Under the pieces are notes generated by a model. That model was not told the DNA's origin. It saw nothing but the letters and a program-made list of their open reading frames with translations, and did not search any database. From NCBI GenBank assembly GCA_025936755.1, contig JAICSS010000023.1, positions 1-40,550 of the forward strand: a stretch of DNA of 40,550 nt, in the 5' to 3' direction. The position numbers were made by a program, and so were the translations under genes. Origin of the DNA: Solirubrobacterales bacterium (lineage in GTDB: Bacteria; Actinomycetota; Thermoleophilia; Solirubrobacterales; 70-9). Every line of letters begins with the position of its first letter. Position 1 is the first letter of the stretch. Positions 1 to 40,550 of this stretch are shown piece by piece.

Positions 1-579
1 ACCTCGATCGGGTTCACCGTCGCCGACGAGACCGGCATGTCCTACGGCGACATGAAGAACCGGATCATGAGCGACCTGAAAAAAGTCTTCCGGCCGGAGT
101 TCCTCAACCGGATCGACGAGGTCATCGTCTTCCACAAGCTGGCCAAGGACGAGGTCAAAGAGATCATCGACCTGATGATCAACCGGGTCCGCGTCCAGGT
201 CGCCGAGCACGAACTGCAGCTGGAGCTGACCGACGAGGCGAAGGAACTGCTGGTCGACAAGGGCTGGGACCCCTCGATGGGCGCGCGCCCGCTGCGCCGG
301 GCGATCCAGCGCTACGTCGAGGACCCGCTCGCCGACGAAGTCCTGCGCCAGGGCCAGATGACCCCCGGGTCGACGGTGATGGTCTCCCGCAACCCCGGTG
401 GGGACGAGGAGGACAAGCCGCTCGACCTCGAGATCATCGCCCCGAAGAAGCCGAAGGCAAAGCCGCCCGAGGAGCCGAAGCGCGAGAAGGTCGGCGTCGG
501 CGCCAAGAAGGGCGACGGCGGCGGCGGCGAGGAGCCCGACGGCGAGGGCTCCGACAGCGCCGGCGAGCTCGAGCCCTGA
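1..579 (+). CDS. clpC: ClpC-type AAA+ unfoldase, C-terminal 192 residues (5' end outside window)
   Basis: This is the end of a Clp/Hsp100 ATPase that unfolds proteins and feeds them to the ClpP protease in the cytoplasm. The frame is open from base 1, so the start lies upstream. Visible are the second AAA+ module region with FRPEFLNRIDEVIVF (sensor-1 and arginine-finger area) and the small domain with the sensor-2 motif GARPLRRAIQRYVEDPLA. After about codon 135 a Lys/Pro/Glu-rich and then Gly/Asp/Glu-rich tail of roughly 55 residues replaces the short end seen in many ClpC proteins; it looks disordered. The family is certain; ClpC rather than ClpB or ClpE is inferred from the sequence style and from disA, ispD and cysS downstream, as in Bacillus. 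Confidence 0.93.
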   Translation, partial: TSIGFTVADETGMSYGDMKNRIMSDLKKVFRPEFLNRIDEVIVFHKLAKDEVKEIIDLMINRVRVQVAEHELQLELTDEAKELLVDKGWDPSMGARPLRRAIQRYVEDPLADEVLRQGQMTPGSTVMVSRNPGGDEEDKPLDLEIIAPKKPKAKPPEEPKREKVGVGAKKGDGGGGEEPDGEGSDSAGELEP

Positions 580-592
580 GCGGAGCGCAGCG

Positions 593-1726
593 GTGAGAGA
601 GCCGGGCCGGGCCGCGATCGGCACCTGGAGCGGAGGCCGGTTCCTCCACTTCGGCGAGGCGATCGGGGAGGAGCGGCTGGAGGCGCTGCTGCGGCCGGGC
701 GGCGGGGTCGAGACCGTCCTCAGCGCCGATGCCTACGGCCAAGGCGAGGCGGACCGGGTGCTGGGGCGTGCGCTTGCGGGCGTCCCGCGGACGGAGTACT
801 CGCTGATCGGCGCCGTCGGCCACGACTTCTACGAGGGCGAGCGCGAAGGGCCGAAAGGGTTTCCCAGGTTCACCGATCCGCGCTTGCGGGGGCCCGAGCA
901 GTACGGGAGCTACCTGCGGATGGCGACCGAGGCGAGCCTGGAGCGGATCGGCGCCGACTCGTTCGACCTGCTCCTGCTCCACAACCCCGACCGGATCGGG
1001 TACTCGAGCGAGGTCGTCTGGGACGGGATGGCGGCGCTGCGCGAGGCGGGGCTGACGGGGCGGATCGGCGTCGCTCCGGGTCCCGCCAACGGCTTCACGC
1101 TCGACGTCATCTCCTGCCTCGAGCGCTTCGGCGACCGGATCGACTGGGCGATGATCATCCTCAACCCGCTCGAGCCCTGGCCCGGCGAGCTCTGCCTCGA
1201 CGCCGCCGTCAGGCACGAGGTGAAGGTGCTGACCCGGGTCGTCGACTACGGCGGCCTCTTCTGGGGCGACCTGCGACCGGGGATGGAGCTGGCCGAGCGC
1301 GACCACCGCAAGTTCCGGCCCGAAGGCTGGATCGAGGCGGGCGCCGAGAAGCTGGAGCGGCTGCTGCCGATCGCCGAACGGTCGAAGCTGACCCCGATCC
1401 AGCTCGCCTGCCAGTGGAACCTCGCCCACCCCGCGGTCGAGTCGGTGGCGCCGACGCTGATCCAGGAGATCGGCCCCGAGGCGTGCCCGATCGAGGCCAA
1501 GCGGCTGGAGCTGGCGAAGCTGCCGGCCGAGCAGCGCCTCAGCGCCGAGGACGTCGAGCAGATCCGCGCGATCGGCGACAACGCCGGCTGCATGTCCCTG
1601 AAGGGCGCCAGCCCCGAACACGAAGGCGAGGAGCGCCCCGACCGCTGGCCCCTGACCGACGACCTCGCCTCCGTCGGCAGCCGCTGGGGCATCGACCCCG
1701 AGCGCGACCTCGTCGCCACCCACTGA
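593..1726 (+). CDS. Aldo/keto reductase family protein with degenerate active site
   Basis: A 377-residue protein with the aldo/keto reductase TIM-barrel pattern. Seen are AYGQGEADRVLGRAL near residues 47-61 (the YGxGxSE-like Tyr loop), LLLLHNPD (the usual His strand), GLTGRIGVA, and a C-terminal IQLACQWNLAHPAV nucleotide-site region. The lysine strand, normally read as KxG, here reads IGAVG, so the catalytic Lys appears absent and the enzyme may be altered or non-reducing. The GTG at 593, 13 nt after the clpC stop, is chosen because homology begins right after it; a longer open frame upstream only overlaps clpC. The gene sits between clpC and disA, where Bacillus has radA. Substrate unknown. 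Confidence 0.75.
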   Translation: MREPGRAAIGTWSGGRFLHFGEAIGEERLEALLRPGGGVETVLSADAYGQGEADRVLGRALAGVPRTEYSLIGAVGHDFYEGEREGPKGFPRFTDPRLRGPEQYGSYLRMATEASLERIGADSFDLLLLHNPDRIGYSSEVVWDGMAALREAGLTGRIGVAPGPANGFTLDVISCLERFGDRIDWAMIILNPLEPWPGELCLDAAVRHEVKVLTRVVDYGGLFWGDLRPGMELAERDHRKFRPEGWIEAGAEKLERLLPIAERSKLTPIQLACQWNLAHPAVESVAPTLIQEIGPEACPIEAKRLELAKLPAEQRLSAEDVEQIRAIGDNAGCMSLKGASPEHEGEERPDRWPLTDDLASVGSRWGIDPERDLVATH

Positions 1727-1845
1727 GCTCAGACGTGGAAGGGAGCCGGTGGGCATCGCCGCCACTTGACAAACGCTAATCCGACCTGTCCACTCGGAAT
1801 CAGGGAGACCGCATTCCAGAGCCGTTTCTGCCATCCTCTCTGGCG

Positions 1846-2958
1846 ATGCCTGATTTGTCTGGGGATGAGCTTCAAGAGTTGTCTGAACGCCAGGATCCCC
1901 GACTTCTAAGAGCTCTCGACGTGGTTGCCCCCGGTGGTGCGCTGCGCGAGGGGATCGACAACATCGTCCACTCGCGGACGGGCGGCCTGCTCGTCGTCGG
2001 CGACCTCGACGACATCTCCCACCTGCTCTCCGGCGGCATCAAGCTCGACGTCGACTACACGCCGGCGATGCTCTACCAGGTGGCGAAGATGGACGGCGCC
2101 ATCGTCCTCAACGGCGAGGCGACGAAGATCGCCTGGGCCAACGTCCAGCTGATGCCGGATCCGACGATCCTCAGCTCCGAGACCGGCACCCGTCACCGCA
2201 CCGCCGAGCGCGTCTCCAAACAGACCACGGCGCTGGTGGTCGCGATCTCCCAGCGCCGCGACGTCGTCTCCCTCTACGTCGAGGGGACGAAGTACATCCT
2301 CCAGGACATCCCCGCGGTGCTGGCGAAGGCCAACCAGGGCCTGGCGACGCTGGAGAAGTACCGCCAGCGCCTCGACCAGGTCTCGGCCCGGCTGACCCAG
2401 CTGGAGTTCGACGGCGGCGCCGTCCTCCACGACGCTCTCTCGGTCCTCCAGCGCGCCGAGCTGGTGACGCGGATGGCGGTCGAGGTCGAGCGCTACATCG
2501 TCGAGCTCGGGACCGAGGGCCGGCTGATCGAGATGCAGCTGGAGGAGACGATGGTCGGCGTCGCCGCCGACAAGACCGCGCTGATCCGCGACTACAGCGT
2601 CGAAGACTCCGAGGGCAACCTGACCGCGGTCCTGCAGGCGCTGGGCCGGATGCCCCACCAGGACGTGCTCGACTTCGGCCGCCTCGCCGAGCTGCTCGGC
2701 TACGACCGCAAGGTCAACACGCTGGACTTCCCCGTCGGCCCCCGCGGCTACCGCGTGCTGGGCCGGGTCCCGCGCATCCCCAAGCTTGTCGTCCAGAAAA
2801 TCACCCACGAGCTGGGCGGGTTGGAGGAGGTCCTGGCGACCTCGGACTCCGACCTCGCCGCCGTCGACGGAGTCGGGGCCCAGCGGGCCAAGGACATCCG
2901 CGAGGGCCTGCGGCGGCTCCAGGAGGTCGATCTGGTCGACCGGTACTTGCAGAGCTGA
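1846..2958 (+). CDS. disA: Diadenylate cyclase DisA (DNA integrity scanning protein)
   Basis: DisA makes cyclic di-AMP from two ATP and patrols DNA, slowing synthesis at branched structures. The 370-residue length is normal. The DAC domain carries both signature motifs, DGA at 83-85 and RHRTAER at 116-122. A helical spine follows, and the C-terminal helix-hairpin-helix region (about 330-362, VDGVGAQRAKDI) binds DNA. The start ATG has no Shine-Dalgarno sequence but has CATCCT 8 nt upstream (1832-1837), a possible -10 box for a leaderless mRNA. carD follows within about 60 nt, suggesting co-transcription. All catalytic motifs are intact. Confidence 0.97.
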   Translation: MPDLSGDELQELSERQDPRLLRALDVVAPGGALREGIDNIVHSRTGGLLVVGDLDDISHLLSGGIKLDVDYTPAMLYQVAKMDGAIVLNGEATKIAWANVQLMPDPTILSSETGTRHRTAERVSKQTTALVVAISQRRDVVSLYVEGTKYILQDIPAVLAKANQGLATLEKYRQRLDQVSARLTQLEFDGGAVLHDALSVLQRAELVTRMAVEVERYIVELGTEGRLIEMQLEETMVGVAADKTALIRDYSVEDSEGNLTAVLQALGRMPHQDVLDFGRLAELLGYDRKVNTLDFPVGPRGYRVLGRVPRIPKLVVQKITHELGGLEEVLATSDSDLAAVDGVGAQRAKDIREGLRRLQEVDLVDRYLQS

Positions 2959-3019
2959 CGGCCCAGTCGCCGTCGACAAACGAAAGGAGTCACCGATTTC
3001 CGAGCTAGACGAGGCCACC

Positions 3020-3559
3020 GTGGAGGCAGTCTTCGAGGACGTGGAATACGTCTGCGACTTCGAGGAGGGCGACAAGGTCGTCTACCCGCATCACGGAGCG
3101 GGCCTGGTGATGACCAAAGAGACCCGAGAGCTGATGGGGGAGAAGCGCGAGTACCTCACGATCAAGATCCTCCACAACGAACTGACGGTGATGGTGCCCT
3201 GCGAAAACGCCGGCAAGGCGGGCTTGCGGCGCGTTATCGACGAGGAGGAAATCAAGAAGGTCACAAGCGTCCTCACCGACGAGGTGTCGGAGATGCCGAA
3301 GAACTGGAACCGGCGCTTCAAGTACAACCGCGAGAAGATCAAGACCGGCGACGTCTTCGAGCTGGCCGAGGTGGTCCGCAACCTCGCCATCCGCGAGATG
3401 GAAAAGGGCCTGTCCACGGGCGAGAAGCAGATGTACACCCGGGCGAAGAAGATCCTCGCCTCGGAGTTCATGTACGCGCTCGACAAAGACGAGGACGGCG
3501 CCGAGGAATACCTCGACAGCCTCCTCGAGGAGCGGTACGCCGCCACTGCGACCGCCTAG
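3020..3559 (+). CDS. carD: CarD family RNA polymerase-binding transcription factor
   Basis: CarD binds the RNA polymerase beta subunit and the upstream edge of the promoter bubble, stabilising open complexes, mainly at stable-RNA promoters. The N-terminal RNAP-interacting Tudor-like domain starts at CDFEEGDKVVYPHHGAG. The helical DNA-binding domain carries the conserved Trp in KNWNRRFKYN. From the GTG at 3020 the protein has 179 residues (Mycobacterium CarD is about 162). The start is uncertain: the only strong ribosome binding site, AAAGGAG at 2983-2989, lies 6 nt before an in-frame ATT at 2996, which would add eight residues; a further GTG at 3041 is possible. A longer frame back to 2786 would overlap disA by about 170 nt and is not credible. 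It follows disA closely and is followed by ispD. Confidence 0.93.
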   Translation: MEAVFEDVEYVCDFEEGDKVVYPHHGAGLVMTKETRELMGEKREYLTIKILHNELTVMVPCENAGKAGLRRVIDEEEIKKVTSVLTDEVSEMPKNWNRRFKYNREKIKTGDVFELAEVVRNLAIREMEKGLSTGEKQMYTRAKKILASEFMYALDKDEDGAEEYLDSLLEERYAATATA

Positions 3560-4271
3560 CAGTCCCGCCGTAACCGCAGTCATCGCGGCCGCCGGCTCCG
3601 GGGAGCGCCTCGGAGCCGGAGGCCCGAAGGCTTTCGTGCCCGTCGCCGGGCGGCCGCTGGTCGACTGGTCGCTGGCCGCCTTCCGGGCCTGCGAGTCGGT
3701 GCGCGCGATCGTCGTCGCGGCCCCGCCCGGCCACGTCGGCGAGCTCGCCGGACACGGCGTCGGCGTCGTCCCCGGCGGCGCCACCCGCGCGGAGTCGGTC
3801 GCCAACGCCCTGGAGGCGGTGGGGACGGAGTACGTCGCGATCCACGACGCCGCCCGGCCGCTGCTGAGGCCGGAGCTGGTCGAAGCCCTGGTCGCCGACC
3901 TCGACGCCGCCCCCGGGGCCGCCGGGGTGATCGCCGCGGCGCCGGTGACCGACACGGTCAAGCGAGCGGTCAAGATTCTCAGTGGGGAGTTGAGCACCGA
4001 TACGGTGTCGAATCCGCCTCTCGTTATCGAGAGGACCGAGGATCGGTCTCAGCTCTGGGCGGCGCAGACGCCGCAGGTGTTCCGGGCCGAGGCGTTGCGC
4101 GCGGCGTTGGCAGCCGCCGAGCGGCCGCCGGAGGCGACGGACGAGGCGGTGCTGGTCGAGTGGAACGGGGGGAGCGTCCTGATCCACCCGGTCGCCGAGC
4201 CGAACCTGAAGGTGACGACGCCGCTCGACCTCCGGGTCGCCGAGCTGCTGCTGGCCGAGCGCTGCGCCTGA
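3546..4271 (+). CDS. ispD: 2-C-methyl-D-erythritol 4-phosphate cytidylyltransferase IspD
   Basis: IspD transfers CMP from CTP to methylerythritol phosphate in the MEP isoprenoid pathway. Motifs are complete: AAAGSGERLG with the PKAF loop (CTP binding), AIHDAARPL, PVTDTVKR, TPQVFR, ATDEA and NLKVTTPLDL at the end. The first ATG/GTG/TTG in this frame is GTG 3636, which would delete the essential GSGERLG loop. Coding sequence must therefore begin upstream of about 3570. The nearest plausible codon is CTG at 3546, inside the end of carD, with GAGGAG at 3527-3532 rather far upstream (13 nt). I give that start as a hypothesis only. ispF lies two genes downstream, the usual pairing. Confidence 0.9.
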   Translation: MRPPSSPAVTAVIAAAGSGERLGAGGPKAFVPVAGRPLVDWSLAAFRACESVRAIVVAAPPGHVGELAGHGVGVVPGGATRAESVANALEAVGTEYVAIHDAARPLLRPELVEALVADLDAAPGAAGVIAAAPVTDTVKRAVKILSGELSTDTVSNPPLVIERTEDRSQLWAAQTPQVFRAEALRAALAAAERPPEATDEAVLVEWNGGSVLIHPVAEPNLKVTTPLDLRVAELLLAERCA

Positions 4272-4280
4272 GGCGCGCTT

Positions 4281-4427
4281 TTAGCCGCGCAGCAGCACGT
4301 AGACGAGGGTCGCCGCGAAGCAGAGCTGGCCGACGCCGAAGGCGACCCCGAGGCCCGCTCCCAGCACCCCCGCGACGGCGGCGCCGAGGGCGAAGGCGAT
4401 TAGCAGGAGCAGGAGCTGACGGCCCAT
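4281..4427 (-). CDS. Small two-helix membrane protein, 48 residues
   Basis: A minus-strand frame starting ATG at 4427 and ending TAA at 4281 encodes a very hydrophobic peptide. A short basic start (MGRQ) is followed by one helix of about 20 residues (LLLLLLIAFALGAAVAGVL), a Gly-rich turn, a second helix (FGVGQLCFAATLVYVLL), and RG at the end. The composition fits a double-spanning small membrane protein. It sits alone on the minus strand between ispD (ends 4271) and the PHP gene. GC-rich DNA makes chance frames common, but two clean helices separated by a turn argue for a real gene. Function unknown. Confidence 0.5.
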   Translation of the reverse strand: MGRQLLLLLIAFALGAAVAGVLGAGLGVAFGVGQLCFAATLVYVLLRG

Positions 4428-4440
4428 TCGGCGCGAAGTC

Positions 4441-4446
4441 TATGCT
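4441..4446 (+). promoter_or_regulatory. -10 box TATGCT before PHP phosphatase gene
   Basis: TATGCT lies 7 nt upstream of GTG 4454. It matches the TAnnnT pattern seen before several other genes here and predicts transcription starting at or next to the start codon. No good -35 box is seen. Confidence 0.35.
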
Positions 4447-4453
4447 CGCTCGC

Positions 4454-5296
4454 GTGCTGACCGACTACCACCTTCACCTGCGCCCGGACGAGGAGGGGAC
4501 GACGTTCGAGCGTTACTTCACCGCCGAGAACGTCGAGCGCTACCTGGCCGCCGCCGCGGCCGCCGGGATCGAGGAGCTGGGCGTCTCCGAGCACGTCTAC
4601 CGCTTCCGCCAGGCGCTCGACCTCTGGCGCCACCCGCTCTGGGTCGAGAACGCCCAGGACGACATCGACGCCTACTGCGAGTTCGTCCGCGGCACGCCGC
4701 TGCGGCTCGGGGTCGAGTGCGACTACGTCCCCGGCGCCGAGGAGCGGATCGCCGCGCTGCTGGGGGCGCGTGACTTCGACTACGTCGTCGGTTCGGTCCA
4801 CTTCGTCGGCGAGGGCGACGCCGCGGTCGACCACGACGGCTTCGACGTCTGGGAGGGAGACGGCGACGCCGACGAGATCTGGCGCCGCTACTTCGAGGCG
4901 CTCGCCGACTGCGCCCGCTCCGGTCTCTACGACATCCTCGCCCACCCGGACCTGGTCAAGGTCTGGGGCCGGGCGCGGCCGCTGCCCGAGCGCGACCTGC
5001 GCGCCTTCTACGAGCCGGCGGTGGAGGCGATCGCCGAGAGCGGGATCGCGGTCGAGATCTCGACCGCCGGCCTGCGCAAGCCCGTCGGCGAGCTCTACCC
5101 CTCCCGCCGGTTCGCCGAGATGTGCGCCGAGGCCGGCGCGGTCTTCGCCCTCTCCTCCGACGCCCACCTGCCCGAGCAGGTCGGGTTCGAATACGAGCGG
5201 GCGGTCCGGTTCCTCGACGAGCTGGGTATCTCAGAGATATGCGTCTTCGAGCAGCGCCAGCGGAGCCTGGCGCCTTTGGGCAGCCGCGTCGGTTGA
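4454..5296 (+). CDS. PHP-domain phosphoesterase (histidinol-phosphatase HisK-like)
   Basis: A 280-residue PHP domain protein. Metal-binding motifs are visible in order: DYHLHLRPD at the N terminus, GVSEHVYR, GVECDYV, DYVVGSVHF, DILAHPDLVKVWG, VEISTAGLRKPVGELYP and LSSDAHLPEQVG. These match the HisK/HisJ type that hydrolyses histidinol phosphate with a trinuclear metal centre, but related PHP enzymes act on other phosphates, so the substrate is an inference. GTG 4454 is preferred because of the upstream -10 box; ATG 4442 would add four residues. ispF begins 2 nt after the stop, so the two are probably co-transcribed. Confidence 0.85.
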   Translation: MLTDYHLHLRPDEEGTTFERYFTAENVERYLAAAAAAGIEELGVSEHVYRFRQALDLWRHPLWVENAQDDIDAYCEFVRGTPLRLGVECDYVPGAEERIAALLGARDFDYVVGSVHFVGEGDAAVDHDGFDVWEGDGDADEIWRRYFEALADCARSGLYDILAHPDLVKVWGRARPLPERDLRAFYEPAVEAIAESGIAVEISTAGLRKPVGELYPSRRFAEMCAEAGAVFALSSDAHLPEQVGFEYERAVRFLDELGISEICVFEQRQRSLAPLGSRVG

Positions 5297-5298
5297 GC

Positions 5299-5751
5299 AT
5301 GGTCGGACTCGGTTACGACAGCCACCGTTTCGCTCCCGGCCGCCGCCTCGTCCTCGGCGGGGTCGAGATCGAGCACGACCAGGGCCTCGACGGCCATTCC
5401 GACGCCGACGTCGTCACCCACGCGGTGATCGACGCCCTGCTCGGCGCCGGCGGCGGCGGCGATATCGGCACGATGTTCCCCGACGACGACCCGGCCTGGA
5501 AGGACGCCGACTCGATCGACCTCCTGCGCACCGTCGTCGGCACGATCGCCGGCCCGATCGTCAACATCGACGCGACCGTGATCTGCGAGCAGCCGCGGCT
5601 CGGCCCCTACAAGGCGGAGATGGAGCGGACACTTGCCGAGGCGACCTCCGCCCGGGTCAGCGTCAAGGCGACCAGCAACGAGGGAATGGGCTTCGTCGGC
5701 CGCGGCGAGGGGATCGCCTGCATCGCCGTCGCCAGCGTCGATACCGAATAG
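5299..5751 (+). CDS. ispF: 2-C-methyl-D-erythritol 2,4-cyclodiphosphate synthase IspF
   Basis: IspF cyclises CDP-methylerythritol 2-phosphate, releasing CMP, in the MEP pathway; it acts as a trimer with zinc. The 150-residue length is typical. Motifs are GYDSHRF (first Zn His), HSDADVVTHAVIDALLGA, GDIGTMFPD and KATSNEGMGFVGRGEGIAC. ATG 5299 is preferred over an in-frame TTG at 5293 because it places the GYDSHRF motif normally. It lies 2 nt after the PHP gene and its stop codon overlaps the -10 box of the next gene. Confidence 0.97.
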   Translation: MVGLGYDSHRFAPGRRLVLGGVEIEHDQGLDGHSDADVVTHAVIDALLGAGGGGDIGTMFPDDDPAWKDADSIDLLRTVVGTIAGPIVNIDATVICEQPRLGPYKAEMERTLAEATSARVSVKATSNEGMGFVGRGEGIACIAVASVDTE

Positions 5752-5754
5752 GCT
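5749..5754 (+). promoter_or_regulatory. -10 box TAGGCT before acyl-CoA ligase gene
   Basis: TAGGCT overlaps the ispF TAG stop and ends 9 nt before ATG 5764. The same hexamer precedes the ECF sigma gene and the rhomboid gene at similar distance. It suggests a separate, leaderless or near-leaderless transcript for the ligase. Confidence 0.4.
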
Positions 5755-5763
5755 TCCGGCGGG

Positions 5764-7413
5764 ATGGCGAACTCGAAACTGAGCGCGGCGGGTGTGCGCG
5801 CCTCCGTCTCCGACTCGATCTTCGAGGTCAAGGTGCTGCGCGAGGCCGGGATCGTGGCGCCGATGCGCCCCGACAGGGCGCTGAAGATCGGCGGCACCTT
5901 CCTGCGCTGGGGCGCCTCGCCGGCGACCGGCGTCACCACCGCGGCGATCCACCATCCGCACGAGCTGGCGATCGTCGACGAGCGCGGCGCCCTCAGCTGG
6001 GAGCGCCTGCACCGCCGCTCCAACGCGCTCGCCCACTCCTTCGCCGCGATGGGGATCGGCCCCGGCGACGGCGTCGGCGTCATGTGCCGCAACCACCGCG
6101 GCTTCATCGAGACGACCCTGGCCGCGGCCAAGCTCGGCGCCAGCGCGCTCTACCTGAACACGATGTTCGCCGGGCCGCAGCTGGCCGAGGTGACCAAGCG
6201 CGAGGGCCCGAAGGCGCTCGTCTACGACGAGGAGTTCGGCGACCTGCTGTCCGAAGTCGACGAGTCGGTGACGCGGATCGTCGGCTGGTGCGACGGCGCG
6301 GTCTCCGGGCCGACCCTCGACGGCCTGATCGAGGGCGGCGACGAGTCGGACCTGAAGCCGCCGCCCGAGAAGCCGAAATTCGTCATCCTCACCTCCGGCA
6401 CCACCGGCACCCCGAAGGGCGCCCAGCGCTCCAGCCCGGAAGGGCTGCTGCCGATCGCTTCGCTGATCGACAGGATCCCCTTCCGCAGCCGGATGACGAT
6501 GATGATCGCGGCGCCGCTCTTCCACTCCTGGGGCTTCTTCCACTTCGTGATGAGCCTGCCGACCTCGGCGACGATGGTGCTGCGCCGCAGGTTCGACCCG
6601 GAGGAAACGCTGAAGGCGATCGAGCAGAGCCGCGCCGACGTGCTGGCGGCGGTGCCGGTGATGATCCAGCGGATCCTCACCCTGCCCGAGGAGACGCTCG
6701 ACCGCTACAGCCTGCCGTCGCTGAAGATCACCTCGCTCTCCGGCTCGGCCCTGCCGGGCGAGCTGGCGATCGCCTGGATGGACCGCTTCGGCGACAACGT
6801 CTACAACCTCTACGGCTCGACCGAGGTCGCCTACGCGACGGTCGCCACCCCGGAGGACCTGCGCGCCGCGCCGGGGACCGCCGGCAGGCCGCCGCGGGGG
6901 ACGAAGATCCGCCTCTACGACGAGAGTGGCAGGGAGGTCCCGTCGGGGCAGGTCGGCCGCATCTTCGTCGGCAACGAAATGGCGATGGAGGGGTACACCG
7001 GCGGCGGCGGCAAGGAGATGATCGACGGCCTCTACTCCAGCGGCGACGTCGGTCACATCGACGAGAACGGCCGTCTCTTCATCGACGGCCGCGACGACGA
7101 GATGATCGTCTCCGGCGGCGAGAACGTCTTCCCGCGCGAGGTCGAGGACCTGCTCGCCGACCACGAGGCGGTCGAGGAGGTGGCGGTGATCGGCGTCGAA
7201 GACGACGAGTTCGGCCAGCGGCTGAAGGCCTTCGTCGTCGTCCGCTCCGGCTTCGAGTTGAGCGAGGGCGAACTCGCCTCGCACGTGAAGGCGAACCTCG
7301 CCGCGTACAAGACCCCGCGCGAGATCGAGTTCCTCGAAGAGCTGCCGCGGAACGCCACCGGCAAGGTGCTGAAGCGGGACCTGCGCGCTCGGCACGAGCA
7401 AGCGTCCGCTTAG
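5764..7413 (+). CDS. AMP-forming acyl-CoA synthetase (FadD-like)
   Basis: A 549-residue member of the ANL adenylate-forming superfamily that activates a carboxylic (probably fatty) acid to its CoA ester using ATP. The P-loop TSGTTGTPKG is at about 210-219, followed by NLYGSTEVAYAT, the YSSGDVGHIDENGRLFI core and the hinge GRDDEMIVSGGENVFPREVE. The C-terminal catalytic Lys is K534 in NATGKVLKRDL. The first 50 residues form a short extension before the usual start of the domain. Chain length cannot be read from sequence. It begins 13 nt after ispF and is followed by a long hairpin. Confidence 0.9.
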   Translation: MANSKLSAAGVRASVSDSIFEVKVLREAGIVAPMRPDRALKIGGTFLRWGASPATGVTTAAIHHPHELAIVDERGALSWERLHRRSNALAHSFAAMGIGPGDGVGVMCRNHRGFIETTLAAAKLGASALYLNTMFAGPQLAEVTKREGPKALVYDEEFGDLLSEVDESVTRIVGWCDGAVSGPTLDGLIEGGDESDLKPPPEKPKFVILTSGTTGTPKGAQRSSPEGLLPIASLIDRIPFRSRMTMMIAAPLFHSWGFFHFVMSLPTSATMVLRRRFDPEETLKAIEQSRADVLAAVPVMIQRILTLPEETLDRYSLPSLKITSLSGSALPGELAIAWMDRFGDNVYNLYGSTEVAYATVATPEDLRAAPGTAGRPPRGTKIRLYDESGREVPSGQVGRIFVGNEMAMEGYTGGGGKEMIDGLYSSGDVGHIDENGRLFIDGRDDEMIVSGGENVFPREVEDLLADHEAVEEVAVIGVEDDEFGQRLKAFVVVRSGFELSEGELASHVKANLAAYKTPREIEFLEELPRNATGKVLKRDLRARHEQASA

Positions 7414-7479
7414 GGCACCGGGAGAGGGGTCCGGCGGACAACAGCGGGGAGGGTCCGGCGGACCCCTCTCCCGGTGCCC
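7413..7479 (+). repeat. Large palindromic hairpin element (copy 1, intergenic)
   Basis: A perfect 21-bp inverted repeat (arms 7413-7433 and 7459-7479) starts at the last base of the ligase stop codon. Inside it, after a G/G mismatch, CGGAC (7435-7439) pairs with GTCCG (7453-7457) around a 13-nt loop, AACAGCGGGGAGG. No T-run follows, so an intrinsic terminator of the classical kind is not shown, though the hairpin may still end transcription. The loop and inner stem recur inside cysS at 9534-9589, with one compensatory base-pair change, so this is a dispersed element rather than only a terminator. Confidence 0.8.
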
Positions 7480-7544
7480 ACCCGGGCCGCTCGCAAATTG
7501 CGGGGGCTTCGGTTGGAGATGGGAAGAGCTTCCGGCGCTGGTAG

Positions 7545-7550
7545 TAGTTT
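7545..7550 (+). promoter_or_regulatory. -10 box TAGTTT before coiled-coil gene
   Basis: TAGTTT ends 8 nt before ATG 7559 and no Shine-Dalgarno sequence is present. It fits the leaderless promoter pattern of this window. No convincing -35 hexamer is seen. Confidence 0.35.
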
Positions 7551-7558
7551 GCGCGGGG

Positions 7559-8497
7559 ATGGGTGACCCAGCCAGGCAGCTGCAGCAGGTCGGTGAGGCG
7601 ACGCGGGCTATGCGTGGCGTTGCTGATCAGGCATTGGAGTGGGTGCGGGTCAGCGAGGAGCGTGTTGCCGCTGCCGAAAAGCGCGCCGACGGGCTGAAGG
7701 AGCAGTACAAGGAGCGGGCGCTGCTGACCCTGCGCAGGGTCTCCGCCGAGGCCCGCGAGCGGATCGCCGCCGAGCGCAAGGCGCGGACCGAGGCCGATGC
7801 GCGAGCCGCCGCCGCCGAGGCTGGGCGCGACCGGGCCGAGAAGGCCTTCGAGGAGCTGCAGCGGAGCTCCCAGGCCGAGCGGGAAGAGATCGTCGCCAAG
7901 ACTTCGCGACTGCGCGCCGCGGCCGAGCAAGCCGCGGCCGAGACGCAGGCGGAAGCCGAAAGCGCGGTGGCCGAGGCGCGGTTGGAGGCCGAGAACGCCG
8001 TCGCCGACGCCCAAAAGGCCGCCGAAATCGAGTTCGAGGTGAGGCTCGAGGAGGCGCGGCAGCGGATAAAGGCCGCAGCCGACGAGCGGATCGCCGCCGC
8101 CGAGCAGCGCGCCGCCGAAGCCGAAGCCAGGGCGGCCGAGTCGCACGACGCGGCGGTGCGGCTGGAGACCGAGATCGAGCAGCGGGTGATGGCGGGGACC
8201 GTGGACGTCCGCCGCGAGGCCGAGGAGAGCGTCCGCCGCCTGATGGAGAAGGTCGAGCACCAGGCCGAGGAGGCCGCCCGCAACCGGGCCGAGGAGCAGC
8301 TTCGAATGGAGTCCGACCGGATTCGGGTCCAGGCGCAGAAGCGCGAGGAGCGGGTCCGCGAAGCTACCGAGGACGAGATCAAGGCGAGCGTCGGCAAAGC
8401 GCGCCGGCAGGCGCAGGCGGCGGCCGCCGAGATCGCGCCCGCCTGGCTCAACGGCAAAGAGTCCAAGGCCTCGACGGCGGGCTACCGCACCTTCTAG
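7559..8497 (+). CDS. Alanine/glutamate-rich coiled-coil protein of unknown function
   Basis: A 312-residue cytoplasmic protein with no signal peptide or membrane segment. From about residue 25 to 290 it is an almost unbroken charged helix rich in Ala, Glu, Arg and Lys (for example ARERIAAERKARTEADARAA), with heptad-like spacing of hydrophobic residues, so a long coiled coil is predicted. The composition resembles DivIVA- or stalk-like structural proteins, but no DivIVA N-terminal motif is seen and I do not assign a function. It lies between a large hairpin element and cysS and appears to have its own promoter. Low-complexity composition limits what homology can show. Confidence 0.75.
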   Translation: MGDPARQLQQVGEATRAMRGVADQALEWVRVSEERVAAAEKRADGLKEQYKERALLTLRRVSAEARERIAAERKARTEADARAAAAEAGRDRAEKAFEELQRSSQAEREEIVAKTSRLRAAAEQAAAETQAEAESAVAEARLEAENAVADAQKAAEIEFEVRLEEARQRIKAAADERIAAAEQRAAEAEARAAESHDAAVRLETEIEQRVMAGTVDVRREAEESVRRLMEKVEHQAEEAARNRAEEQLRMESDRIRVQAQKREERVREATEDEIKASVGKARRQAQAAAAEIAPAWLNGKESKASTAGYRTF

Positions 8498-8531
8498 CTC
8501 TCGCGCTCGTCAGGGCCCTCCCTGATGCGCA

Positions 8532-8537
8532 TATCCT
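8532..8537 (+). promoter_or_regulatory. -10 box TATCCT before cysS
   Basis: TATCCT ends 9 nt before ATG 8547 and no ribosome binding site is seen between. The same hexamer precedes the cation transporter gene at 35174. Confidence 0.45.
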
Positions 8538-8546
8538 CCTGAGCGG

Positions 8547-9956
8547 ATGCGGGAGGTGAGGATCAAAGACACGCTGAGTGGCGAGCTGCGCTCGCTCGAG
8601 GCCGGCTCCGAGGTCGGGATCTACGCCTGCGGCCCCACCGTCTACAGCCGCATCCACATCGGCAACGCGCGTCCCTTCGTCGTCTTCTCGCTGTTCGCCC
8701 GCTTCCTCCGCTCCGAGGGATACCGCCCGAAGCTGGTCGTCAACGTCACCGACATCAACGACAAGATCTACGTCGCCGCGGCCACCGCCGGGAAGGGCTC
8801 GGAGGAGTTCGCCGCGGCGATGACCCGCGCCTACGTCGAGGACACCGACCGGCTCGGCGTCGGCCGGCCCGACTCCGAGCCGCTGGCCAGCGAGACCGTC
8901 GGGGGGATCGTCTCCCTGATCGCCGAGCTGGTCGACGGCGGGCACGCCTACGAGTCCGGCGGCGACGTCTACTACCGGGTGCGCAGCTTCGGCAACTACG
9001 GCAAGCTCTCCAACCGCCGCCCCGAGGACATGGACCAGGGCGAGGACGCCGGCTCGGCCTCGCTGAAGGAGGACCGGCTCGACTTCGCCCTCTGGAAGGC
9101 CCACAAGCCCGCGGAGGACACGAGCTGGGACTCGCCCTGGGGGCCCGGGCGCCCCGCCTGGCACATCGAGTGCTCGGTGATGGCCGAGCAGGAGCTGGGC
9201 GCCGGCTTCGCGATCCACGGCGGCGGTTCCGACCTCGTCTTCCCCCACCACGAGAACGAGATCGCCCAGTCCGAGGGGGCGGGGCGGCCCTTCGCCAAGA
9301 TCTGGATGCACAACGGGATGATCGAGACCGACGCGGCGAAGATGTCGAAATCGGAGGGCAACATCTTCCAGCTCTCGAAGGCGCTCGACGCCTACGGGCG
9401 CGAGGCTGTGGTCGCCTACTTGATCTCAGGGCATTACCGGCAGCCGCTTGCCTTTGGGCCTGAGCAGATGGAGGAAGCGGTGGCTCGGGTCGAGAGGTTG
9501 CGGAACTTCTTTAGGGACCAAGGGCTGGGAGAACCGGTGGGGGGGTCGGCGGGCAAACAGCGGGGAGGGCCCGGCGACCCCCCCACCGGGGCTCAGACCG
9601 GGGCGGCCGCTCGGGGCGAGGCGTTTCGCGATGCGCTTGCTGATGACTTCAATACGCCGCGGGCGCTCGCTGAGGCGTTCGAGCTGGTCGGGGAAGCGAA
9701 TCGCGGCGAGGTGGACAAGGGCGAAGCTGCTCCTGTCGTCGCCGAGATGCTCGATCTGGTCGGCCTCAGCACCCTTACTCAGCCAGATGAGGGTGCTGAG
9801 GGCGATGAGCGGGCGCTGCAGTTGATGGAGGAGCGGGAGCGCGCGAGGGCGGAGAAGGACTTTGCGCGAGCTGACGCGATCAGGGACGAGCTGGCCGAGA
9901 TGGGGTGGACGGTTCGGGACTCGGCTGACGGTCCGCAGCTCGTGCCGAAGGCCTGA
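8547..9956 (+). CDS. cysS: Cysteinyl-tRNA synthetase
   Basis: Charges tRNA-Cys with cysteine; class I synthetase of 469 residues, the usual length. Visible are Cys28 in the first zinc/substrate motif (YACGPTVYSRIHIGNARP), HIGN at 37-40, the WHIECSVMA and FPHHENEIAQSE zinc ligands, and KMSKS at 265-269. The DALR-type helical domain follows (FRDALADDFNTPRALAEAFELV), then a short C-terminal domain. Oddly, residues about 330-348, in the linker before that domain, are encoded by a perfect 15-bp inverted repeat (9534-9589) that keeps the frame open; it adds a Gly/Pro-rich stretch. rlmB overlaps its stop by one base (TGATG). Confidence 0.97.
   Translation: MREVRIKDTLSGELRSLEAGSEVGIYACGPTVYSRIHIGNARPFVVFSLFARFLRSEGYRPKLVVNVTDINDKIYVAAATAGKGSEEFAAAMTRAYVEDTDRLGVGRPDSEPLASETVGGIVSLIAELVDGGHAYESGGDVYYRVRSFGNYGKLSNRRPEDMDQGEDAGSASLKEDRLDFALWKAHKPAEDTSWDSPWGPGRPAWHIECSVMAEQELGAGFAIHGGGSDLVFPHHENEIAQSEGAGRPFAKIWMHNGMIETDAAKMSKSEGNIFQLSKALDAYGREAVVAYLISGHYRQPLAFGPEQMEEAVARVERLRNFFRDQGLGEPVGGSAGKQRGGPGDPPTGAQTGAAARGEAFRDALADDFNTPRALAEAFELVGEANRGEVDKGEAAPVVAEMLDLVGLSTLTQPDEGAEGDERALQLMEERERARAEKDFARADAIRDELAEMGWTVRDSADGPQLVPKA
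9534..9589 (+). repeat. Palindromic hairpin element (copy 2, inside cysS coding sequence)
   Basis: Arms 9534-9548 and 9575-9589 are a perfect 15-bp inverted repeat. As in copy 1, a G/G mismatch is followed by a 5-bp inner stem, here CGGGC (9550-9554) with GCCCG (9569-9573), and a loop of AAACAGCGGGGAGG. Relative to copy 1 the inner stem has an A-T to G-C change on both sides, while the loop is almost identical and the outer arms differ. It is read through in frame as part of CysS. Confidence 0.8.
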
Positions 9957-10609
9957 TGGCGAACCAGTTCATCTACGGCGCCAATCCCGTCGCCGAGGCG
10001 GAGCGGGGGAGGCGTCGGGTTCACCGGGTCTGGCGGGCACCGGAGACCTCGGCGGAGGAGCTGGAGCGGCTCTGCGGGTCGCCCGACCATCAGGGGGTGG
10101 TGGCCGAAGTCGACCCCTATCCCTACGGGGATCCGGCGGGGATGCTGAAGCGGGAGGGATCGCTGCTGGTCGCGCTCGACCAGGTCCAGGACCCGCGCAA
10201 CCTCGGCGCCGTCTGCCGCTCGGCCGAGTTCGCCGGCGCCGCCGGGGTGGTGATCCCCGAGCGCCGCTCCGCCGCCGTCACCGCCGTCACCTCCAAGACC
10301 TCGGCGGGAGCGATCGAGCACGTCGAGGTCGCGCACGTCCGCAACCTCGCCGACTGGCTGGCCGCAGCGAAGGAGGCCGGCTTCTGGATCTGGGGCGCCG
10401 ATGCGGCGGCCGGACCGGCGCCATGGAGCGTCGATCTCACCGGCTCGACCGTGATCGTCCTCGGGGGAGAGGGCAAGGGCCTGCGCCCGCGCGTCGCCTC
10501 CGCCTGCGACGGGCTGGTGGCCCTGCCGCAGCGGGGAAAGGTGGAGTCGCTGAACGTCTCCGCCGCCGCCACCGCGCTCCTCTTCGAGGCCCTGCGACAG
10601 CGCGCCTGA
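9956..10609 (+). CDS. rlmB: TrmH-family rRNA 2'-O-methyltransferase (RlmB-like)
   Basis: A 217-residue SPOUT (knotted) methyltransferase, expected to methylate the 2'-oxygen of a guanosine in 23S rRNA (G2251 in E. coli). The three family motifs are present: DQVQDPRNLGAVCRSAEFAG at 75-94, VLGGEGKGLRPRV, and LNVSAAATALLFEAL near the end, which form the SAM-binding knot. The N-terminal substrate-binding domain is short (about 60 residues), so the protein is a little shorter than E. coli RlmB. It overlaps cysS by one base and is translationally coupled to it, as in Firmicutes. A small hairpin with GCAAC/GTTGC arms (10621-10634) follows. Confidence 0.9.
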   Translation: MANQFIYGANPVAEAERGRRRVHRVWRAPETSAEELERLCGSPDHQGVVAEVDPYPYGDPAGMLKREGSLLVALDQVQDPRNLGAVCRSAEFAGAAGVVIPERRSAAVTAVTSKTSAGAIEHVEVAHVRNLADWLAAAKEAGFWIWGADAAAGPAPWSVDLTGSTVIVLGGEGKGLRPRVASACDGLVALPQRGKVESLNVSAAATALLFEALRQRA

Positions 10610-10652
10610 TCCCTGCAAATGCAACGGCGGTTGCAGAAAGTCGCAATTGGGG

Positions 10653-10680
10653 TTGACAGAACTCTGCGCGACGGTAAGAC
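10653..10680 (+). promoter_or_regulatory. Sigma-70-type promoter and long leader of sigH
   Basis: TTGACA (10653-10658), 16-nt spacer, then TAAGAC (10675-10680) give a good vegetative-type promoter. Transcription would begin near 10687, leaving a leader of about 100 nt before GTG 10786. The leader holds a perfect hairpin (ACCTCA 10701-10706 with TGAGGT 10710-10715) and a second possible one (GGCGCC 10732-10737 with GGCGCC 10753-10758). Confidence 0.65.
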
Positions 10681-10785
10681 TACCGCCGCAATAAGGGTGA
10701 ACCTCAGGTTGAGGTAAGCCTTGATGAATAGGGCGCCTCTGGGGAGGTAAGCGGCGCCACGACCCTTCAGCAAGGAGAAGGATCT

Positions 10786-11490
10786 GTGGCTCTATCGACG
10801 CCTACGCAGCAATTGCCGGCCCCGGTCGCCCAAAGCACCGGTCGCATCCCCAGCACTAACCCTCAAGCTGAGCTTGATGACCATTACCTCGTCGCCCTCG
10901 CCAAGGAGGGACGAACCGACGCCTACGACATGATCGTCCGCCGCTACCGCGGCTTCGTCCGCCTCAAGGCCTCGTCCTACTTTCTCCTCGGCGGCGAGTC
11001 GGACGACCTGATCCAGGAGGGCCTGGTCGGCCTCTACAAGGCGATTCGCGACTACCGGACCGACCGCGAGTCGAGCTTCCGCAACTTCGCCGAGCTCTGC
11101 ATCACCCGCCAGATCATCACCGCCGTGAAGACGGCCACCCGCAACAAGCACACCCCGCTGAACCAGTACGTCTCCTTCAGCCAGACGCCAGCCGCGGCCG
11201 GGGACTCGGAAACCACGCTCGACGAGATCCTGCCCGGCCCCAGCGTCCACGATCCGGTCAACCAGGTGATCGCGACCGAAGAGCTGGAGAGCCTCGTCTC
11301 CTGTCTCTCCGGCGTCTCGGGCGTCCTCTCGGACCTGGAGAGCCGGGTTCTCTCGCTCTACCTCGACGGTCACTCCTACGAGCTGATCGCCGAGCGCCTG
11401 GAGTGCGACACGAAGACCGTTGACAACGCCCTGCAGCGGGTGAAGCGCAAGGTCGGCGCCCACCTGGCCTCGCGCGAGGTAGCGGCTTAG
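10786..11490 (+). CDS. sigH: SigH-like RNA polymerase sigma factor
   Basis: A 234-residue sigma-70 family factor of the Bacillus SigH (sigma-30) type. Region 2 spans about 30-110 (LVALAKEGRTDAYDMIVRRYRGFVR, DLIQEGLVGLYKAIRDY, FRNFAELCITRQIITAV). The region-4 helix-turn-helix is near 175-230 (DLESRVLSLYLDGHSYELIAERL, TKTVDNALQRVKRKV). The GTG start has AAGGAGAAGG a few bases upstream. Its place after cysS-rlmB is the same as in Bacillus, which supports orthology; there is no sign of sporulation genes, so in this organism it is probably a general or stationary-phase regulator (inference). The TAG stop overlaps the stop of the convergent gene. Confidence 0.9.
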   Translation: MALSTPTQQLPAPVAQSTGRIPSTNPQAELDDHYLVALAKEGRTDAYDMIVRRYRGFVRLKASSYFLLGGESDDLIQEGLVGLYKAIRDYRTDRESSFRNFAELCITRQIITAVKTATRNKHTPLNQYVSFSQTPAAAGDSETTLDEILPGPSVHDPVNQVIATEELESLVSCLSGVSGVLSDLESRVLSLYLDGHSYELIAERLECDTKTVDNALQRVKRKVGAHLASREVAA

Positions 11491-12491
11491 ACCTGAGGAA
11501 GGTCGGCCAATACGTACTCCAGCAACTCGCGACCGTGGTCCGAGGCGACGGCAATGTCGTCGGCCTTGACTCGGACCCGGTGCAGCGACTGCATCCGCAG
11601 TACGTCCCCGTTGCTCCTGCTGTTGGGGAAGACGCCGGCGTAGGAGACGCCGAGCCCCTCCAGGTGGCCGGCCACCAGCGCCGTGGCCGGGTTCTCCAAG
11701 GGCAGGTCGAGGTAGACGGCGTCGAGGTTGGCGCGGTGGAAGAGGTGGCGGCGCTCGGCCCCGACCGCCCGCTCCAGGTCGGCTCCCGGTTCGAGCACCG
11801 TCAGCAGCGCCAGGTTGTGGTCACGGTCGATCTCGACGTGTAGGCGGGTGTGCTCCGGCAGCCGCGCACCGCGCGGGGGATCGGCGAGCGTTCCGCGCAG
11901 CTCGCACAGCTCGATCGTCTGCGCGACGATCTCCCGGTGGCGATTCGGAGCGAACACCTCGCGCTCGTGCCCGTCGTTCAGCTTCGTGTAGAAGAGCGCC
12001 GCCGACTGCCGGCCGCGGCGGCCGCCGGCGGCGTCGTTCGTGACGGTGGCCGGGATCCAGCCGAGCAGGAAGCCGGTCTCGTGCGCGCCCAGCTCGATGT
12101 TGGCCCTCTGGCTGTAGGGGTGGGCGGCGGTCGCCTCGCTGTACATCCCGGCCAGTCCGCGCTCCCGCGCCCAGTCCATCAGGTGGCGCTTGGTGCGGGT
12201 GAAGAGATGCTGCCCGCGGGCCGCCGGCAGGGTCACCGCCTGCCCCGAATGGGCAACGGCGTCGCCGGCCGCGGCGAGGCTGATGCCGATGTGGCAAAGC
12301 AGCTCGCCTGCGGGGGTTTCCGCGACACAGGCGACGTAGGTGCCGGCGCCGATCCGGCCGCTCACCTCGTCCGGGTCGTACACCCACCGGACGTCATAAG
12401 TTTGACCATAGGCGGCTTCGATCGCGCCCGTCAGCACGGTACCCTCGTCTGGCCCCAAGAACCTGAACGTCACGTCCATTCCGGACATCAT
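11487..12491 (-). CDS. GNAT-fold N-acetyltransferase-like protein
   Basis: A 334-residue soluble protein. The N-terminal half looks like a GNAT domain: TYVACVAETPAGELLCHIGI forms the central strands, AARGQHLFTRTKRHLMDWA resembles the acetyl-CoA pyrophosphate loop and helix, and HPYSQRANIELGAHETGFLLG resembles the last conserved strand-helix. The C-terminal half (from about 190) has a second alpha/beta region of unclear type. The substrate is unknown. It converges on sigH with a 4-nt stop overlap. Its start is only 10 nt from tRNA-Thr on the other strand, so its promoter must lie over the tRNA gene. ATG 12488 is an equally possible start. Confidence 0.65.
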   Translation of the reverse strand: MMSGMDVTFRFLGPDEGTVLTGAIEAAYGQTYDVRWVYDPDEVSGRIGAGTYVACVAETPAGELLCHIGISLAAAGDAVAHSGQAVTLPAARGQHLFTRTKRHLMDWARERGLAGMYSEATAAHPYSQRANIELGAHETGFLLGWIPATVTNDAAGGRRGRQSAALFYTKLNDGHEREVFAPNRHREIVAQTIELCELRGTLADPPRGARLPEHTRLHVEIDRDHNLALLTVLEPGADLERAVGAERRHLFHRANLDAVYLDLPLENPATALVAGHLEGLGVSYAGVFPNSRSNGDVLRMQSLHRVRVKADDIAVASDHGRELLEYVLADLPQV

Positions 12492-12501
12492 TAGCCACCA
12501 C

Positions 12502-12575
12502 GCCCGCCTAGCTCAACCTGGGAGAGCGCCTCATTTGTAATGAGGAGGTTGCCGGTTCGATTCCGGCGGCGGGCT
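12502..12575 (+). tRNA. tRNA-Thr (anticodon UGU)
   Basis: A complete cloverleaf: acceptor GCCCGCC pairs with GGCGGGC, the D-stem GCTC/GAGC, the anticodon stem CCTCA/TGAGG around loop TTTGTAA (anticodon TGT), and the T-stem GCCGG/CCGGC around TTCGATT. The discriminator base is T and no CCA is encoded; a short T-run follows. The anticodon reads ACA and, with a modified wobble base, other Thr codons. Confidence 0.95.
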
Positions 12576-12695
12576 CTTTTCCCATCCCTGCACCGGGGTT
12601 CTTCTTCCTTCGCGCCGCAACTTTCCCTTTAGCTGCCGTTTACGCAATCGGCGTTAAGCGCCGAAGGCAAGGAAGTCAATCAAGGAGGCGGGAAG

Positions 12696-13730
12696 ATGCG
12701 GCAACAGGATGTGGTTCGAGCAGGAGGGCGAGGCCGGTCGCGCCGCTGGGCGATCGCGGTCGTCTGCGCGGTAAGCGCCATGGCAGCGATGGCGACCGCG
12801 GCGCAGGCGTCGGTGATCAGCATCGGCAGCGTGCTGCCGGAAGGCGCCAGCCCGAAACCGTTCAAACGGGTGCAGACCCTCTTCAACACGGCGCTGCCGG
12901 AGTCCGGGGCGACCCTCGCCTCGCCGGTCAACGGCGCGATCGTCCGCTGGCGGGTGCAGGGGGCGGTCGGCGGGCCGTTCTTCCTCCGTGTCCTCCATCC
13001 CGACGGCAAAGGCGGGTACGAAGCGACCGGCACCAGCCTCGGGGCGACCCCGGCCGATCCCGGTCTGCAGACCTTCTCGACCAACATGAAGGTGCAGGCG
13101 GGCGACCTGATCGGGGTCGATCCCTCGCATGACACCGACGAAATCGGCTTCGCCACCGTCGCCGGCGCCAGCTTCGCGTCGATCTACCCGACGCCGTTCG
13201 ACGGCTCCGTCCACGCCCCGAGCGAAAGCTTCAGCGGCGAAGAGATCTCCCTCAGCGCCGAAATCCAGCCGGCGCCGGAAGTCACCACGATCGCACCCGC
13301 CTCCGGGCCCGTCACCGGCGCGACCCTGGTGACGATCGCCGGCAAGAACCTCAACGGCGCCACCGCCGTGACGTTCGGATCGACGCCGGCGGCCAGCTTC
13401 ACCGTCGATTCCGACACCGAAATCACCGCCACCGCGCCGAAGAGCGTGCGGCCGGGCAAAGTCGACGTCGCCGTCACCACCCTGGCCGGGACCAATCCCA
13501 ACACCCGCTTCGACGATTACGTCTACAAAGCCTGCGTCGTCCCGGCGGTCAGGAACAAGCCGCTGAAGAGAGCGAAAAAGCTGCTGCGCCGCCGCGGCTG
13601 CAAGCTCGGCCACGTGAAGAAGGTCGACGCGCCGAAGCCGGGCAAGGTCGGCAAGGTGCTGAAGCAGAGTCCGAAGCCGGGCAGGGTCCTGGCCCCGGGC
13701 GCCCGGGTGCGCATCACCCTCGGCAAGTAG
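12696..13730 (+). CDS. Secreted IPT/TIG and PASTA domain protein
   Basis: A 344-residue exported protein. The N-terminal basic stretch, hydrophobic core and AQA form a signal peptide (about 1-36). Residues about 37-185 are a beta-rich region of unknown type. About 190-265 is an IPT/TIG immunoglobulin-like fold (APASGPVTGATLVTIAGKNL, VTFGSTPAASFTV). About 278-343 is a PASTA domain (NKPLKRAKKLLRRRGCKLG, QSPKPGRVLAPGARVRITLG). Two Cys in the PASTA part could form a disulfide. PASTA domains bind muropeptides or beta-lactams in other proteins, so cell-wall contact is plausible. AAGGAGG lies just upstream of the ATG. A perfect hairpin follows. Confidence 0.85.
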   Translation: MRQQDVVRAGGRGRSRRWAIAVVCAVSAMAAMATAAQASVISIGSVLPEGASPKPFKRVQTLFNTALPESGATLASPVNGAIVRWRVQGAVGGPFFLRVLHPDGKGGYEATGTSLGATPADPGLQTFSTNMKVQAGDLIGVDPSHDTDEIGFATVAGASFASIYPTPFDGSVHAPSESFSGEEISLSAEIQPAPEVTTIAPASGPVTGATLVTIAGKNLNGATAVTFGSTPAASFTVDSDTEITATAPKSVRPGKVDVAVTTLAGTNPNTRFDDYVYKACVVPAVRNKPLKRAKKLLRRRGCKLGHVKKVDAPKPGKVGKVLKQSPKPGRVLAPGARVRITLGK

Positions 13731-13736
13731 GGAGAG

Positions 13737-13778
13737 GCTGTCGACCGGGGGGCGGCAACCCGCTCCCCGGTCGACAGC
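13737..13778 (+). terminator. Hairpin terminator after the IPT/PASTA gene
   Basis: GCTGTCGACCGGGG (13737-13750) pairs perfectly with 13765-13778. The stem continues through a G-T pair and GCGG/CCGC to a CAAC loop, about 19 pairs in all. It starts 6 nt after the stop codon. There is no T-run. Confidence 0.6.
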
Positions 13779-13835
13779 GCCGCCATCCGGAGGTACGCTC
13801 GTTGCAGGCAGGGCTCTAACGAGGAAGGAGTCCAG

Positions 13836-14192
13836 ATGGCCGCTGAAGTCAAGAGCTTCGATTCCCCCGACGAGACTCGGGAGTTCGAAGGCAAGGGACG
13901 CGCGAAGGTCGTCGAACTGGCAGGCCACCCTGTCGGGCTCGGCACCTTCGAGCCAGGTTGGAAGTGGTCGGAGAACGTGAAGCCGATCGCCGGCACCGAT
14001 TCCTGTCAGGTGCCGCACTTCGGCTACGTGCTCTCCGGCAGCATGCGCGTTCACATGGATGACGGACAGGAGATCGAAATCAACTCCGGCGACGTCGTCG
14101 CGATCCCTCCGGGTCACGATGCCGAGGTGACCGGATCGGAGCCTTGCGTGATGGTCGATTTCGGCGAGATCGGCGACTACGCGAAACGCTGA
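13836..14192 (+). CDS. Small cupin-domain protein
   Basis: A 118-residue single-domain cupin. The conserved beta-barrel motifs are HFGYVLSGSMRVHMDDGQEIEINSGD (split here as the HxxYVxxGxxxV and GD parts) and AIPPGHDAEV. Metal ligands are only partly recognisable (His in VPHFGYV, His in PPGHDA). AGGAAGGAG precedes the ATG and TACGCT near 13794-13799 may be its -10 box, so unlike many neighbours this gene has a leader. The ligand is unknown; proteins of this size often sense or bind small molecules. Confidence 0.8.
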   Translation: MAAEVKSFDSPDETREFEGKGRAKVVELAGHPVGLGTFEPGWKWSENVKPIAGTDSCQVPHFGYVLSGSMRVHMDDGQEIEINSGDVVAIPPGHDAEVTGSEPCVMVDFGEIGDYAKR

Positions 14193-14214
14193 ACGGCGGC
14201 CGGCCGGGCGGCTC

Positions 14215-15645
14215 TCAAGCCTTTGGGGGCGCGTCCGGCTCCGGCTGCTGGCCGCCGAGGAGCCTCGCCTTCTCGGCGGCGAACTCCTCCTCGGTGAGGA
14301 TGCCTTTCTCGCGTAGCGTCCCCAGCCGCTCCAGGCGCGCGAGGCGGGCGTCCTCGCTGCTGAGGGGCATCGCCGTCGTCGGCGCCTCGTCCTGCGGATG
14401 CTCGCCGCCGCCCCCCGGTCGCCGCATCTCCGGTAGGCGCAGCTTCGAGGCCTGCTCGCCGACCCTCTCGGGGATGTTCGCCTCCCTGACCGCGCCGACG
14501 ACCTTGTCGCGGGTGCCGCCGAAGGTCTCGTCGTAGCTCGCTGCCGGAAACTCCTCTTCGGTCTGCCGGCGCAGCTCGTGGATGCCGAACGCCGCCATGC
14601 CGGCGACGATCAGGGTGGTGAGGAAGGTGCGCAGGCCCTGGGTGGGGCCGGAGAGGAAGTAGATGCTGACGAGGATCGCGAGCCCGGCGTAGACGTAGCC
14701 CGGGTGGGTCTGCAGCGTCGGCGCCAGGTAGCGCCGGGTGGTGCGGGCGCCGCCGGTCGGCGAGGCGAGCCAGCCGGCGGCGAGGAAGAGGACGCCGACG
14801 ACGATCACGGTGGTGGCGATGCTGGTCATCAACGAGGTGCCGATCGACCAGGCGGCTTCGCCCGCCGGCTTCACGCTCTCCTCCCTCACCAGCTGGTCGA
14901 CGACGATGCCGCCGGCGATGTGGCGGACGACGACGACGGCAAAGCCGGCGGCGACGAGGCCGACGCCGCTGAGGAGGACGGTGACCCAGCGTTCGCCGCG
15001 GGAGAGGTAGATGGCGGCGGCGAAGGTGAGGAGGGTGAGGATCGAGAGCAGCAGCGCCAGGCCCTTGATTGCGACCGCGATGTCCTGGGCCGTCTTCAGC
15101 TGGTCGGACTTGAGGATCTCCACCTGGGCGGCGTCGGGCGGAAGTTTTTCGGCCAGGCTTTCGCCGATGCCGACCTGCTGGGCGAGGTTGGTGAGGAGGC
15201 TGCCGAGGTTGAGCTTGACGTCGCCGCCTTCGGTTTCGACCGCTTCCCCCTTGTTTTCCAGCACGGCGAGGAGCTGTTCGTGCGTGGTCCGGTTCGCCTC
15301 TTCCCAGAGCCCCTGCGCCGTCGAGGTTTCGAGCGCCTTTTCGGCGCCCTGGCCGGCGACCTGGCGGAGGCCGCCGGCCGCGGGGCCGGCCAGGTCCTTG
15401 GTGTCGCCGGGGAGGATTTCCTCGAGTTCCTTGCGCACGTCGACGTTTTCGTAGAGCTGGTCGACGAGGTAGTCCGCCAGCGTTTCCCGGATCGTCTCGT
15501 TCTGGAGCAGGCGACCGCTGGTGTTGACCCAGTCGTCGGTGTTGAGCGCCTGGCGCTCGGTCCAGATCGCGAAGACGCTGAGGAAGGCGAGGACGGAGCC
15601 GAGGATCACGAGCCCCCTGATCAACCGTCGTCGTCCGCGGCTCAT
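14215..15645 (-). CDS. Membrane protein with C-terminal SHOCT domain
   Basis: A 476-residue membrane protein. One N-terminal helix (about 9-27) is followed by a long extracytoplasmic region (about 30-185) rich in charged helices. Then come several further membrane helices (around 192-212, 220-240, 268-292, 315-335 and 340-360). A cytoplasmic tail ends in a SHOCT domain (RLERLGTLREKGILTEEEFAAEKARLL), a short helical oligomerisation or targeting motif. The function of the membrane part is unknown. It starts 22 nt from the divergent dioxygenase gene and probably shares an overlapping promoter with it. Confidence 0.75.
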   Translation of the reverse strand: MSRGRRRLIRGLVILGSVLAFLSVFAIWTERQALNTDDWVNTSGRLLQNETIRETLADYLVDQLYENVDVRKELEEILPGDTKDLAGPAAGGLRQVAGQGAEKALETSTAQGLWEEANRTTHEQLLAVLENKGEAVETEGGDVKLNLGSLLTNLAQQVGIGESLAEKLPPDAAQVEILKSDQLKTAQDIAVAIKGLALLLSILTLLTFAAAIYLSRGERWVTVLLSGVGLVAAGFAVVVVRHIAGGIVVDQLVREESVKPAGEAAWSIGTSLMTSIATTVIVVGVLFLAAGWLASPTGGARTTRRYLAPTLQTHPGYVYAGLAILVSIYFLSGPTQGLRTFLTTLIVAGMAAFGIHELRRQTEEEFPAASYDETFGGTRDKVVGAVREANIPERVGEQASKLRLPEMRRPGGGGEHPQDEAPTTAMPLSSEDARLARLERLGTLREKGILTEEEFAAEKARLLGGQQPEPDAPPKA

Positions 15646-15651
15646 GCGCGG

Positions 15652-15661
15652 ATGCTATACG
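15652..15661. promoter_or_regulatory. Overlapping divergent -10 boxes (SHOCT gene / dioxygenase gene)
   Basis: Minus-strand TAGCAT (15657 to 15652) ends 6 nt before ATG 15645. Plus-strand TATACG (15656-15661) ends 6 nt before ATG 15668. The boxes share two bases (TA at 15656-15657), and the whole gap between start codons is 22 nt. Both transcripts would be leaderless. Confidence 0.4.
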
Positions 15662-15667
15662 TGGGCA

Positions 15668-16585
15668 ATGAAGCTAGAGGGCATTCACCACATCACCGCG
15701 ATCACCGAGGACGCCCAGCGCAACGTCGACTTCTACGCCGGCGTGATGGGGCTGCGGCTGGTCAAGAAAACCGTCAACCAGGACAACCCGACCGTCTACC
15801 ACCTCTTCTTCGCCGACGAGGCGGGGGACGCGGGCTCCGACCTGACCTTCTTCGAGTACCCGGGCGCGCCGCTGGGCCGCGCCGGCGCCGGGATGGTGCA
15901 CCGGATCGTCTGGCGGGTCGCCAGCGCCGAGGCGCTCGACTTCTGGGCCGAGCGGCTGGGCGCCAACGACACCGAGCCCCGGCGCGACGGCGACAGCCTC
16001 GTCTTTTCCGACCCCGAGGGACTCGAGCACGAGCTGGCGGCGGTGGACGTCCCCGACCAGCCGCTGATCGCCGACCATCCGGAGGTGCCGAAGGAGATGG
16101 CGCTGCAGGGTTTCCACGCGGTGCGCGCCTACGCGGTCTCGCCGGATGCCTCGAGCCGCCTGCTCGAGGCGCTCGAGTTCGAGCGGGCAGACGGCGGCTG
16201 GGAGGCGCGCGGCGAGCAGCGCGGCGGCCTCTGCCTCTACGACGAGGCGCCGAGCGAGCGCGGCCTGCAGGGCGCCGGCAGCGTTCACCACGTCGCCTGG
16301 GCCTCGACCCCGGAGGAGCTGCTCGACTGGCGCGAGAAGGCGGTCGCCGGCGGCGCCCAGCCGACGCCGGAGATCGACCGCTTCTACTTCCGCTCGATCT
16401 ACTTCCGCGAGCCCAGCGGCGTCCTCTTCGAGATCGCGACCCTGGGGCCGGGCTTCACCGTCGACGAGCCGGTCGAGCACCTCGGCGAGAAGCTCTCGCT
16501 GCCGCCGGCCTTCGAGCACCTGCGCGACGAGGTCGAACCGAACCTGCGCCCGGTCGAGAACCCGCGCCTCAAAGCCCAGGGTTGA
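15668..16585 (+). CDS. VOC-superfamily ring-cleaving dioxygenase (hydroquinone-type)
   Basis: A 305-residue protein with two vicinal-oxygen-chelate modules (about 1-130 and 150-290). The likely Fe(II) ligands are in place: His in GIHHITAI at the start, His in GSVHHVAWA, and Glu in SGVLFEIATLG. This layout is that of the MhqO/PcpA/LinE type extradiol enzymes, which open (chloro)hydroquinones. It overlaps the next gene (maleylacetate reductase) by 4 nt (TTGA), so the two are coupled and should act in one pathway. The exact aromatic substrate is inferred, not shown. The start has no ribosome binding site but a close -10 box. Confidence 0.82.
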   Translation: MKLEGIHHITAITEDAQRNVDFYAGVMGLRLVKKTVNQDNPTVYHLFFADEAGDAGSDLTFFEYPGAPLGRAGAGMVHRIVWRVASAEALDFWAERLGANDTEPRRDGDSLVFSDPEGLEHELAAVDVPDQPLIADHPEVPKEMALQGFHAVRAYAVSPDASSRLLEALEFERADGGWEARGEQRGGLCLYDEAPSERGLQGAGSVHHVAWASTPEELLDWREKAVAGGAQPTPEIDRFYFRSIYFREPSGVLFEIATLGPGFTVDEPVEHLGEKLSLPPAFEHLRDEVEPNLRPVENPRLKAQG

Positions 16586-17613
16586 GCGAGGACTTCACCT
16601 GGCGCGACGCCGGGCGCACCGTCGTCTTCCGCCGCGAGGGGATGCCGCGTGCGCTCGAGGTGCTGCGCGAGCACGGGGTGGGGGAGTTCGAGCTGCTGAG
16701 TACGGAGCGGGCGCTTGGGGAGGCTCCGGACCTGGCCGAGGTGGCGAACGGAGTGCATCTGGTGGGGCACGGGCAAGTCCCGGCCGCCGCGGCGCCGGTG
16801 TTGGACGCACTCTCGCCCCCTTGCCTGCTTAGTGAGGGGGCGAGAGTGCGTCCACTCGTAGCGCTCGGCGGCGGCCGGGTGGTCGATGTGGCGAAGGCGG
16901 TCGGGGCCGTGTCGGGTGCGGAGGTGGTGGCGATTCCGACGACGTTGTCGGGGGCGCCGATGACGGCGATTCATCGCCTGCCCGGGGGGGCCGAGGATCG
17001 GGCGCAGGTAATGGTGCGGCCGTCGCTGGTGATCGCGGACCCGGCGGCGATGACGGGACAGAAGGAACGGGAACTGCGGGCGAGCGCGATGAACGCTCTG
17101 GCGCACGGGGCGGACACGTTGTACCTGCCAGGGTCGAACCCGGTCTCCGAGATGACGGCGATGCGGGGGGCGGAATTGATCGGGTCGGCGCTGGACGAAG
17201 AGCGGGTGGAGCGGGACAGGGGAGACCTGGCCCTCGGCGCGATCCTCTGCGGCTACGCGATCGACTCCGCCGGCTTTGGCCTCCACCACTTGATCTGCCA
17301 GACCCTGGTCCGCATCTGCGGCACCCCGCACGCGGAGACGAATGCCGCGATCCTGCCGCAGGCGGTCGGTTTCCTGGCCGAGCGCGCCCCAAAGGCGTAT
17401 GAGGGTCTCGCTGCTTCTCTCGGGACCGATCTCCCCGGCCTTCCCGAGAGGATCGAAGAGCTGGGTCGGCCCCGGCGCCTCAGCACCCTCGGCGGGGACG
17501 AATCGCGGCTCGACGAGGCGCTCGAGGCGATGCTCCAGCGGCCGGAGCTCCAACAAGTGCCGGGGCAACCGTCCCGTGCAGACCTCGCGAAGCTCGTTCA
17601 GGCGGGGTGGTAA
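16582..17613 (+). CDS. Maleylacetate reductase-like iron-containing alcohol dehydrogenase
   Basis: A 343-residue member of the Fe-ADH/dehydroquinate synthase-like superfamily. VALGGGRVVDVAKAV is the NAD(P)-binding glycine loop, NALAHGADTLY and FGLHHLICQTLV carry metal-ligand His, and PHAETNAAILPQAV matches the maleylacetate reductase signature. The reaction would reduce maleylacetate to 3-oxoadipate. The start is TTG 16582, overlapping the dioxygenase stop as TTGA; no ATG is near the homologous start. Codons about 74-91, between the N-terminal region and the Gly loop, are encoded by a 20-bp perfect inverted repeat (16802-16854). A longer open frame upstream is only antisense noise. Confidence 0.85.
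   Translation: MSEDFTWRDAGRTVVFRREGMPRALEVLREHGVGEFELLSTERALGEAPDLAEVANGVHLVGHGQVPAAAAPVLDALSPPCLLSEGARVRPLVALGGGRVVDVAKAVGAVSGAEVVAIPTTLSGAPMTAIHRLPGGAEDRAQVMVRPSLVIADPAAMTGQKERELRASAMNALAHGADTLYLPGSNPVSEMTAMRGAELIGSALDEERVERDRGDLALGAILCGYAIDSAGFGLHHLICQTLVRICGTPHAETNAAILPQAVGFLAERAPKAYEGLAASLGTDLPGLPERIEELGRPRRLSTLGGDESRLDEALEAMLQRPELQQVPGQPSRADLAKLVQAGW
16802..16854 (+). repeat. 20-bp perfect inverted repeat inside the maleylacetate reductase gene
   Basis: Arms 16802-16821 and 16835-16854 are exact reverse complements with a 13-nt loop. The element is translated in frame, giving the stretch LDALSPPCLLSEGARVRP. It replaces the usual Ala-rich helix of the family at this point. Its sequence differs from the cysS element. 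Confidence 0.85.
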
Positions 17614-17617
17614 GCGG

Positions 17618-17662
17618 CGAGTCCGCAAAACCTGACGAAATGCGTCAGGCCTTGCGGACTCG
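17618..17662 (+). terminator. Two-step hairpin after the maleylacetate reductase gene
   Basis: CGAGTCCGCAA (17618-17628) pairs with TTGCGGACTCG (17652-17662). After a 2x2 internal loop, CCTGACG (17631-17637) pairs with CGTCAGG (17643-17649), with a 5-nt loop. It starts 4 nt after the stop. The CGAGTCCGC arm also occurs in the hairpin at 30599. Confidence 0.6.
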
Positions 17663-17702
17663 GTTCGCGTAACCGTGTCTCTTCGACCGTGTAGCGCTAC
17701 GC

Positions 17703-19382
17703 GTGGATCCCGAACGTCTGAGCCCGGAGCGGCTCGCCTCGTATCACGCGTATACGCGTAGGCACAGCGTCAACTGGCCGATGTACTGCCTCGCGCGGGC
17801 GCTCCTGGTGCCGTTCTTCCTCGTCTATTTCCGCCTCGACCGGCGGGGGCGCGAGTACGGGAAGGCGAAGGGCGGGGCGATCGTCGCCGCCAACCACCGC
17901 AGCTTCCTCGACCCCTTCGTCGTCGGCGCCACCCTGCCCTGGCGGCGGCCGATGAACTACATGGCCAAGGTCGAGCTCTTCGAGCGCCGCTGGCAGGGAT
18001 GGATGCTGTCGCGGCTCGGGGCCTTTCCGGTTCGCCGCGGCGAGTCGGACGAGGAATCGATGCTGACCGCGCGGATGATCGCCGAACGCGGCGGCGCCGT
18101 CTGCGTCTTCCCGGAGGGCACGCGGATCCGCCGCGGCACCCTCGCCAACCCGAAGCGCGGGGTCGGGCGGCTGGCGCTGCAGACCGGCGCGGTCGTCATC
18201 CCCACCGCTGTGCTCGGGACCGAACACGTGCGCCGCGGCTGGCGCATCCGCCCGCGCAAGTGCAGGGTCCGCCTCGGCCCGCCGATGACCTTCCCCCGCG
18301 CCGAGGAACCCTCGCCGGCGCTGGCGGAAACGGTGACGGCGCGGATCTGGCCCAACGTCCTCCTGCAGTGGGAAGACCTCGGCGGCCTGCCGCCGATGCG
18401 CCGTGCCGCTGTGATCGGCGCCGGCAGCTGGGGGACCGCGGTAGCCGTCCTCCTCGCCCGCGGCGGCCTCGAGGTCCAGCTCGGGGCGCGGACGCCGGAG
18501 CGCGTCGAGGAGCTGATCGAGGACGGCGAGAACCGCCGCTACCTGCCCGGGGTGCCGCTGCCGGAGGCGATCGACGTGCGGCCGGCCTCGGCGATCGAGC
18601 TCGCCGGCCTCGACCTGATCTGCCTCGCGATCCCCTCCGCCCAGCTGCCGCAGGCGGTGGGGGCGATCGCCGACCGGGTCAGCTCGCGCAGCGCCGTGCT
18701 GATGCTGACCAAGGGCCTGATCAGCGGCCAGGGGCTGCTCCCCTCCGAATACGTCGGCGAACGGGTGCGGGCGCGGGCGCTCGCCTGCCTCGGCGGCCCC
18801 GCCCACGCCCGCGAGGCCGTCTCCGGCTCCGCCGCCCTCGTCCTCGGCTCCGCCGACGAGGAGCTGCGGGTCCAGATCGGCGAGGTCTTCGACCGCGCCG
18901 GGCTGGTCTGCGAGCGCTCGCGCGACGTCACCGGGGTCGAGATGGCCGGCGCCGCCAAGAACGCCGCCGCCCTCGCCGCTGCCGCGGCCGAGCCGCACGG
19001 GCTCAACGCCGCCGGGATCGCCGTCGCCGCGATCTGGCGCGAGTGCATCGACCACGCCGTCGCCCGCGGCGCCGACCCGGAAACCTTCGCCGGCCTGGCG
19101 GGAGTGGGGGACCTGACCGCGACGATGATGGCGCCGTCGGGGCGCAACCGGCGCGCCGGCGAGCTGCTCGGGACCGGCACCCCGGCCGGCGAGATCCCGG
19201 GCAAGATCGGCCAGGCTTCCGAGGGGCTCGACACCGTTCCCCTCCTCGCCGAGGCGGTCGCCTCCTCCGGGGCCGAGGCCGACGCGCTGGCCGGACTCGC
19301 CGCCCTGATCCGCGGCGATTGCGACGCCGAGGAATGGATGGCCGGGCTGCGCCAGGTCGAGCGCCAGAGGCGGGCCGCGTGA
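17703..19382 (+). CDS. Fused 1-acylglycerol-3-phosphate acyltransferase / glycerol-3-phosphate dehydrogenase (PlsC-GpsA)
   Basis: One open frame of 559 residues joins two phospholipid enzymes. Residues about 1-228 are a PlsC-type acyltransferase: hydrophobic segment 28-45, catalytic NHRSFLD (His65, Asp70) and FPEGTR at 136-141. Residues 232-559 are a complete GpsA: GAGSWGTAVAVLLARGG, NRRYLPGVPLP, LTKGL, GPAHAREAV, GAAKNAAAL with Lys419, and GLAGVGDLTATMMAPSGRNR. GpsA reduces dihydroxyacetone phosphate to glycerol 3-phosphate and PlsC acylates lysophosphatidate. An in-frame ATG at 18396 marks the GpsA boundary but has no clear ribosome binding site and no stop lies before it, so a true fusion is favoured. 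The start GTG 17703 is likely. Confidence 0.88.
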   Translation: MDPERLSPERLASYHAYTRRHSVNWPMYCLARALLVPFFLVYFRLDRRGREYGKAKGGAIVAANHRSFLDPFVVGATLPWRRPMNYMAKVELFERRWQGWMLSRLGAFPVRRGESDEESMLTARMIAERGGAVCVFPEGTRIRRGTLANPKRGVGRLALQTGAVVIPTAVLGTEHVRRGWRIRPRKCRVRLGPPMTFPRAEEPSPALAETVTARIWPNVLLQWEDLGGLPPMRRAAVIGAGSWGTAVAVLLARGGLEVQLGARTPERVEELIEDGENRRYLPGVPLPEAIDVRPASAIELAGLDLICLAIPSAQLPQAVGAIADRVSSRSAVLMLTKGLISGQGLLPSEYVGERVRARALACLGGPAHAREAVSGSAALVLGSADEELRVQIGEVFDRAGLVCERSRDVTGVEMAGAAKNAAALAAAAAEPHGLNAAGIAVAAIWRECIDHAVARGADPETFAGLAGVGDLTATMMAPSGRNRRAGELLGTGTPAGEIPGKIGQASEGLDTVPLLAEAVASSGAEADALAGLAALIRGDCDAEEWMAGLRQVERQRRAA

Positions 19383-19394
19383 TCGGCCCGGGGG

Positions 19395-19400
19395 TAGGCT
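19395..19400 (+). promoter_or_regulatory. -10 box TAGGCT before ECF sigma gene
   Basis: TAGGCT ends 6 nt before GTG 19407 and no Shine-Dalgarno sequence lies between. This predicts a leaderless transcript for the sigma factor, separate from the fusion gene ending at 19382. Confidence 0.45.
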
Positions 19401-19406
19401 TGCCAG

Positions 19407-19967
19407 GTGAGCGGCCCCGAGGAGAACGTCGAGCCGGCGGAGCTGGCTCCGGCGGCCAAGGCCGAGCTCGACCGCGCCTTCGAAGACTTCTACCGCTCGC
19501 ACCTGCGCGACGTCTATTCCTACGCCTACTACCGGATCGGGAACCACCACGACGCCGAGGACCTGACCGAGCAGGCCTTCCTCCAGGCCTACCGTCACTT
19601 CGACCGCGCCCGGCGCGAGTCCGACGGGCGGCCGCTGCGGCCCTGGGTGATCCGGATCGCCCACAACCTCGCCTCCAACTACTACCGGGACCGCTCGCGG
19701 CGCCCGCAGACGCCGCTGGAAAACGCCGACCCGATCGCCGCCCGCCACGACACCGAGGCGATCGCCGAGGGCCGGGAGGAGCTGCGGCAGGTGATGGAGC
19801 ACCTCGACAAGCTCCCCGAGGACCGGCGCGAGGCGCTGATCATGCGCTTCGCCCTCGGCATGGACAACCGCGAGATCGCGCGCGCCCTCGGCCGCAGCGA
19901 CGGGGCGACGAAGGTGCTGATCCATCGTGCGATCAAGCAGCTGCAGGAGGAGATGAGCGATGGCTGA
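19407..19967 (+). CDS. ECF-type RNA polymerase sigma factor
   Basis: A 186-residue extracytoplasmic-function sigma factor. Region 2 is about 25-95 (FEDFYRSHLRDVYSYAYYRIG, HDAEDLTEQAFLQAYRHF, RPWVIRIAHNLASNYYRD). Region 4 is about 125-180 (HLDKLPEDRREALIMRFALG, NREIARALGRSDGATKVLIHRAI), with the helix-turn-helix that reads the -35 box. Its end overlaps the next gene by 8 nt (ATGGCTGA), the common arrangement with an anti-sigma factor. The signal and target promoters are unknown. Confidence 0.9.
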   Translation: MSGPEENVEPAELAPAAKAELDRAFEDFYRSHLRDVYSYAYYRIGNHHDAEDLTEQAFLQAYRHFDRARRESDGRPLRPWVIRIAHNLASNYYRDRSRRPQTPLENADPIAARHDTEAIAEGREELRQVMEHLDKLPEDRREALIMRFALGMDNREIARALGRSDGATKVLIHRAIKQLQEEMSDG

Positions 19968-20313
19968 CTCGCGCGAGACCCTGAGCGGCTCGACCTGGGA
20001 CGTCGAGCGGTTGCTGGGAGACGCGCTGCGGCCGATCGAGCCGCCGGAGCGCCTCTCCGGCCGCTTCGAGGACACGATGGCCGCGGTCACGCAGGCCGCC
20101 GCCGAGGAGCTCTCCGACTGGGCCGAGGAGCTCTCCGAGAGCGAGCTGCGGTCCCTGCGCGACCCGCGCAACTGGGTGCGGCCGGTGGTCGCGGTCGGCG
20201 CCGGCGGCGCCGCGACCGGGGCGCTGGTCCTGCTGGAGCTGCGCCGCCGCAGCCGCCAGCAGAGCCGGAGCGGGCTACGGGCGCTGTCGAGCGGGCTGCG
20301 CTCGCGGCTTTGA
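19960..20313 (+). CDS. Small single-span membrane protein, possible anti-sigma factor
   Basis: A 117-residue protein: an acidic N-terminal domain (about 1-70, with helix EELSDWAEELSESELRSL), one membrane helix (about 75-95, VVAVGAGGAATGALVLLEL), and a short Arg/Ser-rich tail. It lacks the His-Cys-Cys zinc motif of common anti-sigma factors. The 8-nt overlap with the ECF gene and the membrane helix suggest that it holds or tunes that sigma factor; this is inference from context. Its 3' end overlaps the convergent DUF4383 gene by 39 nt. Confidence 0.75.
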   Translation: MADSRETLSGSTWDVERLLGDALRPIEPPERLSGRFEDTMAAVTQAAAEELSDWAEELSESELRSLRDPRNWVRPVVAVGAGGAATGALVLLELRRRSRQQSRSGLRALSSGLRSRL

Positions 20314-20688
20314 CCTGCGCGGTTCGCTAGCCGCCTCCTGGGCGACGTTCGAACCGCGCTTCGTCCCCGCAGCGGCGGCGAGGCCGAGGACGCCGACGGC
20401 CAGGTTCAGTCCCTCGCTGCCCCAGCCGACGATCGCCAGGACGACGTAGAGGGCCCCGACCGCGAGCGCGTAGCCGCGCGAGGAGGCGCCGGCGACGAGC
20501 AGCCCGATCGCGCCCGTGGCGACGTAGAAGAGGTTGAGCCAGCCGTTCACCGGCAGCGCTCCGAGCGCCTGCCCGTAGGCGTCTATTGCCCCGAACGAGG
20601 CGTCGTAGAAGAAGCCGACGACCCCCAGGACCAGGAGGAGGGCGCCGGCGAGCGCGGCGTAGAGACGGGCGGGGCTGGGGGCCTCCAT
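20275..20688 (-). CDS. DUF4383-like four-helix membrane protein
   Basis: A 137-residue integral membrane protein with four predicted helices (about 10-28, 45-65, 70-88 and 92-107) and an Arg/Pro-rich tail. ALAGALLLVLGVVGFFYD and PVNGWLNLFYVATGAIGLL match the pattern of DUF4383 proteins, in which a VNxxHNLVHL-like second helix is usual; here the His residues are missing, so the match is approximate. It starts 28 nt from the divergent rhomboid gene and overlaps the end of the convergent small membrane protein. Function unknown. Confidence 0.75.
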   Translation of the reverse strand: MEAPSPARLYAALAGALLLVLGVVGFFYDASFGAIDAYGQALGALPVNGWLNLFYVATGAIGLLVAGASSRGYALAVGALYVVLAIVGWGSEGLNLAVGVLGLAAAAGTKRGSNVAQEAASEPRRSKPRAQPARQRP

Positions 20689-20696
20689 CGGCGGCG

Positions 20697-20706
20697 ATTG
20701 TAGGCT
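20697..20706. promoter_or_regulatory. Overlapping divergent -10 boxes (DUF4383 gene / rhomboid gene)
   Basis: Minus-strand TACAAT (20702 to 20697) ends 8 nt before ATG 20688. Plus-strand TAGGCT (20701-20706) ends 10 nt before ATG 20717. They share the TA at 20701-20702. Neither gene has a ribosome binding site in the 28-nt gap. Confidence 0.5.
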
Positions 20707-20716
20707 GCGGAGCCCG

Positions 20717-21544
20717 ATGGCCGAGACTTGTTACCGACACCCCGACCGCGAGACCCGCGTCTCCTGCTCCTCCTGCGGGCGCCCGATCTGCCCCGACTGC
20801 ATGACGCCGACCCCGGTCGGGATGCGCTGCCCGGAGTGCGCGAGCCAGCGCACGCGGGTGGTGCGGAACCCGACCGGGACGCCCACCGGGTTCGGAGCGT
20901 TCCCGGCCACCTACGTCCTGATCGCGATCAACGTGGTCGTCTTCCTGATCGAGATCGCCAACGGCGCCGGGGGGCTGTTCAACGAACAGGGGAGCAGGTT
21001 CGTCGCGGACTTCGGCCTCTACGGGCCCTCCGTCGCCGAAGGCGAGTGGTACCGCCTCCTCACCAGCGGCTTCCTCCACGCCAACCTGATCCACATCGGC
21101 TTCAACATGCTCCTCCTCTTCTTCCTCGGCCGCCTGCTGGAGCCGGCTCTCGGCACGCCGCGCTTCCTCGCCCTCTACTTCGCCTCCCTGCTCGCGGGTT
21201 CGCTGGGGGCGCTGATCCTCGAGCCGAACTCGCTGGGAATCGGGGCTTCCGGAGCGATCTTCGGCATCGCCGGCGCCACCTTCGTCATCGCCCGCGGCCG
21301 TGGCATGGAGGCGCTCGCGGGACAGGTCGGATTCCTCATCGTCTTCAACCTGATCTTCAGCTTCACCGCTCGCAACATCAGCGTCGGCGCCCACGTCGGC
21401 GGCCTGATCGGCGGCGTGATCTGCGCCCTCGCGATCGTCGCCGGCGAGAGGGGGATGTTCGGTCGCAACCGGCTGCCGCTCGAGTTCGCGGCGATGGCCC
21501 TCGTCGCCGCCGTCTCGGTGGCGATGGCGATCTCCGTCGCCTGA
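20717..21544 (+). CDS. Rhomboid-family intramembrane serine protease with N-terminal zinc finger
   Basis: A 275-residue protein that should cleave transmembrane substrates within the membrane. Residues 5-41 are a B-box-like zinc finger (Cys5, His8, Cys17, Cys20, Cys25, Cys28, Cys38, Cys41). Six or more helices follow from about 63. The catalytic dyad is Ser178 in GASGAIFG and His226 in SVGAHVGGLIGG, with HANLIHIGFNMLLL at 121-134 holding the oxyanion-hole His/Asn. All key residues are intact. The zinc finger is cytoplasmic and may bind a partner. It is transcribed from a divergent promoter shared with the DUF4383 gene. Confidence 0.93.
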   Translation: MAETCYRHPDRETRVSCSSCGRPICPDCMTPTPVGMRCPECASQRTRVVRNPTGTPTGFGAFPATYVLIAINVVVFLIEIANGAGGLFNEQGSRFVADFGLYGPSVAEGEWYRLLTSGFLHANLIHIGFNMLLLFFLGRLLEPALGTPRFLALYFASLLAGSLGALILEPNSLGIGASGAIFGIAGATFVIARGRGMEALAGQVGFLIVFNLIFSFTARNISVGAHVGGLIGGVICALAIVAGERGMFGRNRLPLEFAAMALVAAVSVAMAISVA

Positions 21545-21549
21545 CGGGT

Positions 21550-22113
21550 CTAGAGCTCGGGCAGCGGCCGGTGCACCGGCGCCCGCAGCGCCACGGCGCC
21601 GACGTTGCCCGGCGAATCGACGCGGTCGGGATGGAGCACGTGGGCGAGCAGCTCGACGCCGTCGACCAGGCGCGGCCCCGGCTCGGCGAAGAGAGTCCCG
21701 TCGACCGCGTAGAGCCGCGTCGCCCCGAGAGCGGCGACGTTCTCCCAGTGCTCCATCGCCTGCGCCTGCGCGTTCTCGGCCGAGACGTCCGGCATCACCA
21801 CCACCACGTCCGCGCTGAGGCTCTCCAGCTCCCCCCAGCCGACCGCGGGCGGGCTGAGGCCGGGGTCGCCGGCGACGTCCTCGCCGCCGGCTATCGAAAT
21901 CATCTCCGGGATCCAGAAGCCGCCGACCCGCGGCGGGTCCAGCCGCTGGAGGGCGATCACCCGCGGCGAGCCGACCCCGGCGACCGCGGCCCGGATCGTC
22001 GCCAGCCGCCCCTCCATCTCGCCCCGCAATTCGTGGGCGTGGTCATCCATCCCGGTCGCCTCGCCCAGCCGCACGATCTCTTCGAGCATCTCGTTGAGCG
22101 TGGCGATTCGCAT
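21550..22113 (-). CDS. Cobalamin-binding protein, C-terminal lobe only (N-terminally truncated)
   Basis: A 187-residue protein resembling the second half of BtuF-like cobalamin-binding proteins. ATLNEMLEEIVRLGEATG corresponds to the linker helix, VIALQRLDPPRVGGFWIPEM and GGEDVAGDPGLSPPAVGWGE to the second-lobe ligand region, and LYAVDGTLFAEPGPRLVDG to the family end. Full-length relatives have about 290 residues with a first lobe (roughly 100 residues) that is absent. Upstream bases in the same frame do not resemble it, and a divergent gene begins at 22234. It has no signal peptide. It may be a decayed gene or a one-lobe domain. Confidence 0.7.
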   Translation of the reverse strand: MRIATLNEMLEEIVRLGEATGMDDHAHELRGEMEGRLATIRAAVAGVGSPRVIALQRLDPPRVGGFWIPEMISIAGGEDVAGDPGLSPPAVGWGELESLSADVVVVMPDVSAENAQAQAMEHWENVAALGATRLYAVDGTLFAEPGPRLVDGVELLAHVLHPDRVDSPGNVGAVALRAPVHRPLPEL

Positions 22114-22233
22114 TGCTCGGTCAATATCGCACCGAAGGAGCGGCGTAGTGCCGAAGCGCCGCTTCGGGTAGCTATATTCACGGTGCCGAATGGCCGAGGA
22201 CGTCCCAGCCCGAAGTACCGGGCCGCATAGCCG

Positions 22234-23544
22234 ATGAGCGTCCTGCTGCTCGTCCTTCTTGGGCTGCTGATCGCGATCAACGGCTTCTTCGTCGCGGCCG
22301 AGTTCGCCCTGGTCCGCAGCCGACGCGGCAAACTCGAACAGGCCGTCGAGGAGGGGGAAGCCGGCGCCGAGGCCGTGGTCGAGCAGCTCGACCGGATCGA
22401 CGAATCCCTCTCCGCCTGCCAGATCGGCATCACGATGGCCTCGATTGGGATCGGATTCCTCGGCGAGCCCTCGCTGGCGAAGCTGCTGGAGCCGCTGTTC
22501 GGCGGGCTCTCCCACGGGATCGCCGCCGCTCTGGCGCTGGCGATCGCGTTCACCTTCGTCACCGCGCTCCACATCTCGATCGGCGAGCAGGTGCCGAAGA
22601 TGCTGGCGATCGCCAACGCCGAGAAGACCGCGCGGAGGGTCTCCCGCCCGCTCGGCTGGTTCGCCGTTGCGACGACGCCGTTCACCAAGGCCCTGAGCTG
22701 GTTCTCGAACACCGTCGTGCGGCTGTTCGGCGTCGACCCCAAAGACCTCGAGGAGCACCACACCTCGGAGGACCTGAAGCAGATCATCGACAGCTCGCGG
22801 ATGGGCGGTCACCTCGACCCCGGCGAGGCCGGGATGCTCGGCGGCGTCTTCCACCTGCACGAGCAGGAGGCGCGCGAGGTGATGACCCCGATCCCCGCCG
22901 TCGTCACCGTCGACGCCTCCGAGACCGTCGAGGCGGCGCTGCGGCGCTGCGTCACCTCGGGCCACACCCGCCTGGTCGTGATCGAGGACGAGAACCCCGA
23001 CCGGGTCAAAGGCGTCGTCCACAACAACAGCCTCGCCCGGCTCTACATGAGCGAGGGGCCGGAGGCCGCGCTCGGCACCGTCACCCGCGACGCCCTGATC
23101 GTCCCCGAGACCCGCCCGCTCGACGACCTCCTCCACGACCTCCAGGTCCAGCGCACCTCGCTCTCGGTCGTCGTCGACGAGTACGGCCGCACGGTCGGGA
23201 TCGTCACCGTCGAGGACATCCTCGAGGAGGTGGTGGGGGAGATCGAGGACGAGACCGACCCCCGCGCCGCCGCCGTGCGACAGCTCACCAACGGCGACTG
23301 GTTCGTCCGCGGCCACGTCTCCCTCGGCGACCTCGCCGACGCGGGGATCGAGCTGCCGGTCGACACCGACGCCTACAACTCGGTCGGCGGCTACGTCTTC
23401 GGCGAGCTCGGCCGGTTGCCGAAGCGCGGCGACTCGATCGTCGGCAACGGCTACACGATCCGGGTCGAGGCGGTGCGGGAGAACCGGATCGAGGCGGTCC
23501 GGATCAGCGGCGGCAGCGGCGATTCCGTCCGCACCCCCGCCTAA
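22234..23544 (+). CDS. CNNM/CBS-domain membrane protein (HlyC/CorC family)
   Basis: A 436-residue membrane protein. The DUF21/CNNM domain (about 1-190) has an N-terminal helix ([23 protein letters not shown]) and two to three more ([41 protein letters not shown]). Two CBS domains follow (about 210-265, [17 protein letters not shown], and 280-335, [18 protein letters not shown]), then a CorC_HlyC FAD-like domain (about 355-430, [20 protein letters not shown]). These proteins are linked to Mg2+ or Co2+ efflux and nucleotide sensing. A perfect hairpin (CCGAAGC/GCTTCGG, 22151-22167) and a TATATT box (22173-22178) lie upstream. Confidence 0.9.
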
Positions 23545-23589
23545 CTTCATCGGGCAACCCGCTCCCCCCTCGAATCCTGGAGGTTCCCG

Positions 23590-23826
23590 ATGTGGGTTGT
23601 ACGCCTGACCGACAAGCAGCTCGAGGTCCTGAGGGCGTTGCTGCGTTCCGAGGAACACCTCGGCCCGGCGCTCAAGGGCTCGATCGAGGCCCTCGACCTC
23701 GCCCGCTGGGACGAGCTCCCCGAGGCGGAATTGCCTTGGGAGGAGATCGAGACCGTCGCCCGCCGTCAGGGCATCTCAGAGGCCGATGTCATCTGGGACA
23801 TCTCAGGAAAAAGCAAAGCCGCGTAG
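23590..23826 (+). CDS. Hypothetical protein, 78 residues
   Basis: A small soluble protein with two clear segments: an N-terminal helix (LTDKQLEVLRALLRSEEHLG) and a C-terminal helix-turn-helix-like part (EIETVARRQGISEADVIWDI). TGGAGG lies 6 nt before the ATG, a good ribosome binding site. A small hairpin (CGGG-CAA-CCCG, 23551-23561) separates it from the preceding gene. It is convergent with the dehydrogenase gene, whose stop is 4 nt away. No family recognised; a small regulatory protein is possible but not shown. Confidence 0.65.
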   Translation: MWVVRLTDKQLEVLRALLRSEEHLGPALKGSIEALDLARWDELPEAELPWEEIETVARRQGISEADVIWDISGKSKAA

Positions 23827-23830
23827 CGGC

Positions 23831-24652
<822 letters not shown>

Positions 24653-24721
24653 TGGCCGGGGCTTCTATCACGCATCAACGCCCTGGTGACGCGCGGGTTC
24701 GGGAACCGCCGGAATCCTGGC

Positions 24722-24739
24722 TGATTGACCAGTCAGTCA
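24722..24739. promoter_or_regulatory. TetR-type operator upstream of thiolase
   Basis: TGATTGACCAGTCAGTCA is an 18-bp palindrome (7 of 9 half-site positions match). It abuts a -10-like TACCCT (24742-24747), so a bound repressor would cover the promoter. A near-identical site lies at 33824-33841. The form resembles TetR-family operators controlling fatty-acid catabolism in other bacteria. Confidence 0.65.
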
Positions 24740-24802
24740 GCTACCCTGGAGAGGAGGCGCGGTGCGCGCGCGCCGAGATCTTCAGACGAACGGAGGCTGG
24801 CG

Positions 24803-25984
<1,182 letters not shown>

Positions 25985-26041
25985 GGAATTTGAGTAGACG
26001 GTAGGTTGCGTGCCTTATCCATCGCGAAGAGAGGAGGCACG

Positions 26042-26518
26042 TTGAACAGGGGACTGGTAGTGGGCACGTTCGGCGTCTTGCTGGCGCTCGCCGCGCTGAT
26101 CGCCGGCTGCGGCGGCGGCGGCGATAGCACGACGACGACGACGACGAACGAGAGGCCGCTGACGAAGGCGGAGTTCATCCGGAAAGGGGACGCAATCTGC
26201 CAAGTCGGCAATCAAGCAAGCCAAACCGAAATCGAAGAATTTGCAAAAGAAAACGGCTTCGGGCCAGAACCGAGCACGGCCCAGTACGAAGAAGTGGTGA
26301 CCGAAGTTCTGGTGCCGAATCTGAAACAGCAAGCCGACGAACTAGACGCACTGGTACCCCCGACCAAGGACAAAGACGAAGTCGACGCGATCATCGCCTC
26401 GCTGAGGGAAGCGATCTCCGCGATCGAAGCGAATCCGCGCAGTTTGGAAGGAAACGTCCTGGGCAAGCCGATTCAGCTCGAGAACGCCTACGGCTTCAAG
26501 GTCTGCGGGGGAGGATGA
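26042..26518 (+). CDS. Predicted lipoprotein A (paralogue of the next gene)
   Basis: A 158-residue lipoprotein. The TTG start is preceded by GAGGAGG (26031-26037). A hydrophobic signal (residues 5-21) ends at the lipobox IAGC with Cys23, then a Gly/Thr linker. The mature part has the motif LTKAEFIRKGDAIC (Cys53), a long charged helix region and a final KVCGGG (Cys155), so Cys53-Cys155 may form a disulfide. The gene uses GAA, AAA and CAA codons and is visibly less GC-rich than its neighbours. The homologous segments with the following gene suggest duplication. Function unknown; membrane anchored on the outer face. Confidence 0.82.
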   Translation: MNRGLVVGTFGVLLALAALIAGCGGGGDSTTTTTTNERPLTKAEFIRKGDAICQVGNQASQTEIEEFAKENGFGPEPSTAQYEEVVTEVLVPNLKQQADELDALVPPTKDKDEVDAIIASLREAISAIEANPRSLEGNVLGKPIQLENAYGFKVCGGG

Positions 26519-26600
26519 GGGCCGTTTGAACGACCAGAAGGGCTGCAAAAGCAGGAGGGACTGCAAAAGGCCCTAAAAGCCCGCGCATTTTTGCGTGCTA

Positions 26601-26630
26601 TTGACTTGCGCACGGGCCCTCGCTTATACC
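26601..26630 (+). promoter_or_regulatory. Promoter of lipoprotein B
   Basis: TTGACT (26601-26606) and TTATAC (26624-26629) are separated by 17 nt, close to the sigma-70 consensus and the best promoter in the window. Transcription would start near 26636, giving a short leader with GGGAGG at 26653-26658 before the gene. Confidence 0.7.
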
Positions 26631-26669
26631 TCCCCCGATTATTCAAACTATTGGGAGGCGGGCAGAGTC

Positions 26670-27167
26670 TTGTACAGGTGGATCGGTGGGATAGCGGTGG
26701 CTGTGATTTTGTCGGGCCTGGCCGTCGGCTGCGGAGGCAGCAGCGGAGGCGGCAGCGATGGTCCTGAAATCACCAAAGCTGAATTCGTGCAGAAGGCAGA
26801 TCTCATCTGTGCCGAATACAAGAGCCAGCGCCTCGCCGCGGCCGAAAAGGAACTCAATCCAAAGCAGAGACAGGCCCTCGCTGCCGGATCGAAGGCCTTC
26901 AAGGAATTTCAAGCCGAATTGCCGGTGCTCGGGGAAAAACTGCTCCAAGAAGAAACCATCCCGCTTATAAGAGCCCAGCACAAGAAGCTCGAAGCCCTCG
27001 GCGCCCCCGATGGGGACGAAGAAAAAATCGAAAAGATGCTGGACAACATGGAAAAGGCGACCGACGAAATCGAAGAAGTGGGCTTCCCGCAGGCCCTCGT
27101 CGGCGACCAGTTCGACCAATTCGAAAAGGAAGTCGAAGAATACGGTCTGAACTGCAAAGTGATCTGA
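26670..27167 (+). CDS. Predicted lipoprotein B (paralogue of lipoprotein A)
   Basis: A 165-residue lipoprotein. TTG 26670 is chosen because it gives a normal signal peptide and lies 11 nt after GGGAGG; an upstream GTG at 26595 would overlap the promoter. The lipobox is LAVGC with Cys21. The mature part begins after a Gly/Ser linker with ITKAEFVQKADLIC (Cys47), continues as charged helices (EKIEKMLDNMEKATDEIEEV) and ends NCKVI with Cys162. The spacing of the two cysteines mirrors lipoprotein A. GC content is low and GAA/AAA codons dominate. The gene is followed by a perfect hairpin. Role unknown. Confidence 0.82.
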   Translation: MYRWIGGIAVAVILSGLAVGCGGSSGGGSDGPEITKAEFVQKADLICAEYKSQRLAAAEKELNPKQRQALAAGSKAFKEFQAELPVLGEKLLQEETIPLIRAQHKKLEALGAPDGDEEKIEKMLDNMEKATDEIEEVGFPQALVGDQFDQFEKEVEEYGLNCKVI

Positions 27168-27175
27168 CCGCCGCA

Positions 27176-27203
27176 GATCGCCTGGCCAGCCGGCCAGGCG
27201 ATC
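27176..27203 (+). terminator. Perfect 12-bp hairpin after lipoprotein B
   Basis: GATCGCCTGGCC (27176-27187) pairs with GGCCAGGCGATC (27192-27203) around a 4-nt loop, 8 nt after the stop. No T-run follows; the next promoter box begins 4 nt later. Confidence 0.65.
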
Positions 27204-27207
27204 CCTA

Positions 27208-27213
27208 TAAGCT
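27208..27213 (+). promoter_or_regulatory. -10 box TAAGCT before acyl-CoA dehydrogenase 1
   Basis: TATAAGCT (27206-27213) contains TAAGCT ending 9 nt before ATG 27223. No ribosome binding site lies between, predicting a leaderless mRNA for the acyl-CoA dehydrogenase operon. Confidence 0.45.
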
Positions 27214-27222
27214 CCGCCCTCG

Positions 27223-28401
27223 ATGGACCTGACGCTCTCGCCATCGGAGGAGGAGTTCCGCGACGAGGTTCGCTCCTGGCTGCAGGAGAACCACCCGGGG
27301 CCCGAGCCCGAGGCCGGCCTCGACGAGGTGATGGCCTTCCGCCGCGACTGGCAGCGCCAGCTCCACGCGGCCGGCTGGGCCGGGATCTCCTGGCCGAAGG
27401 AGTACGGCGGTCGCGGCGCGACGATGATCGAGCAGGCGATCTTCGCCGCCGAGGCGACGCGGCAGGAAGCGCCGGCGCCCGCCAACGTTCTGGGTCTGGC
27501 GATGGGCGGCCCCGTGGTCATCGCCCACGGCAGCGACGAGCAGAAGGCCCGCTACCTGGAGCCGATCCTGACCGGCGAGGAGATCTGGTGCCAGGGGTTC
27601 TCCGAGCCCGAGTCCGGATCCGACCTCGCCTCGCTGAAGACGCGCGCGGTCAAGGACGGCGACGAATGGGTGGTCACCGGCCAGAAGGTCTGGACCACGT
27701 TCGCCCAGTACGCGAAGTGGTGCATGCTCGTCGCCCGCACCGACTCCGACGCGCCCAAGCACCAGGGCCTCACCTACTTCCTGATGGACATGGAGCAGGC
27801 GGGGGTGCAGACGCGGCCGCTGGTCCAGATCACCGGCGAGGGCGAGTTCAACGAGGTCTTCTTCGAAGAGGCGCGGGTGCCTGACGCGAACGTCGTCGGC
27901 GGCGTCGGCAACGGCTGGGCGGTGGCGATAACGACGCTGATGAACGAGCGCGCCGGGCTTGCCTTCGGGGCGATCTCCCAGATCCAGAACAGCCTCGGCC
28001 GGCTCTCGAAGCTGGCGCGGGAAACGCCGGCCAACGGCGGCACCGCGGCCGAGGACCCCTACTTCCGCCAGCGCATCGCCCAGCTCCACATCGAGGTGGA
28101 GACGATGCGGCTGAACGCCTACCGCGGCCTGACCAAGACGATGCAGTCGGGGATCCCGGGCCCGGAGGGATCGCTCGGCAAGTGGCAGTGGGCCGACATC
28201 AACCAGGACCTGACCGAGCTGGCGCTGGAGATCGAGGGCGCCTACTCGACGCTGGCGCGGGGCTCCGGGCACGCGGTCGCCGGCGGCGCCTGGCAGTACA
28301 GCTTCCTCCGCTCCCGCGCCAACTCGATCGAGGGCGGGACCACCGACATCCTCAAGAACATCATCGCCGAGCGGGTCCTGGGCCTGCCGCGGCTGCGCTA
28401 G
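27223..28401 (+). CDS. Acyl-CoA dehydrogenase 1 (FadE-like)
   Basis: A 392-residue FAD enzyme introducing the alpha-beta double bond in acyl-CoA. The N-terminal helical domain (LSPSEEEFRDEVRSWLQENHP) is followed by the FAD/beta region WCQGFSEPESGSDLASLKTRA and GQKVWTTFAQYAKWCMLVAR, and the C-terminal helical domain with QRIAQLHIEVETMRLNAYR. The last motif SIEGGTTDILKNIIAERVLG carries the candidate catalytic Glu. It is followed within 32 nt by a second acyl-CoA dehydrogenase of different subtype, as in actinobacterial heterotetrameric FadE pairs acting on large substrates. The substrate is unknown. Confidence 0.9.
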   Translation: MDLTLSPSEEEFRDEVRSWLQENHPGPEPEAGLDEVMAFRRDWQRQLHAAGWAGISWPKEYGGRGATMIEQAIFAAEATRQEAPAPANVLGLAMGGPVVIAHGSDEQKARYLEPILTGEEIWCQGFSEPESGSDLASLKTRAVKDGDEWVVTGQKVWTTFAQYAKWCMLVARTDSDAPKHQGLTYFLMDMEQAGVQTRPLVQITGEGEFNEVFFEEARVPDANVVGGVGNGWAVAITTLMNERAGLAFGAISQIQNSLGRLSKLARETPANGGTAAEDPYFRQRIAQLHIEVETMRLNAYRGLTKTMQSGIPGPEGSLGKWQWADINQDLTELALEIEGAYSTLARGSGHAVAGGAWQYSFLRSRANSIEGGTTDILKNIIAERVLGLPRLR

Positions 28402-28432
28402 GGGACCCGATGGCAGCGAGAGCGTTTTAGCG

Positions 28433-29551
28433 ATGTATTTCGACCTCACCGACGAGCAGCAGGCGATCAAGTCGACCGCCCACGATTTCCTCGGCGCCCG
28501 CTTCAAATCGGAGCGGCTCCGCGAGATCGCCGCCGGCGAGAGCGGCTTCGACGAGAGCGGCTGGAAGGAGATGGCCGAGCTCGGCTGGGCCGGCCTGGCG
28601 CTGCCCGAGGAGTGGGGCGGCCAGGGCCTGGGGATCGTCGACCTCGCCGTCCTCTTCGAGGAGATGGGCCACGTCTGCGCTCCCTCGCCGCTGCTCTCGA
28701 ACACGATCGCCGGCCTGGCGATCGCCGCCGCCGGCTCCGACGAGCAGAAGGAGCGCTGGCTGCGGCCGCTGGCCGAAGGCGAGCTGCGGGGGACGCCGGC
28801 GTTGTTCGACGCGGGCCATCCGGTCGAGATCGGCAAGTTCGCGATGACGGCCGAGAGCGACGGCGACGCCGTCGTCCTCAACGGCGAAAAGACCCTGGTG
28901 ATGGACGCGGCGAGCGCCGGCTTCTTCCTCGTCGCCACCGCCGACGGCCACCGCCACATCGTCGAGAGCGGGGCCGGCGGGGTCACCGTCATCCCCGAGG
29001 AGTCGATCGACCCGACCCGCCGCCTCTCCTCCGTCCGCTTCGAGGGCGTGCGGCCGGAGGCGACCCTTCCCGGTGCGGGCGAGGACTACATCCCCGTCTT
29101 CCTGCGCGCCTGCGTCGCCCTGGCGGCGGAGTCGACCGGGCTGGCCCAGCGGGCGCTGGAGATGTCGGTCGCCTACGCCAAAGACCGCCAGCAGTTCGGC
29201 CGCCCGATCGGCGCCTACCAGGCCGTCTCGCACCGCTGCGCGCAGATGCTGCTGGAGACCGAGAACTCGCGCTCGGCCGTCTACGGCGCCGCCTGGGCCG
29301 CCGACGCCGAGCCGGAGTCGCTGCCGCTGGCCGCGGCGATGGCCAAGGCCTACGCCTCCGACGCCGGCTGGCGGGTGCCCGACGCGGCGATCCAGGTCCA
29401 CGGCGGGATCGGCTTCACCTGGGAGCACGACCTCCACTTCTTCCTCAAGCGCGGCCGCGCCAACGCCGCCTCGCTGGGCGACGCCAAGTGGCATCGCGAA
29501 CGCGTCGCCGACGCCGTGCTCGCCGGCGAGACCGCCCCGGCCAGCTCCTGA
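28433..29551 (+). CDS. Acyl-CoA dehydrogenase 2 (FadE-like partner)
   Basis: A 372-residue acyl-CoA dehydrogenase family protein. The N terminus FDLTDEQQAIKSTAHDFLG and GLALPEEWGGQGLGIVDLAVL are typical. The middle domain is divergent: the usual TEPxxGSD loop is not seen and the beta-region reads ESDGDAVVLNGEKTLVMDAASAG (two pieces). The end has DRQQFGRPIGAYQAVSHRCA and QVHGGIGFTWEHDLHFFLKR. Lack of a clear FAD-loop Thr/Ser suggests it may work with the preceding gene product as the second subunit type. It has no strong ribosome binding site; the gap of 31 nt suggests the same transcript. Confidence 0.88.
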   Translation: MYFDLTDEQQAIKSTAHDFLGARFKSERLREIAAGESGFDESGWKEMAELGWAGLALPEEWGGQGLGIVDLAVLFEEMGHVCAPSPLLSNTIAGLAIAAAGSDEQKERWLRPLAEGELRGTPALFDAGHPVEIGKFAMTAESDGDAVVLNGEKTLVMDAASAGFFLVATADGHRHIVESGAGGVTVIPEESIDPTRRLSSVRFEGVRPEATLPGAGEDYIPVFLRACVALAAESTGLAQRALEMSVAYAKDRQQFGRPIGAYQAVSHRCAQMLLETENSRSAVYGAAWAADAEPESLPLAAAMAKAYASDAGWRVPDAAIQVHGGIGFTWEHDLHFFLKRGRANAASLGDAKWHRERVADAVLAGETAPASS

Positions 29552-29565
29552 CGGCGAGCCCGGCC

Positions 29566-30594
29566 GTGAGCGCCCTCGATCGCATCTCCGTCGCCGCGAT
29601 CGGGACCTCCGTCGCCGACCTCGAGGCGGAGACGCTGCGGGCCGAGGCCGCCGGCGTCGAGTGCGTGTGGGCGCCGGAGCTCTTCCGCAGCGCCGTCACC
29701 CAGGCCACCTACCTGGCGGCGAAGACCGAGCGGATCGGCGTCGGCACCGGGATCGTCTGGGCCTTCACCCGCAGCCCCTTCATCCACGCAATCAGCGCTC
29801 TCGACGTCGACGAGATGTCCGGCGGCCGCTTCCGCCTCGGGATGGGGGCGGGGGTCAAACGCCTCAACGAGACCTGGCACAACGCCGACTACGGCCGTCC
29901 GGCCCCGCACCTGCGCGAGGCGATCGAGGCGACGCGGCTGATCATGCGCCAGGCGAGCGCCGGCGAGCCGATCCGCTACCAGGGCACCTATTACGACATC
30001 GACATCAAGGGCTGGGTGCGCCCGCACCCGGCGCCGCGCGAGGCGGTGCCGATCTACACCGCCGCGGTCCAGGCCGGGATGGCGCGGATGGCCGGCGACG
30101 TCGCCGACGGCCTGATCGGGCACCCGATCCAGAGCCTGCGCTGGATCGACGAGGTGGTGGTCCCCGCCTTCGAGGAGGGCCTGCGCCGCTCCGGCCGCGA
30201 CCGCCCCGGCTTCGACTACCTGCCGACCGTCTGCTGCGCGATCGACGAGGACGAGGGGCGGGCGATCGAGATGGCCCGCCGCACGATCTCCTTCTACGCC
30301 ACCGTCAAGACCTACATGCCGCTCTGGGAGCTGCACGGATTCGCCGGCGACGCCGTTGCCGCCGGCGAGGCGTTCCGGCGCGGCGACCTCGCTGCCGTCC
30401 CCGCCGCGATCAGCGACGAGATGGTCGAGGCCTACTGCGCCGCCGGCCCCCTCGACAAGGTCCGCGCCCGGGTCGAGGCGACCGCCGAGCGCGCCGACGG
30501 CCTCTTCCTCACCCCGCCCACCTACTTCATCTCTCCCGAGGAGTTGAGCGAGTTCCAGAACCGCATCATCGACGCCTTCGGGCCCGGCGCGTGA
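29566..30594 (+). CDS. LLM-class F420/flavin-dependent oxidoreductase
   Basis: A 342-residue member of the bacterial luciferase-like family. Seen are the N-terminal strand ISVAAIGTSVADLEAE, ERIGVGTGIVWAFTRSPF, GGRFRLGMGAGVKRLNETW, and IYTAAVQAGMARMAGDVADG, all usual landmarks of F420-dependent members. GTG 29566 follows the acyl-CoA dehydrogenase by 14 nt. The F420 or FMN choice cannot be decided from the motifs alone; F420 is favoured for actinobacteria. It overlaps the next gene by 4 nt (GTGA). Its place in an acyl-CoA operon suggests a role in lipid or steroid-like substrate oxidation (inference). Confidence 0.87.
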   Translation: MSALDRISVAAIGTSVADLEAETLRAEAAGVECVWAPELFRSAVTQATYLAAKTERIGVGTGIVWAFTRSPFIHAISALDVDEMSGGRFRLGMGAGVKRLNETWHNADYGRPAPHLREAIEATRLIMRQASAGEPIRYQGTYYDIDIKGWVRPHPAPREAVPIYTAAVQAGMARMAGDVADGLIGHPIQSLRWIDEVVVPAFEEGLRRSGRDRPGFDYLPTVCCAIDEDEGRAIEMARRTISFYATVKTYMPLWELHGFAGDAVAAGEAFRRGDLAAVPAAISDEMVEAYCAAGPLDKVRARVEATAERADGLFLTPPTYFISPEELSEFQNRIIDAFGPGA

Positions 30595-30908
30595 GCGCCG
30601 AGTCCGCGTCAGCCCGTCCTGGAGAGGGGTCGACGCGGACTCGCGAGCTGGAGGTGCTGGAGCGGGTGCGGGAGATCCCGGAAGGGTTCGTTCGCACCTA
30701 CGGGGACGTGTCGCCGGGGGCGCCGCGGTTCGCCGGCACGGTCCTCTTCCACGCCGACGATCCCGACCTGCCCTGGTGGCGCGTGGTCCGCGCCGACGGC
30801 TCCCTCGCCAAGGGCGACCGCCAGCGGGCGCTGCTTCGGGCCGAGGGGGTCCCCCTCCGCGGCGGCCGGGTCGACATGGGCCGCGCCCGCATCGTCATCT
30901 GCCCCTAG
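30591..30908 (+). CDS. Alkyltransferase-like (ATL/MGMT-family) protein without active-site Cys
   Basis: A 105-residue protein with the MGMT DNA-binding fold core: LERVREIPEGFVRTYGDVS (recognition helix region), PWWRVVRADGSLAKG and ALLRAEGVPLRGGRVDMGRA. The active-site PCHR of true alkylguanine transferases is replaced by PWWR, so this is an alkyltransferase-like protein that flips alkylated bases out and flags them for nucleotide excision repair. GTG 30591 overlaps the preceding stop. The N-terminal 17 residues are encoded by a hairpin (30599-30643). The last codons and stop fall in a 32-bp palindrome (30891-30922), so the protein ends IVICP, as does the convergent protein. Confidence 0.85.
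   Translation: MSAESASARPGEGSTRTRELEVLERVREIPEGFVRTYGDVSPGAPRFAGTVLFHADDPDLPWWRVVRADGSLAKGDRQRALLRAEGVPLRGGRVDMGRARIVICP
30599..30643 (+). repeat. 12-bp inverted repeat inside the ATL gene start
   Basis: CGAGTCCGCGTC (30599-30610) and GACGCGGACTCG (30632-30643) are exact complements, loop 21 nt. It begins 8 nt after the GTG start. The CGAGTCCGC arm is shared with the hairpin at 17618. The encoded residues (3-17) are outside the conserved fold. Confidence 0.7.
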
Positions 30909-30922
30909 GGGCAGATGACGAT
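30891..30922. repeat. 32-bp perfect palindrome across two convergent stop codons
   Basis: The palindrome is centred at 30906/30907 with no spacer: bases 30891-30906 are the exact reverse complement of 30907-30922. The core is GCCCCTAGGGGC. Both genes read the same codons into the same stop TAG, so both proteins end IVICP. It could be a bidirectional terminator without loop, or the trace of a template-switch event. Confidence 0.85.
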
Positions 30923-31429
30923 CAGGTGGAAGTCGGCGTCCTCGTTGTTGCCGTCTTTGTCTTTGGTCCGGACCTCGATCCCGTTCGGGTTCGCGGCCGA
31001 GCTGTTGGTCTGGGCGTAGCCGGCGTTCGGCACCGCGGTGCCGGCGTTGTTGCGGGCGGCGACGTCGGCGCAGCCGGTGACGTTGAAGGGGAAGGTGACG
31101 GTGACCGCGCCGCCGCCCTCGACCGCGGCGATGTTGGGGCCGCTCGCCCGCGCCAGCGCCGCGTTGCCGGGACTCGGCGGGTTGTGGACGACCGCCCAGA
31201 AGGTGTGCGTCGCGACCTTCGCGAACGGCACCGTGCCGAGCTTGTTGGTGTTGACCTGGAACCCCGTCAGCGTCTTCTTCTTCAGCTTGCCGCCGCCGAT
31301 CGTCTGCTTCTTGATCGAGCCGCCGTTGATCGTCTGCGCTGCGTAGGCGGTGCCCGCGAGGGCGACGACGAGGGCGATCACCGCGACCACCATCGCCGGC
31401 GAGGGGCGCATCTTCGAAAGCTTTCTCAT
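30905..31429 (-). CDS. Secreted protein of a Thermoleophilia-type family
   Basis: A 174-residue exported protein. The basic start and hydrophobic core (AMVVAVIALVVALAGTAYAA) form a signal peptide cut near residue 31. A Lys-rich segment (GGSIKKQTIGGGKLKKKTL) follows, resembling the short repeats seen after this signal in related actinobacterial proteins, then a beta-rich globular part with a Cys in TGCADVA and a terminal VICP. ATG 31429 is preferred: GGGAG lies 7 nt upstream and it begins just before the signal; a start 42 nt further upstream is weaker. It converges on the ATL gene with overlapping stops. Function unknown; cell surface or secreted. Confidence 0.78.
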   Translation of the reverse strand: MRKLSKMRPSPAMVVAVIALVVALAGTAYAAQTINGGSIKKQTIGGGKLKKKTLTGFQVNTNKLGTVPFAKVATHTFWAVVHNPPSPGNAALARASGPNIAAVEGGGAVTVTFPFNVTGCADVAARNNAGTAVPNAGYAQTNSSAANPNGIEVRTKDKDGNNEDADFHLIVICP

Positions 31430-31505
31430 CCTGGACTCCCTTTCCAGTCGTGGCCGAGTACCCGAAACCAAGTAACCCGCCGGAAGGCGAGTCGGTGCGG
31501 TGGGG

Positions 31506-32168
31506 CTACCCGGGGAGCGCGGCGACGAAGCGCTCGAAGGCGGCCATGTCGGTGACGGCGGGGCCGTGGCCGGGGAGGATCAGCGAAGGGTTCAGCGCGG
31601 CCAGCTTGCGGATCGAGCGCCGGTTCTCGGCCGGGTCGGGCGTCAGGTCGGCGGGCGGCTCGGCCAGCCTGCTTCTCAGCGTGACGTAGCTGATGTTGCG
31701 GATCACGTCGCCGCAGATCGCCACCCGGTCGGAGTCGCGGAAGAGGATCACCTCGCCGGGCGCGTGGCCGGGGGCGTGGACCACACGGAAGCCAGCGACC
31801 TCGTCGCCCTCCCGCAGAACCCGGTCGACCTTGTGGGGAGGCCCCGTCCAGAGCTTTCCGAAGAGTTGGGCCATCGGCTTGGGGCTGGCCGCCACCGGCC
31901 GCCGGCCCTCCATCGCGTCGACGTCGTCGGCGTGGCAGGCGAGCGGCACGCCGCGCGCCTCGCAGATCGCCTTGGCGCAGCCCTGGTGGTCGGGGTGGAC
32001 GTGGGTCAGGGCCACCTCGGAGATCTCACGACCCTCCAGCTCGGCGAAGATCCGGCGCTTGTCCCAGCGCCGGCCGGCGTCGATCAGGACGTCCTCGGCG
32101 AGGTAGACGTTGATCAGCGGCCGGGGGGCTTCCTTCAGCCGCCAGACGCCCGGCGCCAGGTACTTCAA
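31506..32168 (-). CDS. Metallo-beta-lactamase-fold hydrolase
   Basis: A 220-residue enzyme. The zinc motif THVHPDHQG gives the HxHxDH site. APGHAPGEVILF, CGDVI and ILPGHGP supply the remaining metal ligands, so both zinc sites look complete. The glyoxalase II/lactonase-like subgroup is likely, but the substrate is unknown. The start is TTG 32168, overlapping the upstream gene stop (TTGA), so it is the last gene of a coupled three-gene minus-strand operon. A longer frame extends into that operon but is out of register with homology. Confidence 0.85.
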   Translation of the reverse strand: MKYLAPGVWRLKEAPRPLINVYLAEDVLIDAGRRWDKRRIFAELEGREISEVALTHVHPDHQGCAKAICEARGVPLACHADDVDAMEGRRPVAASPKPMAQLFGKLWTGPPHKVDRVLREGDEVAGFRVVHAPGHAPGEVILFRDSDRVAICGDVIRNISYVTLRSRLAEPPADLTPDPAENRRSIRKLAALNPSLILPGHGPAVTDMAAFERFVAALPG

Positions 32169-32413
32169 TGCGAGATCCCGAGCCCCTGGCGCGGCTCGCC
32201 GCTGTTCTGGGCGAGGCTCTCGAGCCGGGCGATCTGCCGCTCGCCCTCGGCCCGCGCCGGGTGGCCGGCGGGCAGCGGCTCGATCAGGCGGCGGATGCGG
32301 TTGCGGACCTGCAGCGCGAAGTGGGGGGTGACCGGGCCGGCGAGGGCGCGGATGTCCTCGACCGTGAGCTCCTTGCCGCCGCCGAGCAGCTGGGGGTTCT
32401 CCGACTCGCTCAT
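32165..32413 (-). CDS. Small conserved-looking hypothetical protein, 82 residues
   Basis: A soluble helical protein (LTVEDIRALAGPVTPHFALQ, LQVRNRIRRLIEPLPAGHPA, EGERQIARLESLAQ). It overlaps the upstream gene by ATGA and the downstream hydrolase by TTGA, so it is fixed in a coupled operon, which supports it being real. No family recognised. Its charged helices suggest a partner-binding protein; this is speculative. Confidence 0.75.
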   Translation of the reverse strand: MSESENPQLLGGGKELTVEDIRALAGPVTPHFALQVRNRIRRLIEPLPAGHPARAEGERQIARLESLAQNSGEPRQGLGISH

Positions 32414-33765
32414 TCTCCGCCGCCGATCTTCGCAAGTTCGGCCAGCTCGTTCACTTCCGCCTGCTGTTCGAGCCCGATCGCGTCCTCGTCGCCGATCACC
32501 CAGACGTGGTTGTAGAAGGCGCGGGTGGGGTCGGTCGTGTAGCCGGGCTTGAGGTCGAGGAGGTAGCTGCGGACCTCGGCCGGCAGCGCCTCGGCGTCGT
32601 CGGTGAGCAGCAGCGGGCCCCAGGTGCCGGAGGCCGAGAGCGGCGCCGCGGCGGCGGCGTCGGCGGGGGAGTCGCTGCGGGCGAGGACGAAGCCGTGACC
32701 GGGGTCGTTGATGTCCCAGCCGAAGCCGCCGTCGCGGTAGCGGGCGAAGGCGACGGCGTTGGCGACCGGATCCTCGCCGGAGACGCGCTTCACGCTTCTC
32801 GAGACCTTGCCGATTTCGCGCACCACCTCGGAGGGAATCGCCGACGAGGGGCCGAGCACGTATACCGGCACCTTCGGGTGCGCCTTCAGCAGCGCCGCGG
32901 TCGGCTGCGGCAGCTGCTTCCCCTCGGCGTAGAGGACGGGATCGCCGGAGCGCGCGGCCCAGGCGGCGGCGGGCATCGCGAAGTCCGGGCTGGTGCCGGA
33001 GGCGACGACGATGTGCTTCGGGGGTGCGCCCACGAGTCGTTCGCGCAGGTTGAAGATCTGGGCCGCGGTCGCGGCCGGGTCGCCGGAGTCGACCGGCGCC
33101 GCCTTGCCGGGATAGGCGACGGTGCCGACCGCGAAGAGCGCCGCCTGCCCGGTGTCGGCGCTGCCCTGCGGGTCCAGCGCTGCGAGCGCTTCTTCGCTCG
33201 CCTCCGGCATTTCGTCGGGGCCGGAGAAGAGGATCGGCGCCCGCACTGGTTCGGCCATCAGGACGGCGGCGGCGATGGCACCGGCCCAGTCTTCTTCGCC
33301 GACGACGGTGACGGCGGCGGGTCGCTGCGACGGGGTGGTCGAGGGGAAGGCGGCGAGCGCGGCGGCGGCGGCGTTGGCGACGGGGTCGGAGCCGCCGATG
33401 CGGGTCGTGTTGTCGGTCGCGAAGCCCGGATAGCCGAGCGCTTCGGCGGTCTGGCCGGGGGCGCTCTGCGCCGGCTTGCTCGCGGCCGGAGCCGGGGTGG
33501 GCGCCGGCGCCTCGCTGCTGTGCGAGCCCCCGCCGCCGGTGCCGAAGACGATCGCCGCGGCGATGAAGACGACCGCCAGGGCGACCAGGGCGCCGAGCAG
33601 CTTCGGCGTCCCGGTCCCGGGCGGCTCGGAGCGTCCCAAATCCGCCTTCCGCGACCTCTCCGGTTTCGGCGCGCCCTTCGGCTTCGGAGCCTCCTGCGCC
33701 GTCGCCTCCGCCGCTTTCGTCTCCGCCTCGGGGACGTCGGCGTTGATCGGCCGCTTCGGGGTCAC
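32410..33765 (-). CDS. Membrane-anchored protein with cell-wall-binding-repeat-2-like repeats
   Basis: A 451-residue protein. A Lys/Glu/Ala-rich cytoplasmic tail (1-50) leads to one membrane helix (about 56-76, LLGALVALAVVFIAAAIVFG) and a Ser/Pro/Ala-rich linker. The outer part (about 118-430) holds repeats of the CWB2 type: TTRIGGSDPVANAAAAALA, VYVLGPSSAIPSEVVREIG, VKRVSGEDPVANAVAFARY and VWVIGDEDAI. Such repeats bind cell-wall polymers in Firmicutes. The GTG start has TACGTT 6 nt upstream on its strand. First gene of a coupled operon with a small protein and a hydrolase. A wall-associated sensor or enzyme-recruiting role is inferred. Confidence 0.78.
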   Translation of the reverse strand: MTPKRPINADVPEAETKAAEATAQEAPKPKGAPKPERSRKADLGRSEPPGTGTPKLLGALVALAVVFIAAAIVFGTGGGGSHSSEAPAPTPAPAASKPAQSAPGQTAEALGYPGFATDNTTRIGGSDPVANAAAAALAAFPSTTPSQRPAAVTVVGEEDWAGAIAAAVLMAEPVRAPILFSGPDEMPEASEEALAALDPQGSADTGQAALFAVGTVAYPGKAAPVDSGDPAATAAQIFNLRERLVGAPPKHIVVASGTSPDFAMPAAAWAARSGDPVLYAEGKQLPQPTAALLKAHPKVPVYVLGPSSAIPSEVVREIGKVSRSVKRVSGEDPVANAVAFARYRDGGFGWDINDPGHGFVLARSDSPADAAAAAPLSASGTWGPLLLTDDAEALPAEVRSYLLDLKPGYTTDPTRAFYNHVWVIGDEDAIGLEQQAEVNELAELAKIGGGE

Positions 33766-33771
33766 GCCCGA

Positions 33772-33777
33772 AACGTA
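33772..33777 (-). promoter_or_regulatory. -10 box TACGTT (minus strand) before the CWB2 operon
   Basis: On the minus strand TACGTT ends 6 nt before GTG 33765; no ribosome binding site is present, so the operon message is probably leaderless. Confidence 0.4.
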
Positions 33778-33823
33778 ACTGAGCGCTTCCGCAGGGAGGG
33801 GGTAGAGTCTCCCCAGGACTGGC

Positions 33824-33841
33824 TGACTGACCAGTCAATCG
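33824..33841. promoter_or_regulatory. TetR-type operator upstream of acyl-CoA dehydrogenase 3
   Basis: TGACTGACCAGTCAATCG (6 of 9 half-site positions symmetric) matches the operator at 24722 in 14 of 18 positions read directly, with an identical core TGACCAGTCA. A -10-like TAGAGT (33803-33808) lies just upstream, so the operator would overlap the start of the transcript. Confidence 0.6.
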
Positions 33842-33873
33842 GCGGCGGCAGGCACAGAGGAGGACTCGAGGAA

Positions 33874-35133
33874 ATGGATTTCGCACTCAACGAGGAGCAG
33901 CAGGAGTTCAAGGCGCGGTGCCGGAAGTTCGCCCGCGAGGTGATCCGGCCGGTCGCGCCGCAGCACGACAGGGAGGAGAGCATCCCCTGGGAGACGATCA
34001 AGGAGGCGCGGAAGCAGGGCTTCGGCGGCCTCGAGGCGATTCAGCGCAACGCCTCCGACCCCGAGGGCCAGATGCAGGTGATCTCCGCCGAAGAGTTCCA
34101 CTGGGGCTGCGCCGGGATCGCGCTGGCGATCAGCGGCTCCGGGCTCGCCGCCGCCGGCATCGCCGCCTCCGGCACCCCCGAGCAGATGCAGCGCTGGGTC
34201 CCCGAGTGCTTCGGCAGCGGCGAGGAGATCAAGCTCGGCGCCTACGCCGTCACCGAGCCGCAGGCCGGCTCCGACGTCAAGAGCCTGAAGACGACCGCCA
34301 GGCGCGACGGCGACGAGTGGGTCCTCAACGGGACCAAGGTCTTCATCACCAACGGCGGCATCGCCGACGTCCACGTCGTCGTCGCCACCGTCGACCCTGC
34401 GCTCGGCACCCGCGGCCAGGCCTCCTTCGTCGTCCCGAAAGGCACCCCGGGCCTGAGTCAGGGCAAGAAGGAGACCAAGCTCGGGATCCGCGCCTCCCAC
34501 ACCGCCGAGGTCGTCCTCGAGGACTGCCGGATCCCGGTCGACTGCCTGCTCGGCGGCGAGGAGAAGCTGGAGAAGAAGCTGCAGCGCGGGCGGGAAGGGA
34601 AGAAGTCCCGCGGCGCCGACGCGCTCGCCACCTTCGAGATCACCCGGCCGCTGGTCGGCGCCTCGGCGCTGGGGATCGCCCAGGCCGCCTACGAGTGGAC
34701 CCTCGAGTACCTCGACGGCCAGAGCGAAGGCGGGGTGCCGCTGCTGCAGTCGCAGCGGATCCAGCAGACCCTCGCCGACGTCGCCACCGAGATCGAGGCC
34801 GCCCGCCTGCTCGTCCAGCGCGCCGCCTGGATGGGTCGCAACGGGGTGCCGATGACCGGCGGCCAGGGCTCGATGTCGAAGCTGAAGGCCGGCGACGTGA
34901 CGATGTGGGCGACGACGACGCTGATGGACCTGGTCGGCCCCTACGCGCAGAGCACCGAGTGCCCGCTGGAGAAGTGGTTCCGCGACGCCAAGATCTACCA
35001 GCTGTTCGAGGGCACGGCCGAGATCCAGCGGATGGTCATCTCGCGGATGCAGGCGCGGGAATACGCCGAGCGGCTCGGCTACGCCGCCGAAGTCGCCGAG
35101 CAGGCGATGAAGCAGGAGCCCGTCGCCGCCTGA
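33874..35133 (+). CDS. Acyl-CoA dehydrogenase 3
   Basis: A 419-residue acyl-CoA dehydrogenase. FALNEEQQEFKARCRKFARE opens the N-terminal domain. YAVTEPQAGSDVKSLKTTA is the canonical FAD loop and VFITNGGIADVHVVVAT the following strands. IYQLFEGTAEIQRMVISR carries the typical catalytic Glu. An inserted Lys/Glu-rich stretch (EEKLEKKLQRGREGKKSRG) lies before the second helical domain and is unusual. AGAGGAGG lies upstream of the ATG. A TetR-type operator matching that of the thiolase gene lies 33 nt upstream, so both are probably repressed by the same absent regulator. A perfect hairpin follows. Confidence 0.93.
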   Translation: MDFALNEEQQEFKARCRKFAREVIRPVAPQHDREESIPWETIKEARKQGFGGLEAIQRNASDPEGQMQVISAEEFHWGCAGIALAISGSGLAAAGIAASGTPEQMQRWVPECFGSGEEIKLGAYAVTEPQAGSDVKSLKTTARRDGDEWVLNGTKVFITNGGIADVHVVVATVDPALGTRGQASFVVPKGTPGLSQGKKETKLGIRASHTAEVVLEDCRIPVDCLLGGEEKLEKKLQRGREGKKSRGADALATFEITRPLVGASALGIAQAAYEWTLEYLDGQSEGGVPLLQSQRIQQTLADVATEIEAARLLVQRAAWMGRNGVPMTGGQGSMSKLKAGDVTMWATTTLMDLVGPYAQSTECPLEKWFRDAKIYQLFEGTAEIQRMVISRMQAREYAERLGYAAEVAEQAMKQEPVAA

Positions 35134-35141
35134 GCCAGATC

Positions 35142-35167
35142 CCGACGGGACGTTCTCGTCCCGTCGG
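35142..35167 (+). terminator. Perfect 11-bp hairpin after acyl-CoA dehydrogenase 3
   Basis: CCGACGGGACG (35142-35152) pairs with CGTCCCGTCGG (35157-35167) around TTCT, 8 nt after the stop. No T-run. It lies directly before the next promoter box. Confidence 0.65.
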
Positions 35168-35173
35168 CGGTCG

Positions 35174-35179
35174 TATCCT
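35174..35179 (+). promoter_or_regulatory. -10 box TATCCT before cation transporter gene
   Basis: TATCCT ends 6 nt before ATG 35186. The intervening GGAGG is only 1 nt from the ATG, too close to act as a Shine-Dalgarno sequence, so a leaderless message is likely. Confidence 0.45.
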
Positions 35180-35185
35180 CGGAGG

Positions 35186-36106
35186 ATGCACGGGCCGCAC
35201 GGCCACAGCCACGCCCTCGACGCCCGCCGCGCCGACAGCCGGCAGCGGATGTGGTGGGCGCTTTGGATCAACGTCGGGCTGCTGGTGGCGGAGGCGGTCG
35301 GCGGGGTCCTCACCGGCTCCCTGGCGGTGCTGGCCGACGCCGGTCACCTGCTCTCCGACGCCGGCTCGATCGTCCTCGCCCTGATCGCGGCACGGCTGGC
35401 CTCGTTGCCGGCGGCCGGGCGGCGCACCTTCGGCTACCAGCGCTCGGAGGTGCTGGCGGCGCTCGTCAACGGGCTGCTGCTCGTCGCCGTCAGCGTCGCC
35501 GTCGCGATCGCCGCCATCGGCCGCTTCTCCGACCCGCCGGGGATCGACGGCTGGGGCGTCCTCGCCCTCGGCGTCCTCGGGCTCGCCGGCAACCTCGCCG
35601 CCACCGTCGTCCTCGCCCGCGGTCGGCGCGACGACATCAACCTCGAGGGCGTCCTCCGTCATTCGGCCGCCGACGCGCTGGGCTCGATCGGCGTCGTCGT
35701 CGCCGGCGCCTTCGTCCTCCTCGGCGGCTCACCCGTCGTCGACCCGGTCGTCGGCCTCCTGATCGCCGCCCTGATCCTCGCCTCGTCCTGGCGCCTGATC
35801 AAGGAGCCGGTCGACGTGCTGATGGAGGCGGCCCCCGCGGGGATCGACGTCGACGGGGTTGGAGCCGCGATCTGCCGCGAGGAAGGGGTGCGCTCGGTCC
35901 ACGACCTCCACGTCTGGACCGTCACCTCCGGCTTCGGCGCGATCGCCGCCCACGTCGTCGTCGCCCAGGGCGTGGACCGCGACCTGATCCGGCGCCGCCT
36001 CGAGCTGACCCTGAGCGAGCGCTACGGGATCGAGCACACGACGCTGCAGATGGAGGAGGAGGCGACTCAGGAGCTGCTGCACGTCGAGAACGCCCCGCCT
36101 GCCTGA
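35186..36106 (+). CDS. Cation diffusion facilitator (zinc efflux, CzcD/ZitB type)
   Basis: A 306-residue proton-coupled metal exporter. The His-rich start (HGPHGHSHA) is followed by six membrane helices. The transport site is built from His54 and Asp58 (HLLSD in helix 2) and His159 and Asp163 (HSAAD in helix 5), the zinc-type HD-HD set. The C-terminal cytoplasmic domain (about 215-295; VHDLHVWTVTSGFGAIAAHV) binds regulatory metal. Length is normal. It stands alone after a hairpin and with its own promoter; no metal regulator is seen nearby. Confidence 0.93.
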   Translation: MHGPHGHSHALDARRADSRQRMWWALWINVGLLVAEAVGGVLTGSLAVLADAGHLLSDAGSIVLALIAARLASLPAAGRRTFGYQRSEVLAALVNGLLLVAVSVAVAIAAIGRFSDPPGIDGWGVLALGVLGLAGNLAATVVLARGRRDDINLEGVLRHSAADALGSIGVVVAGAFVLLGGSPVVDPVVGLLIAALILASSWRLIKEPVDVLMEAAPAGIDVDGVGAAICREEGVRSVHDLHVWTVTSGFGAIAAHVVVAQGVDRDLIRRRLELTLSERYGIEHTTLQMEEEATQELLHVENAPPA

Positions 36107-36170
36107 ATGTTTGCCCTACTTAATTTTAGGAGTATTGCCTGAACGGTCGTTATCCGCTGAGTACCGTGGG

Positions 36171-36176
36171 TAGGCG
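36171..36176 (+). promoter_or_regulatory. -10-like box TAGGCG before Gly-rich gene
   Basis: TAGGCG ends 8 nt before ATG 36185. The last base departs from TAnnnT, so it is weaker than its relatives. The preceding 70 nt are AT-richer than their surroundings. Confidence 0.3.
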
Positions 36177-36184
36177 AACGGCGG

Positions 36185-36877
36185 ATGATTAGGCAGGCGC
36201 GGATCTACTTGCTGGGAGCGATGTCCGGAGCAGGGCTGATCGCGGTGGCGGTCGTCGCCTTCGTGCTCCTCGTCTCCGCCCAGGTCTTCGAGAACTTCCC
36301 GGTCCCGGGGTTGATCGGGGGGACCGACGAAGCCGCCGTCTCGGCCGCGGAGGCCGCCGGCGTTGCGGGGGGCGCCGCGGGTGGCGGCGCTCCGACCGCG
36401 AAAGGTGGCGCCGGCGGCCCCGCGGGCGGCGGCGCTGCCAGAGGCGGCGGCGGTGGCGGCGCGAACCCGACCAGCCAGCAGGGCGTCGGCGGCTCGGGCC
36501 GGCAACCTGGCGGCGGTGGAAACGGCGGCGGCGGTGGCGGCGCCGAAGCTCCAGGCGGCGGCGGCGGAGGCTCGGCTCCCGGCGGCGGCTCGGGGGGATC
36601 CGGGACCGCCTCGAACGGGGGTGGCGGCGGCGGTGGGCCCGGTGGCGAAGAAGGCGGCGGCACGACCACCTCCTCGACCTCGGAAGAAGTCACCGACACC
36701 GTCGACGAAACCGTCGAACAGGTCGACGAAACGGCCACCGGCGGAGCCCTGGGGGAAACCGGAGTCACCCAGGTGACCGAAGAAACGGTCGAAGGCGTCG
36801 CCGGGCCGGAATCGCCTGTAGGCAAGACCGTCGACGAAAGCGTCGGCGCGGTCGAAGGCCTCGTCGGCGGCAAGTAG
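36185..36877 (+). CDS. Membrane-anchored glycine-rich low-complexity protein
   Basis: A 230-residue protein. One N-terminal helix (about 8-34, LLGAMSGAGLIAVAVVAFVLLV) anchors it. Residues about 55-158 are mainly Gly with Ala, Ser, Pro and Asn, a flexible outer chain. The tail (about 160-230) is acidic and Thr/Val/Glu-rich with repeated TVDETVEQVDET-like units. The tail uses GAA codons much more than the neighbouring genes. GC-rich repeats keep several frames open on both strands here; this frame is chosen for its signal-anchor, composition and following hairpin. Role unknown, perhaps surface or wall spacer. Confidence 0.65.
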   Translation: MIRQARIYLLGAMSGAGLIAVAVVAFVLLVSAQVFENFPVPGLIGGTDEAAVSAAEAAGVAGGAAGGGAPTAKGGAGGPAGGGAARGGGGGGANPTSQQGVGGSGRQPGGGGNGGGGGGAEAPGGGGGGSAPGGGSGGSGTASNGGGGGGGPGGEEGGGTTTSSTSEEVTDTVDETVEQVDETATGGALGETGVTQVTEETVEGVAGPESPVGKTVDESVGAVEGLVGGK

Positions 36878-36889
36878 CCGAGCGTTCCG

Positions 36890-36909
36890 CCCCCTCACCT
36901 CTGAGGGGG
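36890..36909 (+). terminator. 8-bp hairpin after the Gly-rich gene
   Basis: CCCCCTCA (36890-36897) pairs with TGAGGGGG (36902-36909) around CCTC, 12 nt after the stop. No T-run. Confidence 0.5.
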
Positions 36910-36910
36910 G

Positions 36911-37059
36911 CTTGGCGAAACCCCCGCGCACGCCTGGCGGCGGCGGACACTGCGCGGTGCGGCGTCCTCAGTCGGCCAAATAGCTCTGCTATTCGGCCTC
37001 CCTGCGTCCTTGCCCCGCTTGGTCCGGCGTTCGCCAGCCGCACACGCGGGTTCCGCCAA
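36911..37059 (+). other. Long structured non-coding element before lysA
   Basis: The 211-nt gap before lysA contains nested pairing. Outer stem: TTGGCG (36912-36917) with CGCCAA (37054-37059), then AACCC with GGGTT and GCG with CGC. Middle stem: CTGGCG (36934-36939) with CGCCAG (37032-37037) and CGGAC (36944-36948) with GTCCG (37022-37026). Inner hairpin: GGCC-A-AATAG (36974-36983) with CTATT-C-GGCC (36989-36998), loop CTCTG. This could be an untranslated RNA leader, a small RNA, or a mobile palindromic element. No known riboswitch is recognised. Confidence 0.45.
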
Positions 37060-37088
37060 TCCCCCCTAATCGTCAAAATGCCTGCCCA

Positions 37089-38396
37089 ATGGCGGAGCAC
37101 GTACAGGCGGGGTCGGTAGCGAGCGATCCGATCGCGGGATCGGCGGTCTTCCCGCAGGGGAGTCGCGTCAACGGCGAGGGGCATCTGGAGGTCGCCGGCT
37201 GCGACGTCGTCGAGCTGGCCGAAGAGTTCGGCACCCCCGCCTACTTCTACGCCGAGGACGACATCCGCGCCCGCGCCCGCGCCTACCGCGAGGCGTTCGA
37301 GTCCCGCGGCGCCGACGCCGAGGTCCTCTTCGCCAGCAAGTCGCTGCCCTGCACCGCCGCCTACCGGCTCCTCGGCGAGGAGGGGCTCTCGGTCGACGTC
37401 GCCTCCGGCGGCGAGCTGCACATGGCGCTGAAGGCCGGCTTCGACCCCGAGCGGATCCACATGCACGGCAACAACAAGTCCGACGAGGAGATCCTCCTCG
37501 CCGCCCGCGCCGGGATCCGCCACCTGATCCTCGACTCCTTCGACGAGATCGAGCGCTGCGAGCGCCTGCTCGACGAACCGCAGCGGGTGCTGATCCGGGT
37601 CACGCCCGGGATCAAGCCCTCGACCCACGACTACATCACCACCGGCCAGCTCGACTCGAAGTTCGGCTTCGGGCTCGAGGACGGCCTGGCGGCGCGGGCG
37701 GTCGAGCGGGTCCTCGCCTCCGAAAAGCTCGAGCTGGTCGGTCTGCACGCCCACATCGGCTCCCAGATCTTCGAGCTCGAGCCCTACAAGCTGGCGATCC
37801 AGGCGCTGGGCGAGCTGGCCGGCGAGTGGTGCCGGGTGGTCAACGTCGGCGGCGGCCTCGGCGTCGCCTACACCGCCGAGGACGAGCCGCCCTCGATCGA
37901 CGCCTACGTCGAGGTCAAGGTCCGGGGCGTCGCCGAGGTCTTCGGCTCCGGCGTCCGGATCCTGGTCGAGCCGGGCCGCTCCCTGGTCGCCAACGCCGGC
38001 CTCACCGCCTACCGCGTCGGCACCGTCAAGGAGATCCCCGGCGTCCGCACCTACGTCGCCGTCGACGGCGGCATGTCGGACAACCTGCGGCCGATGCTCT
38101 ACGGCTCCCGCTACGAGGCGCTGATCGCCGACCGCGCCGCCGCTCCCGCCGAGACGCTGGTCACGATCGCCGGCATGCACTGCGAGTCCGGCGACGTGCT
38201 CGTCCGCGACACGATGCTCGCCGACCCCGCCGTCGGCGACGTCCTCGTCACCCCGGCCACCGGCGCCTACGGCTACGCGATGGCCAACAACTACAACGGC
38301 GTCACGCGGCCGCCGGTCGTCTTCTGCCGCGAGGGCGAGGCGCGGGTCGTGGTCCGGCGCGAGACCTACGAGGACCTGACCGCGAGGGACGTCTAG
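37089..38396 (+). CDS. lysA: Diaminopimelate decarboxylase
   Basis: Makes L-lysine from meso-diaminopimelate; a fold-III PLP enzyme of 435 residues. The PLP Lys is K84 in [43 protein letters not shown] and the catalytic HCESGD with Cys365 are all present, as is [11 protein letters not shown] at the dimer active site. The first 35 residues are an extension typical of actinobacterial LysA. No clear ribosome binding site precedes ATG 37089. A structured non-coding element lies before the gene. hom begins 5 nt after the stop, so lysA-hom-thrC is an operon. Confidence 0.96.
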
Positions 38397-38401
38397 GCGC
38401 C

Positions 38402-39634
38402 GTGGCCTCCGAAGGCTCCAAACCCGTCCGCATCGGGCTGCTGGGACGCGGCACCGTCGGCGCCGCCTTCGCCGCGCTGCTGGCGGAGCGGGCCGATGCC
38501 GTCGAGGCCGCGACCGGGCGGCGACCGGAGATCGCCGGCGTCCTCACCCGCGGCGAGGGCAGCTTCGAGCAGATCCTCGCCGGCTCCGACCTTCTCGTCG
38601 AGCTGATCGGGGGGACCGAGCCGGCACGGGAGCACGTCCTCGCCGCCCTGCGCGCCGGCAAGCCGGTCGTCACCGCCAACAAGCAGCTGCTCGCCCAGCA
38701 CGGCGACGAGCTCTTCGCGGTCGCCCGCGAGGCCGGCGTCCAGCTCCGCTTCGAGGCGGCGGTGGCGGCGGTGATCCCGATCGTGCGGACGATCCAGGAG
38801 AGCTTCGGCGTCACCGAGATCTCCAAGGTCTTCGGGATCGTCAACGGCACCACCAACTTCATCCTCAGCGAGATGGCAGCCACCGGCGCCGGCTACGAGG
38901 AGGTGCTGGCGCGGGCGCAGGAGCTGGGCTACGCCGAGGCCGACCCCTCCGACGACGTCGGCGGCGCCGACGCGGCGGCGAAGATGGCGATCCTCGCCCG
39001 CCTCGCCTTCCACACCCCGGTCACCCTCGCGGAGGTCGCTTTCGAGGGCATCGAGGGGATCCAGCCCGACGACCTCGCCTACGCCAAGGAGCTGGGCCTC
39101 TCGCTGAAGCTCCTCGGCGTCGCCGAACGGCGGGACGGCGGCATCAGCGTCCGCGTCTTCCCCTGCTTCCTCTATCCGGGCCACCCGCTGGCGCCGATCG
39201 AGGGACCGTTCAACGCGGTCATGGTCGAGGCGCCGGCGATCTCCGAGGTGACGATGTCGGGGCCCGGGGCGGGCGGCCTGCAGACCGCCTCGGCGGTGCT
39301 CGGCGACGTCGTCTCGATCCTCGCCGGCGACGCGCCCGTGCACGAGACCCGGGTCGAGCTGCCGATCGTCGCCGACGTCGGCTCCTCGTTCTACCTGCAC
39401 CTGGAGGTGGCCGATCGCCCCGGCGTGCTGGCGCGGGTGGCGACGGTTCTGGGCGAGCACGGGATCTCGGTGAAGAGCTTCGTCCAGCGCGGGACCGGCT
39501 CCGAGGCGCGGCTGGTGATGGTGATCCACGAGTGCCTGGAGTCGAAGTTCTCCGCCGCGGTGGAGGAGCTGTCCGGCCTCGACGACCTCCGTTCGCCGCC
39601 CCGCTCGATTCGAGTGATCGAGGAGGAGTACTGA
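38402..39634 (+). CDS. hom: Homoserine dehydrogenase
   Basis: Reduces aspartate semialdehyde to homoserine, the branch to threonine and methionine; 410 residues. The NAD(P) loop is [52 protein letters not shown] follow as substrate and catalytic regions. A C-terminal ACT domain (about 333-405, [20 protein letters not shown]) suggests feedback control by threonine. GTG 38402 is 5 nt after lysA. The stop overlaps the next start (TGATG), coupling translation with thrC. Confidence 0.96.
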
Positions 39635-40550
39635 TGGCGGCGGGGCTGATCGACCGCTATCGCGACCGGCTCTCGCTCGAGCCGGGGGACCCGGTGGTGA
39701 CGCTGAACGAGGGCTCGACGCCGCTGATCGAGGCGCCGCGGCTCTCGGAGCGGATCGAAGCCAGGGCCTACTTCAAGTTCGAGGGGCTGAACCCGACCGG
39801 GTCCTTCAAGGACCGGGGGATGACGGTGGCGGTCTCGCGGGCGAAGGGGAGGGGGGCGGAGGCGATCATCTGCGCCTCGACCGGCAACACCGCCGCCAGC
39901 TGCGCCGCCTACGCGGCGCGGGCCGGCCTCCGGGGCGCGGTGATCGTCCCCGAGGGCAAGATCGCGATCGGCAAGCTCGCCCAGGCGCTGATGCACGGCG
40001 CCCGCGTCGTCGCCCTCCAGGGCAACTTCGACGACGCCCTGCGGATCGTCCGCGAGCTCTCCCAGAAGCACCCGATCGAGCTCGTCAACTCGGTCAACCC
40101 GCACCGCATCGAAGGCCAGAAGACGGCCGCCTTCGAGGTGGTCGAAGACCTGGGCGGGATGCCGGGTGCGCTGGCGATCCCGGTCGGCAACGCCGGCAAC
40201 GTCACCGCTTACTGGCGGGGGTTCCGCGAGGCGTCCGCCTCGGGCGACGCCGAGCTGGGCGAGCTCGAGGCCGCCAGGCCGATCCTCTACGGCTTCCAGG
40301 CCGAGGGCGCGGCGCCGCTGGTCCGCGGCGAGCCGGTCGAGCGGCCGGAGACCGTCGCCTCGGCGATCCGGATCGGCAACCCGGCGCGCTGGGAGGAGGC
40401 GATGGCCGCCTTCACCGCCTCCCGCGGCCGCGTCGCCGCCGTCTCCGACGAGCAGATCTTGAATGCCTACCGCTGGCTCGCCGACAACGAAGGCGTCTTC
40501 TGCGAGCCCGCCAGCGCCGCCTCGGTCGCCGGCCTCCTCGCCCACGGCCT
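39634..40550 (+). CDS. thrC: Threonine synthase, 5' part (runs off the window end)
   Basis: Converts phosphohomoserine to threonine with PLP. The open frame from ATG 39634 to the window end encodes about 305 residues without a stop, roughly 85% of a typical 350-residue enzyme. PLP Lys59 is in [56 protein letters not shown] and [13 protein letters not shown] are family landmarks. It overlaps hom by one base. thrB would be expected next but lies outside. Confidence 0.95.

Follow-up and report, generated by a model that had tools for sequence, protein, structure and literature searches.

The window analyzed here is a 40,550-nucleotide stretch of DNA from a Solirubrobacterales bacterium (contig JAICSS010000023.1 of assembly GCA_025936755.1). 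Between positions 28433 and 32435, two runs of genes converge on a perfect palindrome, with the following features (coordinates are those of the window):

28433 to 29551, plus strand: acyl-CoA dehydrogenase (ACAD) gene, part of a conserved syntenic block
29566 to 30594, plus strand: LLM-like oxidoreductase gene of the same block, preceding ATL (85 to 95% identical in 7 relatives; assigned to its family by eye)
30591 to 30908, plus strand: ATL-like gene (O6-alkylguanine alkyltransferase-like, lacking the active-site Cys, PWWRVVRADG; PF01035, E 5.7e-12), with a gained C-terminal VICP
30891 to 30922, no strand: perfect 32-bp loopless palindrome ATCGTCATCTGCCCCTAGGGGCAGATGACGAT, a probable template-switch and deletion scar
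30891 to 30904, plus strand: derived inverted copy, forming the last codons (I V I C P) of ATL
30905 to 30908, no strand: CTAG, the overlapping TAG stops of both convergent genes and the predicted apex (tetraloop) of an RNA hairpin
30905 to 30922, minus strand: original tract, the last codons and stop of the secreted-protein gene (ATCGTCATCTGCCCCTAG), the same in the sister genome G002
30905 to 31429, minus strand: secreted-protein gene (signal/anchor segment MRKLSKMRPSPAMVVAVIALVVALAGTAYA), owner of a conserved LIV[IV]CP end
31506 to 32435, minus strand: metallo-beta-lactamase-fold (MBL) hydrolase gene, syntenic block

The ATL-like protein has the DNA-binding fold of O6-methylguanine methyltransferases (PF01035, with matches to the solved relatives 2KIF and Atl1 3GVA) without the catalytic Cys, PWW standing in place of the methyltransferase PCH (motif read by eye). 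A hairpin at positions 30599 to 30643, whose outer arms (CGAGTCCGC...GCGGACTCG) resemble those of another one at 17618 to 17662, lies in the annotated frame of ATL, within its 5' end. Given that most relatives match only from residue 16 to 18, the true start of ATL may lie downstream of this hairpin. The secreted protein matched no Pfam or NCBIfam family above the cut-off.

An earlier sequence-only reading of the window had pointed out that bases 30891 to 30906 are the exact complement of 30907 to 30922 and that both convergent genes end in IVICP with overlapping stops. Both observations hold: the arms form a 16-nt inverted repeat, 100% complementary with a spacer of 0 nt, its symmetry broken by the flanking G/G (on the secreted-gene strand), and the two proteins end in ...ARIVICP and ...FHLIVICP, their TAG stops overlapping in CTAG. 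In the window genome (G000; 2,405,841 bases, 70.1% G+C, with one 1,907-base contig masked), this palindrome ranks second in length among the perfect loopless ones, after one with 24-bp arms on contig C43; the next has arms of 14 bp. Composition alone predicts 0.006 arms of at least 16 bp per genome, and in three simulated Markov genomes the longest loopless arm did not exceed 13. The 32-mer is single-copy even when 3 mismatches are allowed and is not covered by any Rfam family, which rules out a repeated or mobile element.

A 4-nt overlap of convergent stops is ordinary in this genome, being found in 32 of 315 convergent pairs, an approximate count obtained with a rough gene caller that missed both the ATL and the LLM-like genes. 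The common C-terminal end is not ordinary: among 229 CTAG or TTAA sites where open frames of at least 90 codons end on both strands, no other arm is longer than 7. This rules out identical C termini of convergent genes as a habit of the genome and, together with the compositional expectation and the simulated genomes, a chance palindrome. The C43 palindrome (positions 39939 to 39986) also lies at convergent gene ends and includes the last codons of the minus-strand gene, as does a 14-bp stem with a 2-nt loop at C1:100440-100469, which begins directly after the stop of the plus-strand gene. The window itself contains a further perfect inverted repeat, of 20 bp with a 13-nt loop, at 16802 to 16854 (TGGACGCACTCTCGCCCCCT / AGGGGGCGAGAGTGCGTCCA).

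The sequence-only reading had proposed aligning the C termini of both families' relatives to see which of them owns IVICP, and had suspected that this end fits the secreted protein better than ATL. The alignment assigns it to the secreted family. Its relatives come from the same genus and a neighboring one, and 12 of the 13 that match through the C terminus (window genome left out) end in CP, 11 of the 13 in LIV[IV]CP; the exceptions are G005, which ends in LIVVCPA, and the most distant relative, G013, with VVALCP. In the closest one, G002, the protein is 88% identical and the final 18 nt, ATCGTCATCTGCCCCTAG, are identical to those in the window; the same end is also found on the public contig VAYN01000021. 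Two of the rows compared, L060 and L061, are apparently public versions of G002 and G003. The ATL relatives, gathered from 101 genomes, behave differently. Their matches mostly stop at query residue 101 (R-A-R-I), homology extends only through that Ile/Leu position, and the tails beyond ARI vary (ISA, LSA, IP, LPE, IPHEP). None of the 29 ATL relatives ends in V[IV]CP, which rules out ATL as the owner of IVICP.

Since the secreted relatives keep this end and no ATL relative has it, the end of ATL is a copy of the end of its neighbor. The outgroups give this polarity, with the secreted end ancestral and conserved and the ATL end not, and the tree agrees; the secreted end alone is conserved, so the case that could have overturned the sequence-only reading, independent conservation of both ends, does not apply. 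The inverted tract is an exact reverse complement of the nearby ancestral one (16 of 16 in the arm), and the source is identical in G002. The first three nucleotides of 30891 to 30904 (ATC) are probably the Ile codon of ATL itself and, at the same time, the GAT/ATC microhomology at which synthesis would have returned, as discussed below. Independent convergence of the two C termini is effectively refuted by the identity of the arms at all 16 positions, synonymous ones included, by the lack of such an end in any ATL relative, and by a chance of about 0.006 per genome. A common C terminus of convergent genes thus need not mean either homology or convergence. The gained VICP lies beyond the conserved part of ATL.

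The relatives also reveal a lost gene, an aspect of the junction that the sequence-only reading could not have seen. Their conserved gene order is acyl-CoA dehydrogenase, LLM-like oxidoreductase, and ATL, facing the genes for the secreted protein, the metallo-beta-lactamase-fold hydrolase, and a CWB2-domain protein. In G001, G002, and G005, a gene for a small membrane protein with the 2TM domain (PF13239) lies directly downstream of the secreted gene. It sits between the secreted gene and ATL in G001 and G005, and between the secreted gene and the LLM-like gene in G002, which has lost ATL and in which 2TM lies only 9 nt past the stop of the secreted gene. A close copy of 2TM (70 to 100% identity) is present in 9 of 11 congeners, and no match to it was found anywhere in the window genome. 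By these comparisons, the palindromic junction is also the deletion scar of the lost 2TM gene.

In the tree of the syntenic-block proteins, G000 and G002 are sisters with a support of 1.0. The inverted copy carries states shared by these two genomes (ATC as opposed to GTC of the other relatives, and CCC before TAG), so the copying came later than those states; as G002 retains 2TM, it also came later than the split of the two genomes, on the window's own lineage. Accordingly, the event is younger than the divergence between G000 and G002, which differ by 0.19 to 0.38 at fourfold-degenerate sites. The sister genome went its own way, losing ATL instead of 2TM: between the 2TM stop and the end of the LLM-like gene (L062, contig C16 of G002), all that is left of ATL is some 15 nt from its start (GTGAGCGCCGAGTCC), and the breakpoint falls within the inverted-repeat arm seen at window positions 30599 to 30643.

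Strand-displacement amplification is known to yield chimeric junctions in inverted orientation, and the genome, a metagenome-assembled one in 45 contigs with an estimated contamination of 4%, could in principle contain a chimeric fold-back of this kind. However, both flanks keep the order and orientation of the conserved block, so that two switches would be required to produce the junction artificially; both genes remain in frame; and 2TM is missing from the entire genome, which is estimated to be 100% complete. For these reasons, a chimeric join at the junction is unlikely, and an assembly or amplification artefact is a very improbable explanation of the palindrome.

The palindrome is best explained by a template-switch mutation that took place once the lineage had separated from G002 and that removed a gene as well, and we consider this reading probable. 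The relatives thereby support the suggestion of the sequence-only reading that one gene end was copied onto the other by an event of this kind. In the ancestral layout, the secreted gene would have been followed by 2TM in the same direction, with ATL facing both. While the coding strand of the secreted gene was being synthesized, the growing 3' end would have reached ...CCCCTAGG, just past the stop, and switched at the 6-nt self-complementary CCTAGG in this sequence onto the opposite strand (or its own). About 13 nt would then have been copied back before synthesis rejoined the first template through the 3-nt microhomology GAT, some 300 bp further on and within the final codons of ATL. Such a return would have removed about 300 bp, comprising the 2TM gene as well as the final codons and the stop that ATL had before. 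The ATL frame would have been closed by the end of the secreted gene in reverse complement, since a TAG stop preceded by C reads the same on both strands.

Several sequence details bear on this scheme. The sister sequence CCCCTAGGATCC contains the CCTAGG seed; on the secreted-gene strand, G002 reads ATCGTCATCTGCCCCTAGGATCC and the window reads ATCGTCATCTGCCCCTAG GGGCAGATGACGAT GCGGGCG, the two diverging exactly after the 6-nt CCTAGG. Judging from the ATL end of G004, which reads TCAGGCGCTGATCCGGGC on the opposite strand, and from that of G001, the ancestral end may have been similar to ...GCTGATGCGGGC, in which case the return point would have GAT in common. This microhomology is only 3 nt long and comes from the ATL ends of the more distant relatives G001 and G004. 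A jump of about 300 bp exceeds the typical short template switches. The pre-event sequence is gone, and a single event, its strand, and its switch points are inferred.

Other routes to the same arrangement were considered. Within the 2TM gene of G002, GCATCGTCATCTG matches the ATL-side arm and its flank over 13 nt and makes 2TM a weaker alternative donor: it covers 13 nt and requires a mismatch before CAGATG, whereas with the secreted gene the arms pair at 16 of 16 positions with nothing left over. Inversion between repeats was rejected, as ATCGTCATCTG, common to the secreted gene and 2TM of G002, occurs there solely in direct orientation, and direct repeats do not support an inversion. Alternatively, 2TM could have been deleted through microhomology and the gene ends joined in a first step, after which quasipalindrome correction in later template switches, a process documented in E. 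coli (PMC7202029), would have lengthened a short imperfect repeat around CCTAGG to the 16-bp arms; convergent CTAG or TTAA overlaps with short arms are indeed abundant in the window genome. This route requires more events, the correction usually perfects an existing stem, and the ATL ends of the relatives show no partial arm from which it could have started, all of which makes the two-step origin quite unlikely.

RNA transcribed from either strand of the palindrome is predicted to form a stem of 14 bp capped by a CUAG loop; for the 32 nt, the folding energy is -26.1 kcal/mol and z is -7.0. The predicted hairpin is encoded at both mRNA ends and provides the stable GC-rich stem expected of an intrinsic terminator. 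There is no U-tract after the stem on either side (CAGGTGG on the plus strand, GCGGGCG on the minus strand), and the terminator scan did not call the palindrome. Whether actinobacterial RNA polymerase terminates at U-tract-less hairpins is disputed (reviewed in PMC12288462).

The palindrome may stand in for a terminator, and the suggestion of a bidirectional one in the sequence-only reading is plausible; such a role can coexist with an origin by template switching. A stronger proposal is that it was selected as a bidirectional terminator and for that reason exists and is perfect. In its favor, along with the strength of the predicted hairpin, hairpins are found right after the stop of the secreted gene in G003, G004, G005, G006, G008, and G010 (z -2.7 to -11.2) and not where 2TM lies within about 9 to 14 nt of it (G001, G002), and for mycobacteria it has been proposed that U-tract-less hairpins close to stop codons act as terminators (PMC12288462). 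Yet G009, G026, and G031 have no hairpin after the secreted stop, half of the hairpin in the window would be covered by terminating ribosomes, and another study, as presented in the same review, found that mycobacterial RNA polymerase requires the U-tract that is missing here. Selection also does not account for the identity of the arms with the final codons of the secreted gene. We therefore regard selection for termination as a possible but rather doubtful reason for the palindrome. The hairpins that follow the secreted stop in G003, G006, and G008 (L037, L039, and L040) are very long and similar to each other (GTTGA[CT]GGGCCGAAAACT...AGTTTTCGGCCC[AG]TCAAC), with runs of A and T in the stem; they look like a common family of bidirectional terminators with changing apices.

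The same junction has been rearranged in G010, which has lost all of ATL and most of 2TM but kept a relic of the 2TM start, ATGGCCGAGACTGGCATCGAC. Directly after its secreted stop, the 2TM start recurs in inverted orientation, exact over 13 bp (CTCGGCCATGGCG / CGCCATGGCCGAG, around a CCATGG seed); in the tract just past the stop (L066, contig C28 of G010), CCGGAACCTCGGCCATGGCGACTGGAATCCCGCCATGGCCGAGACTGGCATCGACAAGG, the relic and the inverted copy are separated by a 10-nt loop, with CCATGG in each arm. This could possibly be an independent template switch or a duplication at the same site. Since the tract can also be aligned as an imperfect direct duplication, G010 is a lead and not a second proof. 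It is conceivable but unlikely that hairpins at gene 3' ends in this actinobacterial lineage are repeatedly born by template switching from gene ends, coupled to loss of the neighboring gene. If they are, this would be a route for the one-step origin of bacterial terminators.

A literature search for terminators born by template switching or for palindromic convergent gene ends returned nothing on point, and the nearest parallels are with mutational and structural classes described elsewhere. Bidirectional intrinsic terminators between convergent bacterial genes share the position and the stable hairpin with the window palindrome; the latter differs in having no U-tract on either side, in building its stem from the last codons of both genes, and in that its hairpin is a predicted one. 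In Nematomorpha, mitochondrial genes contain perfect inverted repeats in coding sequence with both arms translated, which are reportedly many, long, and located within genes (PMC6649704), whereas the window has a single one with one arm in each of two convergent genes. The quasipalindrome mutations studied in E. coli by the Lovett laboratory (PMC7202029) likewise produce a more perfect inverted repeat through a template switch during bacterial replication, but they correct an existing imperfect repeat, and here a 6-nt seed would have grown to 32 bp.

The closest parallel is provided by the short template-switch mutations described with a four-switch-point model by Monttinen and Loytynoja in 2022 (PMC8794818), who found four-nucleotide loops to be enriched among hairpins with instantaneous compensatory mutations. 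Those cases share with the window a reverse-complement copy of an adjacent tract, a perfect stem, a four-nucleotide apex, and deducible switch points. They are found in rRNA and microRNA stems, whereas in the window the copy spans the stops of two convergent protein-coding genes and the return would have occurred about 300 bp ahead, with deletion of a gene. The junction would be an unusually legible natural bacterial template switch: comparison with the relatives gives its donor and direction, its timing in relative terms, the gene that was lost, and the likely switch points. It indicates that a single mutation can suffice to remove a gene, close the frame of a neighbor with a borrowed stop, make two unrelated proteins end in an identical C terminus, and create a strong 3' hairpin; if repeated across genomes, such events would suggest a one-step origin of gene-end hairpins. 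The junction offers a clear example of a mutation class that is already known, and its outcome here is unusual.
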